A program made the translations under genes and the position numbers. Below, one piece after another: positions 1 through 64,000 of a stretch of DNA of 64,000 bases (within the stretch, counting starts at the first letter, position 1; the number at the start of each line of letters is the position of its first letter). Under the pieces are notes generated by a model. The model did not search any database. It was not told the DNA's origin and saw nothing but the letters and a program-made list of their open reading frames with translations. The stretch comes from Streptomyces sp. ICBB 8177 (GTDB lineage: Bacteria > Actinomycetota > Actinomycetes > Streptomycetales > Streptomycetaceae). Location: assembly GCF_003144095.1 (NCBI RefSeq), contig NZ_NSKH01000018.1, positions 379,965 to 443,964 of the forward strand, given 5' to 3'.

Positions 1-281
1 AGAAGCAGCTCACCGTGGCCACCTCCTCCCTGCAGGGCTCCGGCTGGGGCGTCCTCGCCTGGGAACCGCTCGGCAAGCGCCTGATCGTCGAGCAGGTCTA
101 CGACCACCACGGCAACGTCGGCCAGAACACCACCCCGCTGCTGGTCTTCGACGCCTGGGAACACGCCTACTACCTCCAGTACAAGAACGTGCGCCCCGAC
201 TACGTCACCAAGCTGTGGGACCTCGTCAACTGGACCGACGTCGCCGACCGCTTCACCAAGGCGACCGCGGCCACCGCCTGA
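1..281 (+). CDS. sodF: Fe/Mn superoxide dismutase, C-terminal part
   Basis: This is the 3' end of a superoxide dismutase of the iron/manganese family, which converts superoxide to oxygen and hydrogen peroxide in the cytoplasm. The visible 92 or so residues contain the family signature [13 protein letters not shown], whose Asp and His are two of the four metal ligands, and the typical end with VNW. The 5' half, with the other two ligand His, lies outside the window, so the start is not visible. The sodF symbol (Streptomyces iron enzyme) is inferred; metal preference cannot be read from this part. The gene is convergent with nrdF and a strong hairpin separates them. Confidence 0.93.
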
Positions 282-296
282 CCCCCGCACCTCCGT

Positions 297-340
297 ACGG
301 CCCGGCCGCACCGCCCTCACCGGGCCCGCGGCCGGGCCGT
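297..340. terminator. Intrinsic terminator between sod and nrdF
   Basis: A perfect 13-bp inverted repeat (ACGGCCCGGCCGC at 297-309 with its complement at 328-340) surrounds an 18-nt loop. It lies 16 bp after the superoxide dismutase stop and before the convergent nrdF stop, so it could serve both directions. There is no T-run, as is usual in streptomycetes. Confidence 0.7.
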
Positions 341-397
341 CGTGCGTCCACCCATGGGAACGGCCGGCGGCTCCGGGCCAGGTCACCTGGTGACCTC

Positions 398-3603
<3,206 letters not shown>

Positions 3604-4170
3604 AACGTGTGGAGTCCTTCCTTGACGGCACGGACGTCGTGGTCCGTGCCCAGCAGCTCGAATCGGTACAGCAGCGGCACGCCGCACTTCGCCGCGATCA
3701 CACGGCCCGCGAGGCAGTAGTCCGCGCCGAAGTTGGTGTTGCCGGAGGCGATCACACCGCGCAGCAGGGCCCGGTCGGCCGGGTCGTTGAGGAAACGCGC
3801 GACCTGCCGGGGCACCGCGCTCGCGGGGTCGCCGCCGCCGTAGGTGGGCACGATCAGCACGTACGGCCCGGTGGCGTGCGGCAGGGGATCGCGGTGCGGG
3901 TGCACCGGGGTGCGCGTGGCGGGCATGCCGAGGCGTTCGACGAAGCGCTTGGTGTTCTCCGAGACGCTGGAGAAGTACACGAGGCCGCCCAACGTCCGCC
4001 TCCTCTCCTCGTTCCCTTCCGGTGTCCGGGTCGGGAGAGGGGGAGCGGCGGCGGGTACGGAAGGCACCGGTGCGGCGGCACGACGGCACGCCGGACCGTC
4101 AAGTCCGTACGACGGCCACGCGGCCCTCCCTCGGGGCCCCGGAGCGCGTACGCCGCCGCGCGGCGCACGC

Positions 4171-4366
4171 ACCGGTGGCAGGTCTTCGGACTCGCGGGCG
4201 TGTCCGTCGTTACGGACGCCTACTGGCCGTCGCTTCCCGGGCCCGTCGGACCCAGTGCGTGATGACGGCGGTCGTTCCCGCTCACCGCTGCGGGGCAGTC
4301 CCGGATTCCCACCGGGTTCCCTCTTGCCTCGCCGGACACGGGGAGCATCCGGCGAACCACCAGCAC
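4171..4366 (-). ncRNA. Cobalamin riboswitch in the nrdIEF leader
   Basis: On the minus strand the core reads GGGAACCCGGTGGGAATC, then CCCCGCAGCGGT, a CACTGG element, AAGCGACGGCCAGTAGG and the B12-box-like GAGTCCGAAGACCTGCC. These occur in the order and spacing of the cobalamin riboswitch. The pairing that closes the aptamer involves about 4171-4180 and 4355-4366. The nrdI start is 179 nt downstream. Cobalamin riboswitches normally reduce expression when B12 is plentiful. In S. coelicolor a B12 riboswitch is known on the class I nrdABS operon; here it precedes nrdIEF. Confidence 0.95.
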
Positions 4367-4371
4367 GTCCA

Positions 4372-4387
4372 ACACTACATCTGGATC
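4372..4387 (-). promoter_or_regulatory. NrdR box 1
   Basis: ACACTACATCTGGAT matches the NrdR box pattern (ACACwAtATCt...). It overlaps a minus-strand TAGTGT (4372-4377) that could be the -10 element, with transcription starting just before the riboswitch. It is paired with a second box whose start is 31 bp away, which is the helical spacing typical of NrdR-controlled promoters. Confidence 0.75.
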
Positions 4388-4402
4388 GGCATGGCTTCGT
4401 CC

Positions 4403-4418
4403 ACCCCAGATGTTGTGT
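4403..4418 (-). promoter_or_regulatory. NrdR box 2
   Basis: On the minus strand this reads ACACAACATCTGGGG, the same core as box 1 in inverted orientation. The two boxes start exactly 31 bp apart. NrdR is the global repressor of ribonucleotide reductase operons, so this supports control of nrdIEF by NrdR in addition to the riboswitch. Confidence 0.75.
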
Positions 4419-4428
4419 TTCGTCAAAT

Positions 4429-4446
4429 ACTTAGGTATACCTAAGT
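4429..4446. promoter_or_regulatory. Perfect 18-bp palindrome with DtxR-family-like half-sites
   Basis: The sequence acttaggtatacctaagt is a perfect 18-bp palindrome, 11 bp upstream of NrdR box 2 on the nrdIEF side. The half-sites TTAGGT and ACCTAA are those of DtxR/IdeR/MntR metal-dependent repressors, but the spacing is 2 bp rather than the 7 bp of the 19-bp iron box. It may therefore bind another member of the family, such as an MntR-like protein. The repressor is inferred, not seen. Confidence 0.5.
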
Positions 4447-4607
4447 TCGGCCTTGGGGGTGGGTACTCCTTCCTGGGGGGCCAGGGGTCCCGCACCGACC
4501 CCGCAGGGTCAACTCCAGCTCGTCGCGGCCGGGTTCACGGCCGCCGACGCGGTGTGAGCCTGCGAACAGCGGGCTCCAGAGCTCTGGTCGCGGGATCAGG
4601 GGCCCGG

Positions 4608-4613
4608 TAGGTT
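4608..4613 (+). promoter_or_regulatory. Candidate -10 box for the 4.8-kb gene
   Basis: TAGGTT fits the actinomycete -10 consensus TAnnnT. It lies 13 bp before the 5' end of the cobalamin aptamer, which would put transcription start at the edge of the riboswitch. I do not see a clear -35 box. Confidence 0.4.
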
Positions 4614-4626
4614 GTCGGCGCAATCG

Positions 4627-4723
4627 CTTCAGGCGGCAGGGGAAGCCGGTGGGATTCCGGCGCTGTCCCGCAACCGTGTGTCCTCCCTCGGGTGGACGAG
4701 TCGGATCACCTTCCCCGCCTGGA
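4627..4723 (+). ncRNA. Cobalamin riboswitch upstream of the first HWGG-domain gene
   Basis: The core GGGGAAGCCGGTGGGATTCC followed by CTGTCCCGCAACCGTGTG, then GACGAGTCGGATCACCTTCC, is the compact cobalamin riboswitch layout without a long peripheral arm. Terminal pairing joins CTTCAGGCGG (4627-4636) with CCGCCTGGA (4715-4723). Core and spacing are nearly identical to the riboswitch at 8191-8290, which suggests that the two leaders share an ancestor. Confidence 0.9.
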
Positions 4724-4787
4724 CCCGTGGAACAGCCGAACGCCGTCGTGGACTGCGGCGTGGCCCTGGCAGACACCCGCGTGTCCG

Positions 4788-4823
4788 CCTGTCGCCGCGC
4801 CCGCGTCCGCGGAGGCCGACAGG
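4788..4823 (+). promoter_or_regulatory. Hairpin next to the ribosome binding site
   Basis: CCTGTCG (4788-4794) can pair with CGACAGG (4817-4823). The second arm runs into the AGGGAGGGG ribosome binding site (4821-4829) of the downstream gene. A riboswitch-controlled switch of translation initiation is plausible; this is inference from pairing alone. Confidence 0.4.
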
Positions 4824-4835
4824 GAGGGGCACAGC

Positions 4836-5399
4836 ATGACCAGGGGCAAGCGGACGGGAGCCGGCAGACACCGGTCGGTCAGAACCGTCGCGGGCGCGGC
4901 GGCCGCGCTCGCCACGCTCGGCGCGACGGCGGTGGGCACGGCCGCACCGGCCTCGGCGTCACCGATCTCCAGCTGCACGGCCACCAAGGGCGCGGTCGTC
5001 GCCGTCGACTTCGGCCACTGGGGTGGCCCCGTGGTGCGCGGCTGCGACGCCAGCCCCACCACCGGCTACAACCTGCTGCACAACGGTGGGTTCACCACGA
5101 CCGGCACACAGCACGACGGCCCCGGCTTCATCTGCCGCATCGGCAACTCCGCGTTCAGCGGCGGCACCCAGTACCCGACGCCCGCGCAGGACGCCTGTGT
5201 CAACACCCCGCCGGCTTCCGCCTACTGGTCGTACTGGATCGCGCCCAAGGGCCAGACGACCTGGACCTACAGCCCGCTCGGCGCCATGAGCGACGTGCCG
5301 AAGGCCGGTGAGGTCGAGGCGTGGACCTTCGGCAGCACGGACATCAACGGCACGACCGGACAGCCGGACTTCACCCCCGCCTCGGTCCGGGCCAGCTGA
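4836..5399 (+). CDS. Secreted HWGG-domain protein (SCO2322-like), short paralogue
   Basis: Exported protein of 187 aa. An Arg/Lys-rich start, a hydrophobic Ala-rich stretch and an APASASP cleavage region give a signal peptide of about 42 residues. The mature part is one domain with VDFGHWGG, FICRIG, YPTPAQDAC, ASAYWSYW and a WTY motif, plus several Cys likely to form disulfides. The same domain forms the first half of the protein at 9928, but this copy lacks the linker and membrane anchor and so should be freely secreted. From memory, such proteins are labelled SCO2322 family in Streptomyces and travel with ECF transporter genes; no biochemical function is known to me. The ATG at 4836 has AGGGAGGGG upstream. 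A cobalamin riboswitch in its leader points to a role in B12 acquisition. Confidence 0.85.
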   Translation: MTRGKRTGAGRHRSVRTVAGAAAALATLGATAVGTAAPASASPISSCTATKGAVVAVDFGHWGGPVVRGCDASPTTGYNLLHNGGFTTTGTQHDGPGFICRIGNSAFSGGTQYPTPAQDACVNTPPASAYWSYWIAPKGQTTWTYSPLGAMSDVPKAGEVEAWTFGSTDINGTTGQPDFTPASVRAS

Positions 5400-5415
5400 G
5401 GGACCCGAGGGCTGA

Positions 5416-5453
5416 CGTGGCGCCGCGGCAGAGCAGCCTGCTGCGGCGTCACG
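5416..5453 (+). terminator. Hairpin after the HWGG gene
   Basis: A 16-bp stem with two G-U pairs (5416-5431 with 5438-5453) and a 6-nt loop lies 17 bp after the stop codon. It probably ends or attenuates the riboswitch transcript before the next gene, which has its own promoter. Confidence 0.6.
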
Positions 5454-5485
5454 CCAGCCGGGCGCCCTCGGCCGAGGGCTGCGCC

Positions 5486-5491
5486 TAGGCT
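5486..5491 (+). promoter_or_regulatory. -10 box of a leaderless promoter
   Basis: TAGGCT ends 6 bp before the ATG at 5498 and no ribosome binding site is visible, so transcription probably begins at or next to the start codon. Confidence 0.5.
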
Positions 5492-5497
5492 GGCGGT

Positions 5498-6430
5498 ATG
5501 CGTATCGTCTCGCTCCTGCCGGCCGCGACCGACCTGGTCGCCGACCTCGGACTCGCCGGGAACCTGACCGGCCGGACACACGAGTGCGACTGGCCCGCCG
5601 AGGCGCTGCGCACGGTCCCCGTGGTGACCGCCTCCGGTATCGACGCCGCGCGGATGAGCAGCCGGGAGATCTCCGAGGCGGTGGGCGGCGCCACCCACCA
5701 CGGGTCCTCGCTGTACTCACTCGACGCCGGGGCGCTGGCCCGGGCCGCGCCGTCGGTGGTCCTCACCCAGGACCTGTGCGACGTGTGCGCGGTCTCGTAC
5801 GAGAGCGTCTCGCGCGCGGTGCGGGTGCTGGACGCGGACACGCGGGTCATCAGTCTGGAGCCGCGCACCCTGGACGAGGTGCTGGGCTGCCTGCGGCAGG
5901 TCGGCGAGGCGCTGGGGGTCGCGCGGACCGCGGTGCGGCGGGAGGCGGTGTGGCGGGAGCGGCTCACCGCGGTCGGCGCCTCGGTGGCGGGCCGGCGTCG
6001 TCCACGGGTGGCGGCGGTGGAGTGGCTCGACCCGTTGTGGCCCGCCGGGCACTGGGTGCCGGACCAGGTGCGCTGGGCGGGCGGCGAACCGCTGCTCGCC
6101 GCGCCCGGAGAACACACCGGCCCCATGACCTGGGAGCGGTTGCGGGACGCACGGCCGGACGTCGTGGTGTTGATGCCCTGTGGCTTCGAGCCCGCGCGCA
6201 CGGAGGCGGAGTACGGGCTGCTGCGCGCGCTGCCCGGGTGGGGTGACCTGCCCGCGGTGCGCTCGGGCGAGGTGTGGGTGGTGGACGGACCGGCTCACTT
6301 CAACCGGCCGGGTCCGCGCGTGGTGCGAGGCGCCGAGATCCTGGCGTACGTCCTGCACGGCGTCCAGCCGCCGCTGCCCGTCACCCGGGACGAGGCGCGG
6401 CGGCTGGAACCCGCAGGCGGAGAAGGGTAG
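5498..6430 (+). CDS. BtuF-like cobalamin-binding protein without signal peptide
   Basis: 310-aa protein of the periplasmic-binding-protein fold family that includes BtuF. The N-terminus [12 protein letters not shown] is the start of the mature fold itself, so no signal peptide or lipobox is present. Family motifs are THECDWP near residue 27, TQDLCDVC near 90 and VVVLMPCGF near 220. Members that lack a signal peptide are widespread and are usually annotated cobalamin-binding protein, with unclear location and role. The gene sits between two riboswitch-controlled gene groups for B12 capture, which supports corrinoid binding. It appears to be transcribed from its own leaderless promoter. Export by a non-classical route or a cytoplasmic role are both open. 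Confidence 0.85.
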
Positions 6431-6465
6431 TTCGGTCGCAGAACCGAACGAACCGATCGGTGGCG

Positions 6466-7893
6466 CTAGTTGACGTACCGCAGCGCGATGGTGTCGCCCG
6501 CGCGTATGCGCTGTCCGGCGGTGGCCGGCACGGACGGCGAGCCGTCGACGCTGACCTGCCAGCCCGAACTGCCGTTCACGACATGGCCGTCGGCGGCGGG
6601 CAGCTGTCCCGGCAGGCCCGAGCCGCCGCACCCGGCGGGCGTGGCGTGCGCGGCGGCGGCCGACACCACGGCGCCGAGCGTGACGGTGGCGGCGGTGGGC
6701 GTCACGGTCACGGAGCACAGGCCGGGGGCACCGCTCGGGCCGTCGACGGCGACCGCCAGATCGCTGGGACTCCCGGGCGTGAAGCCCGTCACGCCTTCCC
6801 ACCGGGGTTGCCCCGGGGTGACCGGACGCGGCGCAGGTGCGGTGAACCCCGCACCTGCGAGGGCGCGCAGGGCGTCGATGGAGGAGTACGGCGTCGGCGA
6901 GGTGTCCCCGGGCTGGTAACGGAAGCCGCCGCCGGGGGTGAACTGCTGGGCGAGCAGGAAGTCCACCGGAGTCCTGCCCGCCGTACTGGTGAAGTCATGA
7001 CCCTGCGCCGCGATGCCGCAGGCGTTGAGGCCGGAGACCGCCCAGGCGTTGGAGTCGGTGTTGGCGCCGTACGGGGAGTCGAAGGCGCCGGAGGCGGCGA
7101 GGAGCTTTCCCGCGAGGAACTTCTCGCCCGCCTTCACCGCGGGGTCCGTCCTGGGTACGCCCACGGTGCACAGCGCCGCCATCGTGGCGCCGGTCATGTC
7201 GATGTCGCTGGGTGCGGCGAGGGCCTGGGGGTCATCGGCGGCCTGGCTGTAGTCCCAGCCTCCATCGGTGTGTTCGTTGGCGCGGACGGCGTCGACGGAG
7301 GCGCCGAGCAGCCACTGCGGCACCCGCGGCGCCCCGGTCGTCGTGCGGGCTCCGCCGAGCGCCAGCAGGGCGAAGACGGTGCCGTTGAAGTTCGACGGAG
7401 GACCGAAGTACCCGGGGGCGGACGGCTGCCAGGCGGCGGCGATCTCCGCTATCAGGTTGCGGCCCGCGCTGACCCGGGCGGGGTCGATGCCCGCGGCGTA
7501 GGCGTTGAGCGCGGCCCGTTCGTAGTCGGTGACCACAGGAGCGGAGCCGAACCAGTCGGGCTGGGACAGTTGCGCGCGGTAGACGGCGCGGGCGTTCTTC
7601 GCGGGCGCGCCCGCCGGGGCGAGGTCGGCGGCCGCCACCCCGGCGGCGGCCAGCGCGCTGAACGCCCACTCGTTCGACAGCCCGCCGCCACTGGCGAAGC
7701 TCCCGTCCGAGCCCTGGAGCTGGGAGACGTAGGTGACCGCGCGGGCACGGGCGGCGGCTATCGATCCCGGGGGCGAGGTCGCGACGGCCGGTGTCGCGCC
7801 GGCGAGGGTCGCGACGGCCGCGGCCAGTACCGCGACGACACGGGCACGACGGCCGGGTCTGCCCGCCGAACGGGCTGTTGCTCTGGCTGACAT
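6466..7893 (-). CDS. Secreted transcobalamin/intrinsic-factor-like protein
   Basis: Exported protein of 475 aa. Residues 1-38 form a signal peptide (RRAR, Ala/Val-rich core, PAVA). Residues about 45-350 are a repeated alpha-helical domain with motifs such as SDGSFASGG, TDGGWDYSQ and PGGGFRYQPGD, the pattern of alpha6/alpha6 barrels in prenyltransferases, squalene cyclases and the transcobalamin family. The last 95 residues look like the small beta domain of transcobalamin/intrinsic factor (DUF4430-like), ending GWQVSVDGSPSVPA and RAGDTIALRYVN. This two-domain order is that of the animal B12 carriers. A cobalamin riboswitch lies in its leader and the gene is divergent from the ECF operon, so I infer an extracellular corrinoid-binding protein. 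No cyclase DxDD motif is seen, which argues against a terpene cyclase. Confidence 0.8.
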   Translation of the reverse strand: MSARATARSAGRPGRRARVVAVLAAAVATLAGATPAVATSPPGSIAAARARAVTYVSQLQGSDGSFASGGGLSNEWAFSALAAAGVAAADLAPAGAPAKNARAVYRAQLSQPDWFGSAPVVTDYERAALNAYAAGIDPARVSAGRNLIAEIAAAWQPSAPGYFGPPSNFNGTVFALLALGGARTTTGAPRVPQWLLGASVDAVRANEHTDGGWDYSQAADDPQALAAPSDIDMTGATMAALCTVGVPRTDPAVKAGEKFLAGKLLAASGAFDSPYGANTDSNAWAVSGLNACGIAAQGHDFTSTAGRTPVDFLLAQQFTPGGGFRYQPGDTSPTPYSSIDALRALAGAGFTAPAPRPVTPGQPRWEGVTGFTPGSPSDLAVAVDGPSGAPGLCSVTVTPTAATVTLGAVVSAAAAHATPAGCGGSGLPGQLPAADGHVVNGSSGWQVSVDGSPSVPATAGQRIRAGDTIALRYVN

Positions 7894-7992
7894 GGGGAGT
7901 CCTCCGGTGGGGGCGACGCCGCCACCCCGTCCGCGGAACCCCGCCGATGAGGCGGTCGCCGCCCGATCGCGTGGTCAGGCTTCCGCTGGTGC

Positions 7993-8089
7993 CGCGTCGC
8001 CGGGCGGGCATCCGGGCTCGGCCGGGACACGGCCACACCGTTGCGCCTCAGCCCTGGGCTCGCACCAGGTTCCCCCGCATGGCGACGCG
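7993..8089 (-). ncRNA. Cobalamin riboswitch upstream of the transcobalamin-like gene
   Basis: On the minus strand GGGGGAACCTGGTGCGAGCC, then GCGCAACGGTG and CCGAGCCCGGATGCCCGCC follow the cobalamin aptamer order. A 9-bp closing stem pairs 8081-8089 with 7993-8001. Some core positions deviate (GAGGCGCAACGG for the usual CCCGCAACGG), so it is a slightly degenerate member. The start codon is 100 nt downstream. Confidence 0.82.
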
Positions 8090-8092
8090 CTG

Positions 8093-8121
8093 ACGCTAGC
8101 CAGGGCTTCGGCCCGCGTCCA
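8093..8121 (-). promoter_or_regulatory. Promoter for the minus-strand riboswitch transcript
   Basis: On the minus strand TGGACG (8116-8121) and TAGCGT (8093-8098) are separated by 17 bp. The predicted start falls at the 5' end of the aptamer. Confidence 0.5.
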
Positions 8122-8175
8122 GTGACGGCGGTCACGTCGGGTAGTCCGTTGACTTCCGAAATGACGTCGTGCTCC

Positions 8176-8181
8176 TATGAT
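8176..8181 (+). promoter_or_regulatory. Candidate -10 box of the ECF operon
   Basis: TATGAT is a near-consensus -10 element 9 bp before the riboswitch. The best-looking -35 (TTGACT, 8149-8154) is 21 bp away, which is too far, so the -35 is uncertain. Confidence 0.45.
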
Positions 8182-8190
8182 GTGATTTCG

Positions 8191-8290
8191 CTTCAGGTCC
8201 ATAGCGCAGGGGAAGCCGGTCGAAGTCCGGCGCTGACCCGCAACCGTAGGCCCACCTCGGGGTGGGCGAGCCGGAACACCTGCCCTGGAG
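8191..8290 (+). ncRNA. Cobalamin riboswitch upstream of the ECF transporter operon
   Basis: The core reads GGGGAAGCCGGTCGAAGTCC, CTGACCCGCAACCGTAGG and GGCGAGCCGGAACACCTGCC. Closing pairing joins CTTCAGG (8191-8197) with CCTGGAG (8284-8290). The layout matches the riboswitch at 4627-4723. It is followed by a hairpin that covers the ribosome binding site. Confidence 0.92.
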
Positions 8291-8358
8291 CCACTGAACA
8301 CCGTTCGCCGTCGAGGTCCGCGGCGCGGAAGTGAACGGCCCGGCCCCGCCGGTCCGTT

Positions 8359-8391
8359 CCCCTCTGCCTGCCCTCACGGCCGGCAGAGGGG
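8359..8391 (+). promoter_or_regulatory. Hairpin sequestering the ribosome binding site
   Basis: CCCCTCTGCC (8359-8368) pairs perfectly with GGCAGAGGGG (8382-8391). The second arm contains most of the GAGGGGG ribosome binding site used by the ATG at 8399. This is the expected form of a translational expression platform for the preceding riboswitch. Confidence 0.65.
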
Positions 8392-8398
8392 GTCTTGG

Positions 8399-9928
8399 AT
8401 GAACGGCATCACGGGCGGCCTGCGCAGACGCGCCGCGACGGTCGGCGCCGCGGCGGTCGTGCTCCTCGTCACCACAGGTGGATTCGTCCCGCCCGCGCTC
8501 GCCGCCGCCCAGCCGTCCGGCACGGCCTCGCCCGCCCCGGCCGTCCCCACGACCGCAGTTCCCTCCGTGTCCGCTTCGGCCTCCGCGTCCTCCTCGGCCT
8601 CCGCACCCGCCGCCGTGCCGCCGGTGACCGGGCCTTCGTCGAGCGCGCAGAGCTCCGCCGCCACCGCGAAATCACCGAACCTCACCAAGGGCACCGACTA
8701 CCTGGTCGCCTCCTCCCGGCTCATCGGCGGCCACTACTACGACGCCTACCCGGGTGTGGACTTCGCCGACTACGGCATGACGATCGACGGCGCCTTCGCA
8801 CTCGCCGCGACCGGCCGCGACGACGCGGCGCTGAAGAAGATCGTCGCCTTCTTCCAGAGCCAGGGCAAGGACGGCTCCAGCCGGTCGGTCAACGACTGGA
8901 CCGGCATCGGCACCGCGTACGCGGGCGGCGGCTCCCTCGGCAAGGAAGCGCTCCTCGCCGAGGTGGTCGGCGCCGACCCGCGCGCCTTCGGCGGTCACGA
9001 CCTGATCGCCGCCCTGGACAAGGCGGTGTGCGCCAAGGCGAGCACCGGGACCGACACCAGCTGCGCGGCGCCCGGCAACTACACGTACGCCACCTCGGTG
9101 TTCTCCCAGGCTCTCGGCATCATGGCGCAGATCCGCGCGGGCGACGGCGCCTCCGCGACCGCGCCCGTGAAGTACCTGGAGAGCCTCCAGCACAGCGACG
9201 GCTCCTGGCCGAGCCTGATCCCGGCCACCGGCGACTCCGACGTGGACAGCACCGCCATGGCCGTAATGGCGCTCGCCCTCGTGCACGGCGACGCGGCCTC
9301 CGCCGCCGTGGACCGCGGCGTGCGGTGGATCGCCGCGCAGCAGGAGAAGGACGGCGGCTTCCCCGGCGCGTCCGGTGATTCGACCAACTCCGCCGCGCTC
9401 GCCGTCCAGGGCATGACCCTGCGCAAGAGCACCTACTCCGGGCAGATCGCGCGGGCGCTGGCGTTCCTCGCCGCGCAGCAGAACAGCGACGGCGGCTTCA
9501 ACGTCGCCTCCTCCGGACAGCGTGGCTCCGACGTGCGCGCCTCCACCCAGGTGGTCAGCGGGGCGACCGGGATATCCTTCGGCACCCTGGAACGCGACCT
9601 CTCGGGCAAGCCCGCGCCCACCTCCTCGGCGTCCGCCGCCCCGACCGCCACCGCGACCCTGTCGGCCGGGCCCACCCCGAGCATCAGCACGATCGGCGGC
9701 GCGGGAACCGGCGCTTCGTCAACCAACGTCCTCGCCAACGCTGTTGGGGACGACACGTCGGACGGCGGACTCGGCGGCGTGCTCGCCCACACCGGCACCG
9801 ACGCACGCGGCGAGGCCGAACTCGCGGCGCTCCTGCTGCTCGTCGGCGCCGCGGCCGTCGCCGTCGGCCGCCACCGCTTCCGCCGGACGCCCGGACAGGG
9901 CGCCATCGCGGAAGGACGGCACCGCTGA
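8399..9928 (+). CDS. Cell-wall-anchored transcobalamin-like alpha/alpha-barrel protein
   Basis: Exported protein of 509 aa. Residues 1-35 form a signal peptide ending PALA; a Ser/Ala/Pro-rich spacer runs to about 95. Residues about 95-385 are a repeated alpha-helical domain with HYYDAYPGVDFADYGMT, QHSDGSWPS, KDGGFPGA and SDGGFNVA, again the alpha6/alpha6 barrel of transcobalamin and prenyltransferase relatives. A Thr/Ser/Pro-rich stretch follows, then LAHTG at 462-466, a hydrophobic segment and a basic tail. LAxTG is the motif used by the class E sortases of streptomycetes, so the protein is probably linked to the wall. It lacks the C-terminal beta domain of the 6466 protein. It is first in the riboswitch-controlled operon that encodes an ECF transporter, and I infer that it captures corrinoids at the surface. 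Confidence 0.82.
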   Translation: MNGITGGLRRRAATVGAAAVVLLVTTGGFVPPALAAAQPSGTASPAPAVPTTAVPSVSASASASSSASAPAAVPPVTGPSSSAQSSAATAKSPNLTKGTDYLVASSRLIGGHYYDAYPGVDFADYGMTIDGAFALAATGRDDAALKKIVAFFQSQGKDGSSRSVNDWTGIGTAYAGGGSLGKEALLAEVVGADPRAFGGHDLIAALDKAVCAKASTGTDTSCAAPGNYTYATSVFSQALGIMAQIRAGDGASATAPVKYLESLQHSDGSWPSLIPATGDSDVDSTAMAVMALALVHGDAASAAVDRGVRWIAAQQEKDGGFPGASGDSTNSAALAVQGMTLRKSTYSGQIARALAFLAAQQNSDGGFNVASSGQRGSDVRASTQVVSGATGISFGTLERDLSGKPAPTSSASAAPTATATLSAGPTPSISTIGGAGTGASSTNVLANAVGDDTSDGGLGGVLAHTGTDARGEAELAALLLLVGAAAVAVGRHRFRRTPGQGAIAEGRHR

Positions 9929-10827
9929 TGCGCCGACCGGCCGCCCTGCTCGGGGCCGGCGCGCTCACCGGCCTCGCGGCCTTCACCGGCCTCGGCGTCA
10001 CCGCGACACCCGCCGTGGCCGCCGCCGAGCCGATGAGCCTCTGCACCACCACCAGCGGTGTCGTGCTCGCCGTGGACTTCGGCCACTGGGGAGGCCCGAT
10101 CCTGCGCGCCTGCGGTACCACACCCACCACCGGGTACGACCTGCTGAACGAGGGAGGCTGGCGCACCACCGGCGACCAGCACGACGGTCCCGCGTTCATC
10201 TGCCGCATCGGCTACAGCGGTTACCAAGGCGGCGCGCAGTACCCGACCCCGGCGCAGGACCCCTGCGTGGTCACGCCACCGGCGTCCGCCTACTGGTCCT
10301 ACTGGCATGCCGACCCCGGCCAGAACACCTGGACCTACAGCCAGCTCGGCGCGATGAGCTATCACCCCGAGCCCGGCAGCGTCGACCTGTGGATCTTCGG
10401 CGGCACCAACATCGCGGGCACCGAGGGCCGCCCCGCGTACTCGCCCGACCTCCTGCGCGCCCACAACACCGCGCCCACCGGTCCGACCGCCCCCGCCACG
10501 CAGGGCTCCGGATCCACGGGCGGGAGTACCGGCGGCCGGACGGGCAGCGCACCGCACGCGCCCGCCGGCGGCGGTGCGACGTCGCCGAGTCCGAGCGCGA
10601 GGGCCAAGCCGTCGGGCTCCGCGTCGGCGTCCGCCTCGGTCTCGGCACCGGCGAGCGGCGCGGACGTCTCACGTCCTCCCACGACACGGGTCGTGGACGC
10701 CGTGCCCGCACCGCCCGCCAAGCGGTCCAGCGGCTCCGGCGTGGCGACCGTGGTCGCCATCGCGCTCGGGGCGTCCCTGGCCGCGGCGGCCGGTGTGACG
10801 ACGTGGCGCAGGCGACGAGCGGGCTGA
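9928..10827 (+). CDS. Membrane-anchored HWGG-domain protein (SCO2322-like)
   Basis: 299-aa exported protein. A signal peptide (about 1-34) is followed by the HWGG domain (35-175: VDFGHWGG, FICRIG, YPTPAQDPC, ASAYWSYW, WTY), the domain also found in the 4836 protein. A Ser/Gly/Thr/Pro-rich linker (about 180-270) and one C-terminal transmembrane segment with a RRRR tail follow. The topology puts the domain outside the membrane on a flexible stalk. Its ATG overlaps the stop of the upstream gene (TGATG), so the two are translationally coupled. It lies between the surface alpha/alpha-barrel protein and the ECF transporter, so it may pass the ligand to the membrane complex. This is inferred from context only. 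Confidence 0.85.
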   Translation: MRRPAALLGAGALTGLAAFTGLGVTATPAVAAAEPMSLCTTTSGVVLAVDFGHWGGPILRACGTTPTTGYDLLNEGGWRTTGDQHDGPAFICRIGYSGYQGGAQYPTPAQDPCVVTPPASAYWSYWHADPGQNTWTYSQLGAMSYHPEPGSVDLWIFGGTNIAGTEGRPAYSPDLLRAHNTAPTGPTAPATQGSGSTGGSTGGRTGSAPHAPAGGGATSPSPSARAKPSGSASASASVSAPASGADVSRPPTTRVVDAVPAPPAKRSSGSGVATVVAIALGASLAAAAGVTTWRRRRAG

Positions 10828-10831
10828 GCCG

Positions 10832-12013
10832 GTGCCCGTACGCCACCCCGCCGTCGCCGCACTGAGCAGCAGCGCCCGGCCGCCGCGCAACCTGCACCCG
10901 GTGGCCTGGTGGATCTGGGCCGCCGGTCTGGCGACCGCCGCCAGCCGCACCACCAACCCCCTGCTGCTCCTGCTGGTGTTCGCGGTCCTCGGCTACGTGG
11001 TCACCGTCCGCCGCACCGACGCGCCCTGGGCCCGCGGCTTCCCGTACTACCTGTGGCTGGCGCTGACCGTGATCGCCATCCGTGTGGTCTTCCGCGTCGT
11101 CTTCGAAAGCGGTGTCACACCGGCCGACCACATCATGTTCACCCTGCCGCACCTCCCCACGCCGCGCTGGTACGCGGGCATCCAGATCGGCGGCCCCGTG
11201 TCACTGGAGGCCGCGCTGTCCGCCGCCTTCGACGGGCTGCGCCTGGCCTGCCTGATGTGCTGCGTCGGCGCCGCCAACACCCTGGCCAACCCCAAGCGCG
11301 CCCTGCGCGTGCTGCCCGGCGCGCTCTACGAACTGGGCGTGGCCGTCACCGTGTCCCTGAGCGTCGCGCCCCAGCTCATCGAGTCCGTCCAGCGGGTGCG
11401 GCGGGCCCGCAGGCTGCGCGCCGGGAACACCAAGGGCCTGCGCGCAGTACGCGGCATCGTCGTCCCGGTCCTGGAGGACGCGCTGGAACGCTCCCTCGCG
11501 CTGGCCGCCGCCATGGACTCGCGCGGCTACGGCCGCTCCGGCACCGCGACCCGCGCCTCCCGCCGCCTCACCGGGGCGTTGATGCTGCTGGGGATGCTGG
11601 GACTGTGCACCGGTGTGTACGGGCTGCTCGACGGCACCACACCCCGCCTGCTCGGGCTGCCCGCCCTGCTGGCCGGAGCCGTGCTGTGCGGCGCGGGACT
11701 GATGACGGGAGGCCGCCGGGTGCGTCGCACCGGATACCGGCCCGACCCCTGGCTCGCCCCGGAGTGGATCACCGCCGGATGCGGTGTCGTGGTGGCGGTG
11801 ACGCTCTTCGCGTCCACCGGCTACAGCGCCACCCAGCTCAACCCCAGCCTTTATCCGCTGAGTTGGCCGCCCCTGCCGCTGGTCCCCTCCGCCGCGATCC
11901 TGCTGGCCGCCGTCGCGGGCCTCGCGGCGCCGCGTCCCGCGGCCGTTCCTGGGCCCGCACCGGGGGCCGCCCTTCCCGCCTCGCCCGACACACCGACGGA
12001 GACCGCCGCGTGA
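10832..12013 (+). CDS. ECF transporter transmembrane subunit EcfT
   Basis: 393-aa integral membrane protein of the CbiQ/EcfT family, the scaffold that couples the ATPases to the substrate-binding S subunit. Several hydrophobic segments are visible between residues 25 and 320. The two short cytoplasmic coupling motifs of the family are present as RRARRLR and MDSRGYGR. The start is GTG at 10832, 5 bp after the preceding stop. The C-terminal tail is Ala/Pro-rich. The gene is followed by a GTGA overlap with the fused ATPase gene. With the next two genes it makes a complete dedicated (group I) ECF transporter; corrinoid as the substrate is inferred from the riboswitch. Confidence 0.9.
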   Translation: MPVRHPAVAALSSSARPPRNLHPVAWWIWAAGLATAASRTTNPLLLLLVFAVLGYVVTVRRTDAPWARGFPYYLWLALTVIAIRVVFRVVFESGVTPADHIMFTLPHLPTPRWYAGIQIGGPVSLEAALSAAFDGLRLACLMCCVGAANTLANPKRALRVLPGALYELGVAVTVSLSVAPQLIESVQRVRRARRLRAGNTKGLRAVRGIVVPVLEDALERSLALAAAMDSRGYGRSGTATRASRRLTGALMLLGMLGLCTGVYGLLDGTTPRLLGLPALLAGAVLCGAGLMTGGRRVRRTGYRPDPWLAPEWITAGCGVVVAVTLFASTGYSATQLNPSLYPLSWPPLPLVPSAAILLAAVAGLAAPRPAAVPGPAPGAALPASPDTPTETAA

Positions 12014-13713
12014 TCCGCTTCGACCACGTCACCGTCACCTACGACGGAGAGCCGGAACCCGTGCTGCGCGACGTGGACCTGCGCGTCGAGGAGGGCGAAC
12101 TGTGCCTCGTCGTCGGCCGCACCGGCGTGGGCAAGTCCACTCTGCTGGGCACGGTCAACGGCCTGGTCCCGCACTTCACCGGCGGGACCCTCGCCGGACG
12201 GGTCGTCGTCGACGGCAGGGACACCGCCCACCATCCGCCGCGCGAACTCGCCGACGTGGTCGGGGTGGTCGGCCAGGACCCCCTGGCCGGATTCGTCACC
12301 GACACGGTGGAGGAGGAACTCGCCTACGTCATGGAGCAGTTGGCGGTCCCACCGCAGGTGATGCGCAAGCGGGTGGAGGAGACCCTCGACCTGCTCGGCC
12401 TGGCCGACCTGCGCCACCGCGCCCTGCGCGAACTCTCCGGCGGCCAGCAGCAGCGCGTCGCGATCGGCTCCGTGCTCACGGCGCACCCGCGCGTCCTGAT
12501 CCTGGACGAGCCCACCTCCGCGCTCGACCCGACCGCCGCGGAGGACGTCCTCGCCGCCGTCACCCGCCTCGTCCACGACCTCGGCGTCACCGTGCTGCTG
12601 GCCGAACACCGCCTGGAGCGCGTCGTGCAGTACGCCGACCGCATCGTGCACCTCACCGGGGACGGCACTGTCGAGGACGGGCCCGCGCGGCAGATCTTCC
12701 GCACCGCCTCCGTGGCCCCGCCCGTGGTCGACCTCGGACGGCTCGCCGGATGGGATCCCCTGCCGATGTCGGTACGCGACGCACGCCGTATGGCGGCCCC
12801 TCTGCGCCGCCGCCTGGAGTCGGCACCCGCACCTCGGCCCCCGTCCGGCCCGAAGACCGGCGACCCTCTTCTCACCGCACGCGGCGTGCTCGTGCGCTAT
12901 GGGCCCACGGTCGCCGTCGCGGGTGTCGACACCGTGCTGCACGGCGGCGAGGTCGTGGCGCTGATGGGCCGCAACGGTTCCGGCAAGTCCTCGCTGCTGT
13001 GGGCCTTGCAGGGCTCGGGGCCGAGGCAGGGCGGCACGGTCAAGGTCAGCGGCACGCTCCCCGCACGAAACGGCGAAGGGCACCACGACCCCGGGAAGCT
13101 CGCCCCCGGCGCCGCGCGCACCCTGGTGGGCCTGGTCCCGCAGACCCCCACCGACCTGCTGTACCTGGACTCGGTGGGGGCCGAACTCGCCCAGGCGGAC
13201 CGGGAATCGGCCACCACGGCCGAGGAGGCCACCCGGGGGAAGCCCGCCGACCCGGGTCGGCCGTCCGCCCGCGCGTTGCTCGACCGGATCGCGCCCGGCA
13301 TCGGCGACGCCGTGCACCCCCGCGACCTGTCGGAGGGCCAGAAGCTCTCCCTGGTCCTCGCCATCCAGCTCGCCGCCACACCACGTGTCGTCCTGCTCGA
13401 CGAGCCGACGCGGGGCCTGGACTACCAGGCGAAGACCGCGCTGATCGCGATCGTGCGGTCGCTGGCGGCGGAGGGGCGAGCCGTGGTGGTCTCGACGCAC
13501 GACGTCGAGTTCGTGGCGTCCTGCGCCGACCGCGTCGTCGTCATGGCCGAGGGCGAGGTGGTGGCCGACGGGCCCACGGCCGACATCGTGGTGTCGTCCC
13601 CCGCGTTCGCCCCCCAGACGGCGAAGATCCTCAGCCCGCTCGCTTACTTGACGCCTCATCAAGTCGCGGCCGCACTGGCCGCGTTGCCCGCGTCGGCGGG
13701 GGAGGAGCGGTGA
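12010..13713 (+). CDS. ECF transporter ATPase, fused A-A' protein
   Basis: 567-aa protein with two complete ABC ATPase domains in tandem, equivalent to EcfA and EcfA'. The first has Walker A GRTGVGKST, signature LSGGQQQR and Walker B VLILDEPTSALD. The second, after a linker near residues 240-285, has Walker A GRNGSGKSS, a modified signature LSEGQKLS and Walker B VVLLDEPTRGLD. A Gly/Ala/Pro-rich insertion lies in the second domain. The GTG start at 12010 overlaps the ecfT stop; an open frame further upstream is a shadow of ecfT. It powers the transporter at the cytoplasmic face of the membrane. Confidence 0.93.
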   Translation: MIRFDHVTVTYDGEPEPVLRDVDLRVEEGELCLVVGRTGVGKSTLLGTVNGLVPHFTGGTLAGRVVVDGRDTAHHPPRELADVVGVVGQDPLAGFVTDTVEEELAYVMEQLAVPPQVMRKRVEETLDLLGLADLRHRALRELSGGQQQRVAIGSVLTAHPRVLILDEPTSALDPTAAEDVLAAVTRLVHDLGVTVLLAEHRLERVVQYADRIVHLTGDGTVEDGPARQIFRTASVAPPVVDLGRLAGWDPLPMSVRDARRMAAPLRRRLESAPAPRPPSGPKTGDPLLTARGVLVRYGPTVAVAGVDTVLHGGEVVALMGRNGSGKSSLLWALQGSGPRQGGTVKVSGTLPARNGEGHHDPGKLAPGAARTLVGLVPQTPTDLLYLDSVGAELAQADRESATTAEEATRGKPADPGRPSARALLDRIAPGIGDAVHPRDLSEGQKLSLVLAIQLAATPRVVLLDEPTRGLDYQAKTALIAIVRSLAAEGRAVVVSTHDVEFVASCADRVVVMAEGEVVADGPTADIVVSSPAFAPQTAKILSPLAYLTPHQVAAALAALPASAGEER

Positions 13714-14567
13714 CGAGGAGACCCCGCACTCCGGTCGCCGTGCGCCTCCACCCCCGCGCCGCGACGGCGGCCGGACTCGCCGCGTTCGTCGGGGTGGTGG
13801 CGTTCTTCTGGCCGTTCGTCGTCGCACCGGGCAGGTTCGGCTCGTCGCTGACGCCACCGTTGATCTTCGGCAGTCTCCTCGTCCTGGTGCTCGCCGTCGT
13901 CTTCGCCGAGATCGCGGACGGCGGCATCGACTCCAAAGCCCTGGCCATGCTCGGGGTGCTGTCCGCGGTCAACGCGGCGCTGCGCCCGCTGGGCGCGGGC
14001 ACGGCCGGGGTCGAGACCGTGTTCTTCACCCTGGTGCTGGCCGGCCGGGTCTTCGGCGCTGGCTTCGGCTTCACCCTGGGATGCACCTCGCTGTTCGCGT
14101 CCGCGCTGATCACCGGCGGGGTCGGGCCGTGGATGCCGTACCAGATGTTCGGCTGCGCGTTCGTCGGCATGCTGGCGGGCTGGCTGCCGCGACTCGGCGG
14201 GCGCAAGGAGATCCTGGTGCTGGCCCTGTACGGTGCCTTCTCCGGTTACCTGTTCGGATTCCTGCTGAACCTCTCCTTCTGGCCGTTCTCCGTGGACCCG
14301 CACAGCTCGATCGCCTACCTGCCGGGCCTGCCCTTCACCCAGCAGTGGCACCGCTATCTGGCGTTCGACGCGGCGACGTCGCTGGGGTGGGACACGGGAA
14401 GGGCGGTGACGACGTTCCTGGGCGTGCTCGTCGTGGGGCCCGCGGTTCTCGGCTCCTTCCGCCGAGCCGCCCGCCGAGCCCACTTCGAGGCCCCGGTCCG
14501 CTTCGAGCCCGTGGGCGGCGAGGACTCTCAGCCGACCGGGACGGAGCGCTGGGCGGGGCCGTTGTAG
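13710..14567 (+). CDS. ECF transporter substrate-specific (S) subunit, CbrT-like
   Basis: 285-aa hydrophobic protein with about six predicted membrane segments, starting at a GTG that overlaps the ATPase stop and has GGAGGAG upstream. Its position and topology are those of an ECF S component, the subunit that binds the vitamin. The large loop with SSIAYLPGLPFTQQWHRYL and the segment GFGFTLGCTSLFASALITGGVGP resemble CbrT-type S components, which bind cobalamin and its precursors. The assignment to cobalamin relies mainly on the riboswitch at the head of the operon. The last 40 bp overlap the convergent prpC gene. Confidence 0.82.
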   Translation: MTRRPRTPVAVRLHPRAATAAGLAAFVGVVAFFWPFVVAPGRFGSSLTPPLIFGSLLVLVLAVVFAEIADGGIDSKALAMLGVLSAVNAALRPLGAGTAGVETVFFTLVLAGRVFGAGFGFTLGCTSLFASALITGGVGPWMPYQMFGCAFVGMLAGWLPRLGGRKEILVLALYGAFSGYLFGFLLNLSFWPFSVDPHSSIAYLPGLPFTQQWHRYLAFDAATSLGWDTGRAVTTFLGVLVVGPAVLGSFRRAARRAHFEAPVRFEPVGGEDSQPTGTERWAGPL

Positions 14568-15661
14568 GCGCCGAGGGGGCGGATCAGCGCGTTGTGGGCG
14601 AGTTGTTCGGTGATGTGCGCGGTCCAGCCGGTGACGCGGCTCATCACGAAGACGGGGGTGAAGGCGGGGATGTCGAATCCCATCAGGTGGTAGGCGAGTC
14701 CGGCCGGGTAGTCCAGGTTGGGGTGGATGCCCTTGCGGCTGATCATCGCGTGCCGCAGCGCCGCGTGCAGCGTGGCGAGCCGGGTGACGTCGGGGTCTCC
14801 GGCCCGCGCGATCAGCCGCTCGGTGGCCGCCTGCATGATCGGGACACGGGAGTCTCCGTGCTTGTAGACGCGGTGACCGAATCCCATGATCTTGCGCTTG
14901 GCGGCGAGCGCCTCGTCGAGCCAGGCGTCGACGCCCCGCGGGTCGCCGATCTCGTCGAGCATGTGCATCACGGCCTCGTTGGCGCCGCCGTGCAGGGGAC
15001 CCTTGAGCGCGCCGATGGCCGCGGTGACCGCGCTGTAGAGGTCGGAGAGGGTGGAGGTGACGACGCGGGCGGTGAACGTGGAGGCGTTGAAGCTGTGTTC
15101 GGCGTAGAGGATGAGCGAGATCTCGAAGCAGCGCACGACCTCGGGGCCGGGCACCGAGCCGAAGCACATGTGGAAGAAGTTCTCGGCGAGGCCGAGCGAG
15201 TCGTCCGGCGCGATGGGGTCGAAGCCGTGCCTGCGGCGGTGGTCGGCGGCGACCACGACCGGCAGTCTCGCCAGCAGGGCGAGCGACTTGGCGCGGTTGG
15301 CGGCCGGGCTGCCGTCGTCCTCGACCGGGTCCTCGGCGCCGAAGAAGCTGACAGCGGTGCGCAGCACGTCCATCGGGTGGCAGGTGTCCGGCAGCCGGGT
15401 CAGCACGTCGGTGGTGGTGCGGTCCAGCGGGCGAAGGGCGCGTTCGCGGGCGGTGAAGTCCACCAGCTGGTCGTGGTCGGGCAGTTCGCCGTACCACAGC
15501 AGGTAGGCGACCTCCTCGAAGGAGCGGTGGGCGGCCAGGTCCTGGACCGGGTAGCCGCGGTAGGTCAGGGAGTTGGTCTCCTCGATGACCGTGGAGATGG
15601 CGGTGGTGTCGACGACGACACCGGCCAGGCCGCGGTGGATCTCGGGGGCTTCGGTGGTCAT
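14528..15661 (-). CDS. prpC: 2-Methylcitrate synthase
   Basis: 377-aa enzyme of the citrate synthase family that condenses propionyl-CoA with oxaloacetate in the methylcitrate cycle. The family landmarks are GPLHGGANEAV, MGFGHRVYK (catalytic His) and FDIPAFTPVFVMSR (catalytic Asp region). The short length and the N-terminus GLAGVVVDTTAIS are typical of methylcitrate synthases rather than of the longer TCA enzyme. Adjacent prpB and prpD support this. It is last in a prpD-prpB-prpC operon and its 3' end overlaps the convergent ECF S gene by 40 bp. Confidence 0.93.
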   Translation of the reverse strand: MTTEAPEIHRGLAGVVVDTTAISTVIEETNSLTYRGYPVQDLAAHRSFEEVAYLLWYGELPDHDQLVDFTARERALRPLDRTTTDVLTRLPDTCHPMDVLRTAVSFFGAEDPVEDDGSPAANRAKSLALLARLPVVVAADHRRRHGFDPIAPDDSLGLAENFFHMCFGSVPGPEVVRCFEISLILYAEHSFNASTFTARVVTSTLSDLYSAVTAAIGALKGPLHGGANEAVMHMLDEIGDPRGVDAWLDEALAAKRKIMGFGHRVYKHGDSRVPIMQAATERLIARAGDPDVTRLATLHAALRHAMISRKGIHPNLDYPAGLAYHLMGFDIPAFTPVFVMSRVTGWTAHITEQLAHNALIRPLGAYNGPAQRSVPVG

Positions 15662-15680
15662 GGGATCCTCCGTGCGAAGG

Positions 15681-16586
15681 TCAGTCGCCGGGCGGCAGGC
15701 GGAAGTCGAAGACGTCGGAGTCGAAGGCGGAGTACGCCTGGTAGTCGAGGAGTTCGTAGAGCCGGGAGCGGGTCTGCATGCGCGGCAGCAGCGACTCCTG
15801 GGTGCCCTCGGCGGCGATCGTGCGCAGGCCGTCCTCCACGGCGCCCATCGCCAGGCGCAGCAGGGTGACCGGGTAGAGGGCGATGTTGTAGCCGAGGTTC
15901 TCCAGGGTGGCGGCGGTCAGCAGCGGGCCCTTGCCGAACTCGGTGAGGTTGGCCAGCAGTGGCACGTCGACCGCCGCGCGGAACGCCTCGAACTCGGCCT
16001 CGTCGGCGAGTGCTTCGGGGAAGATCGCGTCGGCTCCGGCGTCCACGTAGGCCTTGGCGCGGTCGATCGCGGCGGGCAGACCTTCGACGGAGCGGGCGTC
16101 GGTTCGGGCCATCAGCAGGAAGTCGGGGTCTCGGCGGGCGTCGACGGCGGCGCGCAGCCTGCGGGTCATCTCCTCACGGCCGACGACCTGTTTGCCGTCG
16201 AGGTGACCGCAGCGCTTGGGGTTGACCTGGTCCTCCAGGTGCATCCCGGCGAGGCCCGCGTCCTCCATGAGCTGCACGGTGCGGGCGGCGTTCATCGGCT
16301 CGCCGAAGCCGGTGTCGGCGTCGATGATCGCGGGCAGGTCGGTGACCCGGGTGGTCTGCTGGGCGCGGGCGGCGATCTCGGTGGAGGTGGTCAGCCCGAT
16401 GTCGGGCAGGCCGAGGTCGGCGGCGAGCACGGCGCCGGAGAGGTAGACCGCGTCGAAGCCGGTGTCCTGGATCAGGCGCGCGGACAACGGGTTGACGGCG
16501 CCGGGCACGCGCAGCAGGCGCCCGGAGGCGAGCTTGTCGCGCAGGTCGCGGCGGCGCTCGGCGGGGGTGGTACGGGTGTGCAGCAT
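15681..16586 (-). CDS. prpB: 2-Methylisocitrate lyase
   Basis: 301-aa lyase that splits methylisocitrate into pyruvate and succinate, the last step of the methylcitrate cycle. It belongs to the isocitrate lyase/PEP mutase superfamily and shows the metal-binding IDADTGFGEP and the active-site motif KRCGHLDGK. Its length is half that of isocitrate lyase, as expected. The start is an ATG at 16586 overlapping the prpD stop, with a GTG one codon upstream as an alternative. It sits between prpD and prpC in the operon. Confidence 0.94.
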   Translation of the reverse strand: MLHTRTTPAERRRDLRDKLASGRLLRVPGAVNPLSARLIQDTGFDAVYLSGAVLAADLGLPDIGLTTSTEIAARAQQTTRVTDLPAIIDADTGFGEPMNAARTVQLMEDAGLAGMHLEDQVNPKRCGHLDGKQVVGREEMTRRLRAAVDARRDPDFLLMARTDARSVEGLPAAIDRAKAYVDAGADAIFPEALADEAEFEAFRAAVDVPLLANLTEFGKGPLLTAATLENLGYNIALYPVTLLRLAMGAVEDGLRTIAAEGTQESLLPRMQTRSRLYELLDYQAYSAFDSDVFDFRLPPGD

Positions 16587-18100
16587 CACAACAGGCCCTT
16601 CGGGAGCCGGGAGTCGCAGGCGGCGACGGCGCCGGTGTCCACGGCCGGGAAGAGCGCGTCGAGTTCCGTTCCCTCCAGCGTGCCGAGCCGGTCCACCGCG
16701 TCGAGGAACGCGTCCTGAGCGGCCGGGGTCAAGGCCTGCTCGGCCAGGGTGCGGAACTTCGCGGTGTAGCCGGCCCGGTCGAAGGGGCGGGCGCCGGCCG
16801 GGTGGGCGTCGGCGACGGCGAGTTCGTCCTCGATGACCGTGCCGTCCTCCAGGGTGATCACCGCGCGCCCGCCGAACGCCCGCCGCGACGGGTCGGGGTC
16901 GTGGTAGCGGCGCGTCCACTCCGGGTCCTCGGCGGTGCGGATCTTCCGCCACAGCGCGACGGTCTCGGGCCTGCGGGCGCGCTCGGGGGCGTAGGAGCGC
17001 TCGTGGTGCCAGGCGCCGTCCTCCAGGGCGACGGCGAAGATGTACGGCACGGAGTGGTCGAGCGTCTCGCGGCTGGCCTCGGGGTCGTACTTCTGCGGAT
17101 CGTTCGCGCCGGAGCCGATGACGTGGTGGGTGTGGTGGCTGGTGTGCAGCACGATGTCGCGCACGCCCGTCAGCGGCCCGGTCTTCTCCCGCAGCCGCCG
17201 CGCGAGGTCGATGACGGCCTGCGCCTGGTACTCGGCGGAGTGCTCCTTGGTGTAGGTCTCCAGGATCGCGCGGCGCGGCTCGCCCAGCTCCGGGAGGCTG
17301 ACGGTGTACGCCGCGTCGGGGCCGTCCAGCATCCAGGCCAGGAAGCCGTCCTCGCCCTCGTAGATCGGCGACGGCGAGCCCTCGCCGCGCATCGCCCGGT
17401 CGACCGCCTCGATCGCCGCCTTGCCCGCGAAGGCCGGGGCGAACGCCTTCCAGCTGGAGATCTCGCCCTTGCGGGACTGCCGGGTGGCGGTGGTGGTGTG
17501 CACCGCCTGCTGGACGGCCTGGTGGACCGTCGCGGTGTCCAGCTCCAGCAGCGCGCCGAGCCCGCAGACGGTGGCGGCGCCGAGGTGGGCGACGTGGTCG
17601 ATGCGGTGGGCGTGCAGGCAGATGCCCTTGACCAGCGCCACGTGCACCTCGTACGCGGCGACGATGCCGCGCAGCAGGTCGGCGCCGGAGCGGCCGGTGT
17701 GCTGGGCGACGGCGAGCAGCGGCGGGATGTTGTCGCCGGGGTGGGAGTAGTCGGCGGCCAGGAACGTGTCGTGGAAGTCCAGCTCGCGCACGGCCGTGCC
17801 GTTCGCCCAGGCGGCCCACTCGGGCGAGACGCGCCCGGCGGTGCCGAAGACCGAGGCACCGGGGGTGCCGGGCGCGGCCGGGTGGGCGGCGGCCTGGGCA
17901 CGGGCGACGGCGACCGGGCGGCGCAGCAGCGAGGCGGTGGCCACGGCCGCGTTGTCGATCACCCGGTTGACAGCCATGGCGGCGGCCCGCGGGTCGACGT
18001 CGTGGGTTCCGGTGGCGACGGCGGCCAGCTTCCAGGCGAGCTGCTCCTCGCGCGGCAGGCGGTCGGCGCTGCGACGCACGCGTACCTGGTGGTCGATCAC
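16586..18100 (-). CDS. prpD: 2-Methylcitrate dehydratase
   Basis: 504-aa protein of the MmgE/PrpD family, dehydrating 2-methylcitrate to 2-methyl-cis-aconitate. Recognisable segments are [38 protein letters not shown] and [19 protein letters not shown]. The order prpD-prpB-prpC and the divergent RamB/PrpR-type regulator identify the pathway. It is the first gene of the operon, with 222 bp of regulatory DNA upstream. The methylcitrate cycle removes propionyl-CoA without B12. Confidence 0.93.
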
Positions 18101-18205
18101 GGGACTCCTCGGGGGGTTGGTGCGGATGCCCTACGCACATCAGCTTGCCCCGGGCCCGGCACCCGGGCGAGCACTCCACGCTGCGTAATCCGTCCACCCC
18201 GGGCC

Positions 18206-18250
18206 TGCGAAACAGCGAATCCTGCGAAATGAGCGGATGCTATGTTCGCA
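18206..18250. promoter_or_regulatory. Repeated TGCGAA/TTCGCA operator-like motifs between prpD and its regulator
   Basis: TGCGAAAC (18206-18213), TGCGAAAT (18223-18230, 17 bp later) and the inverse TTCGCAA (18245-18251) lie in the intergenic region of prpD and the divergent regulator. The same core occurs upstream of aceA beside a second regulator of the same family. RamB/PrpR-type proteins bind TTTGCAAA-like sites, so these are good operator candidates. Confidence 0.55.
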
Positions 18251-18322
18251 AGGAGTCCGCACCACCGGGATCGTGTGCGGAGCACTGACGCGGGGGCGGC
18301 CACGGAAGGAGCGCGACGGGCG

Positions 18323-19774
18323 ATGGGACGGCTTGCCGGGCGCAAGATCTACGCCCACGCCAAGCTGCGCAGGCTCCGCCGCGAGCGGGGCATGAACCAG
18401 GTGGAGCTGGCCCGCGCGCTCGCCATCTCCACCAGTTACCTCAACCAGATCGAGCACAGCCAGCGCCCGCTGACCGCGCCGGTGCTGCTGCGCATCGCCG
18501 AGGTCTTCGGGGTCGACCCCGAGTTCTTCTCCGAGGCCGAGGAGGAGCGGCTCACCACCGATCTGCGCACGGCCCTGGGGGACGAGGCGTGCGGCGCCGA
18601 CGTGCCGGCCGAGGACGTGGCGGACGTCGCCCGCGACCACCCGGAGGTGGCCCGCGCGCTGGTGGCACTGCACCGCCGCTACCGGGACGCCGCCGAACGG
18701 GCCGCCGCGCTGGCGGCGCCGGACGACACCACGGCACTGCCGCCGCTGGAACCGCACGACGAGGTCCGCGACTTCTTCTACGCCCACCACAACCACTTCG
18801 CCGCGCTGGACGAGGCGGCCGAGCGGGCGGCGGACGGGCTGGACCTGGGCCCCGGTGCCGCCGGGCGGGCGGCGGAGACGATCGCCGGTCATCTGGCCGC
18901 CCGGCACGGTGTGAAGACGGTACGGGCACCGGCCGGGCGGTCGGCGGACGCGCGCAGGTTCGACGCGGCGCACGGTCTGCTGTTCCTGTCGGCGTGGCTG
19001 AACGACGCGCAGCGGGCCTTCCAACTCGCCACGCAGCTCGCCCTGTTGGAGCACGGGCCGCTGCTGGACACCCTGGTCGACGCGGCACGGCTGTCCTCGC
19101 GGCAGGCGGAGGGACTGGCCCGGATCGGCCTGGCGAACTACTTCGCGGGCGCGCTGCTCATGCCGTACACCGCGTTCCACGCCGCAGCCGAGGAACTGCG
19201 CTACGACATCGAGCTGTTGCAAAACCGCTTCGGTGTGGGATTCGAGACCGTGTGCCACCGGCTGAGCACCTTGCAGCGCACCGGACGGCGCGGCGTTCCG
19301 TTCTCGTTCCTGCGGGTGGACCGGGCGGGCAACATCTCCAAGCGGCAGTCCGCCACCGACTTCCACTTCTCCCGGCTGGGCGGCACCTGCCCGCTGTGGA
19401 CGGTGTACGAGGCCTTCTCAGCGCCGGGGCGGGTGCTGACCCAGGTGGCCGAGATGCCGGACGGCAAGCGGTACTTCTGGGTGGCGCGCACGGTCACCAA
19501 GGGCGGCTTCGGGCACCACGCGCCGCGCGCGGAGTTCGCGGTGGCACTCGGCTGCGAACTGCGCCACGCCCCGCGGCTGGTGTACGCCGAGGGCGTGGCG
19601 CTGGACGACCCGCGCGCGGCCACCCCGATCGGTCTCGGCTGCCGGATCTGCGAGCGCCGCGACTGCGCCCAGCGAGCCCGCCCGCCGGCCGCCGGACGGC
19701 TCGCCGTCGACCCCGACCGGCGCACCCACGTGCCCTACCCGGTGGAGGCGGACCCGCGGGGGCCGGTGGGGTGA
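18323..19774 (+). CDS. prpR: RamB/PrpR-type short-chain acyl-CoA-responsive regulator
   Basis: 483-aa transcription factor with an N-terminal XRE helix-turn-helix (residues about 10-65, LAISTSYLNQIEHSQRPL), a central ImmA/IrrE-like region and a C-terminal domain with the Cys cluster CRICERRDC. This is the architecture of RamB, PrpR and MccR of actinobacteria, which sense propionyl-CoA-type signals; PrpR of mycobacteria carries an iron-sulfur cluster in this Cys region. The ATG at 18323 has GGAAGGAG upstream. Divergence from prpDBC suggests that it controls that operon. The symbol is inferred from the location. A paralogue lies at 25702. Confidence 0.88.
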   Translation: MGRLAGRKIYAHAKLRRLRRERGMNQVELARALAISTSYLNQIEHSQRPLTAPVLLRIAEVFGVDPEFFSEAEEERLTTDLRTALGDEACGADVPAEDVADVARDHPEVARALVALHRRYRDAAERAAALAAPDDTTALPPLEPHDEVRDFFYAHHNHFAALDEAAERAADGLDLGPGAAGRAAETIAGHLAARHGVKTVRAPAGRSADARRFDAAHGLLFLSAWLNDAQRAFQLATQLALLEHGPLLDTLVDAARLSSRQAEGLARIGLANYFAGALLMPYTAFHAAAEELRYDIELLQNRFGVGFETVCHRLSTLQRTGRRGVPFSFLRVDRAGNISKRQSATDFHFSRLGGTCPLWTVYEAFSAPGRVLTQVAEMPDGKRYFWVARTVTKGGFGHHAPRAEFAVALGCELRHAPRLVYAEGVALDDPRAATPIGLGCRICERRDCAQRARPPAAGRLAVDPDRRTHVPYPVEADPRGPVG

Positions 19775-19777
19775 GGG

Positions 19778-20593
19778 TCAGCGGTGCGTGAAGCGCGGCG
19801 GGCGCTTGTCGGTGAACGCGGTCATGCCCTCCTTCTGGTCCTCGGTGGCGAACACCGCGTGGAACAGCCGCCGTTCGAAGTGGATGCCCTCCGCGAGCGT
19901 GGTCTCGAAGGCGCGGTTGACCGCCTCCTTGGCCATCATCGCCACCGGCGCCGACATCCCCGCGACCTTCTCCGCCACCGCGAGCGCCTCGGTGAGCAGG
20001 TCGTCGGCGGGCACGACGCGGGAGACCAGCCCGGCGCGTTCCGCCTCGGCGGCGTCCATGGTGCGGCCGGTCAGGCACATCTCCATGGCCTTGGCCTTGC
20101 CGACCGCGCGGGTCAGCCGCTGGGAGCCGCCGATGCCGGGGATGACGCCGAGGGTGATTTCCGGCTGGCCGAAGACCGCGGTGTCGGCGGCCAGCAGGAC
20201 GTCGCACAGCATGGCCAGTTCGCAGCCGCCGCCCAGCGCGTAGCCGCTGACCGCGGCGACGGTCGGGGTGCGCAGGCGGGCGAGCCGGTCCCAGGCGGCG
20301 AACCAGTCGTCCAGGTACATGTCGAGGTAGCCGCGCGGGCGCATCTCCTTGATGTCCGCCCCGGCGGCGAACGCCTTGCGCGATCCGGTGATCACCACGC
20401 AGCCCACGTCCGGGTCGCGGTCGCAGGCCTCGGCGGCGGCGATCACCTCCGTCATCAGCCGCAGGTTGAGGGCGTTGAGCGCCTCGGGACGGTTCAGCGT
20501 CAGCAACGCGACCCGGCCCCGGCGTTCGACCAGGATCGTCTCGTAAGCACCGGACGCTCCGGTGCTCTCGGAGGTGGTGGTGGACTCGGTCAT
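19778..20593 (-). CDS. echA: Enoyl-CoA hydratase
   Basis: 271-aa crotonase-family enzyme, hydrating enoyl-CoA (methacrylyl-CoA in valine breakdown, by context). It shows the oxyanion-hole motifs [11 protein letters not shown] and [13 protein letters not shown] and the catalytic Glu region [16 protein letters not shown]. The start ATG at 20593 overlaps the mmsB stop, so it is the last gene of the mmsA operon. It ends 3 bp from the convergent regulator gene, with no terminator between. Confidence 0.92.
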
Positions 20594-21516
20594 GCGGTGG
20601 TTCCGTTCTGTTCCGGTGCGGTGCGGTGCCGGATGGCGCGCACGATGCCGCTGAAGTCCTCGCAGGCGCCCGCTCCTTCGGCGAACGCGGCGTACAACTC
20701 GGCAGCTCGTAGGCCGAGTTCGGCGTCGACGCCACCCGCGCGGGCGGCGTTGGCGGCCAGGCCGAGGTCCTTGGCCATCAGCGGGGCGGCGAAACCGGGC
20801 CGGTAGTCGCGGTTGGCGGGACTGGCCGGGACCGGGCCGGGGACCGGGCAGTTGACGCTCAGAGCCCAGCACTGGCCGGAGGCGGTGGAGGCCACGTCGT
20901 ACAGGGCCTGGTGGGACAGGCCCAGGCTCTCGCCGAGTACGAACGCCTCGCTGACGGCGATCATCGTGACGCCGAGGATCATGTTGTTGCAGATCTTCGC
21001 CGCCTGTCCGGCACCGGCGCCGCCGCAGTGCACGGCCTTCTTCCCCATCACCGCCAGCAGCCGTTCCGCCTCGGCGAACTCCGCCTGTCCGCCGCCGACC
21101 ATGAAGGTGAGGGTGCCGGCTTCGGCGCCGACGACACCACCGGAGACCGGCGCGTCCAGCGCCCGGTGACCGGCCTGGACGACGGCCTCGTGGGCGGCGC
21201 GGGCGTCGGCGACGTCGATGGTCGAGCAGTCGACGAACAGCGTGCCGGGCCGGGCGGCGGCCAGCAGACCCTGCTCGCGGTAGAGCCCGAGGACGTGGCG
21301 TCCGGCGGGCAGCATGGTGATCACCACGTCCGCCCCGGCGACCGCCTCGGCCGCCGATCCCACCGGGTCCACCCCGGCGTCCCGGGCGGCGGCCAGCGCC
21401 TCGGGCACGAGGTCGTAACCGGCCACCCGATGACCGGCCTTGACGAGGTTGGCGGCCATGGGACCGCCCATGTGGCCGAGGCCGACGAACCCGATCACAC
21501 TGCTGACGCTGCTCAC
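20590..21516 (-). CDS. mmsB: 3-Hydroxyisobutyrate dehydrogenase
   Basis: 308-aa NAD-dependent dehydrogenase converting 3-hydroxyisobutyrate to methylmalonate semialdehyde. It has the Rossmann motif [16 protein letters not shown], the substrate-binding APVSGG near residue 125, and the catalytic Lys in GQAAKICNN near 175. The start is GTG at 21516, which overlaps the upstream stop and follows AGGAGGTG closely. It is fourth in the valine operon. Confidence 0.93.
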
Positions 21517-22586
21517 CAGGGCACCTCCTGTGCGGTACGGTCGCCGGGCAGGTCGAGCTCCCGGTCGTCGAGCGGTGTGAACCAGCGGGCCACGTCCGCG
21601 TCGCCGACCTCCGCGAAGGTGGGCGGCGACCAGCGCGGGGCGCGGTCCTTGTCGATCACCTGGGCGCGGATGCCCTCGACCAGGTCGGGCGAGGCGAGCG
21701 CGGCGCAGGAGACGCGGTACTCCTGGCGCAGCACCTCCTCCAGCGGGCCGAGTGAGGGCGCCCGGCGCAGCGCGGCGAGCGTGACCTTGACCGCGGTGGG
21801 CGACTTGGCGAGCAGCGTGCGCGCCGCCTCCTTGGCCGGCACCTCCCCGGCCGCCAGCAGCCGTTCCACGATCTCCTCGGCGGTGTCGGCGGCGTAGCAG
21901 CGGTCGATCCACGGGCGCCGCGCGTCGAGTTCGCCGGCCGGTGCCTCGCCTACGTGCCGCGCCAGCACCTCCCGTACGGGGGCGTGCGCGAGGTCGCCGA
22001 GGAAGCCGGGCAGGGCGGCGGACGGCACGAAGTGGTCTGCCAGGCCGCACAGTTGGGCGTCGCGAGCCCCGACGGGCGTGCCGGTGAGGGCGAGGTGGGT
22101 GCCCAGCTCGCCCGGGGCCAGGGCCAGCAGGTAGGTGCCGCCGACGTCGGGCACGAAGCCGATGCCGGTCTCGGGCATGGCGATCCTGGAGCGTTCGGTC
22201 ACCACGCGGACCGAACCATGGGCCGAGACGCCCACGCCGCCGCCCATCACGATGCCGTCCATGACCGCCACGTACGGCTTGGGATAGCGGGCGACGCGGG
22301 CGTTGAGCCGGTACTCGTCGCGCCAGAAGTCCGCCGAGGCGGTGCCGCCGGAGCGCGCGTCGGCGTGGATGGCGCGGATGTCGCCGCCCGCGCACAGCCC
22401 GCGCTCACCCGCGCCCGTGATGACCACGGTCTCGACGCTGTCGTCCTCCTCCCAGCGCGTCAGGGCCTCGTCGATCCGGTGGACCATCTCGTGGGTGAGG
22501 GCGTTGAGCGCCTTGGGCCGGTTGAGCGTGAGGTAGGCGGCGCGGCCCTCGGTGCGGGTGAGGACCGGCGCGTCGTCCGGCGTCAT
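21513..22586 (-). CDS. 3-Hydroxyisobutyryl-CoA hydrolase
   Basis: 357-aa crotonase-superfamily protein. Its length and the motif [11 protein letters not shown], together with [16 protein letters not shown] and [14 protein letters not shown], point to the 3-hydroxyisobutyryl-CoA hydrolase branch rather than a hydratase. It frees 3-hydroxyisobutyrate from CoA in valine degradation, feeding the next gene product, MmsB. The ATG start at 22586 overlaps the stop of the acyl-CoA dehydrogenase gene. Confidence 0.9.
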
Positions 22587-23725
22587 CGCGCGGCTCCGAT
22601 CAGGTCGCGGGCCACGATCAGGCGCATGATCTCGTTGGTCCCTTCCAGGATGCGGTGGACCCGCAGGTCGCGGACGATCTTCTCGATGCCGTACTCGGCC
22701 AGGTAGCCGTAGCCGCCGTGCAGTTGCAGCGCCTCGTCGGCGACCCGGTGGCCGGTGTCGGTGGCGAACCGCTTGGCCATCGCGCACAGTTCGCGGGCCC
22801 CCGGGTCGCCCAGGTCCAGCGCCTCGGCCGCCTGCCGTACCAGGGCGCGGGCGGCGGCGAGTTCGGTGGCCATGTCGGCCAGCCGGAACTGGAGTGCCTG
22901 CGACTTCACCAGCGGAGCGCCGAACGCCTCCCGGTCGGTGAGGTACTCCACGCTGCGGTGCAGGGCGGCGCGGGCACCGCCGAGGGAGCAGGCGGCGATG
23001 CCGAGACGGCCGCCGTTGAGGCCGTTCATGGCGATGCGGAAGCCGTCGCCCTCGGCGCCCAGGCGGCGGTCGGCGGGCAGCCGGACGCCGTCCAGCACGA
23101 CCTGGCGGGTGGGCTGCGCGTTCCAGCCCATCTTCTTCTCGTTGGGGCCGAACGCGACCCCGCGGTCGTCGCGGTCGACCACGAACGCCGAGATGCCGTC
23201 GGGCCCTTCGGCGCCGGTGCGGGCCATGACGACGTACAGCTGTGAGGTCCCGGCGCCGGAGATGAACTGCTTGACGCCGCTGAGCACGTAGGAGTCGCCG
23301 ACCCGCTCCGCGCGGGTGGCGAGCGCCGCCGCGTCGGAGCCCGCGCCGGGTTCGGTCAGGCAGTAGCTGCCCAGGGTGTCCATCGCGCACAACCCCGGCA
23401 GCCAGCGGGCCCGCTGGGCGTCGTCGCCGTAGCGGTCGATCATCCAGCCGACCATGTTGTGGATGGACAGGTAGCCGGCGATGGACGGGTCGCCGGTGGC
23501 CAGCACCTCGAAGACCACCACGCCGTCGGTGCGGGTGAGTCCGGAGCCGCCCGCGTCCTCGCGGACGTACACGCCGCCGAGCCCGAGCCCGGCCGCCTCG
23601 CGCAGGACGTCCAGGGGGAAGTGCTTGTCCTGGTCCCAGGCGACCGCGTGCGGGGCGATGCGGTCCTGGGTGAAGTCCAGCGTGGCTTCCGCCAGGGCGA
23701 GTTGGTCCTTGGTCAGTGTGCTCAT
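22583..23725 (-). CDS. Acyl-CoA dehydrogenase (probably isobutyryl-CoA)
   Basis: 380-aa FAD enzyme of the acyl-CoA dehydrogenase family. It shows YCLTEPGAGSDAA, the GGYGYLAEYGIEK segment and the catalytic-base region RILEGTNEIMRLIV. Isobutyryl-CoA as substrate is inferred from the operon, which contains all later steps of valine breakdown. It starts 6 bp after the mmsA stop and overlaps the next gene by ATGA. Confidence 0.92.
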   Translation of the reverse strand: MSTLTKDQLALAEATLDFTQDRIAPHAVAWDQDKHFPLDVLREAAGLGLGGVYVREDAGGSGLTRTDGVVVFEVLATGDPSIAGYLSIHNMVGWMIDRYGDDAQRARWLPGLCAMDTLGSYCLTEPGAGSDAAALATRAERVGDSYVLSGVKQFISGAGTSQLYVVMARTGAEGPDGISAFVVDRDDRGVAFGPNEKKMGWNAQPTRQVVLDGVRLPADRRLGAEGDGFRIAMNGLNGGRLGIAACSLGGARAALHRSVEYLTDREAFGAPLVKSQALQFRLADMATELAAARALVRQAAEALDLGDPGARELCAMAKRFATDTGHRVADEALQLHGGYGYLAEYGIEKIVRDLRVHRILEGTNEIMRLIVARDLIGAAR

Positions 23726-23731
23726 CGCTGC

Positions 23732-25231
<1,500 letters not shown>

Positions 25232-25355
25232 GGAAACCTGCTCTCGTCAGTGCGATTCAGGTGCGATCCGGGGATGGCAGGACCGGTCGGCGATCCGCGC
25301 GGGGTGTGCGCGACCGCTCGGCGGACCGTTCAGAAGGACGCGATGGCTCGGGAAC

Positions 25356-25388
25356 GGCCGGGGCGGGGGGACGTGCGCCCTCCCGGCC
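25356..25388 (-). terminator. Hairpin between riboswitch and mmsA
   Basis: GGCCGGG (25356-25362) pairs with CCCGGCC (25382-25388), and further GC pairs are possible inside. It lies in the leader between the aptamer and the mmsA start, so it could be the terminator arm of the expression platform. There is no T-run and an RNA fold is needed. Confidence 0.4.
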
Positions 25389-25470
25389 GGACCGGGGCCG
25401 GATCACCAGGGTCGTGGAGACGTACCGGTGCCATGCGTGTCTGCTCCATCCTCGTGGACAACACGGAACA

Positions 25471-25629
25471 CCCCGCGACCGGTATCCTGACTCCCGGATC
25501 AGCGCCCGTTCTCCTGCCTTCCCGACGGCGGACTTCTCCGTCAGTGGCGTGTCGTACGGCGAGAACGCACTCCCCGGTCACAGTGGCGGGACCGTGCCGG
25601 ATTCACACCGGCTTCCCTGCACCGCGGGC
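25471..25629 (-). ncRNA. Cobalamin riboswitch upstream of the mmsA valine operon
   Basis: On the minus strand GGAAGCCGGTGTGAATCC, GTCCCGCCACTGTGACCGG, CCACTGACGG, GGGAAGGCAGGAGAA and GAGTCAGGATACCGG follow one another exactly as in the classic adenosylcobalamin riboswitch. CCCGCG near 25628 pairs with CGCGGG near 25472 to close it. The next gene in this direction is mmsA, 240 nt away; I find no cobalt or B12 transporter ORF between. Confidence 0.95.
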
Positions 25630-25701
25630 CTTGCCCACGAACATATAGTTGGACGTCCTAGTAAGTCCAGGACCATCTTCCAACCGCCTCGTTCCCGCAG
25701 G

Positions 25702-27120
25702 TCAGCGGTGTCGGTCCGGTCGCTCCGCCACCGGGTAGGGCACGAAGGTCGTGCTGTCCTCGTCGATCGCCAGCGCCTGGCCCAGCGGCGGCACCGCGCG
25801 CTGCGGGCAGTCCAGGCGTTCGCAGATGCGGCAGCCCATGCCGATCGGCGTGGCGGCGGAGACGTTGTCCAGGTCCAGGCCGTCGGAGTAGACCAGCCGG
25901 GAGGCGTGCCGCACCTCGCAGCCCAGTCCGATGGCGAAGGTCTTGCCCGGCTCGCCCCAGCCGCCGCGGTGCCGGGTGACGGTCCGCGCGGTCCACAGGT
26001 ACCGCTGCCCGTCCGGCATCGCCGCGACCTGCACGTGGATGCGGCCCGGGGCGGCGAACGCCTCGTACACGTTCCACAGCGGGCAGGTGCCGCCGGCCCG
26101 GGAGAAGTGGAACCCGGTGGCCGACTGGCGCTTGGAGAGGTTGCCCGCCCGGTCCACCCGCACGAAGGAGAACGGCACGCCGCGCAGCCGGGGCCGTTGC
26201 AACGTGCTCAGCCGGTGGCACACCGTCTCGTAGCCGAGCCCGAAGCGGTCGGTCAGGCGCTCGATGTCGTAGCGCAGTTCCTCGGCGGCGGTGTGGAAGG
26301 CGCGGTAGGGCAGCACCAGCGCGGCGGCGAAGTAGTTCGCGACCCCGATGCGCGCCAACGACCAGGTGGCACAGCCGTGTTCGTAGTCCTCGGAGGCCAG
26401 CGCGGTCAGTTGCGCGTCGTACTCCAGCAGGGCGAGCTGGGTGGCCATGCGGAACGCCTGCTGGCCCGGGCGCAGGCGGTTGGACAGGTGGAGCACGCGG
26501 GCATGGCGGTCGTAGTGGTGCAGGCGGTCGGTGGCGGCGGCGGCCAGGCGCACGCCGTGCCGCTCGGTGAGCCGTGCGCTCAGGGCGCGCAGCACCTCGC
26601 CGGGCCGGATGCCGATCGCGGCGGCCAGTTCCTCGGCGGCGAGGTCGGCTTCGTGCAGGTAGTTCTGTCTGCGGTAGAAGAACTCGCGGATCTCCTCGTG
26701 CGGTGACCACGGCAGGGCCGGGCCGCCGGTGCCACGGTTGTCGGAGGTGCGGGCGACCTGCTCGGTCAGCGCCTGCTTGCGGCGGCTGAGGTCGATCAGG
26801 ACGGCGGCGACCGTGGGCAGGCGGGAGGCGAGTTCGGCCAGTTCGGAGGGGGCGACGCGGTCGGCGGCCACCTCGTCGGCCAGCGCCTCGCGCAGGTCGG
26901 CCAGGACGCGGTTGGTGTCGCGTGCGGAGAAGAAGCCCGGGTCCACCCCGAACGCCTCGGTCAGCCGCAGCAGTACCGGAACGGTCAGCGGCCGGGAGTC
27001 GTGTTCCATCTGGTTGAGGTAGCTGGGCGAGATCGCCAGGACGCGGGCCAGCTCGGCCTGGCTGAGCCGCCGCTCCTCGCGCAGCCTGCGCAGCCGGGCG
27101 CCGGCATAGGTCTTGGCCAT
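25702..27120 (-). CDS. ramB: RamB-type regulator next to aceA
   Basis: 472-aa transcription factor, paralogue of the 18323 protein: XRE helix-turn-helix at residues about 8-60 (ISPSYLNQMEHDSRPL), a central domain, and the C-terminal Cys motif CRICERLDC. RamB in corynebacteria represses aceA and aceB and other acetate genes, and this gene is divergent from aceA with aceB next, so the name is reasonable. I start at the ATG at 27120, which has GGAAGGGAGG upstream, rather than 33 bp earlier. Its 3' end lies 72 bp from the riboswitch of the mmsA operon. Confidence 0.88.
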   Translation of the reverse strand: MAKTYAGARLRRLREERRLSQAELARVLAISPSYLNQMEHDSRPLTVPVLLRLTEAFGVDPGFFSARDTNRVLADLREALADEVAADRVAPSELAELASRLPTVAAVLIDLSRRKQALTEQVARTSDNRGTGGPALPWSPHEEIREFFYRRQNYLHEADLAAEELAAAIGIRPGEVLRALSARLTERHGVRLAAAATDRLHHYDRHARVLHLSNRLRPGQQAFRMATQLALLEYDAQLTALASEDYEHGCATWSLARIGVANYFAAALVLPYRAFHTAAEELRYDIERLTDRFGLGYETVCHRLSTLQRPRLRGVPFSFVRVDRAGNLSKRQSATGFHFSRAGGTCPLWNVYEAFAAPGRIHVQVAAMPDGQRYLWTARTVTRHRGGWGEPGKTFAIGLGCEVRHASRLVYSDGLDLDNVSAATPIGMGCRICERLDCPQRAVPPLGQALAIDEDSTTFVPYPVAERPDRHR

Positions 27121-27207
27121 CGCGTCCTCCCTTCCGGGGTCGTGCTCGGTCACCCTGCCGGGGTGCCGTGCTCGGTCACCTTAGCCGTCGCGAAGGCCGA
27201 GCAGGGC

Positions 27208-27284
27208 TTCGCAATCTTGGCAATCGAAGGCCGGAAGATTCGCAGAAGTTGGCATGCGGCCACGGTTGATGGCACTCAGTGCCA
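27208..27284. promoter_or_regulatory. TTCGCA repeats and a palindrome upstream of aceA
   Basis: TTCGCAAT (27208-27215) and TTCGCAG (27239-27245) are 31 bp apart and lie among TTGGCA variants. A 7-1-7 palindrome TGGCACTCAGTGCCA is at 27270-27284. The TTCGCA core is shared with the prpD regulatory region. The 407-bp stretch between the regulator and aceA holds no gene. Confidence 0.5.
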
Positions 27285-27527
27285 CTGTCAGAGTCGTAAT
27301 GCGGCCGCCGGAACCCCGGCGAAGCGACCGGACACCGGGCGCGATTCATGCCCTGACGTCGTCAGACACCGGATCGTCCAGGTCGTCCGCCGGGCCCGCC
27401 GCATCCACGTCGCGTACCACCGCAACGGGCCCGGCGGGCCGCACCCGAAAGGCACCCGATGCCCAGCGGTTCCTTTCACACCATTGGCACGAACGCATCC
27501 CGGCACGAAGCGAACTCAGGAGTGGTC

Positions 27528-28811
<1,284 letters not shown>

Positions 28812-28917
28812 GCCGCGCCTGATCCCGGTGCCGCCGCGCGCCTCGTCCCCGCGCGGCGGCACCGCACCGCCACACCCCCTGCGGGCCCGCCTCCCGCACA
28901 CCGACAGGAGCCATGCC

Positions 28918-30525
28918 ATGGCGCAGATCGCAACACCGATCCGGGTGGAGGTCGCCGGCGAGTCCGGGGACCGGTTCGAGGAGATCCTCACCCCCGCGGC
29001 CCTGGACTTCATCGCCCGTCTCGACGTGGCCTTCGAGGACCGCCGCCGCTACCTGCTCACCGAACGCCGCCGCCGCGCGCAGCGGCTGCGCTCCGGCGAA
29101 CCGCTCGACTTCTCCCTCGCCACCCGCGCCGTGCGCGAGGACCCGCACTGGCGGGTCGCGCCGCCCGCGCCCGGGCTGGCCGACCGCCGGGTGGAGATCA
29201 CCGGTCCGCCTCAGCGGCGCATGACCGTCAACGCCCTCAACTCCGGTGCCCGGGTGTGGATGGCGGACTTCGAGGACGCCACCTCGCCGACCTGGCACAA
29301 CATCGTCTCCGGCCAGCTGAACCTGCGGGACGCCATCGAGCGGCGCATCGACTTCACCACGGCCGACGGCAAGGCCTACCGGCTGTGCGACGACCCGGCG
29401 ACGATCGTGGTCAGGCCGCGCGGCTGGCACCTGACCGAGGAGCACCTGAGGATCGACGGCCGCCCGGTCTCGGCGTCGCTCGTCGACTTCGGCCTGTACT
29501 TCTTCCACTGCGCCCAGCGGCAGATCGACGCCGGCCGCGGCCCGTACTTCTACCTGCCGAAGCTGGAGAACCACTACGAGGCGCGGCTGTGGAACGACGT
29601 GTTCGTGCTCGCCCAGGACCTCCTGGACATCCCGCGCGGCACCGTCCGGGCCACCGTGCTGATCGAGACGATCACCGCCGCGTTCGAGATGGAGGAGATC
29701 CTCCACGAACTGCGCGAGCACAGCGCGGGCCTCAACGCGGGCCGCTGGGACTACCTGTTCAGCCTGATCAAGAACTTCTCCCACCGCCCCGACTTCGTGC
29801 TGCCCGACCGGGCCCGGGTCACCATGACCGCGCCGTTCCTGCGCGCGTACACCGAACTGCTGGTGCGCACCTGCCACCAGCGCGGCGCGCACGCCATCGG
29901 CGGTATGGCCGCGCACGTCCCCAGCCGCGACCCGCTGGCCGACGAGGCGGCGTACTCGAAGGTGCGGCTGGACAAGGAGCGCGAGGCCGAGGCGGGCTTC
30001 GACGGCTCCTGGGTCGCCCACCCGGGCCTGGTCCCGCTGTGCGGTGAGGTCTTCGACGGCGTGCTGGGCGACTCCCCGCACCAGATCACCAGGCTCCGCG
30101 ACGACGTCCACGTCACCGCGGCCGACCTGCTCGCGGTGCGCACGGTGGCCGGTCCGCCCACGCCGGAGGGGGTGCGCGCGGACGTCGCCGTGGCGCTGCG
30201 GTACTTCGACGCCTGGCTGCGCGGCAGCGGGGCCGTCGCGCTGTACGGGCTGATGGAGGACGCCGCGACGGCGGAGATCGCCCGCACCCAGCTGTGGCAG
30301 TGGCTGCGGCACGGCGCCGTGGACCTCGCGACGGTGACCGCCGTGCTGGACGCGGAGTGCGCGGCACTGGAACGCGAGCGGCCGGACGCCCTGGTGACCG
30401 AGGCCCGCGACATCCTCGAACGCACGGCGCTGGGGCGGGAGTTGCCGCCCTTCTTCACCACCGACGCCTACACCCGACACCTCGTCGCCGACCGGCTCGC
30501 CTCCGGTGCGGCGGTGCGCCCGTGA
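28918..30525 (+). CDS. aceB: Malate synthase A
   Basis: 535-aa malate synthase joining glyoxylate and acetyl-CoA, the second bypass enzyme. Landmarks are the N-terminal VWMADFEDATSPTW, GPYFYLPKLENHYEARLW, IETITAAFEMEEILHEL and the C-terminal MEDAATAEI. Its length matches the A isoform (about 530 aa), not the longer G form. It starts at the ATG at 28918; another ATG 5 bp upstream is out of frame. It overlaps the next gene by GTGA. Confidence 0.96.
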   Translation: MAQIATPIRVEVAGESGDRFEEILTPAALDFIARLDVAFEDRRRYLLTERRRRAQRLRSGEPLDFSLATRAVREDPHWRVAPPAPGLADRRVEITGPPQRRMTVNALNSGARVWMADFEDATSPTWHNIVSGQLNLRDAIERRIDFTTADGKAYRLCDDPATIVVRPRGWHLTEEHLRIDGRPVSASLVDFGLYFFHCAQRQIDAGRGPYFYLPKLENHYEARLWNDVFVLAQDLLDIPRGTVRATVLIETITAAFEMEEILHELREHSAGLNAGRWDYLFSLIKNFSHRPDFVLPDRARVTMTAPFLRAYTELLVRTCHQRGAHAIGGMAAHVPSRDPLADEAAYSKVRLDKEREAEAGFDGSWVAHPGLVPLCGEVFDGVLGDSPHQITRLRDDVHVTAADLLAVRTVAGPPTPEGVRADVAVALRYFDAWLRGSGAVALYGLMEDAATAEIARTQLWQWLRHGAVDLATVTAVLDAECAALERERPDALVTEARDILERTALGRELPPFFTTDAYTRHLVADRLASGAAVRP

Positions 30526-31391
30526 ACGCCGTGCCGCGCCGGGTCGGCGTGGTCGGCGGCGGTCAGATGGGCGCGGGGATCGCGGAGGTCTGCGCCCGTG
30601 CCGGACTGGACACGGTGGTGTGCGAGGCGGGCGCCGCCGCGACCCGGGCGGCCCGCGAGCGGATCACCCGCTCCCTGGACCAGGCGGTGGCCCGTGGCAA
30701 GGCGGACGCCGGGGAACGGGACGCGGCACTGGCCCGGCTGGCCTTCACCGCCGACCTGGACGACCTGGCCGACCGGGAGCTGGTGGTCGAGGCGGTCGTG
30801 GAGGACGCCCAGGTCAAGACCGAGGTCTTCCGCAGGCTCGACAAGATCGTGCGGGATCCGGACGCGATCCTCGCCACCAACACCTCGGCGATCCCGGTGA
30901 TGCGCCTGGGCATGGCCACCGGCCGCGCCGACCATGTGGTGGGCCTGCACTTCTTCAACCCGGTGCCGGTGCTGCCGCTGGTCGAGATCGTCACCTCGCT
31001 GCACACCGGCGCGGACACCCTCGCCCGGGTCGAGGAGTTCGCCACCGGAGTGCTGGGCAAGACGGCGATCCGCTCCCAGGACCGCGCGGGCTTCGTCGTC
31101 AACGCGCTGCTCATCCCGTACCTCCTGGCGGCGATCCGGATGGCCGAGTCGGGGTTCGCCACCGCATCGGACGTGGACGCGGGCATGGAGCTGGGCTGCG
31201 CGCACCCGATGGGCCCGCTGAAGCTGGCCGACCTGATCGGCCTCGACACCGTGGCGTCGATCGCGGACTCGCTGTACGCGGAGTTCAAGGAGCCGTCCTA
31301 CGCCCCGCCGCCGCTGCTTTCACGGATGGTCGAGGCGGGGCTGCTGGGCCGCAAGACAGGACGCGGCTTCCACACCTACTCCCGGGGTTGA
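30522..31391 (+). CDS. 3-Hydroxybutyryl-CoA dehydrogenase
   Basis: 289-aa NAD-dependent 3-hydroxyacyl-CoA dehydrogenase. The Rossmann motif GVVGGGQMGAGIAEV is at residues about 8-22 and the catalytic HFFNPVPVLPLVE segment near 145. It is a single-domain protein of the 3-hydroxybutyryl-CoA dehydrogenase size. The GTG start at 30522 overlaps the aceB stop, so it is translated with the bypass genes and probably serves acetoacetyl-CoA/hydroxybutyrate metabolism. Confidence 0.92.
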   Translation: MNAVPRRVGVVGGGQMGAGIAEVCARAGLDTVVCEAGAAATRAARERITRSLDQAVARGKADAGERDAALARLAFTADLDDLADRELVVEAVVEDAQVKTEVFRRLDKIVRDPDAILATNTSAIPVMRLGMATGRADHVVGLHFFNPVPVLPLVEIVTSLHTGADTLARVEEFATGVLGKTAIRSQDRAGFVVNALLIPYLLAAIRMAESGFATASDVDAGMELGCAHPMGPLKLADLIGLDTVASIADSLYAEFKEPSYAPPPLLSRMVEAGLLGRKTGRGFHTYSRG

Positions 31392-31437
31392 GGGACCCCG
31401 GGCCCGGCCGGGCTGAAGCGGACCCGGCCCACGCGGG

Positions 31438-31476
31438 CGGGGCGTGCGGCGGACGGTCGGTCCGCGGCACGCCCCG
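31438..31476 (+). terminator. Terminator of the aceA-aceB operon
   Basis: CGGGGCGTGC (31438-31447) pairs with GCACGCCCCG (31467-31476), and a further GCGGAC/GTCCGC pairing lies inside. It is 47 bp after the dehydrogenase stop. Confidence 0.65.
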
Positions 31477-31571
31477 CGTCGCGTTCCCAGAAGGTGTCCT
31501 CGTGACCGACACGCCGTCTCACCTCGCCGTCCGCGATGTGGGCGGTCCTGTCCCTCCCCTCGTCCGCCCTC

Positions 31572-31577
31572 TAGGCT
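31572..31577 (+). promoter_or_regulatory. Candidate -10 box of metE
   Basis: TAGGCT lies about 10 bp before the start of the metE cobalamin aptamer, where transcription is expected to begin. The -35 box is not clear. Confidence 0.4.
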
Positions 31578-31587
31578 GGCCGGTGCA

Positions 31588-31786
31588 GCTGGTTCGCCCC
31601 GTCCGCCAGACGGTGGCGTCGTAAGAGGGAACCCGGTGGGAATCCGGGACTGCCCCGCAGCGGTGAGCGGGAACGACCGCCGTCATACGCACTGGATCCG
31701 GGCCGCGGATCCGGGAAGCGACGGCCAGTAGGTGTCCGCCGGGTCCATCCGGCAGGCGTGCCCGTGAGTCCGAAGACCTGCCCGTT
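31588..31786 (+). ncRNA. Cobalamin riboswitch of metE
   Basis: AGAGGGAACCCGGTGGGAAT, GCCCCGCAGCGGTGAGC, a CACTGG element, GGGAAGCGACGGCCAGTAGG and GAGTCCGAAGACCTGCCC form a classic cobalamin aptamer. Its core is almost identical to the nrdIEF riboswitch at 4171-4366, with which it shares the long variable arm. Repression of metE by B12 through such a switch is well established. Confidence 0.96.
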
Positions 31787-31788
31787 GC

Positions 31789-31812
31789 CCGCGCGCGACC
31801 GATCGCGCGCGG
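31789..31812 (+). promoter_or_regulatory. Hairpin directly after the metE aptamer
   Basis: CCGCGCGCGA (31789-31798) pairs perfectly with TCGCGCGCGG (31803-31812) around a CCGA loop. It starts 2 nt after the aptamer and is the likely switching or terminator stem of the expression platform. There is no T-run. Confidence 0.6.
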
Positions 31813-31966
31813 ATGTCCCGGAAGACCTTCGAGGGCGGGTCGGGAGCGTCACCGCACGACACACGCGCGTCGCCAGGCGACGGACGCGGTGCCGTCGGCT
31901 TGTCGTCCCCCTTCGCGCCTGCGGACCCTTCCGTGACCGCACGAGTCACGCTCGCGAAGGAGAGTC

Positions 31967-34285
31967 ATGACAGCGAAGCCCGCAGCCACGGCAGCACGGG
32001 CCACCGTGTACGGCTACCCCCGTCAGGGGCCCGACCGGGAACTGAAGAAGGCCGTCGAGGGCTACTGGAAGGGCAAGGTCACCGCCGACGCCCTGGCTGC
32101 CACCGCCCGTGAACTGCGCCGGTCCAACTGGCGTGCCCTGGCCGACGCTGGTGTCCACGAGGTGCCGACCGGCGACTTCTCGTACTACGACCACGTGCTG
32201 GACACCAGCGTGATGGTCGGCGCCGTCCCGGAACGCCACCGCGCGGCGGTCGCCGCGGACGCCCTCGACGGGTACTTCGCGATGGCCCGCGGCACCCAGG
32301 AGGTGGCGCCGCTGGAGATGACCAAGTGGTTCGACACCAACTACCACTATCTCGTGCCGGAGTTGGGCCCTGACACGGTCTTCACCGCGAACTCCGCCAA
32401 GCAGGTCGCCGAGCTGTCCGAGGCGGTCGCGCTGGGGCTGGCCGCCCGCCCGGTGCTGCTCGGCCCGGTCACCTACCTGTTGCTGTCCAAGCCCGCGCCG
32501 GACGCCGACCCGGACTTCGCACCGCTGACGCTGCTGGACCGGCTGCTGCCGGTGTACGCGGAGGTGCTGGCGGACCTGCGGGCCGCGGGCGCCGAGTGGG
32601 TACAGCTGGACGAGCCCGCGCTGGTGCAGGACCGCACCCCCGCCGAACTGAACGCGCTCGGCCGCGCCTACCGTGAGCTGGGCGCGCTCACCGACCGCCC
32701 GAAGCTGCTGGTCGCCTCGTACTTCGACCGCCTCGGCGACGCGCTGCCGGTGCTGGCGAAGGCGCCGGTGGAGGGGCTCGCGCTGGACTTCACCGACGCG
32801 GCGGCCGGCAACCTCGACGCGCTCGCGGCGGCTGGCGGACTGCCCGGCAAGCGGCTGGTCGCCGGCGTGGTCAACGGCCGCAACATCTGGATCAACGACC
32901 TGACCCGCTCGCTGTCCACCCTCGGCACCCTGCTGGGCCTGGCCGACCGGGTCGACGTGGCCGCCTCCTGCTCGCTGCTGCACGTCCCGCTGGACGCGGC
33001 GGCCGAACGCGACATCGACCCGCAGATCGTGCGCTGGCTGGCGTTCGCCAAGCAGAAGTCCGCCGAGATCGTCACGCTCGCCAAGGGCCTGGCGCAGGGT
33101 GCCGACGCGATCGCGGCCGAACTCGCCGCCAACCGGGCCGACCTGGCCTCGCGCGCCGGTTCCGCGATCACCCGCGACCCGGCGGTGCGCGAGCGGGCCG
33201 CCGCCGTCACCGACGCGGACGCCCGCCGCTCCCAGCCGTACCCGGACCGCGCCGCCGCCCAACGCGCCCACCTGCGGCTGCCGTTGCTGCCCACCACCAC
33301 GATCGGCTCGTTCCCGCAGACGTCCGAACTGCGCGCGGCCCGGGCCGGGTTGCGGGCCGGACGGCTCGACACCGCGGGGTACGAGGAGCGGGTGCGCTCC
33401 GAGATCCGCGAGGTGATCGGCTTCCAGGAGAAGACCGGTCTCGACGTCCTCGTGCACGGCGAGGCCGAACGCAACGACATGGTGCAGTACTTCGCCGAAC
33501 AGCTCACCGGCTACCTCGCCACGCAGCACGGCTGGGTGCAGTCGTACGGCACCCGCTACGTGCGGCCGCCGATCCTGGCGGGCGACATCTCGCGGCCGGA
33601 GCCGATGACGGTGCGCTGGACGACGTACGCCCAGTCGCTCACCGACCGGCCGGTCAAGGGCATGCTGACCGGTCCCGTGACCATGCTGGCCTGGTCGTTC
33701 GTCCGCGACGACCAGCCGCTGGGCGAGACCGCGCGGCAGGTGGCGCTGGCCCTGCGCGACGAGGTGAACGACCTGGAGGCGGCGGGCACTTCGGTCATCC
33801 AGGTCGACGAGCCCGCGCTGCGCGAGACGCTCCCGTTGCGCGCGGCCGACCGCCCGGCGTACCTGGCGTGGGCCACCGAGGCGTTCCGGCTCACCACGAG
33901 CGGCGTGCGGCCCGAGACCCAGATCCACACGCACATGTGCTACGCGGAGTTCGGCGACATCGTGCAGGCCATCGACGACCTCGACGCGGACGTCATCAGC
34001 CTGGAGGCGGCCCGCTCGCACATGCAGGTCGCGCGAGAACTGGCCGTCCACGGCTACCCGCGCGAGGCAGGCCCCGGGGTCTACGACATCCACTCGCCGC
34101 GCGTGCCGAGTGCCGAGGAGGCCGCGACGCTGCTGCGCGCGGGCCTGGAGGCGATCCCGGCCGAACGCCTGTGGGTCAACCCGGACTGCGGCCTCAAGAC
34201 CCGTGGCTGGCGGGAGACCAGGTCCTCCCTGGAGAACCTGGTGACCGCCGCCCGCACGGTCCGCACGGAGCTGTCGGCGTCCTGA
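31967..34285 (+). CDS. metE: Cobalamin-independent methionine synthase
   Basis: 772-aa enzyme transferring a methyl group from methyltetrahydrofolate polyglutamate to homocysteine, independent of B12. It has the two-barrel layout of MetE: an N-terminal barrel with EMTKWFDTNYHYLVPE, and a catalytic C-terminal barrel with TTIGSFPQT, HGEAERNDMVQYFAEQ, HMCYAEF (zinc His and Cys) and WVNPDCGLKTR (zinc Cys). The ATG at 31967 has AAGGAGAG upstream. It is monocistronic, with a riboswitch before and a terminator after. Confidence 0.97.
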   Translation: MTAKPAATAARATVYGYPRQGPDRELKKAVEGYWKGKVTADALAATARELRRSNWRALADAGVHEVPTGDFSYYDHVLDTSVMVGAVPERHRAAVAADALDGYFAMARGTQEVAPLEMTKWFDTNYHYLVPELGPDTVFTANSAKQVAELSEAVALGLAARPVLLGPVTYLLLSKPAPDADPDFAPLTLLDRLLPVYAEVLADLRAAGAEWVQLDEPALVQDRTPAELNALGRAYRELGALTDRPKLLVASYFDRLGDALPVLAKAPVEGLALDFTDAAAGNLDALAAAGGLPGKRLVAGVVNGRNIWINDLTRSLSTLGTLLGLADRVDVAASCSLLHVPLDAAAERDIDPQIVRWLAFAKQKSAEIVTLAKGLAQGADAIAAELAANRADLASRAGSAITRDPAVRERAAAVTDADARRSQPYPDRAAAQRAHLRLPLLPTTTIGSFPQTSELRAARAGLRAGRLDTAGYEERVRSEIREVIGFQEKTGLDVLVHGEAERNDMVQYFAEQLTGYLATQHGWVQSYGTRYVRPPILAGDISRPEPMTVRWTTYAQSLTDRPVKGMLTGPVTMLAWSFVRDDQPLGETARQVALALRDEVNDLEAAGTSVIQVDEPALRETLPLRAADRPAYLAWATEAFRLTTSGVRPETQIHTHMCYAEFGDIVQAIDDLDADVISLEAARSHMQVARELAVHGYPREAGPGVYDIHSPRVPSAEEAATLLRAGLEAIPAERLWVNPDCGLKTRGWRETRSSLENLVTAARTVRTELSAS

Positions 34286-34291
34286 GAAGGT

Positions 34292-34328
34292 GGGCTTCGG
34301 CGGAGCGACACAGCCTCCGCCGAAGCCC
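34292..34328 (+). terminator. Terminator of metE
   Basis: GGGCTTCGGCGGA (34292-34304) pairs perfectly with TCCGCCGAAGCCC (34316-34328), 6 bp after the metE stop. Confidence 0.8.
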
Positions 34329-34552
34329 CGCCGCCGCTCCATCGGTCCGGCCCGGACTCCCACCACCTGGCGGTGGGCGTACTGGGCCTGGCCGCCACCG
34401 CGTTCGCACTGGTCAGGGGATGGCGCGGCGGCCCGCCGAGCCCGACGAGGCCCAGGATCCGCCGCGTGCCTGACGCTCCGCCCGTTCGCACGCCGAGCCC
34501 GGACGCCTGCGGGGGGTGCCGCGCCGGAAATGATCCACGGACAAAGCTTTGC
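34329..34552. other. Gene-free stretch with a possible membrane-segment remnant
   Basis: No convincing gene. One plus-strand frame reads a single hydrophobic segment (GVLGLAATAFALVRGW) followed by a Pro/Arg-rich tail, which could be a decayed small membrane protein, but no start with a ribosome binding site is present. Confidence 0.3.
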
Positions 34553-34921
34553 TCAGTGCAAAGGCGCGTAGGCGTCCATCCGGGCCCGGAGGAGGTTCAA
34601 CTGGGCCGGGTCGACCCACAGGGTGGAGTCGAAACTGCCGCCCTCGAAGTGCCGGATGGTGTTGCCGGATCCCGCGATGAGCAGCACCTTGCCGGTCGGC
34701 AGCAGCGTGGCGTGGATGCTGTTGACCCGGTACTTCGCGGGCATGTCCAGCTGATCCCAGTGGCCGTAAGCCGCCTTGTACGCGGGCTGGTTGATCCGGT
34801 ACTGGTGGTATTCGTGGCGGGCGAAGCCGATGGCCGCCGGAGCGTTGAGACCGCCCAGCACGGCGAGAGCGGAACCCACCAGCAGAGCCTTGCGGACCTC
34901 GGGCCGCGGTCGGTACCCCAT
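34553..34921 (-). pseudogene. Truncated GlxA-like radical copper oxidase (N-terminal fragment)
   Basis: 122-aa reading frame with an intact start (ATG at 34921, GAGGGAG upstream), a membrane anchor (ALLVGSALAVLGGLNAP) and then YHQYRINQPAYKAA, KYRVNSIHATLLPTGKVLL and IAGSGN. From memory these match the N-terminus and first kelch repeat of the streptomycete galactose-oxidase-like enzyme GlxA, a protein of about 640 aa. After TLWVDPA the similarity ends and a stop follows, so the catalytic Tyr-Cys and copper-ligand parts are missing. A short real protein is possible, but a deletion remnant is more likely. Copper genes surround it. Confidence 0.7.
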
Positions 34922-35155
34922 GCGTCGACTCCCTCGGTCCGGGCGCGAGTGCATACCTTGGCCTAGTGCGGCGGTCGCATAAGGTGCCGAATCAGACATA
35001 GGGTGCGGGGCAAAAGTCGGCTTCGGGTGTGTCGTCGGTTTCGCCGGTTCGGGAAGGAGCCTGCGATCACCGGCCTCCCGCGAGGTCGCCGTAGGCGGTG
35101 GCCGTGCCGGCGTGCGGGATCACACGGGCGACCGTCCCGTGCCGGGTACCACTCC

Positions 35156-35860
35156 TCACACCATCGCGAGGAGCATCACCGCCATCCCCAGCGCCATCGT
35201 GGCGTGGCATCCGGAGTCCCAGGCCGAGTCCAGGGTGGTGCGCGATGCCTGGGGACCCGAGGTGGGGGAGCGCGAGTCCGGCGGGGTCGCGCGGGCTGTG
35301 TCGAAGGTACGGGAGAGCCACCACAGGGTCATCGCCACGAAGACGGCCAACAGGGCGACGCAGACGGTGTGTTCCGCACCGCGCAACGACATCGTCATCC
35401 CGCCGCCCGAGCCGGACATGGCCATCCCCGGCATGTCCGCCATCGAGCCCGTCCCGCCCCCGGCGGAGGGACGTCCGCCCTTCATCGCGTCCGGCATGAC
35501 GGCCACCATCCACGCCATCGCGCCCATCATCACGGCGTGCAGGAAACCGTGCAGACGGGGATGGCCGTCCCCGTCGTGCGCCCACATCCGACGGTCGTTC
35601 AGGGCCACCGATGCAACGAACCACACGGCGGCCAGGGAGAAGAGGGCCACCTGCGGTGCCACCGGAAGCCGCCTTCCCCACGGCCACGCCATCGCGATCA
35701 TCGCAAGGCCCATCAGCGCGTGCAGGGCGTGCGTCACCCGTTGCGAGTTCGCCGAGCCACCGTGACCGGCGCCCGGTCGCACCGCCCGCGTCACGCTGAA
35801 CGTGGTCACCAGCGCGAACGCCAGTGTGAGGGTCCAGCGCAGTCCCGTCGCAGCGATCAC
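35156..35860 (-). CDS. DUF5134-like membrane protein, Met-rich
   Basis: 234-aa integral membrane protein with about five or six hydrophobic segments. The loop between the middle helices is strongly Met/Gly/Ser-rich (MADMPGMAMSGSGGGMTMS), a composition seen in copper-binding proteins. It resembles the DUF5134 family of actinobacteria, whose function is unknown. The GTG at 35860 overlaps the stop of the PepSY gene, so it is cotranscribed with it and lies opposite the copA operon. Confidence 0.75.
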   Translation of the reverse strand: MIAATGLRWTLTLAFALVTTFSVTRAVRPGAGHGGSANSQRVTHALHALMGLAMIAMAWPWGRRLPVAPQVALFSLAAVWFVASVALNDRRMWAHDGDGHPRLHGFLHAVMMGAMAWMVAVMPDAMKGGRPSAGGGTGSMADMPGMAMSGSGGGMTMSLRGAEHTVCVALLAVFVAMTLWWLSRTFDTARATPPDSRSPTSGPQASRTTLDSAWDSGCHATMALGMAVMLLAMV

Positions 35861-37293
35861 CGCGCCAGCTCCGTCGCCGCGCGCCGCCGGACCACCGCGC
35901 CGACGAGGAAGTCGGTGGCGAGGAAGGCCAGCAGGGGGATGCCGAGCAGCGGCAGGTAGTAGCCGAGCACGGCCACGACCAGGACCGCCGGGGCCAGCAC
36001 GCGCCCGGGTACGCGCCGCCAGGCGCCCCGTGCCGGGGCCCGGCCGAAGGCCGCCGTGCCCGAGCGGGTCGGCCTGCGCAGCCACCACATGCGGTACCCC
36101 ATGAGGATCATCGCGATGAGGCTGAGGGCGAGCAGCGCGAGGGCGATCTGGTTGGCCAGGCCGAACAGCAGGCCCATGTGGGCGTCGATGCCCCAGCGGG
36201 TGAGCTTGGCCAGGAGCGGATAGTCGGCGAACCGCAGCTTCGCGGTGACCTTGCCGGTGGCCGGGTCGACGGCCACCGAGTCCTGGCGTTCGGGCCAGTG
36301 GCGGGTGTTCTCCTTGACGACCCACGCCGTGCCGGGGGCGGCGGGTGGGGTGACTACCAGGAGCCCGCTCAGCCCGGCGTCGTGCGCGGAGCGGACCACG
36401 GCGTCGATGCCGACGGCACCACTCCCGGGGTGCGGCACCACGGGCAGCGTGGTCGAGACCGACGGCGTACTCCCGGACAGCTGTGAGCGGAACTCGTCGA
36501 TGTTGGCGCCCGCGTGGTCGGACCAGGTCAGACCGGTGGCGGACAGCCCGAGCAGGCCGAGCGAGACCCACAGGCCCACCACCGCGTGCCACGACAGCAG
36601 CTTCCTGCGTCCCGCGCCGCGCAGCCGGGGCAGCAGCGTGCGGCGCACGCGGTCACGACGGCGGCGGGCGCCCAGCCACAGCGCCAGCCCGCCCAGCACC
36701 TCCACCCACAGCCAACTCGCCGCAAGCTCACTGTAGTTGCGGCCGAACGTGCCGAGGTGCAGTGTGCGGTGCAGGGTATCGAGCCAGGCGCGCACCGGCA
36801 GCCACTGGCCGTCGGTGGTCAGCACGCCGAGCACCCTGCCGGTGTACGGGTTCACGAACGCCGTGCGGCTGTAGCCCTGCGGCACACCCTTGGCGGCGAG
36901 CAACACACGGGTGGTGTCCGTGGGACCGGTGGCCGGGCTGACTGACTGGAGCGTACCGCCGGGCACCGCCTTCTCACCCGCGGCGACCTGGGCCGCCAGC
37001 GGCACCGCGTGCGCCGAGGCGGGCGCGGTCACGTGCAACTCGTGCCGGTACAGGACCTGTTCGAGCTGCGGAGAGGTGGTGTAGATCAGCCCCGTGGTCG
37101 CCGCGACCAGCAGGAACGGGCCTATGAGGATGCCGACGTAGAAGTGCAGACGCATCAGCAACGGCCGCACGGCCGCCCACCCGCCGGGTGGTGCTCCCGG
37201 CTCCCGGTCCGCCGCGGTGGGACCGCCCGCGGGGCCGGGGGAGCCCTCGGGCTCGCTCCGCTCCGTCTCCAAGGTGGTGTCACCCAACGCCAT
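35857..37293 (-). CDS. PepSY-domain membrane protein
   Basis: 478-aa protein with PepSY-associated transmembrane helices: an N-terminal helix after LHFYVGILIGPFLLVA, a large extracytoplasmic region with two PepSY-like segments (VNPYTGRVLG and VDPATGKVTAKL), and helices near residues 225, 270 and 375-445. Such proteins (PiuB-like) are linked to iron or copper handling, but the reaction is not known. The ATG at 37293 has GGAGGA 6 nt upstream. It is divergent from the copper operon. Confidence 0.85.
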   Translation of the reverse strand: MALGDTTLETERSEPEGSPGPAGGPTAADREPGAPPGGWAAVRPLLMRLHFYVGILIGPFLLVAATTGLIYTTSPQLEQVLYRHELHVTAPASAHAVPLAAQVAAGEKAVPGGTLQSVSPATGPTDTTRVLLAAKGVPQGYSRTAFVNPYTGRVLGVLTTDGQWLPVRAWLDTLHRTLHLGTFGRNYSELAASWLWVEVLGGLALWLGARRRRDRVRRTLLPRLRGAGRRKLLSWHAVVGLWVSLGLLGLSATGLTWSDHAGANIDEFRSQLSGSTPSVSTTLPVVPHPGSGAVGIDAVVRSAHDAGLSGLLVVTPPAAPGTAWVVKENTRHWPERQDSVAVDPATGKVTAKLRFADYPLLAKLTRWGIDAHMGLLFGLANQIALALLALSLIAMILMGYRMWWLRRPTRSGTAAFGRAPARGAWRRVPGRVLAPAVLVVAVLGYYLPLLGIPLLAFLATDFLVGAVVRRRAATELAR

Positions 37294-37440
37294 CTTCGTC
37301 CTCCTGCCGTACGAGCGCGTAGGCGGGGTGCGTCCCCGCGCCTGTTGATTCGTCGTGGCGTGGACGGCCTGAGTTCCCGGCGCTTCGGTGACTCGCGCCA
37401 CAACGGACCGGAACGTGGGGAGGCGCCGGGTGCGGCGATC

Positions 37441-37500
37441 GGCCACGCGGCGGCTGGCCTTGCGGTGGCTGGGCATGCGGCGGCCGGACATGCGGCGAGG
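37441..37500. repeat. Four tandem 15-bp repeats
   Basis: Units of 15 bp (GGCCACGCGGCGGCT, GGCCTTGCGGTGGCT, GGGCATGCGGCGGCC, GGACATGCGGCGAGG) lie head to tail in the 343-bp space between the divergent PepSY and copper operons. I see no gene here; the rest of the space must hold both promoters. Confidence 0.7.
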
Positions 37501-37636
37501 GCAGGACGGCCACCGAAGCGGATGCTCACGAATTCCGGTGCGGCGGGAACCGAGGGCTCCTTCGGCGCGACCACCTGGTCCCGTCCTCAGCGGCGGGCCA
37601 GCATCTGCCCGGTACCGACTCCAGCGGAGCAGCGCA

Positions 37637-37861
37637 ATGTCTCTCTCCTCCACCCCTTCCCGCTCGGCACGCCCGCCGGTCGTCGCCCCGGCCGTCGTGG
37701 GCTTCGCCGTCCTGCTCGCGGCGCTGTTCGGCTTGTCCTACGCGATCGGCTCGCTGGCCGGACCCGTCGCCCCCGGTATGCACGCGCCGGGCGGCACCGG
37801 GGGATCGGGGACCGGCGGCTCCGGAGACGGCACCGGCGGCATGAGCGGGATGGGAATGTGA
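37637..37861 (+). CDS. Small Met/Gly-rich membrane protein upstream of copA
   Basis: 74-aa protein with one membrane segment (residues about 18-42) and a Gly-rich tail ending GMSGMGM, with GMHAPGG before it. The tail would lie outside the membrane and its Met and His could bind copper(I); this is inferred from composition and from the operon. The ATG at 37637 has GGAG upstream. The stop overlaps the copA start (TGATG). Confidence 0.7.
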   Translation: MSLSSTPSRSARPPVVAPAVVGFAVLLAALFGLSYAIGSLAGPVAPGMHAPGGTGGSGTGGSGDGTGGMSGMGM

Positions 37862-40140
37862 TGGGGTCGCGACACCCGGCGGACGGCCGGGCGCAGGCCT
37901 CCGTCACCACCGACCTGGTCGTCGGCGGGATGACCTGCGCGGCCTGCGTGGCCCGCGTCGAGAAGCGGCTGTGCCGCCTCGACGGAGTCGACGCCACCGT
38001 GAACCTGGCGACCGGGCGGGCGCGGGTCGAGCATCCCGGCTCCCTCACCCCGCAGGACCTGGTGGCCGCGGTGGAGGCGGCCGGGTACACCGCCGCGCTC
38101 CCGGAACCGGTGGCGCCCACCACCGCGCCGGAGCCGGAGCGGCTCGCCGAGGCGGACCGCGTCCGCCTGCTGGTGACGGCCGTGCTCGCGGTCCCGGTCA
38201 TCGCGTTGTCGATGGTGCCGTCCTGGCAGTTCCGCGACTGGCAGTGGCTGTGCTTCGTGCTGGCCGCCCCGGTGGCGACGTGGGGTGCCTGGCCGTTCCA
38301 CGCGCGCGCCCTGCGGGGGCTGCGGCACGGCGCGGCGACCATGGACACCCTGGTCTCCCTCGGCACCGCGGCGTCCTTCCTGTGGTCGGTGTACGCGCTC
38401 TTCCTCACCCCGGCCGGCGACCCGGGCATGCGGATGCCGTTCACGCTGATCCCGGCTCAGACCGTGCCGCACGTCTACCTGGAAGCCGCGGTCGGCGTAC
38501 CGCTGTTCGTGCTGACCGGCCGCCTGCTGGAGTCACGTGCGCGGCGCGGCACCGGCTCCGCGCTGCGGGCGCTGGCCGAACTGGCCGCCAAGGAGGTGTC
38601 GGTACGCGAAGGCGACGTCGAACGGCGTATTCCCATAGGCGAGTTGACGGCGGGCGCGCTCTTCCTGGTGCGTCCCGGCGAGCGGGTGGCGACTGACGGC
38701 GTGGTGGTCGAGGGCGGCTCCGCGCTGGACCTGTCGCTGGTGACCGGTGAGAGCGCCCCGGTCGAGGTGGTGCCGGGCACCACGGTGACCGGTGGTGCGG
38801 TCAACGCGGGAGGTGTGCTGGTCGTGCGGGCCACCGCGGTCGGCGCGGACACCCAACTGGCCCGTGTCACCCGGCTGGTGGAGGAGGCCCAGGCCGGGAA
38901 GGCGCGGGCGCAACGGCTGGCGGACGCCGTGGCGGCGGTCTTCGTGCCCGTGGTGCTGGCGATCGCGGTGACCGTCCTGGGCTTCTGGCTGGGAGCCGGC
39001 GCCGATCCGCAGACGGCGGTGACCGCGGCCGTCGCGGTGCTGGTGGTCGCCTGCCCGTGCGCGCTGGGACTGGCGACGCCCACCGCCCTGCTGGCGGCGA
39101 CCGGCCGTGGCGCCCAACTGGGTATCCTCGTCAGTGGTCCGAGGGCACTGGAGCGGCTGCGCCGGATCGACACGGTCGTCCTGGACAAGACCGGCACCCT
39201 GACCACCGGCCGGATGAGCGTCGAGGCCGTGACCGTGCGCGGGGAGGGGCTCGACGCGATGGGGGCGGCGCGGCTGGCCGGAGCGGTCGAGACCGCCTCG
39301 GAACACCCCCTCGGCCGGGCTCTGGCCGCGCACGCCCGCCGGGTGTGCGGCGAGACGCCGCCGCCGGTGCGGGACTTCCGCGCCGAGGCGGGGCACGGCG
39401 TCACCGGCCGCGTGGGCGACCGCGCGGTGTCGGTCGGCCGTCCGCAGGACGTGGACGGGCTGCCGGAGGATCTGGCCGGGGCGGTCGCGGAAGCCGAGGC
39501 GGCGGGCCGCACCGCGGTCCTGCTGCGCGTGGACGGCCGCCCCGAGGCGGTGTTCGCGCTGGGCGACAGCCTGCGCTCCGGCTGCTACCGCGCGGTCGAG
39601 CACCTGCGCAGGCTCGGCGTCCGCCCGGTGCTGGCCACCGGGGACCGGCAGGTCACCGCCCAAGCCGTCGCCGCGCACCTGCGGATCACGGAGGTCCACG
39701 CTGAGGCCGGCCCTCGCGACAAGGCGGACCTCGTACGGGAGTTGCGCGCCCGGGGGCACCGGGTCGCCGTGATCGGCGACGGCGTCAACGACGCGGCGGC
39801 ACTGGCGGCGGCGGACCTGGGCATCGCCATGGGCGGCGGCACCGACGCGGCGATCGGCGCGGCGGACGTCACCCTCGTGCGCGACGACGTGCAGGCGCTC
39901 GCCGACGCTGTACGGCTCGCCCGCCGCACCCTCGGCACGGTCCGCGCCAACCTGGTCTGGGCGTTCGGGTACAACCTGATCACCCTCCCGTTGGCCGCGC
40001 TTGGCCTGCTCGACCCCATGCTCGCGGCGGCCGCCATGTCGGTCAGCTCGCTGCTGGTGGTCGGCAACAGCCTGCGGCTGCGCACCTGGCGACCTCTCGC
40101 CGCGAGCCGCGCCGCCCGACCCGAGTCCTGGGAGCGATGA
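37861..40140 (+). CDS. copA: Copper-exporting P-type ATPase
   Basis: 759-aa P1B-type ATPase. It has one N-terminal heavy-metal domain with GMTCAAC (Cys26 and Cys29), the copper-transport motif CPC at 398-400 in VACPCALGLATPTAL, the TGE motif in SLVTGESAPVEV, the phosphorylated Asp442 in DKTGTLT, the SEHPLG motif, and a GDGVNDAAALAAADLG hinge. CPC and the HMA domain indicate copper(I) or silver export. The ATG overlaps the preceding stop, and the next gene overlaps by ATGA. Confidence 0.95.
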   Translation: MGSRHPADGRAQASVTTDLVVGGMTCAACVARVEKRLCRLDGVDATVNLATGRARVEHPGSLTPQDLVAAVEAAGYTAALPEPVAPTTAPEPERLAEADRVRLLVTAVLAVPVIALSMVPSWQFRDWQWLCFVLAAPVATWGAWPFHARALRGLRHGAATMDTLVSLGTAASFLWSVYALFLTPAGDPGMRMPFTLIPAQTVPHVYLEAAVGVPLFVLTGRLLESRARRGTGSALRALAELAAKEVSVREGDVERRIPIGELTAGALFLVRPGERVATDGVVVEGGSALDLSLVTGESAPVEVVPGTTVTGGAVNAGGVLVVRATAVGADTQLARVTRLVEEAQAGKARAQRLADAVAAVFVPVVLAIAVTVLGFWLGAGADPQTAVTAAVAVLVVACPCALGLATPTALLAATGRGAQLGILVSGPRALERLRRIDTVVLDKTGTLTTGRMSVEAVTVRGEGLDAMGAARLAGAVETASEHPLGRALAAHARRVCGETPPPVRDFRAEAGHGVTGRVGDRAVSVGRPQDVDGLPEDLAGAVAEAEAAGRTAVLLRVDGRPEAVFALGDSLRSGCYRAVEHLRRLGVRPVLATGDRQVTAQAVAAHLRITEVHAEAGPRDKADLVRELRARGHRVAVIGDGVNDAAALAAADLGIAMGGGTDAAIGAADVTLVRDDVQALADAVRLARRTLGTVRANLVWAFGYNLITLPLAALGLLDPMLAAAAMSVSSLLVVGNSLRLRTWRPLAASRAARPESWER

Positions 40141-40640
40141 CGATGCCGACGAAGAGCGCGGCAGCGGTGGCGACGAGCCTGCGCTCCGCACTGCCCGCCG
40201 TGGCTGCCTGCGCGGTGACGCTCGGCGGGCTCACGGCCTGGACGACGCTCGGCGGCGCGGGGAGCCCGGCGGCCGTCGGCGTCACCGACGCCCGGCTGAT
40301 CATGCCCGCGGACCCGGGCGGCCAGACGGCGGTCGTCTTCCAACTGCGCAACACCGGGGGCGCGGACGACGACCTGGTGTCGGTCACCTCGCCCCGCACG
40401 GGCCCGGTCCGGCTCGCCCACACCGTCGTACGGGACGGGGCCGGGTCGATGGCCATGGTGGACGCCGCGACCGTACCGGCCCACGGCACGCTGACCATGT
40501 CGCCGTTCGGCCTGGACGCAATGGTGGACGCGCCGCACGGCCTGAGCCTCGGCCAACTCGTCCCGTTCGTCCTGCACTTCCGCGACAGTCCGCCGCAGCG
40601 GATCGCCGCGGTGGTGGTCCGGCCACAGGACGCCACCTGA
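40137..40640 (+). CDS. PCu(A)C-like copper chaperone
   Basis: 167-aa protein with an uncleaved or cleaved N-terminal hydrophobic segment (residues about 18-38) and a cupredoxin-like domain of the PCu(A)C type. The family pattern HxnMxnHxM is only partly kept: AHTV and SMAMVDA supply His and Met, but the usual HVM near the end is replaced by DAMV. It may bind copper with fewer ligands or bind differently. It is translationally coupled to copA (ATGA) and acts outside the membrane. Confidence 0.75.
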   Translation: MTMPTKSAAAVATSLRSALPAVAACAVTLGGLTAWTTLGGAGSPAAVGVTDARLIMPADPGGQTAVVFQLRNTGGADDDLVSVTSPRTGPVRLAHTVVRDGAGSMAMVDAATVPAHGTLTMSPFGLDAMVDAPHGLSLGQLVPFVLHFRDSPPQRIAAVVVRPQDAT

Positions 40641-40655
40641 CACCCGCCGGTCGGC

Positions 40656-40871
40656 TCAGGCGCGGATCACCGCGTCGAGCCGCCCGGCCTTGGCGTCCTC
40701 GACGAGCGACGAGAACTGGTCGGCGCTCATCTGCACGCGCTGGCCGAAGTCGTCGGTGAGGACCACCCTGCGCTCCACCGGCGCGGAGCCGTCCACGAAC
40801 AACTGCGGGCAGCCGCAGTTGCACTTCCCGCAGAACGACGCGATCGGCTCCAGATTGGTGAACTCCGTCAT
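40656..40871 (-). CDS. Small Cys-rich protein of unknown function
   Basis: 71-aa protein. I do not recognise a characterised family. The N-terminal half carries four Cys in FCGKCNCGCPQLFVD, a compact pattern suited to zinc, copper or an iron-sulfur cluster; the C-terminal half (DDFGQRVQMSADQFSSLVEDA) looks like a regular alpha/beta fragment. The ATG at 40871 is preceded 10 bp upstream by a 9-bp inverted repeat. It is convergent with the PCu(A)C gene, 15 bp away. Confidence 0.75.
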   Translation of the reverse strand: MTEFTNLEPIASFCGKCNCGCPQLFVDGSAPVERRVVLTDDFGQRVQMSADQFSSLVEDAKAGRLDAVIRA

Positions 40872-40880
40872 GTCCTCACA

Positions 40881-40913
40881 CTCCCCGACGTGCCGGCTGG
40901 CTCTGTCGGGGAG
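40881..40913. promoter_or_regulatory. Inverted repeat upstream of the Cys-rich gene
   Basis: CTCCCCGAC (40881-40889) pairs perfectly with GTCGGGGAG (40905-40913). It lies just before the start codon and contains the GGGAG-type sequence on both strands, so it may be an operator or may fold over the ribosome binding site. Confidence 0.5.
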
Positions 40914-41316
40914 GAGATACCCCGTGTCCGGAGACGGCACCCCGCCGCCGACGCGCGGGCGGAGGCACGCGGCGCACCGTCCGTGCTCCCACGAGACCGT
41001 GTGACGCGCCATCAGGAACCGGGGTGGCGGGAACCCCGTCGACGCGTCCCGCGACTTCCTGCGGTGTGGCCGAACGGCTGCCGCGCGACAGGGCATTCGC
41101 GGGAACCCCGGGACACTCGTACGCGACCGACGGCACCGACGCGACCGCATGCGAGCGGTGTCTCGTTTACGGGCGTTCGGCGGCGCCACCCGGGCGGCAT
41201 TCGGCCGGCGCGGGGCGCGTCGGCCGGCGGCGGCCCGGCGCCGGATACTCTGCCGGTGCCACCGTGGGTGGGGTCGGCTGCCCCGAGCATGGTCAGGCCA
41301 GCGCTGTTCGGTCGCC
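40914..41316. other. 403-bp stretch without a clear gene
   Basis: Open frames here are Arg-rich shadows. On the minus strand the stretch is the non-homologous continuation of the decayed aldo/keto reductase frame. I see no RNA gene or repeat. Confidence 0.5.
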
Positions 41317-41719
41317 GGACCTTTCCCGCCTTGTGGGAGTCCTCCAGCGCGCGCCACGCCTGTCGGTTGCCCTCGGCGTAGTCGTCGCCACGGAAGTCGT
41401 CCCACGGCTGCGGGGCGTGGATCAGCATCAGGTCGATGTAGCCGATGCGCAGCTTGGCCAGCGATTCGTCGATCGCGGCGACCGCCGCGTCGTAGTCCTT
41501 GGTCTTTGCGGCCGACTTCGTCGACACGAAGAGACTCTCGCGCGCCACGCGCGAGGCGCGGATTCCTTCCCCGACCCCGCACTCGTTGCCATACACCTGG
41601 GCGGTGTCGATGTTGCGCTAACCGACCTCGATCGCCGCGCGCGTGAACGAGGTGCCTAGGCCGAGCTTGGGTATCTGGACGCCGTTGGAGAGGGCGTAGG
41701 TCTCGTCAAGGACGCTCAT
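41317..41719 (-). pseudogene. Decayed aldo/keto reductase
   Basis: The frame starts with an ATG at 41719 and reads VQIPKLGLGTSFTRAAIEVG, then an in-frame TAG at 41618-41620, then RNIDTAQVYGNECGVGEGI in the same frame. The family has a residue such as Tyr at that position (GYRxIDTAxxYGNE), so one base change made the stop. The rest shows the catalytic Lys (STKSAAKTKDY) and YIDLMLIHAPQPW, but similarity ends at about KAGKVR, before the C-terminal half of the barrel. Both a nonsense change and a 3' truncation are therefore present. It overlaps the upstream cupin stop (ATGA), so it was once the second gene of that operon. Confidence 0.85.
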
Positions 41720-42150
41720 GCGTTCTGTCCGCTCTTGGGCAGCCGGCCGTACATCTCGTCGGTGACCGGCTCCAGCCACTCGTTGCTGACGCCTTCTCCC
41801 GGCGTGATGAAGGCGACGTGGGAGAACCACGAGTCGGCCTTCGCACCGTGCCAGTGCTTGGTGCCCGCCGGGACGCGGATCGCGGTACCCGGGGTCATGC
41901 TGACCGCGTCCTGGCCTTCGGCCTGATACCAGCCGCTGCCGGCCGTGCACAGCAGGATCTGATCACCACCGCCACCGGTGCCGTGGTGAATGTGCCAGTT
42001 GTTGCGGCAGCCCGGCTCGAAGGACACGTTGCTGACCGGGACGCTCCCGCCGGTCAGTGGGGCCAGGTAGCTCTGCCCGGTGAAGTTCTCGGCGTAGGCG
42101 TCATTGGTCTTGCCGAGCGGAAAGATCTGCTGGAATCCGTGGTCGGTCAT
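41716..42150 (-). CDS. Cupin-domain protein
   Basis: 144-aa single-domain cupin. The metal-binding motif 1 is WHIHHGTGGGGDQILLCTAGSG and motif 2 is PAGTKHWHGA, which together supply His ligands and a Gln/Glu. Such proteins often act on quinone-like or carboxymuconolactone-type substrates and pair with aldo/keto reductases. The ATG at 42150 has GGAGGCAG upstream. It is followed by the reductase pseudogene. Confidence 0.85.
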   Translation of the reverse strand: MTDHGFQQIFPLGKTNDAYAENFTGQSYLAPLTGGSVPVSNVSFEPGCRNNWHIHHGTGGGGDQILLCTAGSGWYQAEGQDAVSMTPGTAIRVPAGTKHWHGAKADSWFSHVAFITPGEGVSNEWLEPVTDEMYGRLPKSGQNA

Positions 42151-42378
42151 ATCGGCTGCCTCCGTGATCATGATGGTCTCAGGCTTACCCGGCTCACCTC
42201 GGCGAGCGAAACGGGTGCCCCGACCGCTCGGCCTCGGCGAGAACCGCCTTGAGCCGGCCGGCGGCGCCTCCGGTGCTTGTGCCTTCCGACACCGGTCACC
42301 TTCCAGCCGGACCAGGGGTTTGGCGCTGATGGGATCCGCCGTTGGGGTGCGCGGCCACCTGCGTGGATACTGGGCGGC

Positions 42379-42996
42379 ATGCGCGTTGACTTTGATCCCG
42401 AGGCCTTGGACAGGACCTCCTTCTACAAGCTGCTGACCTCGGTCGTCGTGCCCCGGCCGATCGCTTGGGTTTCGACGATCGACCCAGTCACCTTTTCAGC
42501 GAACCTCGCCCCGCACTCCTTCTTCAACGTGGCGTGCGTCAGTCCGCCCATCGTGCAGTTCTCCTCCGTGGGGCGTAAGGACTCGCTGCGCAACATCGAG
42601 GAGACCGGGGAGTTCGTGGTCAGCCTCGCACCGGAGCACCTCTTCGAGCAGGTCAACGCCACCGGGACCGATTTCCCACACGGCGTCAGCGAGTTCGACG
42701 AGGTGGGCATCGCCCGGGAGCCCAGCAGCCGGGTCAAGCCGCCCCGGGTGGCGGCCTCGCCCGTGGCGCTGGAATGCGTGCTGCACAGCACCGTCCGGCT
42801 CGGCGACTCCACCGTCGTCTTCGGACGCGTCGTGCACGCCGCCGTGTCCGAGGCGGTCATGACCGACGGACACCCCGACATCCGCCGCCTGCGCCCGCTG
42901 AGCAGGCTGGGCAAGGACGAGTGGGGCACCCTCGGCGAGGTGCTGGAGATCTCCCGCATCCGTTACGCCGACTGGCCCGGCCACCGCGCCCAGTAG
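42379..42996 (+). CDS. Flavin reductase-like FMN-binding protein
   Basis: 205-aa protein of the flavin reductase/flavoredoxin split-barrel family, with PRPIAWVSTID, NLAPHSFFNVACVSPP and GRKDSLRNIEETGEFVVSL. It probably binds FMN and reduces flavin or uses it as cofactor in the cytoplasm; the partner is not known. A GATACT hexamer ends 7 bp before the ATG and no ribosome binding site is seen, so the message is likely leaderless. Confidence 0.88.
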   Translation: MRVDFDPEALDRTSFYKLLTSVVVPRPIAWVSTIDPVTFSANLAPHSFFNVACVSPPIVQFSSVGRKDSLRNIEETGEFVVSLAPEHLFEQVNATGTDFPHGVSEFDEVGIAREPSSRVKPPRVAASPVALECVLHSTVRLGDSTVVFGRVVHAAVSEAVMTDGHPDIRRLRPLSRLGKDEWGTLGEVLEISRIRYADWPGHRAQ

Positions 42997-43017
42997 CAGC
43001 CCACCGGCGGCCGTCCC

Positions 43018-43689
43018 TCAGCGCCGTGCCCGTGCCAGCCACGCGCGGGCGCGGGCGCTGCGGGCCGCGAGGAGCGCGAGGAGGGCCGGCACGGCGATGA
43101 CCGCCAGCGCGATCAGGAAGGCGGGGGAGCCGGGTGAGGCGGCGCGGCTGCCCGCGACGGCGTACGCCATCGTGTTGGGCACGCTGCCCACCGCCGTTCC
43201 CACCAGGAACGGCACGCACCGCATCCGGGAGAACGCGGCACAGTAGTTCGCCGCCGCGAACGGCACCCCCGGCAGCAGCCGCATCGCCAGCGTGCTGCGC
43301 AGGCCGTGCTCGCTCAACTGCCGGTCCACGCCCAGCAACAGGCGCCCCCGCAGCAACGGCCGCAGCGCCTCGCGGCCCAGCAGCCGCCCCAGGCAGAACG
43401 CCGCCCCCGCGCCCAGCACCGTTCCGGCCACCGCGGCCACCGTGCCCGCCTGCGCGCCCAGCAGCACTCCCGCCGCCAGGTTCAGCAGCGGGCGCGGTGC
43501 GAACGCCACGGTGCACACCGCGTACACCACCGTGAAACACACGAGGCGCACCGGCCCGCCCGCGCTCAGCAGCCGCTGCGGATGCCACACGAGCACCGCC
43601 ACCGACGCCGCCGCGAGCAGGACGACCAGCAGGCCCAGTCGCACGAGGGCGCGGACCCGGGAGGACGGAAGGGCGAGGGCGACGGGCAC
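43018..43689 (-). CDS. TVP38/TMEM64-family membrane protein
   Basis: 223-aa membrane protein with about six hydrophobic segments. It shows the VTT-domain features FAPRPLLNLAAGVLLG, GAGAAFCLGRLLGRE and RLLPGVPFAAANYCAAF. The family (DedA-like superfamily) is thought to move lipids across membranes. The start is GTG at 43689, and TAAGCT on the minus strand ends 6 bp upstream, suggesting a leaderless message. Confidence 0.88.
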   Translation of the reverse strand: MPVALALPSSRVRALVRLGLLVVLLAAASVAVLVWHPQRLLSAGGPVRLVCFTVVYAVCTVAFAPRPLLNLAAGVLLGAQAGTVAAVAGTVLGAGAAFCLGRLLGREALRPLLRGRLLLGVDRQLSEHGLRSTLAMRLLPGVPFAAANYCAAFSRMRCVPFLVGTAVGSVPNTMAYAVAGSRAASPGSPAFLIALAVIAVPALLALLAARSARARAWLARARR

Positions 43690-44062
43690 CCCGGCAGCTT
43701 AGCGGCGGGCGCCAGGCGACTGCGGCGACCCCGACGGCGCCCCCAACGCGACCGCGTCAGCCCCCGCGCCGAAAACCGTTCGCCAACCGCCGCCCGACGC
43801 ACGATCATTGACGCCATGTCCCGGTACGCCTTCGCCGCCACGTCCGCAGTCGCGGACTCGCCGCGGGCTGCCGTCGTGTCCCTCCCGGACCTGGACCCCG
43901 CCGCCGCACCCGCCATCGCGTACCCCGCCGCCCACGTGGCCGCGTACGCAGCCGACGGCGCCCGAAGCTGACCCTTCCCGGACATTCCGCGGACCCCGCA
44001 GGGGGAGGGTCGGACGGGCTCCAGGGGTTCGCCGCCACACTTCGGAATACCGGGAAGGAACC
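43690..44062. other. 373-bp region upstream of the EF-Tu paralogue
   Basis: It should hold the divergent promoters of the TVP38 gene and the EF-Tu gene. A 51-codon plus-strand frame (ATG at 43816, stop at 43971) is Ala-rich, has no ribosome binding site, and I do not call it a gene. Confidence 0.4.
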
Positions 44063-45232
44063 ATGCCCAAGCAGGCATACGTGCGCACCAAGCCGCACCT
44101 GAACATCGGCACCATGGGCCACGTCGACCACGGCAAGACCACGCTGACCGCTGCCATCACCAAGGTGCTCAGCGACCGCGGCACCGGCAGCTTCGTGCCG
44201 TTCGACCGCATCGACAAGGCCCCGGAGGAGTCCGCGCGCGGCATCACCATCAACATCGCGCACGTCGAGTACGAGACCGCGACCCGCCACTACGCCCACG
44301 TCGACATGCCGGGCCACGCCGACTTCGTGAAGAACATGATCACCGGCGCCGCCCAGCTCGACGGCGCGGTGCTGGTGGTCTCGGCGCTGGACGGGATCAT
44401 GCCGCAGACCGCGGAGCACGTGCTGCTCGCCCGCCAACTCGGCGTCGAGCACGTCGTCGTCGCGCTCAACAAGGCCGACGCGGGCGACCCGGAGCTGACC
44501 GACCTGGTCGAGCTGGAGGTGCGCGAACTGCTCAGCGCGCAGGGGTATCCCGGCGAGACCACTCCGGTCGTGCGGGTCTCGGGGCTGCGCGCGCTGGAGG
44601 GCGACCCGGTGTGGACGGCGGCGATCGAGGCGCTGCTCGACGCGGTGGACACGTTCGTGCCGGTACCGACGCGCTACACCGACGCGCCCTTCCTGATGCC
44701 GGTGGAGAACGTGCTGACCATCACGGGTCGCGGCACGGTCGTCACCGGTGCCGTGGAGCGCGGCACGGTGCGGGTCGGCGACCGGGTCGAGGTGCTCGGC
44801 GCGGGGATCGAGAGTGTCGTCACGGGCCTGGAGACCTTCGGCAAGCCCATGGAGTCCGCCGAGGCGGGCGACAACGTGGCGTTGCTGCTGCGCGGTGTGC
44901 AACGCGAGACGGTGCGGCGCGGTCACGTGGTCGCCGCGCCCGGCAGCGTCCAGCCCGGTGACCGCTTCACGGCCAGGGTGTACGTGCTGCCCGCCGCGCA
45001 GGGCGGGCGCCGCACGCCGATCGGCAGCGGTTACCGGCCGCAGTTCTACATCAGGACCGCGGACGTCGTCGGGGACGTGGACCTCGCAGACGCGGGCGTC
45101 GCGCGGCCCGGCGAGACCGTCGAGATGACGGTGACGCTGGGACGGCCGATCCCGTTGGAGCCGGGCCTCGGCTTCGCCGTCCGCGAGGGCGGCCGCACCG
45201 TCGGCGCGGGCACCGTGACCGCCGTCGGCTGA
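44063..45232 (+). CDS. tuf3: Divergent elongation factor Tu (Tuf3 type)
   Basis: 389-aa EF-Tu. The GTPase motifs are GHVDHGKTT, the switch [18 protein letters not shown] (DCPGHADYVKNM in ordinary EF-Tu), NKAD (usually NKCD) and SGLRALEGD (usually SALKALEGD). The C-terminal domains keep [12 protein letters not shown] and [13 protein letters not shown], where elfamycin-resistance changes are known. It lacks a neighbouring fusA/rpsL operon. Streptomycetes have a third, divergent tuf gene expressed under stress, and this gene fits that description. The ATG at 44063 has GGGAAGGAA upstream. Confidence 0.88.
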
Positions 45233-45310
45233 CGGCACCGCCCGTCCCCACCGTCCGCGCGAACCGGCGGTGGGGGCGGGCGGCGCACGCAGGTATCGGA
45301 CAATGGCCGT

Positions 45311-46192
45311 GTGGACGCCACCGGCGCGGACGACCCCCGCACCCCAGAGGACACCCGCACCCCAGTCATCCGGGAGGTGGACTTCGGCACGGCCAGGCTG
45401 CTACCCGACGTGGACAGGCCGCGCGCCTGGCTGCTGACGGTGGACGGAGCCCCGCAGTCCTACGTCGACCTCGACGACCCCGGGCATCTGGAGTTCGAGT
45501 ACGTCCGCAGGCTGGCGTTCGCACTGGACGCCGCCGCCGCGCCCGGCCGCCCGCTGGACGTGGCGCACCTAGGCGGCGGGGCGCTCTGCCTGCCCCGCTA
45601 CGTGGCCGCGACCCGCCCCGGTTCGCGCCAGCACGCCGTCGAGGCCGACGGCGGCCTGCTGCGGCTGGTGGCGGAGCACCTTCCGCCGGTCGCGGCGGCG
45701 GGCGTCACCACGCACCACGCCGACGCCCGCGACTGGATCGAGCGGGCACCGGACGCCGGCGCCGACGTCGTGGTCGCCGACGTCTTCGGCGGCTCCCGGG
45801 TGCCGGCCCGCCTGACGTCGCTGGAGTACGCGCGCCACGCGGCCCGGGTCGTGCGGCCCGGCGGACTGTACCTGGCGAACCTCGCCGACGCGGCGCCGTT
45901 CGACTTCCTGCGTCCGCAGATTGCCACCGTCTCGGCGGTCTTCGCCCACGTCTGCCTGATCGCGGAGCCCGCCGTGCTGCGCGGACGCCGCTTCGGCAAC
46001 GCCGTCCTCGTCGCGGGCCACGAAGAGCTGCCGATCGCCGAGTTGGCCAGGCGGGCGGCAGCCGACGTCTTCCCGGCCCGCGTCGAGCACGGCGCCGCGC
46101 TCGGGCGGCTCGTGGCCGGTGCCCGGCCGGTCGCGGACGAGGCGGCGGTCGCGTCCCCCGAACCGCCGCGGGGCGCGTTCCGTGTGGGATGA
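45311..46192 (+). CDS. Spermidine synthase-like methyltransferase-fold protein
   Basis: 293-aa protein with the Rossmann fold of spermidine synthases: VAHLGGGALCLPRYVA (nucleotide-binding glycine loop), HAVEADGGLLRLV, DARDWIE and VVADVFGGSRVPARL. These soluble single-domain proteins are common in actinobacteria and are usually annotated fused or spermidine synthase family; the substrate is unknown. The start is GTG at 45311, with GACAAT 6 bp upstream, suggesting a leaderless message. Confidence 0.8.
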   Translation: MDATGADDPRTPEDTRTPVIREVDFGTARLLPDVDRPRAWLLTVDGAPQSYVDLDDPGHLEFEYVRRLAFALDAAAAPGRPLDVAHLGGGALCLPRYVAATRPGSRQHAVEADGGLLRLVAEHLPPVAAAGVTTHHADARDWIERAPDAGADVVVADVFGGSRVPARLTSLEYARHAARVVRPGGLYLANLADAAPFDFLRPQIATVSAVFAHVCLIAEPAVLRGRRFGNAVLVAGHEELPIAELARRAAADVFPARVEHGAALGRLVAGARPVADEAAVASPEPPRGAFRVG

Positions 46193-46198
46193 GGCAGG

Positions 46199-47635
46199 TC
46201 ACGCCTGCTCCAGGTCGATCCCCGCTTCCGCTTCCTCCCGGGCCATCCGGGTCTCGGTCTCCACGTCGATCGAGCGGGCCAGCCACCAGTACAGCAACCC
46301 TGAGACCGGCAGACCGATGAACAGCGAGATGTCCGCCCCGCCGAGCGCCTTCGCGGCCGGGCCGGTGTAGAGGGTGCCGACGGCGAAGAACGGCGTCATG
46401 GCCGCGAATCCGACCGCATAGCTCACGATGCCGCGCCAGCCCCAACGCCCGTAGATCCCCCGGGGGTTGAAGATCTCGGCGATGACGTAGTGGCCGCGCC
46501 TGACCACGTAGTAGTCCATCAGGTTCACCGCGGTCCACGGGATGAACAGGTAGAGCACCAGCAGCAGGAAGTTGTTGAAGTCCGCCAGGAAGTGCGAAGT
46601 GGCCGCCAGCGCGCCCACCACCGACAGCGCCGCGGTGACGGCGAGCGTCAGCACCCGCACCCTCAGCGTCGGCCGCACTTTGCGCAGCGAGTCGAAGGCG
46701 CTGATCAACGTGAGCGATCCGCCGTACATGTTGAGCGCGGTCACCGAGACGAGTCCCAGGGCGGCGAAGATCAGCACGACCGCGCCGAAACCGTTGAACA
46801 CCTTGTCGCCCGCCGCGTTGATGGAGGCGATGGTGTCGAAGTCCTTGCCCGCCCACGCGGCCAGCAGCGTGCCGAGGATCATCAGCCAGGCGCCGCCGAG
46901 CGCGGAGCCGAAGTACGTCCAGTAGAACGTCTTGCGCACCGTCACGCCGGGCGGCAGATAGCGCGAGTAGTCGGAGACGTAGATGGCCCAGCTGATCTGG
47001 TAGCCCGCGACCACGCCGAACTGGGCCAGGAACGGCGTCCACTTGAAGCCGCTCAGGTCGAACGAGCCGGCCGGGTAGTGCAGGGTGCACAGCACACCGA
47101 CCGTGAACACGCCGAAGATGAGCAGGAAGGCGTACGTGAGGAACTGCTCGGCGCGGTGGATGATGTCGTAGCCGACGAGGGCGACGACGAGGGCGACCAG
47201 AGTGATGACGACGACCCATGTCTTGACGTTGCCGTGCGCCGTCTTTCCCATCGCCTGGCCGGCCAGGATGGTGTTGAACACGTTGAACCCGGCGTACTGC
47301 ACGTACGCGAAGAGCCACACCAGCAGGGCGCCGACGTAGCCGAACTGCGGGCGGGACTGGATCATCTGGGGCAGGCCGAGCTGCGGCCCCTGCGCGGAGT
47401 GGAAGGCCATGAAGAAGGTGCCCAGCAGGGTGCCGGCGACGATCGCGATGAGCGACCAGATGAGGTTGCCGCCGGTGGTGATGCTGGTCAGCCCGACCGC
47501 GAGGGTGGCGATCTGCGCGTTCGACATGAACCACAGCGGCCCCAGGTGCCACAGCTTGCCATGCCGCTCCGCCAGTGGAACGTAGTCGATGGAACGGGTC
47601 TCAAGACCTGTGACCCGTGGCTCGGATGTCGCCAC
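46199..47635 (-). CDS. NCS1-family nucleobase/cytosine permease
   Basis: 478-aa membrane transporter with about twelve hydrophobic segments. NCS1 landmarks include the N-terminal motif GPLWFMSNAQIATLAVG, GPQLGLPQMIQSRPQFG, SWAIYVSDYSRYLPP and FIPWTAVNLMDYYVVRRGHY. The family imports cytosine, purines, hydantoins or related compounds with H+ or Na+; the substrate cannot be told from the sequence. The C-terminal tail is acidic. Confidence 0.9.
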   Translation of the reverse strand: MATSEPRVTGLETRSIDYVPLAERHGKLWHLGPLWFMSNAQIATLAVGLTSITTGGNLIWSLIAIVAGTLLGTFFMAFHSAQGPQLGLPQMIQSRPQFGYVGALLVWLFAYVQYAGFNVFNTILAGQAMGKTAHGNVKTWVVVITLVALVVALVGYDIIHRAEQFLTYAFLLIFGVFTVGVLCTLHYPAGSFDLSGFKWTPFLAQFGVVAGYQISWAIYVSDYSRYLPPGVTVRKTFYWTYFGSALGGAWLMILGTLLAAWAGKDFDTIASINAAGDKVFNGFGAVVLIFAALGLVSVTALNMYGGSLTLISAFDSLRKVRPTLRVRVLTLAVTAALSVVGALAATSHFLADFNNFLLLVLYLFIPWTAVNLMDYYVVRRGHYVIAEIFNPRGIYGRWGWRGIVSYAVGFAAMTPFFAVGTLYTGPAAKALGGADISLFIGLPVSGLLYWWLARSIDVETETRMAREEAEAGIDLEQA

Positions 47636-47814
47636 CGCCGCCTCCTAGCACGAGGATCCAGCACGGATGAAGCACGTATGGAGGCACATTCATTCGTGTC
47701 GGAGCTCGCAGGTCAAGGGGCGCGGGCGGCGTCGGCGGAAGAAGATCGGGACGGCGCACGGCGTTCGGGCCGCCCCGATCGGTACCGGCGAGTTCCGGCC
47801 AGTGGATCAGCGCG

Positions 47815-48969
47815 TCACGGGATGGGGCGCAGGCTCTGCTCGATAGTCTGCACGGTCTGAGGCGGGACGGCGCCGGACACGCCAGTCGAGGTCCACAGCA
47901 CCCATTCGTTGAGCTGGTCGTCGCTGCCGAGCCAGGTGATGTCGTAGGCGGTGCCGTCCGTCGCGCACTTGTTGGACTTGGGCACCGACGTCTCGGTCGC
48001 CGTCGCCACGTAGCCCTTGATGCCGTGGGAGTCGCTGAACGGCTTCGCCGCGCTGTAGGCCAGCTTGCCCTTGTCCTTCGCCTTGAGGTCGGCGAAGGCG
48101 TAGTACACCCACTGGGCGGCCATGTCCTGGGCGGCGCCCGCGACGCTCTTGGCGCCCGAGATCCCGTTGGTGCCGGTGCCCGCCAGGCTGTTGTCCTGGT
48201 CGCCGCACCACCCGTTCTTGTACTGGGCGGGGCTGTCGGCCCTGACCGCGGGGTCGCCCTTCTCGTCCTCGAATCCGATGACCGTGTCCTCGCTGGGGAT
48301 CTGCCAGCCCGGCGGCACGTCGAAGGCCACCTTGCGGTCGCCGTTCGCCACCACCTGCCAGCCGGGCACCACGGGCTTGACGTCCGTGCCGCTGCCGCGC
48401 GGGCCCGCGTCGTCCGGGTCGCTCGGCTGCGGGTCCGCCGGGTTCGTGGCGGCGGGGGAGGACGCCGACGCCGAGGCCGGTGCCTTCGCCTCCGCCTTCT
48501 TGTGGCCCCCGCCGAGCAGGAGCACCGCGCCCACGCCCGCCGCGATCACCGCGACGGCGGCCGTGATGGCGATGGCCGTCGTGCGGCCGTGGTTGCCGCC
48601 GGGCGGCTTCAGCGGTGTCGTCGGCGGCCCGGACGGCGCGCCCCACTGCGGCTGCTGCCCGTAGCCGCCGCCGTAACCCGGCTGCGGCTGCGGCGGATAG
48701 CCGTACGTGGGCCCGAACCCCGGCTGTGCTTGCGGTGGTTGGCCCGGAGTCGGCTGTCCGTAGCCGGGCTGCGGCGGGCCGAAACCCTGCGGGGGCTGCC
48801 CGTACGCAGGCGGTCCCTGGGGCGGCGGGCTCTGGACGGGGCCGCCGTACGGGGGCTGGGCGCCGCCGGGCGGCGGGGGCGGGGGACCCTGCGGGTTCCA
48901 CTGGGGGTTGGACTGGGGGTCCCCCTCCGGGCGCCGCTGTCCCTCGGGCTGCTGTTCTCCGGGCCACAT
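47815..48969 (-). CDS. Pro/Gly/Gln-rich single-pass membrane protein
   Basis: 384-aa protein of unknown function. Residues 1-125 are a repetitive Pro/Gly/Gln/Tyr-rich cytoplasmic region, followed by one membrane segment (TTAIAITAAVAVIAAGVGAVLLL, shown shortened here as AIAITAAVAVIAAG) and a Ser/Ala/Pro linker. From about 195 on comes an extracytoplasmic domain with GWQVVANGDRKVAFDVPPGW, WCGDQDNS and CATDGTAYDITW, with Cys pairs likely to form disulfides. This layout is common in streptomycete envelope proteins. TAAGGT ends 8 bp before the ATG on the minus strand. Confidence 0.8.
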   Translation of the reverse strand: MWPGEQQPEGQRRPEGDPQSNPQWNPQGPPPPPPGGAQPPYGGPVQSPPPQGPPAYGQPPQGFGPPQPGYGQPTPGQPPQAQPGFGPTYGYPPQPQPGYGGGYGQQPQWGAPSGPPTTPLKPPGGNHGRTTAIAITAAVAVIAAGVGAVLLLGGGHKKAEAKAPASASASSPAATNPADPQPSDPDDAGPRGSGTDVKPVVPGWQVVANGDRKVAFDVPPGWQIPSEDTVIGFEDEKGDPAVRADSPAQYKNGWCGDQDNSLAGTGTNGISGAKSVAGAAQDMAAQWVYYAFADLKAKDKGKLAYSAAKPFSDSHGIKGYVATATETSVPKSNKCATDGTAYDITWLGSDDQLNEWVLWTSTGVSGAVPPQTVQTIEQSLRPIP

Positions 48970-49051
48970 GGCGCCAGACCTTACGGGGCCCGGGCTGCTG
49001 CGGTCACGGCTGCCCCTGCCGCCGCTTGCTACTGATTGGTAACATGCGGCC

Positions 49052-49504
49052 ATGTCTGACACCCTGCCGTCGATCGGCGAGCTGCTGACGGCCACTGTGC
49101 CGATGGTCCGTACGCTCAACCTGGAGTACGTCGAGACCACCCCCGAGCGCGCCGTCCTGCGGCTGCCCGACCAGCCCGACTACCACAACCACATCGGCGG
49201 CCCGCACGCCGGCGCGATGTTCACCCTCGCCGAGTCCGCGAGCGGCGCGATCGTGCTGGCCGCGTTCGGTGACCAGCTGAGCCGTGCCGTGCCGCTGGCC
49301 GTGCGGTCCGAGATCGCGTTCAAGAAGGTCGCCAAGGGCGTGGTCACCGCGACCGCCACCCTGGGCCGCCCGATCGGCGAGGTCGTCGCGCAGCTCGACG
49401 CGGGGGAGCGGCCCGAGTTCCCCGTCGAGGTGGCCATCACCCGCGAGGACGGCGCCGTCAGCGGCGAGATGCACATCGTGTGGACGCTGCGCCCCAACTC
49501 CTGA
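49052..49504 (+). CDS. Hotdog-fold thioesterase-like protein (DUF4442 type)
   Basis: 150-aa hotdog-fold protein. The core HIGGPHAGAMFTLAESASG is the long central helix region with the conserved HxGG/AGA pattern of PaaI and DUF4442 thioesterases. It probably hydrolyses acyl-CoA in the cytoplasm; the substrate is unknown. TAACAT ends 6 bp before the ATG, so the message is probably leaderless. The last codons form the first unit of a tandem repeat that continues after the stop. Confidence 0.85.
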   Translation: MSDTLPSIGELLTATVPMVRTLNLEYVETTPERAVLRLPDQPDYHNHIGGPHAGAMFTLAESASGAIVLAAFGDQLSRAVPLAVRSEIAFKKVAKGVVTATATLGRPIGEVVAQLDAGERPEFPVEVAITREDGAVSGEMHIVWTLRPNS

Positions 49505-49581
49505 GCGCCCAACTCCCGATCGCCCAACTCGTGAGCGCCTCGACTCTGTGCGCCTCAACTCCTGAGCGCGTCAACTCCAGA
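49489..49581. repeat. Six tandem 15/16-bp repeats after the thioesterase gene
   Basis: Units related to GCGCCCAACTCCTGA repeat at 49489, 49505, 49520, 49535, 49550 and 49566. The first unit contains the end of the gene and its TGA stop, and several later units repeat the TGA, so the array appears to have grown from the 3' end of the coding sequence. Confidence 0.8.
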
Positions 49582-49624
49582 GCGTCCCAAGGTCTTCGCG
49601 GGCCGGTGTGACACGTTCTCCCAC

Positions 49625-49668
49625 GGGCGAGGCCCGTGTTCGCCGATCGGCGAACACGGGCCTCGCCC
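49625..49668. terminator. 44-bp perfect palindrome, bidirectional terminator
   Basis: Positions 49625-49646 are the exact complement of 49647-49668 (arms begin GGGCGAGGCCCGTGTTCGCC). It lies between the convergent thioesterase gene and the small secreted protein gene and would form a very stable hairpin from either strand. Confidence 0.85.
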
Positions 49669-49736
49669 TGCACTTTTCGTTCCCCGGTCACCCGGCGGGG
49701 AGCACCGGGTGACCGATGCGGACCGCTGCGGGTCGC

Positions 49737-50021
49737 TCAGCCCTGGTTGTCCCAGGCGTCGAAGCCGGAGGCGGCGCCGTAAAGGTCGTCGGCGACCAGG
49801 TGGTCACCCGGGTCGTTGATGGCGACGTGGTCGCCCGCGATGAAGCCGGCGCCGCCCTTGACACCACGGCTGTGGCCGTGGTCGCAGTTGTGGTGAACGG
49901 GCTTCGGCTTGTGGCAGGGGTGGTGCCACAGGCTGTTCGCGCTGGCGACACCTGCGCCGCCCAGCGTGATCATGGCGGCGGCGGCGACGGCGGCGACGGC
50001 ACGGGGCAGAGTACGGGACAC
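49737..50021 (-). CDS. Small secreted His-rich protein
   Basis: 94-aa protein with a signal peptide (residues 1-29, Ala/Val-rich core ending GVASANS). The mature part begins with a His-rich segment (WHHPCHKPKPVHHNCDHGH) with two Cys that could bind metal or form one disulfide, then a neutral region GGAGFIAGDHVAINDPGDH. I do not recognise the family; it is not a chaplin or rodlin by motif. It is monocistronic. Confidence 0.75.
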   Translation of the reverse strand: MSRTLPRAVAAVAAAAMITLGGAGVASANSLWHHPCHKPKPVHHNCDHGHSRGVKGGAGFIAGDHVAINDPGDHLVADDLYGAASGFDAWDNQG

Positions 50022-50210
50022 GTGGCCTCCAAGAAGTGTGTGCGACCCGTCGCCTCGCTGCGACGGGATGCGGTACGCACGCCACTGACTGTCACCCCGG
50101 CGGGGTGCGCATATGCCTGTTCACGGGGCTCTTCATCCCGATGGCCGCCTCCCGTTGGACTGCCGGGGGGTTTTGCGCATGCGTCCCGTCCGGCGCCCCG
50201 GGCGGCGCAG

Positions 50211-51701
50211 TCACCCGTGGTCCGGACGGCCCGGCGCCGTGGCGGCGGACATCACGGCCGCGAGGCAGAAGGCTCCCGCAGCGAGGAGCGCCGCCAGGTG
50301 CAGCCCGGCCGGCGGGCGGCCCGCCGCGAGACTGCCGAAGAGCGCCACGCCGAGCGCGCTGCCGACCTGGCGTGCGGCGTTGAGACCGGCCGCGGCCGCA
50401 CCGCTGCGGCCGTCCGGAGCCGACTCCATCACCGCGGTCGTCGCCGCGGGCATGGCGAAGGACGTGCCGAGTCCTGACAACGCCATCGGCGCCACCAGTA
50501 CCGCGTACGGCGTGTGCGGACCGGCCAGCAGCCATCCGGCCAGGCCCGCGGCGCCCGTCAGCAGCCCCGCCGTCATCGGCAGCCGAGGGCCGGTGCGCGC
50601 CGCGAGCCGTCCCGACACGAACGACGAGCCGGCCATCACCACGAACATCGGCAGCAGCGCGAGCCCGGCGCTCAACGCCCCGTAGCCGCGCTGCCGTTGG
50701 AAGTAGAGCGTGGCGAGGAACAGCAGCCCGTAGAAGCCGAGGTTGAGCAGGAGGCCGACCGCGCAACCACCCGCCAGACCGGTCCGCCGCGTTCGTTGCG
50801 GCCGTACCTCCCGCGTCCGTCCCCGTCGCGGCTCCGGCTCACGCTCAGGCCTCCGCTCCAGGGCCCGCCGCGACCCCCGTTCCGGCCGCTTCCGCAGGCC
50901 ACCGCGCGCCAACGGGACGGCGCACGCCAGGCTCAGCGCGCCGCCGGTCAGGCAGCCCAGCACCAGCGGGTCCGGCCAGCCTCGCGCACCGGCCTCGTTG
51001 AGGCCGCCGGTCACCGCGGCCAGCCCCGCCACGCACGCCACTTGCGGGGCCACGGCGACGCGCGCACCGCGGTCCGGCCCGGGAGACGGCACGTACCGCC
51101 GGGTCAGCACCAACGCCAGCAGGGCGAACGGGAGGTTGACCAGGAACACCGCACGCCAGCTCAGCCCCCACACGGCCAGCCCCCCGACCAGCGGACCGGC
51201 GGCGGCGCCGAGGCCTGACAACGCGCCCCAGGCCCCGAAGGCCCTTGCCCTGGCGGCCGGTTCCGCGTAGGCGGCACGCAGCAGGGCCAGTGAGGCGGGC
51301 ACCATCAGCGCCGCGCCCACCCCCTGCGCGAGCCGGGCGGCCACCAGCGCGACGGCCGTCGTGGAGGCCCCGCAGGCCGCCGAGGCGGCGCCGAACACCA
51401 GGAGCCCGCCGACGAACGCCCGGCGGTGCCCGAAGCGGTCGCCCAGGGCGCCGCACGGCAGCATCAGACAGGCGAACACCAGCGTGTAGCCGTCCACGAT
51501 CCACTGGAGCGACGAGGATCCGGCGTCCAGCGCGGTGCCGATCGACGGCACGGCCACGGTGACCACGGTGACGTCGAGGATCACCATGAAGAACCCCAGC
51601 GAGACCGCCAGCAGCGGCAGCCAGGCGGCGGGCTCGCGGCCGTCCGGCCGAGCGGGCGTGGTCCGCGGAGCAGTGCGGTCACGTTCTCGTGCGGTGGTCA
51701 T
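50211..51701 (-). CDS. MFS drug-exporter-like permease (DHA2 type)
   Basis: 496-aa major facilitator transporter. DHA2 motifs are LDVTVVTVAVPSIG in the first helix, LMLPCGALGDRFGHRRAF (motif A) and the motif C-like GPLVGGLAVWGLSWRAVFLVNLPFA. A roughly 45-residue Arg/Glu-rich cytoplasmic loop (GLRKRPERGSRR to QRTRRTG) in the middle is unusual for the family. The ATG at 51701 is an upstream choice that includes a short basic tail. The divergent ArsR-type regulator probably controls it. The substrate is unknown. Confidence 0.9.
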   Translation of the reverse strand: MTTARERDRTAPRTTPARPDGREPAAWLPLLAVSLGFFMVILDVTVVTVAVPSIGTALDAGSSSLQWIVDGYTLVFACLMLPCGALGDRFGHRRAFVGGLLVFGAASAACGASTTAVALVAARLAQGVGAALMVPASLALLRAAYAEPAARARAFGAWGALSGLGAAAGPLVGGLAVWGLSWRAVFLVNLPFALLALVLTRRYVPSPGPDRGARVAVAPQVACVAGLAAVTGGLNEAGARGWPDPLVLGCLTGGALSLACAVPLARGGLRKRPERGSRRALERRPEREPEPRRGRTREVRPQRTRRTGLAGGCAVGLLLNLGFYGLLFLATLYFQRQRGYGALSAGLALLPMFVVMAGSSFVSGRLAARTGPRLPMTAGLLTGAAGLAGWLLAGPHTPYAVLVAPMALSGLGTSFAMPAATTAVMESAPDGRSGAAAAGLNAARQVGSALGVALFGSLAAGRPPAGLHLAALLAAGAFCLAAVMSAATAPGRPDHG

Positions 51702-51834
51702 GGGACCACGATGGCGCCGGAACGTTTCGGCCCGGCCCGAAGCATGGGCGCCGCGCCCCGGGCGCACGTCGCGTCGCCCGTTCTCCCCGCACGCTTCGCT
51801 CCCCGTCGAAACGTGCGCTGCCTACGCTGGAGAC

Positions 51835-52635
51835 ATGAACGCGAACACCGCCGACCGGGTGGAGCGCGAGGCCGACGTGGCCGCCGTCGCCGCCGTGTTC
51901 GGAGACGCCTCCCGGGTGCGCGTGCTGCTCGCCCTCGGCGACGGGCGGCAACTGCCCGCGAGCGTCCTGGCCGCCGAAGCCGGGGTGTCGCCGTCGACCG
52001 TGAGCGCGCACCTGAACAGGCTGCTTCAGGCGGGACTCGTCACCGTCGCCAGCCACGGGCGCCACCGCTACTATCGGCTCGGCGGCCCCGACGTGTCCGA
52101 CGTACTGGAGGCACTGGCCCGGGTTGCGCCGCCGAAGACCGTACGTTCGCTGCGGGATGGGACGCGCGCCGCCCAGCTGCGGCGCTGCCGCACCTGCTAC
52201 GACCACCTCGCCGGGCGGCTCGGGGTGGCGCTGATGGACGCCCTGCTGGAACGCGGCGTGCTCACCGGCGGCGACGGCGTGTACCGGCCCGAGCGCGCCG
52301 ACCACGACCGGCCGTCAGCGCCCGGCCACGACACGCGTTACCGCGTCACGCCCGAGGGCCACCGGTTCCTCGCCGACTTCGGAGTCGATCCCGGCCAACT
52401 CCCGCGCCGCAGGCCCGCGATCCGCTACTGCGTGGACTGGAGCGAGCAGCGGCACCACCTCTCCGGCGCGCTGGGCGCGGCCCTGACCGGGCGGCTGTTC
52501 GCGCTGGAGTGGATCAAGCGGGGAGACGCGCGGCGGGTGGTGCGCGTCACCGAGGCCGGCCGCGAGGGGCTGGTGCGCGCCTTCGGTCTCGCCGAGGACT
52601 GGGACACACCCGAACGGGTGCCGAGCCGCGCCTGA
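51835..52635 (+). CDS. ArsR-family transcriptional regulator
   Basis: 266-aa regulator. Residues about 15-85 are an ArsR winged helix with FGDASRVRVLLALGDG, VSPSTVSAHLNRLLQAGLV and the wing HGRHRYYRLG. After that comes RCRTCYDHLAGRLG, a Cys-containing motif known in this subgroup, and a longer C-terminal region of unknown role. TACGCT ends 6 bp before the ATG (leaderless style). It is divergent from the MFS gene, 133 bp apart. Confidence 0.88.
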   Translation: MNANTADRVEREADVAAVAAVFGDASRVRVLLALGDGRQLPASVLAAEAGVSPSTVSAHLNRLLQAGLVTVASHGRHRYYRLGGPDVSDVLEALARVAPPKTVRSLRDGTRAAQLRRCRTCYDHLAGRLGVALMDALLERGVLTGGDGVYRPERADHDRPSAPGHDTRYRVTPEGHRFLADFGVDPGQLPRRRPAIRYCVDWSEQRHHLSGALGAALTGRLFALEWIKRGDARRVVRVTEAGREGLVRAFGLAEDWDTPERVPSRA

Positions 52636-52797
52636 GGGGCACTCGTGCGGCGGCCCGTGCGTTTCCGGTACGTACCGGCGTTCGCTTAGGCTTCCGGACG
52701 ACCGGCCGTACGCCGGGAGGGCGCCGCGGCATCGAGCCGGCGGGACGTCGGCGGTCCGGGTGCGCGAGGCCCGGGGGTGACCAGGGAGGAAGCGGCC

Positions 52798-53472
52798 TTG
52801 CACGTACAGGAGTGGCTCCAGCACATTCCGCCGGTCGTGGTCTATGTGGTGGTGGCCGCGGTCATCGGGGTGGAGAGCCTCGGCATTCCGCTGCCGGGCG
52901 AGATCGTGCTGGTCAGCGCCTCGCTGCTGGCCGTGGGTCACACCGTCGACCCGCTCGCCGTGGGCGCCTCGGCTGTCGTGGGCGCGGTGATCGGCGACTC
53001 CATCGGCTACGCGATCGGCCACCGGTACGGTAAGGCGATCTTCGAACGGCTGGGGCGGAGATTCCCCAGGCACTTCGGCCCCGACCACATCGCCAAGGCC
53101 GAGCGGTCCTTCCAGCGCTGGGGGATGTGGGCGGTCTTCTTCGGCCGGTTCATCGCGTTCCTGCGGATCTTCGCCGGACCCCTGGCGGGTGTGCTGCGCA
53201 TGCCGTACTGGAAGTTCCTCACGGCGAACCTGCTGGGCGGCATCGCCTGGGCGGGCGGCACCACCGCGGCCGTCTACTACGTGGGCGTGGTCGCGGAGAA
53301 GTGGCTCAAGGACATCTCCTACGTGGGCCTGGCCGCCGCCCTCGTGGCCATCGCGGCGGGCGTGGTGATCGCCTGGCGCAGGGCGAAGGCGAAGGCCGCC
53401 GGTAAGCACGGCGAGGACGACGGAGACGACAGCGACGAGCGCCGGACCCGGACGGTCGGCGTGGGGGAGTGA
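52798..53472 (+). CDS. DedA-family membrane protein
   Basis: 224-aa membrane protein of the DedA/SNARE-associated family, with ESLGIPLPGEIVL, GDSIGYAIGHRYGK and FFGRFIAFLRIFAGPLAG. Members are thought to be lipid scramblases or flippases for undecaprenyl phosphate or phospholipids. I use the TTG at 52798, which follows GGGAGGAAG with good spacing; a GTG at 52777 is an alternative with no site. The C-terminal tail is highly charged. Tandem repeats follow the gene. Confidence 0.85.
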   Translation: MHVQEWLQHIPPVVVYVVVAAVIGVESLGIPLPGEIVLVSASLLAVGHTVDPLAVGASAVVGAVIGDSIGYAIGHRYGKAIFERLGRRFPRHFGPDHIAKAERSFQRWGMWAVFFGRFIAFLRIFAGPLAGVLRMPYWKFLTANLLGGIAWAGGTTAAVYYVGVVAEKWLKDISYVGLAAALVAIAAGVVIAWRRAKAKAAGKHGEDDGDDSDERRTRTVGVGE

Positions 53473-53539
53473 CCCCAGGCGGTCGGTGCAGGGAGTGACA
53501 CGGGCGGTCGGTGTGGGTGAGTGATACGGGCGGTCGGCC
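53453..53539. repeat. Three 25-27-bp tandem repeats at the dedA 3' end
   Basis: Units beginning CGGTCGGYG with GGGAGTGA start at 53453, 53480 and 53505, with a partial fourth at 53531. The first unit includes the end of the gene and its TGA stop, and each copy repeats a TGA, as in the array after the thioesterase gene. Confidence 0.75.
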
Positions 53540-53603
53540 CGCGGAAGGCGCCGGCCTCCGTCGTGGGCCCGGGCCTCTCGCGGTCCGGGCTTTCGTGTCC
53601 CGC

Positions 53604-54155
53604 TCAGGCCCGCGGGGTCTCCCGCGCGTTCCCCACCGCCTCGCGGTGCGCACGCGCCAGACCCACGTAGTGCTCCGCGTTGATCCGCACCATCTCCCGC
53701 TCCTCGTCGGTCAGTTGGCGCCTGACCTTGGCGGGCACACCCGCGACCAGCGAACCGGGCGGCACCTGCGTCCCCTGCGGCACGAGCGCCTGGGCCGCCA
53801 CGAGTGAACCGGCGCCGATCCGGGCGCCGTTGAGGACCGTGGCGCCCATACCGATCAGCACGTCGTCCTCCACCACGCACCCGTGCAGTACGGCGTTGTG
53901 GCCGACCGAGACCCGCTCGCCCACGACCGCGGGGAAGCCGGGATCGGCGTGCACCGTGCAGTTGTCCTGGATGTTGCTGCCGGCGCCGACGCTGACGCGT
54001 TCGCAGTCCCCGCGCAGCACCGCGTGGTACCAGACGCTGGACCCGGCCGCCATCGCCACCTCGCCGACCACCACCGACGTCGGCGCGGTGAACGCCTCCG
54101 GATCCACCGCGGGCTCACGTCCCGCCACGGCCGCTACCAGTGCCTTGTCCGTCAT
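53604..54155 (-). CDS. Gamma-class carbonic anhydrase-like protein
   Basis: 183-aa left-handed beta-helix protein with hexapeptide repeats. The three zinc/iron-ligand His are in DNCTVHADPG, SVGHNAVLHG, and the family pattern SVWYHAVLRGDCERVSVG is present. It hydrates CO2 or is a structural relative (YrdA/PaaY type). The ATG at 54155 is preferred; TACGGT ends 7 bp upstream on the minus strand, so the message is likely leaderless. A GTG 9 bp upstream is an alternative. It is divergent from another left-handed beta-helix gene. Confidence 0.88.
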   Translation of the reverse strand: MTDKALVAAVAGREPAVDPEAFTAPTSVVVGEVAMAAGSSVWYHAVLRGDCERVSVGAGSNIQDNCTVHADPGFPAVVGERVSVGHNAVLHGCVVEDDVLIGMGATVLNGARIGAGSLVAAQALVPQGTQVPPGSLVAGVPAKVRRQLTDEEREMVRINAEHYVGLARAHREAVGNARETPRA

Positions 54156-54197
54156 GCGGGTCACCGTAGCGCGAGGGCGCTGGCGTACGGTGTGCGG

Positions 54198-55010
54198 GTG
54201 CCGAAGAACAGAAACGTGTTCTCATCCGTGACCGCGTGGCGCCGCCGGACCGCCGCGCGACTGGTGCACCGGGCCGACCGTTGGGTGAGGGAGGCCGCCT
54301 CGATCAGCGCCGAGACCCCCGGCCCCTACGCGTTCGCGCGCATCGGTGCCGGGACCCGGCTGGCCTATCCGCAGGGCACGATCTTCGGCGAACGATGGAT
54401 CGAACTCGGAGCCTGCTGCATCATCGCCGAGCAGGTCACGCTGACCGTCGGGATGATGCCGGGCCAGGAGTTCGGCCCCGAACCCCTGCTGCGGCTCGGC
54501 GACGGCGTGGTGCTCGGGCGCGGCAGCCATGTCGTGGCCTCGGAGTCCGTGGTCCTCGGCGACAACGTCTTCTGCGGCCCGTACGTCTACGTGACCAGCG
54601 ACAACCATTCCTACGACGACCCGCAGCAGGCGATCGGCCATCAGTGGCCGCGCAGCGCGCCGGTGGAGATCGGCTCGGGCAGCTGGCTGGGCGTGGGCGC
54701 GGTCGTCCTGCCCGGCGCCCGCATCGGCCGCAACGTGGCCGTCGCCGCCGGGGCGGTCGTACGCGGCGAGATCCCCGACCACTCGGTGGTCGCGGGCGCG
54801 CCGGCGAGGGTCGTGCGCCGGTGGGACCCGGCCGACGGCTGGCAGCCCCCGCTGCGCACCCCCGCCCCCGTGCCGCTGCCCGACGGCATCACGGCGGCGC
54901 AACTCACGGCCCTCGCGGAGCTGGAGGAGGCGCGAGCGAAGGACGCGGCGGAACGCGAGGCGGAGGCGGGCGCCTCCGGCGTGGACAGCGCGGCACCCGC
55001 GGGCCCCTGA
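54198..55010 (+). CDS. Left-handed beta-helix acyltransferase
   Basis: 270-aa protein with hexapeptide repeats of the acetyltransferase (LbH) type: FGERWIELGACCIIAEQVTL, GDNVFCGPYVYVTSDNHSY and GVGAVVLPGARIGRNVAVAAGAVVRGEIP (given here only as landmarks, VVLPGARIG and AVVRGEIP). The His in SDNHSYDDP is the likely catalytic base. Acceptor unknown. The start is GTG at 54198 with TACGGT 6 bp upstream, mirror-imaging the -10 box of the divergent gene. The C-terminal tail is Ala/Glu-rich. Confidence 0.85.
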   Translation: MPKNRNVFSSVTAWRRRTAARLVHRADRWVREAASISAETPGPYAFARIGAGTRLAYPQGTIFGERWIELGACCIIAEQVTLTVGMMPGQEFGPEPLLRLGDGVVLGRGSHVVASESVVLGDNVFCGPYVYVTSDNHSYDDPQQAIGHQWPRSAPVEIGSGSWLGVGAVVLPGARIGRNVAVAAGAVVRGEIPDHSVVAGAPARVVRRWDPADGWQPPLRTPAPVPLPDGITAAQLTALAELEEARAKDAAEREAEAGASGVDSAAPAGP

Positions 55011-55034
55011 AGCGTCGTGCGCGCGGCGGGCGCG

Positions 55035-55898
55035 TCAGCCCGCCGCCAGCAGCACCGACCCCGCAACCGCCAGCCCGGCCCCCGCGGCCTGGAGCACGAG
55101 CAGCCGTTCCTTGAGCACCCCGCGCGCGGCCAGCGCCGTCACCACGGGATACAAGGAGGCCAGCACCGCGGCGACGGTCACCGGGCCGCTGCGTGCCGCG
55201 AGCGCGTAGCACCCGTTGGCGGCCACGTCGGCAAGGCCCACGAAGGCCAGCGCGGGCAGCCCGCGCGCCACCTCGGACAGTCCGCCCTCCGGCAGCGCGG
55301 GCGCGCCCCGCCGGACCGAGACCGCCAGCACGGTGCCGCCGACCGCCACGTTGCACAGGCGCTGCACGAACAGCGCGAGGAACAGCCCGGTCACGTTCAC
55401 CGACGCCTCGGCGATCAGGGCCATCACGGCGCCGAATCCCACCGCCGCCGTCAGCGTCAGCGCGACGGTCTTGCGCTGCACCGGCGCGCCGCGCAGCTGG
55501 GGACCGCCGGCCAGGACGACGCCGACCACGGCGACCAGGATGCCCGCGTACTGGATGAGCCCGGGCCGCTCCCCGAGCGCCAGACCCACCCCGACCGGCA
55601 CCGCCACGCCCACGGTGGCCAGCGGTGAGACCACGCCCATCGGGCCGAGCGCCAGCGCCCGGTAGAAGCACAGCATGGCGGCCGGGCCGACCACGCCCGC
55701 CGCGACCGCGAACCACAGGCGCGGTCCCGCCTCGCTCCAGCCGCCCGTGCCCAGCACCACCGCCCCCAGCACCACGACCGCGGCGGTCTGCGAGACCACG
55801 ACGACGGTGAGCGCCGGAACGCGTCGGGTCAGCAGCCCGCCGCCGAAGTCGGCGAAACCCCAGAGCAGGCTGGTGGCCAGGGCGAAGACCGCGGTCAC
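55035..55898 (-). CDS. EamA-family (DMT) transporter
   Basis: 287-aa membrane protein with about ten hydrophobic segments in two EamA halves. Motifs include LLWGFADFGGGLLTRR and AMLCFYRALALGPMGVVSPLA in the first half and GCYALAARSGPVTVAAVLASLYPV in the second. It probably exports small metabolites. The start is GTG at 55898. It is divergent from an XRE-cupin regulator, with inverted repeats between. Confidence 0.88.
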   Translation of the reverse strand: MTAVFALATSLLWGFADFGGGLLTRRVPALTVVVVSQTAAVVVLGAVVLGTGGWSEAGPRLWFAVAAGVVGPAAMLCFYRALALGPMGVVSPLATVGVAVPVGVGLALGERPGLIQYAGILVAVVGVVLAGGPQLRGAPVQRKTVALTLTAAVGFGAVMALIAEASVNVTGLFLALFVQRLCNVAVGGTVLAVSVRRGAPALPEGGLSEVARGLPALAFVGLADVAANGCYALAARSGPVTVAAVLASLYPVVTALAARGVLKERLLVLQAAGAGLAVAGSVLLAAG

Positions 55899-55930
55899 GG
55901 GAGAACCTCGCAGTACAGTGTGATGAACGA

Positions 55931-55987
55931 TGGAGTGCACTCCACCGTAGTGCAATGGCCTGCATTACGCCATGCAGAATATTGCAC
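55931..55987. promoter_or_regulatory. Nested palindromes between EamA and XRE-cupin genes
   Basis: TGGAGTGCACTCCA (55931-55944) is a perfect 14-bp palindrome. GTGCAAT (55950-55956) and ATTGCAC (55981-55987) form an inverted pair that encloses CTGCAT/ATGCAG (55960-55965 and 55972-55977). All share a TGCA core and fill the divergent promoter region, so they are good operator candidates for the adjacent regulator. Confidence 0.6.
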
Positions 55988-56034
55988 CGAGGTGGAGGGG
56001 CACATGGCTCGATCTGCGATCTTGGGGATGATAG

Positions 56035-56607
56035 GTGCCGGATCTCGATGTCGTGGCGCAGGCGCTCGCACGCAACCTGAAGCGACTGCGCCAGGAACGC
56101 GGATACTCGCTCGACGCGCTCGCCGGCCGGTCGGGGGTGAGCCGCGGCATGATCATCCAGATCGAGCAGGCCCGCACCAACCCCAGCATCGGCACGGTCG
56201 TCCGTGTCGCCGACGCCCTCGGCCTGAGCATCGCCCGCCTGCTGGACTACGCGGACAGCCCCACCGTGCGCCTGGTCCCGGCGGACCGGGCGCTGCGGCT
56301 CTGGGAGACCCCGGCCGGCAGCCACGGCACCCTCCAGGCGGGAGCCGAGGCACCGGGCCCGCTGGAGATGTGGTCCTGGCGGATCATGCCGGGGGAGGGA
56401 CACGACTCGGACCCGCACCCGGCCGGTACCACCGAGCTGATCAGAGTGGACGCGGGCGTCCTCACCCTCGTGGTGAACGGCGAGGAACACCTCGTCCCCG
56501 CGGGCGCCACCGCGAGCTTCGAGGCGAGCGGCCCCCACGGCTACCACAATCCGGGCCCCGAACCGGCCGAGATGACCATGGCGATCTCCGTGCCCGCGCC
56601 GCGCTGA
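56035..56607 (+). CDS. XRE-cupin transcriptional regulator
   Basis: 190-aa regulator with an N-terminal XRE helix-turn-helix (residues about 10-65, GVSRGMIIQIEQARTNPSIG) and a C-terminal cupin sensor domain (GEGHDSDPHPAGTTELIRV to PHGYHNPGPEP). The family controls small-molecule metabolism and efflux genes. The start is GTG at 56035. It is divergent from the EamA gene and probably binds the palindromes between them. Confidence 0.9.
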   Translation: MPDLDVVAQALARNLKRLRQERGYSLDALAGRSGVSRGMIIQIEQARTNPSIGTVVRVADALGLSIARLLDYADSPTVRLVPADRALRLWETPAGSHGTLQAGAEAPGPLEMWSWRIMPGEGHDSDPHPAGTTELIRVDAGVLTLVVNGEEHLVPAGATASFEASGPHGYHNPGPEPAEMTMAISVPAPR

Positions 56608-56641
56608 CTCCGGCGCGCACGGCGGCTGTTAGCGTGCGGGC

Positions 56642-57193
56642 ATGCCCGCACCCATCGGCGACTTCGACGAAGCCCCGCCCGCCACCGAGCGTCTCGACCT
56701 CCTCGCGCCGCCGGTCGCCGCCGCCCTGCGCGCCTGGCCCGGCCCGGTCCCCGTCGAGCGGGTGCGGTACGTGGACACCGACCCGGCCAACGCCGACACC
56801 GCGGTCTTCGGTGAGGTCTACGGGGTGCCGCCCGAGCAGTCCGCCAACTGCGTCGTCGTCGCGGGCAAGCGGGGCCAGGACGTCACGCTCGCCGGCTGCG
56901 TCGTCCTCGCCCACACGCGCGCCGACGTCAACGGCCTCGTCCGCCGCCATCTCGGCGCCCGCAAGGCCTCGTTCGCCGCGATGGACACCGCGGTGGGCGA
57001 GACGGGCATGGAGTACGGCGGTATCTCCCCCATCGGGCTCCCGGACCGCTGGCCGCTGCTGATCGACGCGGCGGTGGCCATCACCCCCTATGTGGTGGTG
57101 GGCAGCGGGAAGCGGCGCGGCAAGCTGCTGGTGCCCGGCGAAGCGCTGGCCGCGCTGCCCGGCGCCGTCGTGCTGGAGGGGCTCGGCGGCTGA
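56642..57193 (+). CDS. YbaK/ProX-family aminoacyl-tRNA deacylase-like protein
   Basis: 183-aa protein of the YbaK/EbsC family, whose members remove wrongly attached amino acids from tRNA. It shows NCVVVAGKRGQDVTLAGCVV, RRHLGARKASFA and GMEYGGISPIGLP, the motifs of the INS/ProX-like domain. TAGCGT ends 6 bp before the ATG (leaderless style). Its 3' end overlaps the convergent acetyltransferase gene by 106 bp. Confidence 0.87.
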   Translation: MPAPIGDFDEAPPATERLDLLAPPVAAALRAWPGPVPVERVRYVDTDPANADTAVFGEVYGVPPEQSANCVVVAGKRGQDVTLAGCVVLAHTRADVNGLVRRHLGARKASFAAMDTAVGETGMEYGGISPIGLPDRWPLLIDAAVAITPYVVVGSGKRRGKLLVPGEALAALPGAVVLEGLGG

Positions 57194-57684
57194 GCGGCCC
57201 ACCGCGGCACGTCCAGCGACAACGCCGTCGAGTGCTCGGCGAACCCCATCGCCCGGTACATGCCCTCCGCCTCCGTGGTCGCGTGCAGGTCGACCCGGGT
57301 GACGCCCTGATCGGCGAACCAGCGCAGCAACGCCTCGGTCGTCGCCCGCGCGTAGCCCCGGCCGCGGTACGCCGGATCGGTGCAGACGTTGAAGACGAAG
57401 CCGAACCGGCCGGTCGGGTGCGAGGGCGCGGGCAGGCGCTGCTCGACCGTCCCGACCGCGCAGGCGGCCAGTCCCGTGCCGGTCTGCGCGTCAACCACGA
57501 AGGCGCCGAGGCGCGGGGCGGACGACTCCGCAGGCCCGGCGGCGAGCATCGACCGGACCAGCTCGGCTCCGGTCCGCTCCCAAGGCCCGGGCCGCGCATG
57601 GCCGTTCATCGCCTCGAACATCAGCCGCCGCAGCCGCATGAGTTCCGGCGCGTCCGCCGGTCCCGCGCTTCGTACCGTGTGCAT
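57088..57684 (-). CDS. GNAT-family acetyltransferase
   Basis: 198-aa GNAT protein. The acetyl-CoA-binding motif A is FNVCTDPAYRGRGYARATTEAL near residue 100-120, and AMGFAEHS marks the end of the fold near 155. The last 40 residues (Ser/Pro/Ala-rich) lie in the overlap with the convergent YbaK gene and look like read-through tail rather than fold. TACCGT ends 6 bp before the ATG on the minus strand. Substrate unknown. Confidence 0.85.
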   Translation of the reverse strand: MHTVRSAGPADAPELMRLRRLMFEAMNGHARPGPWERTGAELVRSMLAAGPAESSAPRLGAFVVDAQTGTGLAACAVGTVEQRLPAPSHPTGRFGFVFNVCTDPAYRGRGYARATTEALLRWFADQGVTRVDLHATTEAEGMYRAMGFAEHSTALSLDVPRWAAQPPSPSSTTAPGSAASASPGTSSLPRRFPLPTTT

Positions 57685-57821
57685 GCCCGGACGGTAGCCG
57701 CCCGGCGGTCCACCGTCAGCCGGATTCCGGCACGTGGGACGCGGCTGCCCGCGCGCCGGGGCGGGACGGGCCGTCGCTTCCGCTCGCCCCGGCCGGCCCA
57801 CCCACGCCTGCCCGCCCGGTC

Positions 57822-57935
57822 CGCTCGCCTCAGCCCGGTGACCCCGGCGGGTTCGTCCCGGCCGGCTCACCCGCGTCCGCTCGCCTCAGCCTCGTCACCC
57901 CGGCCGGTTCGTCCCGGCCTGCTCGCCTCGGCCCG
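57822..57935. repeat. 56-bp direct repeat in an intergenic region
   Basis: A unit starting CGCTCGCCTCAGCC at 57822 recurs at 57878, and a shortened third copy begins near 57921. The 261-bp space between the GNAT gene and the CoA-binding protein gene (57685-57945) holds no gene and is mostly this GC-rich repeat. Confidence 0.65.
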
Positions 57936-57945
57936 GTGGCGCGCC

Positions 57946-58458
57946 TCAGCCCAGCCGGGGTATCTCGATGGCCGGGCAGCGGTTCATCACCATCTCCAGG
58001 CCGGCGCGGCGGGTGCGTTCGTACGCCGCCTCGTCGATCACACCCAGCTGGAACCAGACCGCCTTGGCACCGATCGCGACCGCCTCGTCCGCGACTCCGC
58101 CGGCCAGACCGGAGTTGACGAAGACGTCCACCACGTCGACCGGGAAGGGCATCTCCGCGAGTGACGCGTAGCCACGTTCCCCGTGCACCGTCTCCGCCTT
58201 CGGGTGGACCGGCACGATGCGCTTGCCGTACCGCTGGAGGGCCCGCGCCACGCCGTACGCCGCGCGCCGCTCGTTGCCCGAGAGCCCGACCACCGCCCAG
58301 GTGTCGCCGGTCGAGGTGAGGATCCGGCGCACGGTCTCGTCGTCCGCGTGCCGGTTTCCGTTGCCGTGAAGGCCCTTGCCCTCATGGCCGCGCCCGCCCC
58401 CGTGGCCTTGCCCCGGAACGCCCGCGTGTCCCTCCCGGTGTCCTTCTACCCCGCTCAT
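57946..58458 (-). CDS. CoA-binding domain protein (YccU-like)
   Basis: 170-aa protein with a CoA/NAD-binding Rossmann domain: WAVVGLSGNERRAAYGVARALQ, VPVHPKAETVHGERGYASL and VVDVFVNSG. The first 38 residues are a Gly/His-rich tail (EGHREGHAG, GHGGGRGHEG) not seen in the core family and possibly metal-binding. I use the ATG at 58458 with GGAGGACGAC upstream. Function is unknown beyond ligand binding. Confidence 0.85.
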   Translation of the reverse strand: MSGVEGHREGHAGVPGQGHGGGRGHEGKGLHGNGNRHADDETVRRILTSTGDTWAVVGLSGNERRAAYGVARALQRYGKRIVPVHPKAETVHGERGYASLAEMPFPVDVVDVFVNSGLAGGVADEAVAIGAKAVWFQLGVIDEAAYERTRRAGLEMVMNRCPAIEIPRLG

Positions 58459-58573
58459 GTCGTCCTCCAGCCCCGCGACCTCGTCCGTCGACCCCTCACG
58501 CCTGGAGAACGGACCGCGCGCCCCGGCCATTCCCGTCGCCGTGTCACCCGAAATGACGAATTACGCTGGGACG

Positions 58574-59200
58574 ATGCAGGAGCAGTACGAGACGGTCGCC
58601 CGTGAGGGCGTGCATGAGACCGAGGTCAACCGGTCCCGCTTCCTCTGCGCGCTCGCGCCCGCCGCGACCGAGGCCGAGGCCCAGGACTTCGTCCGCCGGG
58701 TCCGCGCCGAACACCCGGGCGCGAACCACAACTGCTTCGCGTATGTCATCGGCGCCGACGCCGCCGTGCAGAAGGCGAGCGACGACGGCGAACCCGGCGG
58801 CACGGCCGGGGCGCCGATGCTCCAGATGCTGATGCGGCGCGACATCCGCTACGCGGTCGCCGTCGTCACCCGGTACTTCGGCGGTGTGAAACTGGGCGCC
58901 GGCGGGCTGATCCGTGCCTATGGCGGGGCGGTCGGCGAGGCGCTGGACGCTCTCGGCACCGTCACCCGGCGCAGGTACCGGCTCGGCACCGTCACGGTCG
59001 GCCACGCCCAGGCGGGCCGCCTGGAGAACGACCTGCGCTCCACCGGCCGCGCGGTGCGCGAGGTCCGCTACGGCGAGGCGGTCGCCATCGAGATCGGCCT
59101 GCCGGAGGCGGACGTCGACTCCTTCCGTTCCTGGCTCGCCGACGCGAGCGCCGGAACGGCGACGTTCGACCTCGGCGGGGAGGCGTACGGGACGGTCTGA
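58574..59200 (+). CDS. IMPACT/YigZ-family protein
   Basis: 208-aa protein of the YigZ/UPF0029 family. The signature DDGEPGGTAGAPMLQML is followed by AVVTRYFGGVKLGAGGLIRAYG, and a C-terminal DUF1949-like part follows. The family is linked to translation and ribosome-related control, but the biochemical role is unsettled. TACGCT ends 6 bp before the ATG (leaderless style). Confidence 0.9.
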   Translation: MQEQYETVAREGVHETEVNRSRFLCALAPAATEAEAQDFVRRVRAEHPGANHNCFAYVIGADAAVQKASDDGEPGGTAGAPMLQMLMRRDIRYAVAVVTRYFGGVKLGAGGLIRAYGGAVGEALDALGTVTRRRYRLGTVTVGHAQAGRLENDLRSTGRAVREVRYGEAVAIEIGLPEADVDSFRSWLADASAGTATFDLGGEAYGTV

Positions 59201-59201
59201 G

Positions 59202-59266
59202 CCGGCGCGCGGCGCATGAGGCCCGGCGCGCGGCGCATAGGGCCCGGCGTCCGGCGCGCGGCGTGT
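59202..59266. repeat. 21-bp tandem repeats after the IMPACT gene
   Basis: Units starting CCGGCGCGCGGCGCAT begin at 59202 and 59223, with shorter, diverged copies at 59244 and 59251. They lie immediately after the stop codon at 59200. The remaining 59267-59401 shows nothing else. Confidence 0.7.
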
Positions 59267-59414
59267 TCGGTGTGCGTGTCCGGTGCCTCGCATACCGCGC
59301 GGGACGTCCAAGGACACTCTTCCTGCCCGTATTTCAGGCGCTATGTCCGAACCTGGCCCGCACTTCGCGGCGTTGCCGGCCCCGCTGTCGGACCCCGCCG
59401 ATAGTGTGCGGATC

Positions 59415-60581
59415 ATGCGGTTGCTGCACACCTCCGACTGGCACCTGGGGCGCTCCTTCCACCGGGTGAACCTCCTGCCCGCCCAGGAGGCGTTCGTGGA
59501 CCACCTGGTGGCGACGGTCCGCGCCGAGCGGGTGGACGCCGTGCTGGTGGCGGGGGACGTGTACGACCGCGCGGTGCCGCCGCTGGCCGCCGTGGAGCTG
59601 TTCGACGACGCCCTGCACCGGCTCGCCGGGCTCGGGGTGCCCACGGTGATGATCTCCGGCAACCACGACTCTCCGCGACGCCTCGGCGTCGGCGCCCGGC
59701 TGATGGAACGGGCCGGGGTACACCTGCGGACCACGCCCGGCGGCAGCGCCACCCCCGTCGTGCTCACCGACCGGCACGGAGACGTCGCCGTCTACGGGCT
59801 CCCGTACCTCGAACCGGCCCTGGTGCGCGACGAGTTGGGCGCGACCCGGGCCGACCACGCCAGCGTGCTCGAGGCGGCGGCCGACCTGGTCCGCGCCGAC
59901 CTGGCCACCCGTTCCGCGGGCACCCGTTCCGTCGCGCTCGCGCATGCCTTCGTCACCGGCGGTGTGCCCTGCGACAGCGAGCGGGACATCACCGTGGGCG
60001 GCGTGGCGGCCGTCCCCGCCGAGGTGTTCGCGGGGCTGGACTACGTGGCGCTGGGCCATCTGCACGGCTGCCAGAGGATCACCGAGCGCGTCCGCTACTC
60101 CGGCTCGCCGCTCGCCTACTCCTTCTCGGAGGCCGCGCAGCGCAAGAGCATGTGGCTGGTGGACCTCGGCCCCCGTGGCGAGATCGCGGCGGAGCGCGTG
60201 GACTGCCCCGTGCCGCGCCCGCTGGCCCGCGTCCGCGGCACGCTGGAGGAACTGCTCGCCGACCCGTCGCTGGAGCGCCACGAGGACGCGTGGGTGGAGG
60301 CGACACTCATCGACCCGTACCGCCCCGAGGAGCCGATGGCCCGGCTCACCGCCAGGTTCCCACACCTGCTCGCCCTCTCCTTCGACCCGCAGGGCGCCGA
60401 GGACGATCCGCTGACCAGCTACGCGCAACGCCTGCGCGGCCGCTCCGACCAGCAGATCGCCGAGGACTTCGTCGCCCACGTGCGCGGCACCGTCCCCGAC
60501 GAACGCGAACGGGCCGTGCTGAACGAGGCGTTCGACGCCGTGCGGACGCGGGCCGTCGCGGACGAGGCGGTGGCGCCATGA
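59415..60581 (+). CDS. sbcD: Exonuclease SbcD
   Basis: 388-aa nuclease subunit of the SbcCD complex, which cuts DNA hairpins and ends. The Mre11-type phosphoesterase motifs are HTSDWHLGR, VLVAGDVYDRAVPP, ISGNHDSPRR, ALAHAFVTGG and ALGHLHGCQ. TAGTGT ends 7 bp before the ATG at 59415 with no ribosome binding site. It overlaps sbcC by ATGA. Confidence 0.95.
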   Translation: MRLLHTSDWHLGRSFHRVNLLPAQEAFVDHLVATVRAERVDAVLVAGDVYDRAVPPLAAVELFDDALHRLAGLGVPTVMISGNHDSPRRLGVGARLMERAGVHLRTTPGGSATPVVLTDRHGDVAVYGLPYLEPALVRDELGATRADHASVLEAAADLVRADLATRSAGTRSVALAHAFVTGGVPCDSERDITVGGVAAVPAEVFAGLDYVALGHLHGCQRITERVRYSGSPLAYSFSEAAQRKSMWLVDLGPRGEIAAERVDCPVPRPLARVRGTLEELLADPSLERHEDAWVEATLIDPYRPEEPMARLTARFPHLLALSFDPQGAEDDPLTSYAQRLRGRSDQQIAEDFVAHVRGTVPDERERAVLNEAFDAVRTRAVADEAVAP

Positions 60582-63500
60582 GGCTGCACCGGATGACGAT
60601 GACCGCGTTCGGCCCCTACCCGGGCGGTTGCGCGATCGACTTCGACGAACTGTCCACCGCCGGGCTCTTCCTGCTGCACGGTGCCACCGGCGCGGGCAAG
60701 ACCTCGGTGCTGGACGCCGTCTGCTACGCGCTCTACGCGGGGGTGCCGGGAGCGCGGCAGGGCCTGCGCCCGCGCAGCGACCACGCCGACCCGGACGTCG
60801 TCACCGAGGTCGTGCTCGAATTCAGCGCGGGCGGGCGGCGGTTGGAGGTCACCCGCCGACCCGAGCAGGACCGCCCCAAGAAGCGCGGCAACGGCACCAC
60901 CCTGGAGAGGGCGCACAGCGCGCTGCGCGAATACCTGCCGGGCACCGGCGAGTGGAAGGCGCTGAGCCGCTCGCACCAGGAGATCGGCGAGGAGATCACC
61001 CAACTGCTCGGCATGAGCCGCGAGCAGTTCTGCCAGGTGGTGCTGCTGCCGCAGGGGGAGTTCTCCCGCTTTCTGCGTTCCGACGCGAAGGACCGCGCAG
61101 AGCTGCTCGGCAAGCTCTTCGACACGCGCCGCTTCGAGGCGGTCGAGTCCTGGCTGAACGAACGGCGCAAGGAGGCCGAGGAAGGGGTCCGCGCGCAGGA
61201 CGAACTCCTGGTGGCGCTCGCCCACCGCATGCGCCAGGCGGCCGGCGACCTCTCGACGCCGCCCACCGCGCCCGCCCCGAAGGCCGCCGCGTCCTCCTCC
61301 TCGGCCGCGATGGCCGCCGTGACCGCCGGTGTCCCGGCCGCCCGGGCCGCGACCGCCGACCGCACACGGCGTGCCGATGGGGCTGCCGAGGTCCGCTCCG
61401 CGGAGCCATGGCCCCTCCCCGGCCTGACGCCCGGCGACCCCGGCCTCGCGGACGACGTCCTGACCTGGGCCGCGATCACCCGGACCACCGCGCGCGAACG
61501 CCACGACATCGCCGCCCTCGCCCTCGACGCCGCCGAGCGGGCGCACCGCGAGGCGGAACGCGCGCTGGAGCGGGATCGCGCGACGGCGGAGCGGCAGCGG
61601 ACGCTGGCCGAGGCCGAGGACCGCCTCGCCCGGCTGGACGACGAGCGTGACGCGTACGAGCAGGCGCGCAGTCGCCTCGAACGGGCCGCTGCCGCCGACC
61701 AGGTAACCCCGGCTCTGGAAGCGCTCGATCGTGCGGCGCGCGAGCAGCATCAGGCGTCCCGTCGGCTGCGGGACGTGCTCGCCGCGCTGCCGCCCGACAC
61801 GCTGCCGCCTGACGCGGGGGAGCCGCCGTACGAGGAAGCGGGCCTCGCCGAACGGGAGCGCCAGGTGCGGCGTGAACTCGGCCGCCTCGAAGCCGCCCGC
61901 GACGCCGAGGCCCGCGCCGAGCGCCTCGCCGCCGAACGCGCCGGTCTGGAGCGCGAGACGTCCCGGGCCGAGGCGCTGGACCAGGACACCGCCCAGTGGC
62001 TGGCGGATTGGGACGCGCTGAGGGCCGCGCTGCGCCGCAGGCTCGATGACGCCCAGGAGGCGGCGACCCGTGCCGAGCAGTTGGCCGGCCGCCTGGAGCC
62101 TGCCCGCCGCCGTCTGCGGGCCGCCGCCGCCCGCGACGAACTGGCGGCCGCCGAACGCGCCGCGCGAGGACCGCTGCTCACCGCCCGGGAGACCGCGGCC
62201 GCCGCCCGCGAACGCTGGCTGGACCTGCGGGAGGCGCGGCTGCGAGGCATCGCGGCCGAACTCGCCACCGCCCTCGTCGACGGCGAGCCCTGCCCGGTCT
62301 GCGGCGGCGCCGACCATCCCCGTCCCGCCGTCCCCGGCGCCCACCGCGTGGATCCTGCCGTGGAGGAACGGGCGCAGGCCGCCCACGACCACGCCGAGGC
62401 CGAACGGGCTCGGCTGGAGGCCGAATTGGCGGCGCTACGCGAGCGCCGGGCCGCCGCGGAGAGCGAGGCGGGCGACGCCCCTGCCGACGAACTGGCCTCC
62501 CGCCTGGCCGCTTTGGAACGCGAGCACGCCGAGGCCCGCCGGGTGGCGGCAGGCGCGCACTCCGCCCGCGAGGAAATGGACCGCGCCGAGCGCGAGCATG
62601 CCCGGCGGCTGGACGAGCAGCGCGAGACGCAGGCCAGGGCAGCGGCGCGGCTCTCGCGGCGCGAGGCGCTGGACGGCGAACTCGCCGCGCTCGACGCCCA
62701 GGTGGCCGCGGCCCGGGGCGAGCACGGCAGCGTCGCCGAGCGCACGACCCGGCTGGAGTCGCTGGCGTCCGCGCTCTGCGAGGCGGCGGAGGCCGCGCGT
62801 GAACAGGCGTCGGCGGCCGACAGGCTCGCCGACGCGCAGCTGCGGCTGGCGGAAACCGCGCGCGAGGCGGGCTTCGCCGACCCGGGTCAGGCGGCCGAGG
62901 CGAGGCTGGACGAGACGCGCCGCCGCGAGCTGACCGCGCGCGTCCAGGAGTACGACAGGAGACGGGCGGCTGCGCAGGAGGTCGTCGCCGATCCGGCCGT
63001 GCGAGCCGCCGCTCAGCTGCCGCCCGCCGACCCGGCGGCCCGCCGGGGCGAACTGGACGCCGCCATCGAGCGGTTGCGCCGGGCGTCCGCCGCCGAGGCC
63101 GCCGCGGCCCAGCGCCGGGCCGAGCTGGACCGGCTCTCCGCGCAGGCGGCGCACCGGGCGGCCGGGACGGCGCCGCTGCGGGAGGAGCACGCCAGGCTGC
63201 GGCGGCTGGCGCAGCTCGCGGCGGGGACCTCCCAGGAGAACGAGCTGAAGATGCGCCTGGAGTCGTACGTGCTCGCCGCCCGGCTGGAGCAGGTCGCGGC
63301 AGCCGCGAGCGTGCGGCTGCGGCGCATGTCGTCCGGCCGCTACACGCTGGTGCACACCGACGCCAGGGGGCCGCGCCGGGTCAGGTCGGGGCTGGGCCTG
63401 CGAGTGGTCGACGCCTGGACCGGCACCGAGCGCGACACCGCGACGCTCTCCGGCGGCGAGACGTTCTTCGCCTCCCTGGCCCTCGCCCTCGGCCTCGCGG

Positions 63501-63766
63501 ACGTGGTGACCGACGAGGCGGGAGCGGTGCGGCTCGACACGCTCTTCATCGACGAGGGCTTCGGCAGCCTCGACGACCAGACGCTGGACGAGGTGCTCGA
63601 CGTGCTGGACTCGCTACGCGAACGCGACCGGGCGGTTGGCATCGTCAGCCATGTCTCCGACCTGCGCCACCGCATCCCCGTCCAGCTGGAGGTGATCAAG
63701 CACCGCCACGGCTCCTCGGTGCGCCACCGCACGGGCGCGGGTCACGCCGTCACCGGCAGCTGCTGA
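60578..63766 (+). CDS. sbcC: ATPase SbcC
   Basis: 1062-aa SMC/Rad50-like ATPase of SbcCD. Walker A GATGAGKTS is at residues 35-43, long Arg/Glu/Ala-rich coiled coils surround the zinc hook CPVC at 572-575, and near the end come the signature LSGGETFFASLALALGL and Walker B LDTLFIDEGFGSLD. A Pro/Ala-rich insertion near residues 225-290 in the first coil is longer than usual. It is cotranscribed with sbcD. Confidence 0.95.
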   Translation: MRLHRMTMTAFGPYPGGCAIDFDELSTAGLFLLHGATGAGKTSVLDAVCYALYAGVPGARQGLRPRSDHADPDVVTEVVLEFSAGGRRLEVTRRPEQDRPKKRGNGTTLERAHSALREYLPGTGEWKALSRSHQEIGEEITQLLGMSREQFCQVVLLPQGEFSRFLRSDAKDRAELLGKLFDTRRFEAVESWLNERRKEAEEGVRAQDELLVALAHRMRQAAGDLSTPPTAPAPKAAASSSSAAMAAVTAGVPAARAATADRTRRADGAAEVRSAEPWPLPGLTPGDPGLADDVLTWAAITRTTARERHDIAALALDAAERAHREAERALERDRATAERQRTLAEAEDRLARLDDERDAYEQARSRLERAAAADQVTPALEALDRAAREQHQASRRLRDVLAALPPDTLPPDAGEPPYEEAGLAERERQVRRELGRLEAARDAEARAERLAAERAGLERETSRAEALDQDTAQWLADWDALRAALRRRLDDAQEAATRAEQLAGRLEPARRRLRAAAARDELAAAERAARGPLLTARETAAAARERWLDLREARLRGIAAELATALVDGEPCPVCGGADHPRPAVPGAHRVDPAVEERAQAAHDHAEAERARLEAELAALRERRAAAESEAGDAPADELASRLAALEREHAEARRVAAGAHSAREEMDRAEREHARRLDEQRETQARAAARLSRREALDGELAALDAQVAAARGEHGSVAERTTRLESLASALCEAAEAAREQASAADRLADAQLRLAETAREAGFADPGQAAEARLDETRRRELTARVQEYDRRRAAAQEVVADPAVRAAAQLPPADPAARRGELDAAIERLRRASAAEAAAAQRRAELDRLSAQAAHRAAGTAPLREEHARLRRLAQLAAGTSQENELKMRLESYVLAARLEQVAAAASVRLRRMSSGRYTLVHTDARGPRRVRSGLGLRVVDAWTGTERDTATLSGGETFFASLALALGLADVVTDEAGAVRLDTLFIDEGFGSLDDQTLDEVLDVLDSLRERDRAVGIVSHVSDLRHRIPVQLEVIKHRHGSSVRHRTGAGHAVTGSC

Positions 63767-63818
63767 ACCGCCCGGGCGGGCGCACGGCTCACCCCGAAGG
63801 CCCGCCTCGGTGGGCTCG

Positions 63819-64000
63819 TCACTGCGGCATGGCGGTCAGTTCGTACGCCCACAGCCCGTCGCGGTCGGCGACACGGGTGTATCCGGCGCGGGAGAGGACC
63901 GCCTGGGAGGGCGTGTTGGACGGCTCGGTGGTCGCCACGGCACGCCGCACCCCGGGCCTGCCCAGCGCCCAGCCGGACAGCAGCCGCAGGGCGTCGGTCG
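63819..64000 (-). CDS. GNAT-family acetyltransferase, C-terminal part
   Basis: The last 60 residues of a gene cut by the window edge. EPSNTPSQAVLSRAGYTRVA, followed by LWAYEL, is the typical end of the GNAT fold (motif B). Its start and the acetyl-CoA-binding motif A lie outside the window. It is convergent with sbcC; a CCGCCCGGGCGG palindrome (63769-63780) lies between. Confidence 0.8.
   Translation of the reverse strand, partial: TDALRLLSGWALGRPGVRRAVATTEPSNTPSQAVLSRAGYTRVADRDGLWAYELTAMPQ

What the first reader, a model, noticed from the sequence alone, without database searches (positions are those of the whole stretch)
4171..4446. Three stacked control signals on nrdIEF: NrdR boxes, B12 riboswitch and a DtxR-like palindrome
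Within 276 bp there are two NrdR boxes with starts exactly 31 bp apart, a full cobalamin riboswitch, and a perfect palindrome acttaggtatacctaagt with metal-repressor half-sites. Each would act against expression under one condition: enough dNTPs, enough B12, enough Fe or Mn. Together they would reserve a reductase that needs neither B12 nor metal for cells lacking both. B12 riboswitch and NrdR control of a class I operon are known in S. coelicolor; adding a metal signal to a class Ie operon would be new.
Basis: partly seen in the sequence, partly recalled or inferred. Interest (0 to 1): 0.8.

Follow-up and report, generated by a model that had tools for sequence, protein, structure and literature searches.

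The report
Iron, B12, dNTP controls on metal-free reductase
In a small group of Streptomyces, the genes for a DNA-building-block enzyme that needs neither metal nor vitamin B12 carry three stacked off-switches (enough dNTPs, enough B12, enough iron), and the iron switch proves to be a conserved binding site for the bacterium's master iron sensor.

Summary
A strong cobalamin riboswitch, a NrdR box pair 31 bp apart and a perfect palindrome lie upstream of a class Ie (Q/S/K) nrdIEF operon. The palindrome is the least obvious part and the best supported. TTAGGTATACCTAA is identical in 7 of 8 Streptomyces nrdIEF promoters, always 12 bp from NrdR box 1, while flanks are unrelated. In 395 Streptomycetaceae genomes the 14-mer occurs 70 times (about 0.1 expected): 58 adjoin iron genes and 5 are the nrdIEF promoters of all five genomes that have the operon. 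It equals the published 14-bp IdeR "half site" TTAGGNNNNCCTAA. The genome's only full DtxR-family hit is IdeR/DmdR1-like, so the signal is iron rather than manganese. The genome also has nrdABS (NrdR boxes, B12 riboswitch, no iron box) and nrdJ, which fits a tiered reserve: class II, then Ia, then Ie. The claim that metal control of class Ie would be new fails: MtsR (DtxR family) already represses class Ie nrdF.2IE.2 in S. pyogenes. New are the three-signal combination and a conserved IdeR half site at an RNR operon. DmdR1 binding and the sign of the iron effect are untested; the site lies near -72 of the inferred start, unusual for simple repression.

The parts
4429..4446 (.). 18-bp palindrome; core 4431-4444 TTAGGTATACCTAA = 14-bp single-dimer iron box (IdeR/DmdR half site)
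   Evidence: consensus TTAGGNNNNCCTAA from PMC8464063
4403..4418 (-). NrdR box 1, ACACAACATCTGGGGT; starts exactly 12 bp after the iron box in all 7 species that have the iron box
4372..4387 (-). NrdR box 2, GATCCAGATGTAGTGT, start 31 bp from box 1; its end is a -10-like TAGTGT
   Evidence: the same layout precedes nrdABS in this genome
4372..4377 (-). Inferred -10 element TAGTGT; start site inferred near 4366
   Evidence: Sequence and comparison with TATGCT at nrdABS; not measured
4160..4376 (-). Cobalamin riboswitch aptamer RF00174, 103.4 bits
   Evidence: also in all seven other Streptomyces nrdIEF leaders
4122..4138 (-). GGCCCCGAGGGAGGGCC, an invariant 17-base hairpin-forming element in the expression platform, function unknown
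   Evidence: Identical in 8 of 8 species
3534..3992 (-). nrdI, TTG start inferred from homologues
   Evidence: TIGR00333, 149.5 bits
1459..3603 (-). nrdE, class Ib/Ie R1
   Evidence: TIGR04170, 1169 bits
398..1420 (-). nrdF, class Ie QSK R2
   Evidence: PF00268, NCBIfam, ligands Q/S/K and QSK clade in the tree

Best explanation
A three-input regulatory region restricts a metal-free class Ie reductase to cells short of dNTPs, B12 and iron. NrdR (dNTP sensor) binds two boxes over the promoter. The iron sensor DmdR1/IdeR, loaded with Fe(II), binds a single-dimer 14-bp iron box just upstream and lowers transcription. Transcripts that are made pass a cobalamin riboswitch that shuts off expression when B12 is plentiful. 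With class II nrdJ (B12-dependent) and class Ia nrdABS (iron-dependent; NrdR and B12 control but no iron box) in the same genome, nrdIEF would be the third reserve. Shown: the sequence elements, their conservation, the shared motif with iron genes, and the regulator's presence. Inferred: binding, sign and logic.
For: Riboswitch 103.4 bits and in all 8 Streptomyces leaders. 14-mer identical in 7 of 8 species with a fixed 12-bp gap to box 1 amid diverged flanks. 14-mer in 69 of 395 genomes, 70 places, reversed control 0; neighbours SIP 30, SufR 14, heme oxygenase 10, FecCD/FhuF 4, nrdIEF 5, other 7 (Pfam). All 5 of the 395 genomes with this nrdF have it at the operon. Iron boxes in this genome lie at a siderophore-type dehydrogenase, an iron-binding lipoprotein, Bfd, FhuF, SIP and aconitase. 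In the sister genome G001 the FhuF-gene iron box contains this exact 14-mer. One full DtxR-family regulator, IdeR-like (277 bits against 31 for MntR), with primary metal ligands and DNA-contact residues kept. A single IdeR dimer binds TTAGGNNNNCCTAA with KD 78 nM (PMC8464063). nrdABS lacks an iron box. Iron/Mn repression of class Ie in S. pyogenes.
Against: The iron box is centred near -72 of the inferred start, whereas at siderophore-interacting-protein genes it mostly sits 20-50 nt from the start codon; simple blocking of RNA polymerase is less obvious here. No start site, binding or expression data. One species, S. abyssomicinicus (L007), has the operon without the box. Class Ie operons of other genera show no such box.
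Confidence: 0.66

Rival explanations
1. DmdR1 bound at the iron box activates nrdIEF when iron is sufficient, as IdeR does at ferritin genes, so the three signals do not all act against expression.
For: Site near -72, upstream of the NrdR boxes. IdeR activates bfrB from boxes upstream of the promoter (PMC10317159). The first known single-dimer site is at nuo, which is iron-induced in other bacteria (PMC8464063).
Against: IdeR-activated genes tend to have several boxes; here there is one. The enzyme needs no iron, and the S. pyogenes class Ie operon is repressed by Fe and Mn. Most other genes with this 14-mer are iron-acquisition genes.
Confidence: 0.17
2. The palindrome is a manganese (MntR-type) operator.
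For: Class I nrdI-nrdF2 in C. diphtheriae is MntR-regulated and not bound by DtxR (PMC13001254).
Against: The same 14-mer adjoins iron genes in 58 of 70 places; the only full DtxR-family protein found here is IdeR-like.
Confidence: 0.05
3. The palindrome serves the divergent gene on the + strand and not nrdIEF.
For: It lies between two divergent transcripts, and the + strand gene also has a B12-riboswitch-like leader.
Against: Fixed 12-bp spacing to the NrdR box in 7 species, while sequence on the other side is unrelated and the divergent genes sampled differ.
Confidence: 0.06
4. Operator of an unrelated regulator that happens to share the sequence, or chance.
For: Seven of 70 places are not obviously at iron genes, several of them between tsaE and tsaB.
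Against: About 0.1 expected against 70 found, mostly at iron genes; embedded in a 19-bp iron box in G001.
Confidence: 0.04

Closest known systems
S. pyogenes nrdF.2IE.2 (class Ie, VPK) repressed by MtsR, a DtxR-family Fe/Mn sensor (PMC6593403, PMC8463856)
   Same: Class Ie operon under a DtxR-family metal sensor; other reductases present in the same genome
   Different: Firmicute, VPK type, gene order FIE, Mn/Fe sensor; no B12 riboswitch is mentioned in the passages read
Streptomyces nrdABS (class Ia) with NrdR boxes and a B12 riboswitch
   Same: Same order: NrdR box pair over the promoter, then a cobalamin riboswitch; present in this very genome
   Different: Metal-dependent enzyme; no iron box
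IdeR half site at S. erythraea nuo (PMC8464063)
   Same: 14-bp TTAGGNNNNCCTAA, single dimer
   Different: Binding shown there; at nrdIEF inferred. Function of half sites stated to be unknown
C. diphtheriae nrdI-nrdF2 under MntR (PMC13001254)
   Same: Actinobacterial nrdI-nrdF unit under metal control
   Different: Mn/MntR; DtxR does not bind; no B12 riboswitch is mentioned in the passages read; its class (Ib or Ie) was not tested here

Membership tests
IdeR/DmdR iron box | Match to 14-bp single-dimer consensus TTAGGNNNNCCTAA | tested here: met
   Exact, 4431-4444; consensus in PMC8464063
IdeR/DmdR iron box | Classical 19-bp double site TTAGGTTAGSCTAACCTAA | tested here: not met
   Overlapping second sites at +5 and -5 have 8 and 9 of 10 mismatches; not found by 19-mer scan with 3 mismatches
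IdeR/DmdR iron box | Same motif at iron genes in this clade | tested here: met
   58 of 70 places
IdeR/DmdR iron box | Genome encodes an IdeR-type regulator with metal and DNA-contact residues | tested here: met
   L142:1434-2126
IdeR/DmdR iron box | Iron-dependent binding and expression | not testable with these tools
   Needs gel shift and reporter
MntR operator | MntR-type regulator in genome, Mn genes sharing the motif | tested here: not met
   Only an IdeR-like full DtxR-family hit; neighbours are iron genes
Class Ie (QSK) ribonucleotide reductase | Three metal-ligand Glu replaced by Q, S, K | tested here: met
   [18 protein letters not shown] (relatives); QSK clade 100/100 apart from the EE class Ib rows
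Class Ie (QSK) ribonucleotide reductase | nrdI in the operon | tested here: met
   TIGR00333 149.5 bits
Class Ie (QSK) ribonucleotide reductase | Tyr converted to DOPA, metal-free activity | not testable with these tools
   Needs protein; shown for Gardnerella QSK (PMC11846895)
Cobalamin riboswitch RF00174 | Aptamer above curated score | tested here: met
   103.4 against 31.5
Cobalamin riboswitch RF00174 | B12-dependent repression | not testable with these tools
   Needs reporter or in-line probing
NrdR operator | Two 16-bp boxes about 31 bp apart over a promoter | tested here: met
   box 2 alone is degenerate; 3 of 8 species have 32 bp; the promoter itself is inferred

The most novel reading that the evidence does not exclude
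DmdR1 and NrdR act together as one complex on this promoter: the fixed 12-bp gap (27 bp centre to centre) reflects contact between a single DmdR1 dimer and the NrdR oligomer, giving a joint iron and dNTP gate in front of a B12 riboswitch, and an answer to what IdeR half sites are for.
Probability: 0.2. Interest if true: 0.72.

Novelty: new variant of a known kind. Interest (0 to 1): 0.55.

Why it matters
When cells use class Ie reductases is an open question (stated in PMC8463856). Here the DNA itself names conditions: low dNTP, low B12 and, most likely, low iron, in genetically tractable Streptomyces. It also gives a conserved example of an IdeR half site, whose function PMC8464063 and PMC10317159 call unresolved, and shows the 14-mer to be common at iron genes across Streptomycetaceae.

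Tried and rejected
Mn/MntR reading: rejected on neighbours and regulator type. Chance palindrome: rejected. General actinobacterial trait: class Ie loci in Leucobacter, Micrococcus, Brevibacterium, Corynebacterium and others show no iron box by 19-mer or 14-mer scan of up to 4.2 kb upstream (only 251 bases in L011), bar one 1-mismatch 14-mer near Brachybacterium nrdF; an Acidimicrobiia bin (L027) has NrdR-like boxes and a B12 riboswitch but no iron box. Expression platform: the alignment fold gave mostly invariant or one-sided pairs and no net covariation bonus, so transcriptional or translational action cannot be told. A conserved -35 was not found by eye. The primary paper of Do et al. on MtsR is not held, so it is cited through a review.

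Full report
What is there. On the - strand the window holds nrdI (3992-3534), nrdE (3603-1459) and nrdF (1420-398). NrdF has lost three metal-binding glutamates in the pattern Q, S, K, and a tree of 83 NrdF proteins places it in a QSK clade apart from the glutamate-bearing class Ib clade with full support. It is therefore a class Ie reductase of the kind characterised for Gardnerella (PMC11846895).

The three signals. (a) A cobalamin riboswitch, 103.4 bits. (b) A pair of NrdR boxes, 4403-4418 and 4372-4387, 31 bp apart; the second ends in a -10-like TAGTGT and is weak as a lone match but conserved in place. (c) The palindrome 4429-4446. The signals sit in the order palindrome, box 1, box 2 with promoter, riboswitch, nrdI. 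The start site, near 4366, is my inference; the same layout of boxes, TATGCT and riboswitch precedes nrdABS in this genome.

The palindrome is real and belongs to nrdIEF. Eight Streptomyces with this operon were compared (L008 and G350 are the same locus, counted once). In seven the 14-mer TTAGGTATACCTAA is identical and starts 26 bp before box 1, leaving exactly 12 bp between, while the spacer and the sequence beyond are unrelated. The eighth, S. abyssomicinicus, has boxes and riboswitch but no palindrome; it groups with S. halstedii in the tree (99/62), so one gain and one loss is likely but not firm. The divergent gene differs between the species looked at.

What binds it. In 395 Streptomycetaceae genomes the exact 14-mer occurs at 70 places in 69 genomes, with none for the reversed control and about 0.1 expected from base composition. 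All 70 were read: siderophore-interacting protein 30, SufR 14, heme oxygenase 10, FecCD/FhuF 4, nrdIEF 5, other 7 (Pfam names; 'SufR' is my name for an ArsR-type HTH protein, and SufB follows it in L089). All five of those genomes that carry this nrdF have the 14-mer in front of it. In this genome the classical 19-bp iron box, with up to three mismatches, occurs six times; five lie at a siderophore-type dehydrogenase, an iron-binding lipoprotein, Bfd, FhuF and SIP, and the sixth is near a ribosomal protein gene. A one-mismatch 14-mer lies upstream of aconitase. The FhuF-gene box is TTAGGTATAGCTAACCTAA here and TTAGGTATACCTAACCTAA in the sister genome G001, which contains the nrdIEF 14-mer whole. 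Marcos-Torres et al. showed that one IdeR dimer binds TTAGGNNNNCCTAA and proposed it as the true unit of the iron box, function at lone half sites unknown (PMC8464063). The genome's only full DtxR-family hit is an IdeR/DmdR1 type, far closer to IdeR than to MntR, with the DNA-contact residues (S38, P40, T41, Q44) and the primary metal ligands (M11, C103, E106, H107) kept. I conclude, at about 0.9, that this is a DmdR1 single-dimer iron box. The metal is iron.

How it most likely works. Fe-DmdR1 lowers transcription, NrdR lowers it when dNTPs suffice, and B12 closes the leader. The genome also has nrdABS (NrdR boxes, riboswitch, no iron box) and nrdJ (the enzyme names for these two rest on gene context, length and the Rfam nrdJ RNA, not on a full test). 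The arrangement fits a ladder: nrdJ with B12; nrdABS without B12 but with iron; nrdIEF without both. The weak step is the sign of the iron effect: the box is near -72, while at SIP genes it mostly lies within 20-50 nt of the start codon. IdeR can activate from upstream sites, though usually from several (PMC10317159). I put activation at 0.17.

Novelty. Metal control of a class Ie operon is known: MtsR directly represses S. pyogenes nrdF.2IE.2 (PMC6593403), and a review cites Fe and Mn repression as evidence that class Ie is a backup (PMC8463856). B12 riboswitch plus NrdR control of a class I operon is described in Propionibacterium acnes (PMC3848588) and, by recall, in S. coelicolor. I found no report of the triple combination or of an iron box at an actinobacterial class Ie operon in the open library; subscription papers are missing from it. 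This is a new variant of a known kind.

Noticed in passing
window 4640-4710 (+), 8006-8075 (-): Two further cobalamin riboswitch cores just under Rfam's cut-off (28.6 and 28.0 bits, E about 2e-4) besides the three others above it in the window; the stretch 4600-14000 looks like a B12/cobalt uptake locus (CbiQ, Peripla_BP_2, toroid-repeat secreted protein).
   Followed up: partly
window 4836-5396 (+) and 9928-10824 (+): Two related secreted proteins (VAVDFGHWGG...GTQHDGPGFICRIG-type) with no Pfam match, both within the B12-riboswitch cluster.
   Followed up: no
L112, L171, L172, L175, L182 at the 14-mer; L150:1190-1203: The same palindrome, flanked as GGTTAGGTATACCTAACC, lies near tsaE and tsaB in five genomes; in this genome a near copy (TTAGGGTCACCTAA) precedes a 69-aa ORF without Pfam match, possibly an iron-regulated small protein.
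   Followed up: partly
window 4122-4138 (-): GGCCCCGAGGGAGGGCC after the aptamer is identical in all eight nrdIEF leaders; role in the riboswitch switch unknown.
   Followed up: partly
L027:2870-3200: A class Ie nrdIEF in an Acidimicrobiia metagenome bin also has NrdR-like boxes and a B12 riboswitch but no iron box.
   Followed up: partly
L089, L103, L110 and 11 other loci: In 14 Streptomycetaceae the 14-mer abuts the start of a SufR-like regulator, divergent from an AAC(3)-like acetyltransferase gene in most of them, suggesting iron control of the suf operon.
   Followed up: partly

Follow-up and report, generated by a model that had tools for sequence, protein, structure and literature searches.

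A riboswitch-controlled Streptomyces locus very likely encodes a surface-tethered, transcobalamin-like trap that passes corrinoids to a CbrT-type ECF transporter

Do exported bacterial proteins annotated as squalene cyclase relatives capture B12 at the cell surface, and if so, with which partners? A locus in Streptomyces sp. ICBB 8177, lying in a window of 64,000 nucleotides, raises this question and bears on how B12 is captured outside the membrane in Gram-positive bacteria. At its centre is a divergent gene pair, 6466-7893 on the minus strand and 8399-9928 on the plus strand. The original prediction, whose coordinates were correct, held that both products resemble transcobalamin and intrinsic factor and that prenyltransferase/squalene annotation hides a surface role in B12 capture. 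Regulation, gene neighbourhood, S-component family and predicted beta structure together favour that role over other readings. Taken as a whole, the locus very likely encodes a modular, transcobalamin-like trap for corrinoids, controlled by riboswitches and tethered to the cell surface, which feeds a CbrT-type ECF transporter (Table 1).

Table 1. Features of the locus in window coordinates, with the evidence for each.
Feature	Position	Strand	Evidence
Short cobalamin riboswitch, 5' of the B1 gene	4629-4723	+	R1 76.6 bits; RF00174 28.6 bits, below Rfam cut-off
B1, secreted beta-domain-only protein	4836-5399	+	60% identity to B2 over the alignment; toroid fusions in relatives
BtuF-like (Peripla_BP_2) protein lacking a signal peptide; repeatedly a neighbour in other loci, of uncertain role	5498-6430	+	PF01497, 2.3e-13
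AB, secreted alpha (toroid) plus beta (DUF4430-like) protein	6466-7893	-	Domain matches in AB and orthologues
Short cobalamin riboswitch, 5' of the AB gene	7994-8085	-	R1 73.1 bits; RF00174 28.0 bits over 8006-8075, below cut-off
Cobalamin riboswitch heading operon 8399-14567	8178-8302	+	RF00174 41.6 bits; R1 91.5 bits
8399 protein, secreted alpha toroid bearing an LAHTG signal for cell-wall sorting	8399-9928	+	SQHop_cyclase_C; LAHTG; sortases in genome
B2, secreted beta-domain protein with C-terminal membrane anchor	9928-10827	+	AlphaFold2 model of residues 33-176 (10024-10455)
EcfT-like (CbiQ) transmembrane component	10832-12013	+	PF02361, 2.4e-12
EcfA-EcfA' fused ATPases	12010-13713	+	PF00005 in two stretches, 2.7e-44; ECF_ATPase, 2.8e-80
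ECF S component, CbrT-related via the wider family	13710-14567	+	Profile A12 versus 6FNP chain A

We observed that the plus-strand operon runs from the alpha-toroid gene through B2 to EcfT, EcfA and the S component, and the order alpha-beta-EcfT-EcfA is kept in most of 30 loci picked by beta profile across the phylum. AB genes occur in 9 of 147 genomes and genes of the 8399 type in 10, with nine genomes possessing both. The third riboswitch, the B1 and B2 genes and the ECF genes up to 14567 had not figured in the original prediction. Neighbouring genes encode the B12-independent isozymes nrdEF, prpCBD, metE and mmsA, several of them behind cobalamin riboswitches, and the BtuF-like gene adjoins AB or DUF4430 genes in loci L021, L031, L041, L060, L077, L083 and L093. 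Since cobN and other cob genes are present in the same genome, the strain may be able to synthesise B12, in contrast to the auxotrophs that a 2007 paper emphasised (PMC1796856).

Each gene of the divergent pair had been placed behind a cobalamin riboswitch, and our covariance searches uphold this placement. Only the site at 8178-8302 passes the RF00174 gathering cut-off of 31.5 bits; the 4629 and 7994 sites fall below it, yet fit a covarying short model, R1, built from 35 short riboswitch relatives. The helices of R1 covary (score 0.385 versus 0.131 shuffled, 0/500), and the R1 scores of the window sites (73.1 to 91.5 bits) arise partly by construction because these sites are among the 35 model sequences. 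Each of the three window units, which begin with B1, AB and the 8399 gene, has a short riboswitch in front of it, and a fourth such element precedes a paralogous SCO2321-like operon. Of 169 strong matches to the short model, 168 are found a short distance 5' of an alpha or beta gene. The short riboswitch stands 5' of 69 of 70 AB orthologues, and a riboswitch is found upstream of the alpha or beta genes in 28 of the 30 beta-profile loci. Riboswitch counts in L096-L125, which end near the riboswitch, are lower bounds. A search around 7880-8420 for sigma-70-type promoters and intrinsic terminators found none.

The repeated-helix toroid that had been proposed for both proteins is clear in the 8399 protein, which matches SQHop_cyclase_C above the cut-off (5.5e-11, 42.5 bits), and weak in AB (16.7 bits, below the cut-off). 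After the predicted LAHTG sorting signal, the 8399 protein indeed continues with a hydrophobic segment and a basic tail; LAxTG is found at that position in 61 of 64 orthologues, and the genome yields five PF04203 sortase matches. The window proteins lack the cyclase motif DxDD (D.DD), as had been noted, and none of the 56 and 66 orthologues examined has it. For AB, DUF4430 (PF14478) scores 15.5-17.9 bits against a cut-off of 23.8; its proposed architecture of a toroid with a DUF4430-like domain is supported through orthologues, 11 of 23 orthologous C-termini matching DUF4430 (best 1.8e-5) and one orthologue, in L095, passing the cut-off at 24.8 bits. Sequence-only searches of the PDB with AB, DUF4430 and beta profiles gave nothing usable. 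The description as intrinsic-factor-like does not fit the 8399 protein by itself, which would supply only the alpha side of a split pair; we infer that its beta partners are the neighbouring B2 and/or B1 proteins. In relatives the halves are joined, as beta-toroid-toroid-LAxTG in one frame of ~950 residues or as alpha-beta-TM in loci L154 and L155, and B1-type beta domains are fused to 8399-type toroids in most orthologous loci.

A Pfam search returned no match of any kind for B2, and DUF4430 was matched by neither B2 nor B1. An AlphaFold2 model of B2 residues 33-176 (pLDDT 92.8, pTM 0.89) matched the beta domains of transcobalamin, intrinsic factor and haptocorrin with Z scores of 8.4-9.2 over 92-98 residues, the next match scoring 6.1; at Z of 8 or above, the matches consisted solely of these three carriers and 3u7z, a gut-bacterial protein of similar fold. 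The match spans the whole transcobalamin beta domain (residues 310-409) and covers the predicted strand and helix order of B2, which in the model comprises two strands (13-18, 26-31), a helix (37-43), two more strands (46-51, 55-64), and then 90-96 and 120-126. Comparing predicted structures with transcobalamin, as the original prediction had proposed for its two proteins, gave a match for B2; the AB model, built from nine sequences, was too poor (pLDDT 43.8). In a fold search with the AB model, cyclases, complement and transcobalamin tied as toroid matches, and we did not use the result as evidence. Sequence profiles gave no link between the B2 beta family and DUF4430; the link between these families is structural.

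We next consider the transporter. A profile of the S-component family (A12) matched 6FNP chain A, which is CbrT, with an E value of 6.2e-17, and FolT came next at 0.035. The Streptomyces-type subset alone gave no match to 6FNP; it matches the rest of the S-component family at 99-100% in hhalign, and an orthologue lies above the PF12822 cut-off. By these profile comparisons, the S component belongs to the CbrT/ECF_trnsprt family by way of the wider family. CbrT is a proven cobalamin transporter subunit of Lactobacillus delbrueckii that also accepts cobinamide (PMC5997447).

Could the proteins instead be secreted members of the prenyltransferase/squalene cyclase superfamily, enzymes that have nothing to do with B12 and lie beside riboswitches incidentally? 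The Pfam and NCBIfam names of the 8399 protein (SQHop_cyclase, Prenyltrans) point that way, but the lack of D.DD throughout, the export signals and wall anchors, the riboswitches ahead of nearly all AB orthologues and beta-profile loci, and a beta partner with the predicted transcobalamin fold make this highly improbable. A ligand other than complete cobalamin, be it cobalt, another tetrapyrrole or a corrinoid precursor such as cobinamide, we regard as unlikely. EcfT is CbiQ-like, CbrT itself takes cobinamide, and the cobalt transporters of this genome are likewise behind cobalamin riboswitches; against this, the S component groups with the CbrT/ECF_trnsprt family, no match to CbiM appeared, and the predicted beta fold is that of B12 carriers, while cobinamide capture would be a sub-case of our best explanation. 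There is also a very small chance that corrinoids are bound mainly to keep them from competitors or to store them at the surface. AB and B1 are secreted without an evident anchor and the AB gene lies outside the ECF operon, as sequestration would allow, but the 8399 protein and B2 are anchored and share an operon with the ECF transporter, and low-B12 regulation alongside metE and nrdEF suits acquisition.

We favour a corrinoid trap whose surface proteins probably catch scarce B12. Low intracellular B12 would cause the riboswitches to release expression of the exported alpha (alpha/alpha toroid) and beta (transcobalamin-type beta-grasp) proteins, which would be tethered to the wall through LAHTG or to the membrane, or secreted. 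Alpha and beta domains would pair and presumably sandwich a corrinoid between them, as in transcobalamin, before handing it over to the CbrT-type ECF transporter (S-T-A-A') of the same operon. On this reading, the two halves occur in this genome both fused (AB) and separate (the 8399 protein with B2 and/or B1). It is also somewhat more likely than not that Actinomycetota have a widespread modular, split-transcobalamin mode of B12 capture. Its alpha and beta domains would freely occur joined or apart, in duplicate, with different anchors and, in SCO2322, circularly permuted, always controlled by a short cobalamin riboswitch that often escapes Rfam thresholds. This mode, including SCO2321-2322 in most Streptomyces, would be a main route by which the phylum acquires B12. 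If our reading is correct, bacteria share a two-domain grip with the proteins that carry B12 in human blood and stomach, the system sits in a model genus open to deletion and assay, and a function emerges for squalene-cyclase-like or hypothetical proteins, including the SCO2321 and SCO2322 families.

The idea of B12 capture by such proteins is not new. Burroughs et al. 2007 described toroid plus beta-grasp proteins with export or anchor signals and CbiO/CbiQ operons in low-GC Gram-positives, planctomycetes and euryarchaea, and proposed B12 scavenging (PMC1796856); in openly accessible literature we found no experimental test of bacterial transcobalamin-like proteins. The present locus is a variant of what they predicted. 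Like their transcobalamin-like SLBB proteins, it features a toroid, a beta-grasp domain, signals for export and anchoring, and CbiO/CbiQ-type genes, its proteins having signal-like N-termini with EcfT (CbiQ) and EcfA (ABC) downstream; it differs in belonging to Actinomycetota and in its Pfam-unrecognised beta family, short riboswitch and CbrT-family S component. It is also relevant to the 2007 proposal that animal B12 carriers were acquired from bacteria. Transcobalamin, intrinsic factor and haptocorrin share an alpha/alpha toroid and a beta-grasp domain with the window proteins, and AB appears to have the same domain order, whereas here the halves are also split into separate wall- and membrane-anchored proteins that have no sequence-level match to the animal carriers. 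Because PF01122, the Pfam model of the animal family, gave no match up to E 1, we class the window proteins as working like, rather than belonging to, that family. Closer relatives are the SCO2321 and SCO2322 families (NCBIfam NF053823 and NF040672), in which a short cobalamin riboswitch precedes the alpha and beta genes and EcfT comes next; these are paralogous to the window proteins, which score far below both family cut-offs, and SCO2322, present in 44 of 60 genomes of the order, represents a circular permutant of the B2 beta domain. Finally, ECF-CbrT of Lactobacillus delbrueckii (PMC5997447) is alike in S-component family and ECF architecture, but where it relies on a shared module, the locus described here encodes its own T component and a fused A-A' in the operon that also encodes alpha and beta proteins.

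The original prediction placed two exported proteins with a helical toroid, 6466 and 8399 (named by the lower window coordinate of the gene), each behind a cobalamin riboswitch. Both genes lie divergently at the predicted positions and both products carry export signals; 6466 has a DUF4430-like C-terminus, 8399 an LAHTG sorting signal. The toroid is strong in 8399 and only weak in 6466, and only the riboswitch ahead of 8399 scores above the Rfam cut-off. 8399 is the first gene of an operon that continues with 9928, EcfT, EcfA-A' and an S component (ECF transporter genes).

Features of the capture locus and of related loci (window positions unless a locus is named)
Feature	Position	Strand	Remarks
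Cobalamin riboswitch	8178-8302	+	RF00174, 41.6 bits; passes Rfam cut-off
Cobalamin riboswitch upstream of 6466	8006-8075	-	28.0 bits; below cut-off of 31.5
Third cobalamin riboswitch, ahead of small gene 4836-5399			28.6 bits; below Rfam cut-off
9928, exported membrane-anchored protein	9928-10827	+	No Pfam match
EcfT (CbiQ)	10832-12013
EcfA-A'	12010-13713
S component	13710-14567
Beta-toroid-toroid-LAxTG example, L021	4673-7570	-
SCO2322 gene, L013	1477-2283	-	Own genome
Beta lipoprotein, L147	3639-4190	-	Beside ECF genes; no alpha gene, no riboswitch
Beta lipoprotein, L150	3458-4012	-	Beside ECF genes; no alpha gene, no riboswitch
Cobalamin riboswitch and apparently truncated NiCoT gene, L015	488-1484	+	Own genome
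BtuF-like gene	5498-6430

An AlphaFold2 model of the 9928 protein, built from a 92-member alignment reaching down to 22% identity, attained a pLDDT of 92.8. Its top 15 structural neighbours (Z 8.4-9.2, matched across 92-98 residues) were transcobalamin, intrinsic factor, haptocorrin and 3u7z, followed by other beta-grasp proteins at Z 6.1 and 5.2. The solved gut-bacterial protein 3u7z is presumably of the DUF4430 type. Foldseek ranked the same set first with modest E-values (best 3.5e-3), and sequence profiles did not recover the link from the 9928 beta domain to these neighbours. In the model the hairpin comes after the helix, the hallmark of the transcobalamin clade according to Burroughs et al. 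2007. The protein encoded by 4836 is 60% identical to that of 9928.

We also examined the SCO2322 family, in which the YWSFW half precedes the VALVLDFG half. The 9928 profile aligned to a tandem-doubled SCO2322 profile as one uninterrupted stretch covering 122 columns (E 1.2e-14), with a score of 97 versus 74 for the single copy, and the second half alone scored 28.8 against 16.3 for the best of 60 column shuffles. These profile comparisons indicate that the SCO2322 beta domain (L013, L096-L125) is a circular permutant of that in 9928. The order was sampled with 60 genomes, 44 of which contain SCO2322. Among 30 loci drawn from these, a riboswitch close to the edge of the locus is clear in at least 14 and weak in two more.

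For the short riboswitches, we built a covariance model from 35 short relatives, the window's own sites included, whose helices covary (114 double-change cells versus 42.7 shuffled). With these sites in the model, 8178-8302, 8006-8075 and the site ahead of 4836 score 91.5, 73.1 and 76.6 bits. Across 70 orthologous loci, mainly from Streptomyces and Kitasatospora plus Micromonospora and Dactylosporangium among named genomes, 168 of 169 strong matches lie closely upstream of alpha (toroid) or beta genes; because loci were selected through the AB gene (alpha plus DUF4430-like beta, as in 6466), the presence of a strong match at 69 of 70 AB genes is the fairer figure. Among 30 loci picked across the phylum by beta profile, independently of the AB gene, 28 have an upstream riboswitch (weak in L160 and L163), the exceptions being L147 and L150.

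The common order in the 70 loci is riboswitch, beta-toroid-toroid-LAxTG, 9928-like beta protein and ECF genes, with riboswitch and AB gene divergent. In most of these loci (L020-L089 being all 70) beta-toroid-toroid-LAxTG is one frame of ~950 residues, which links the beta part and toroid encoded separately at 4836 and 8399 in the window genome. Phylum-wide, the beta profile detects members in 33 of 296 genomes, representing 26 of 199 genera, most of the 30 loci reading alpha-beta-EcfT-EcfA, with wall attachment variable (LPxTG-type, or CWB2 repeats in L139).

Standalone DUF4430 genes occur in L021, L031, L041, L060, L083, L090-L094 and others; about 20 have their own short cobalamin riboswitch, and some adjoin a toroid or BtuF-like gene. 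L022, L048, L068 and L087 hold a separate unit of riboswitch, secreted toroid (~360 aa) and secreted beta protein (159 aa). The window's BtuF-like protein, which lacks a signal peptide and whose relatives repeatedly adjoin AB or DUF4430 genes, is possibly an intracellular corrinoid-binding protein.

A 19-member S-component profile, distant actinobacterial members included, matched CbrT of 6FNP (E 6.2e-17; FolT next, 0.035), the solved and functionally proven ECF-CbrT transporter (PMC5997447), chain A being assigned as CbrT from its length and label. The Streptomyces-type subset by itself gave no CbrT match against 6FNP; its alignments to distant family members reach E 4e-53 and 5.7e-20.

We counted 13 cobalamin riboswitch matches in the genome, giving a chance of ~0.001 that a site lies within 900 bases upstream of a given unit (13 sites, 6.3 Mb). 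The sites that we inspected lie upstream of cobN and further cob genes, of NiCoT transporter and nrd genes, of mmsA and metE, and of a SCO2321-SCO2322-EcfT operon. In L015 one precedes an apparently truncated NiCoT gene, with intact copies in L016 and L017. Around the capture genes, in a putative low-B12 response island (398-34285), lie nrdEF (class Ib), prpC-prpB-prpD (methylcitrate cycle), mmsA and metE, all B12-independent alternatives, several behind cobalamin riboswitches (4160, 25460, 31601), a pattern that fits derepression at low B12. We infer that corrinoid is the ligand, that alpha and beta pair and that they hand over to the transporter: low B12 would lift riboswitch repression, the exported domains would sandwich corrinoid at the surface, and the CbrT-like S component with EcfT and EcfA would import it.

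Burroughs et al. 2007 predicted that bacteria use transcobalamin-like proteins, encoded in CbiO/CbiQ operons, to scavenge B12, and an existing annotation reads 'lipoprotein component of putative cobalamin ECF transporter' (PMC9963975). An S. lividans study reported two cobalamin riboswitches by Rfam, neither preceding alpha/beta-type genes (PMC8079986). In Cutibacterium acnes, cobalamin riboswitches were reported ahead of adhesin-like and thrombospondin-repeat genes without assigned role (PMC9600381), a possible comparison with the alpha/beta system. Judged against the open literature, the new elements are the actinobacterial family, whose beta domain goes unrecognised, the occurrence of alpha and beta in both split and fused form, the circular permutation, the short riboswitch and the CbrT-family link.
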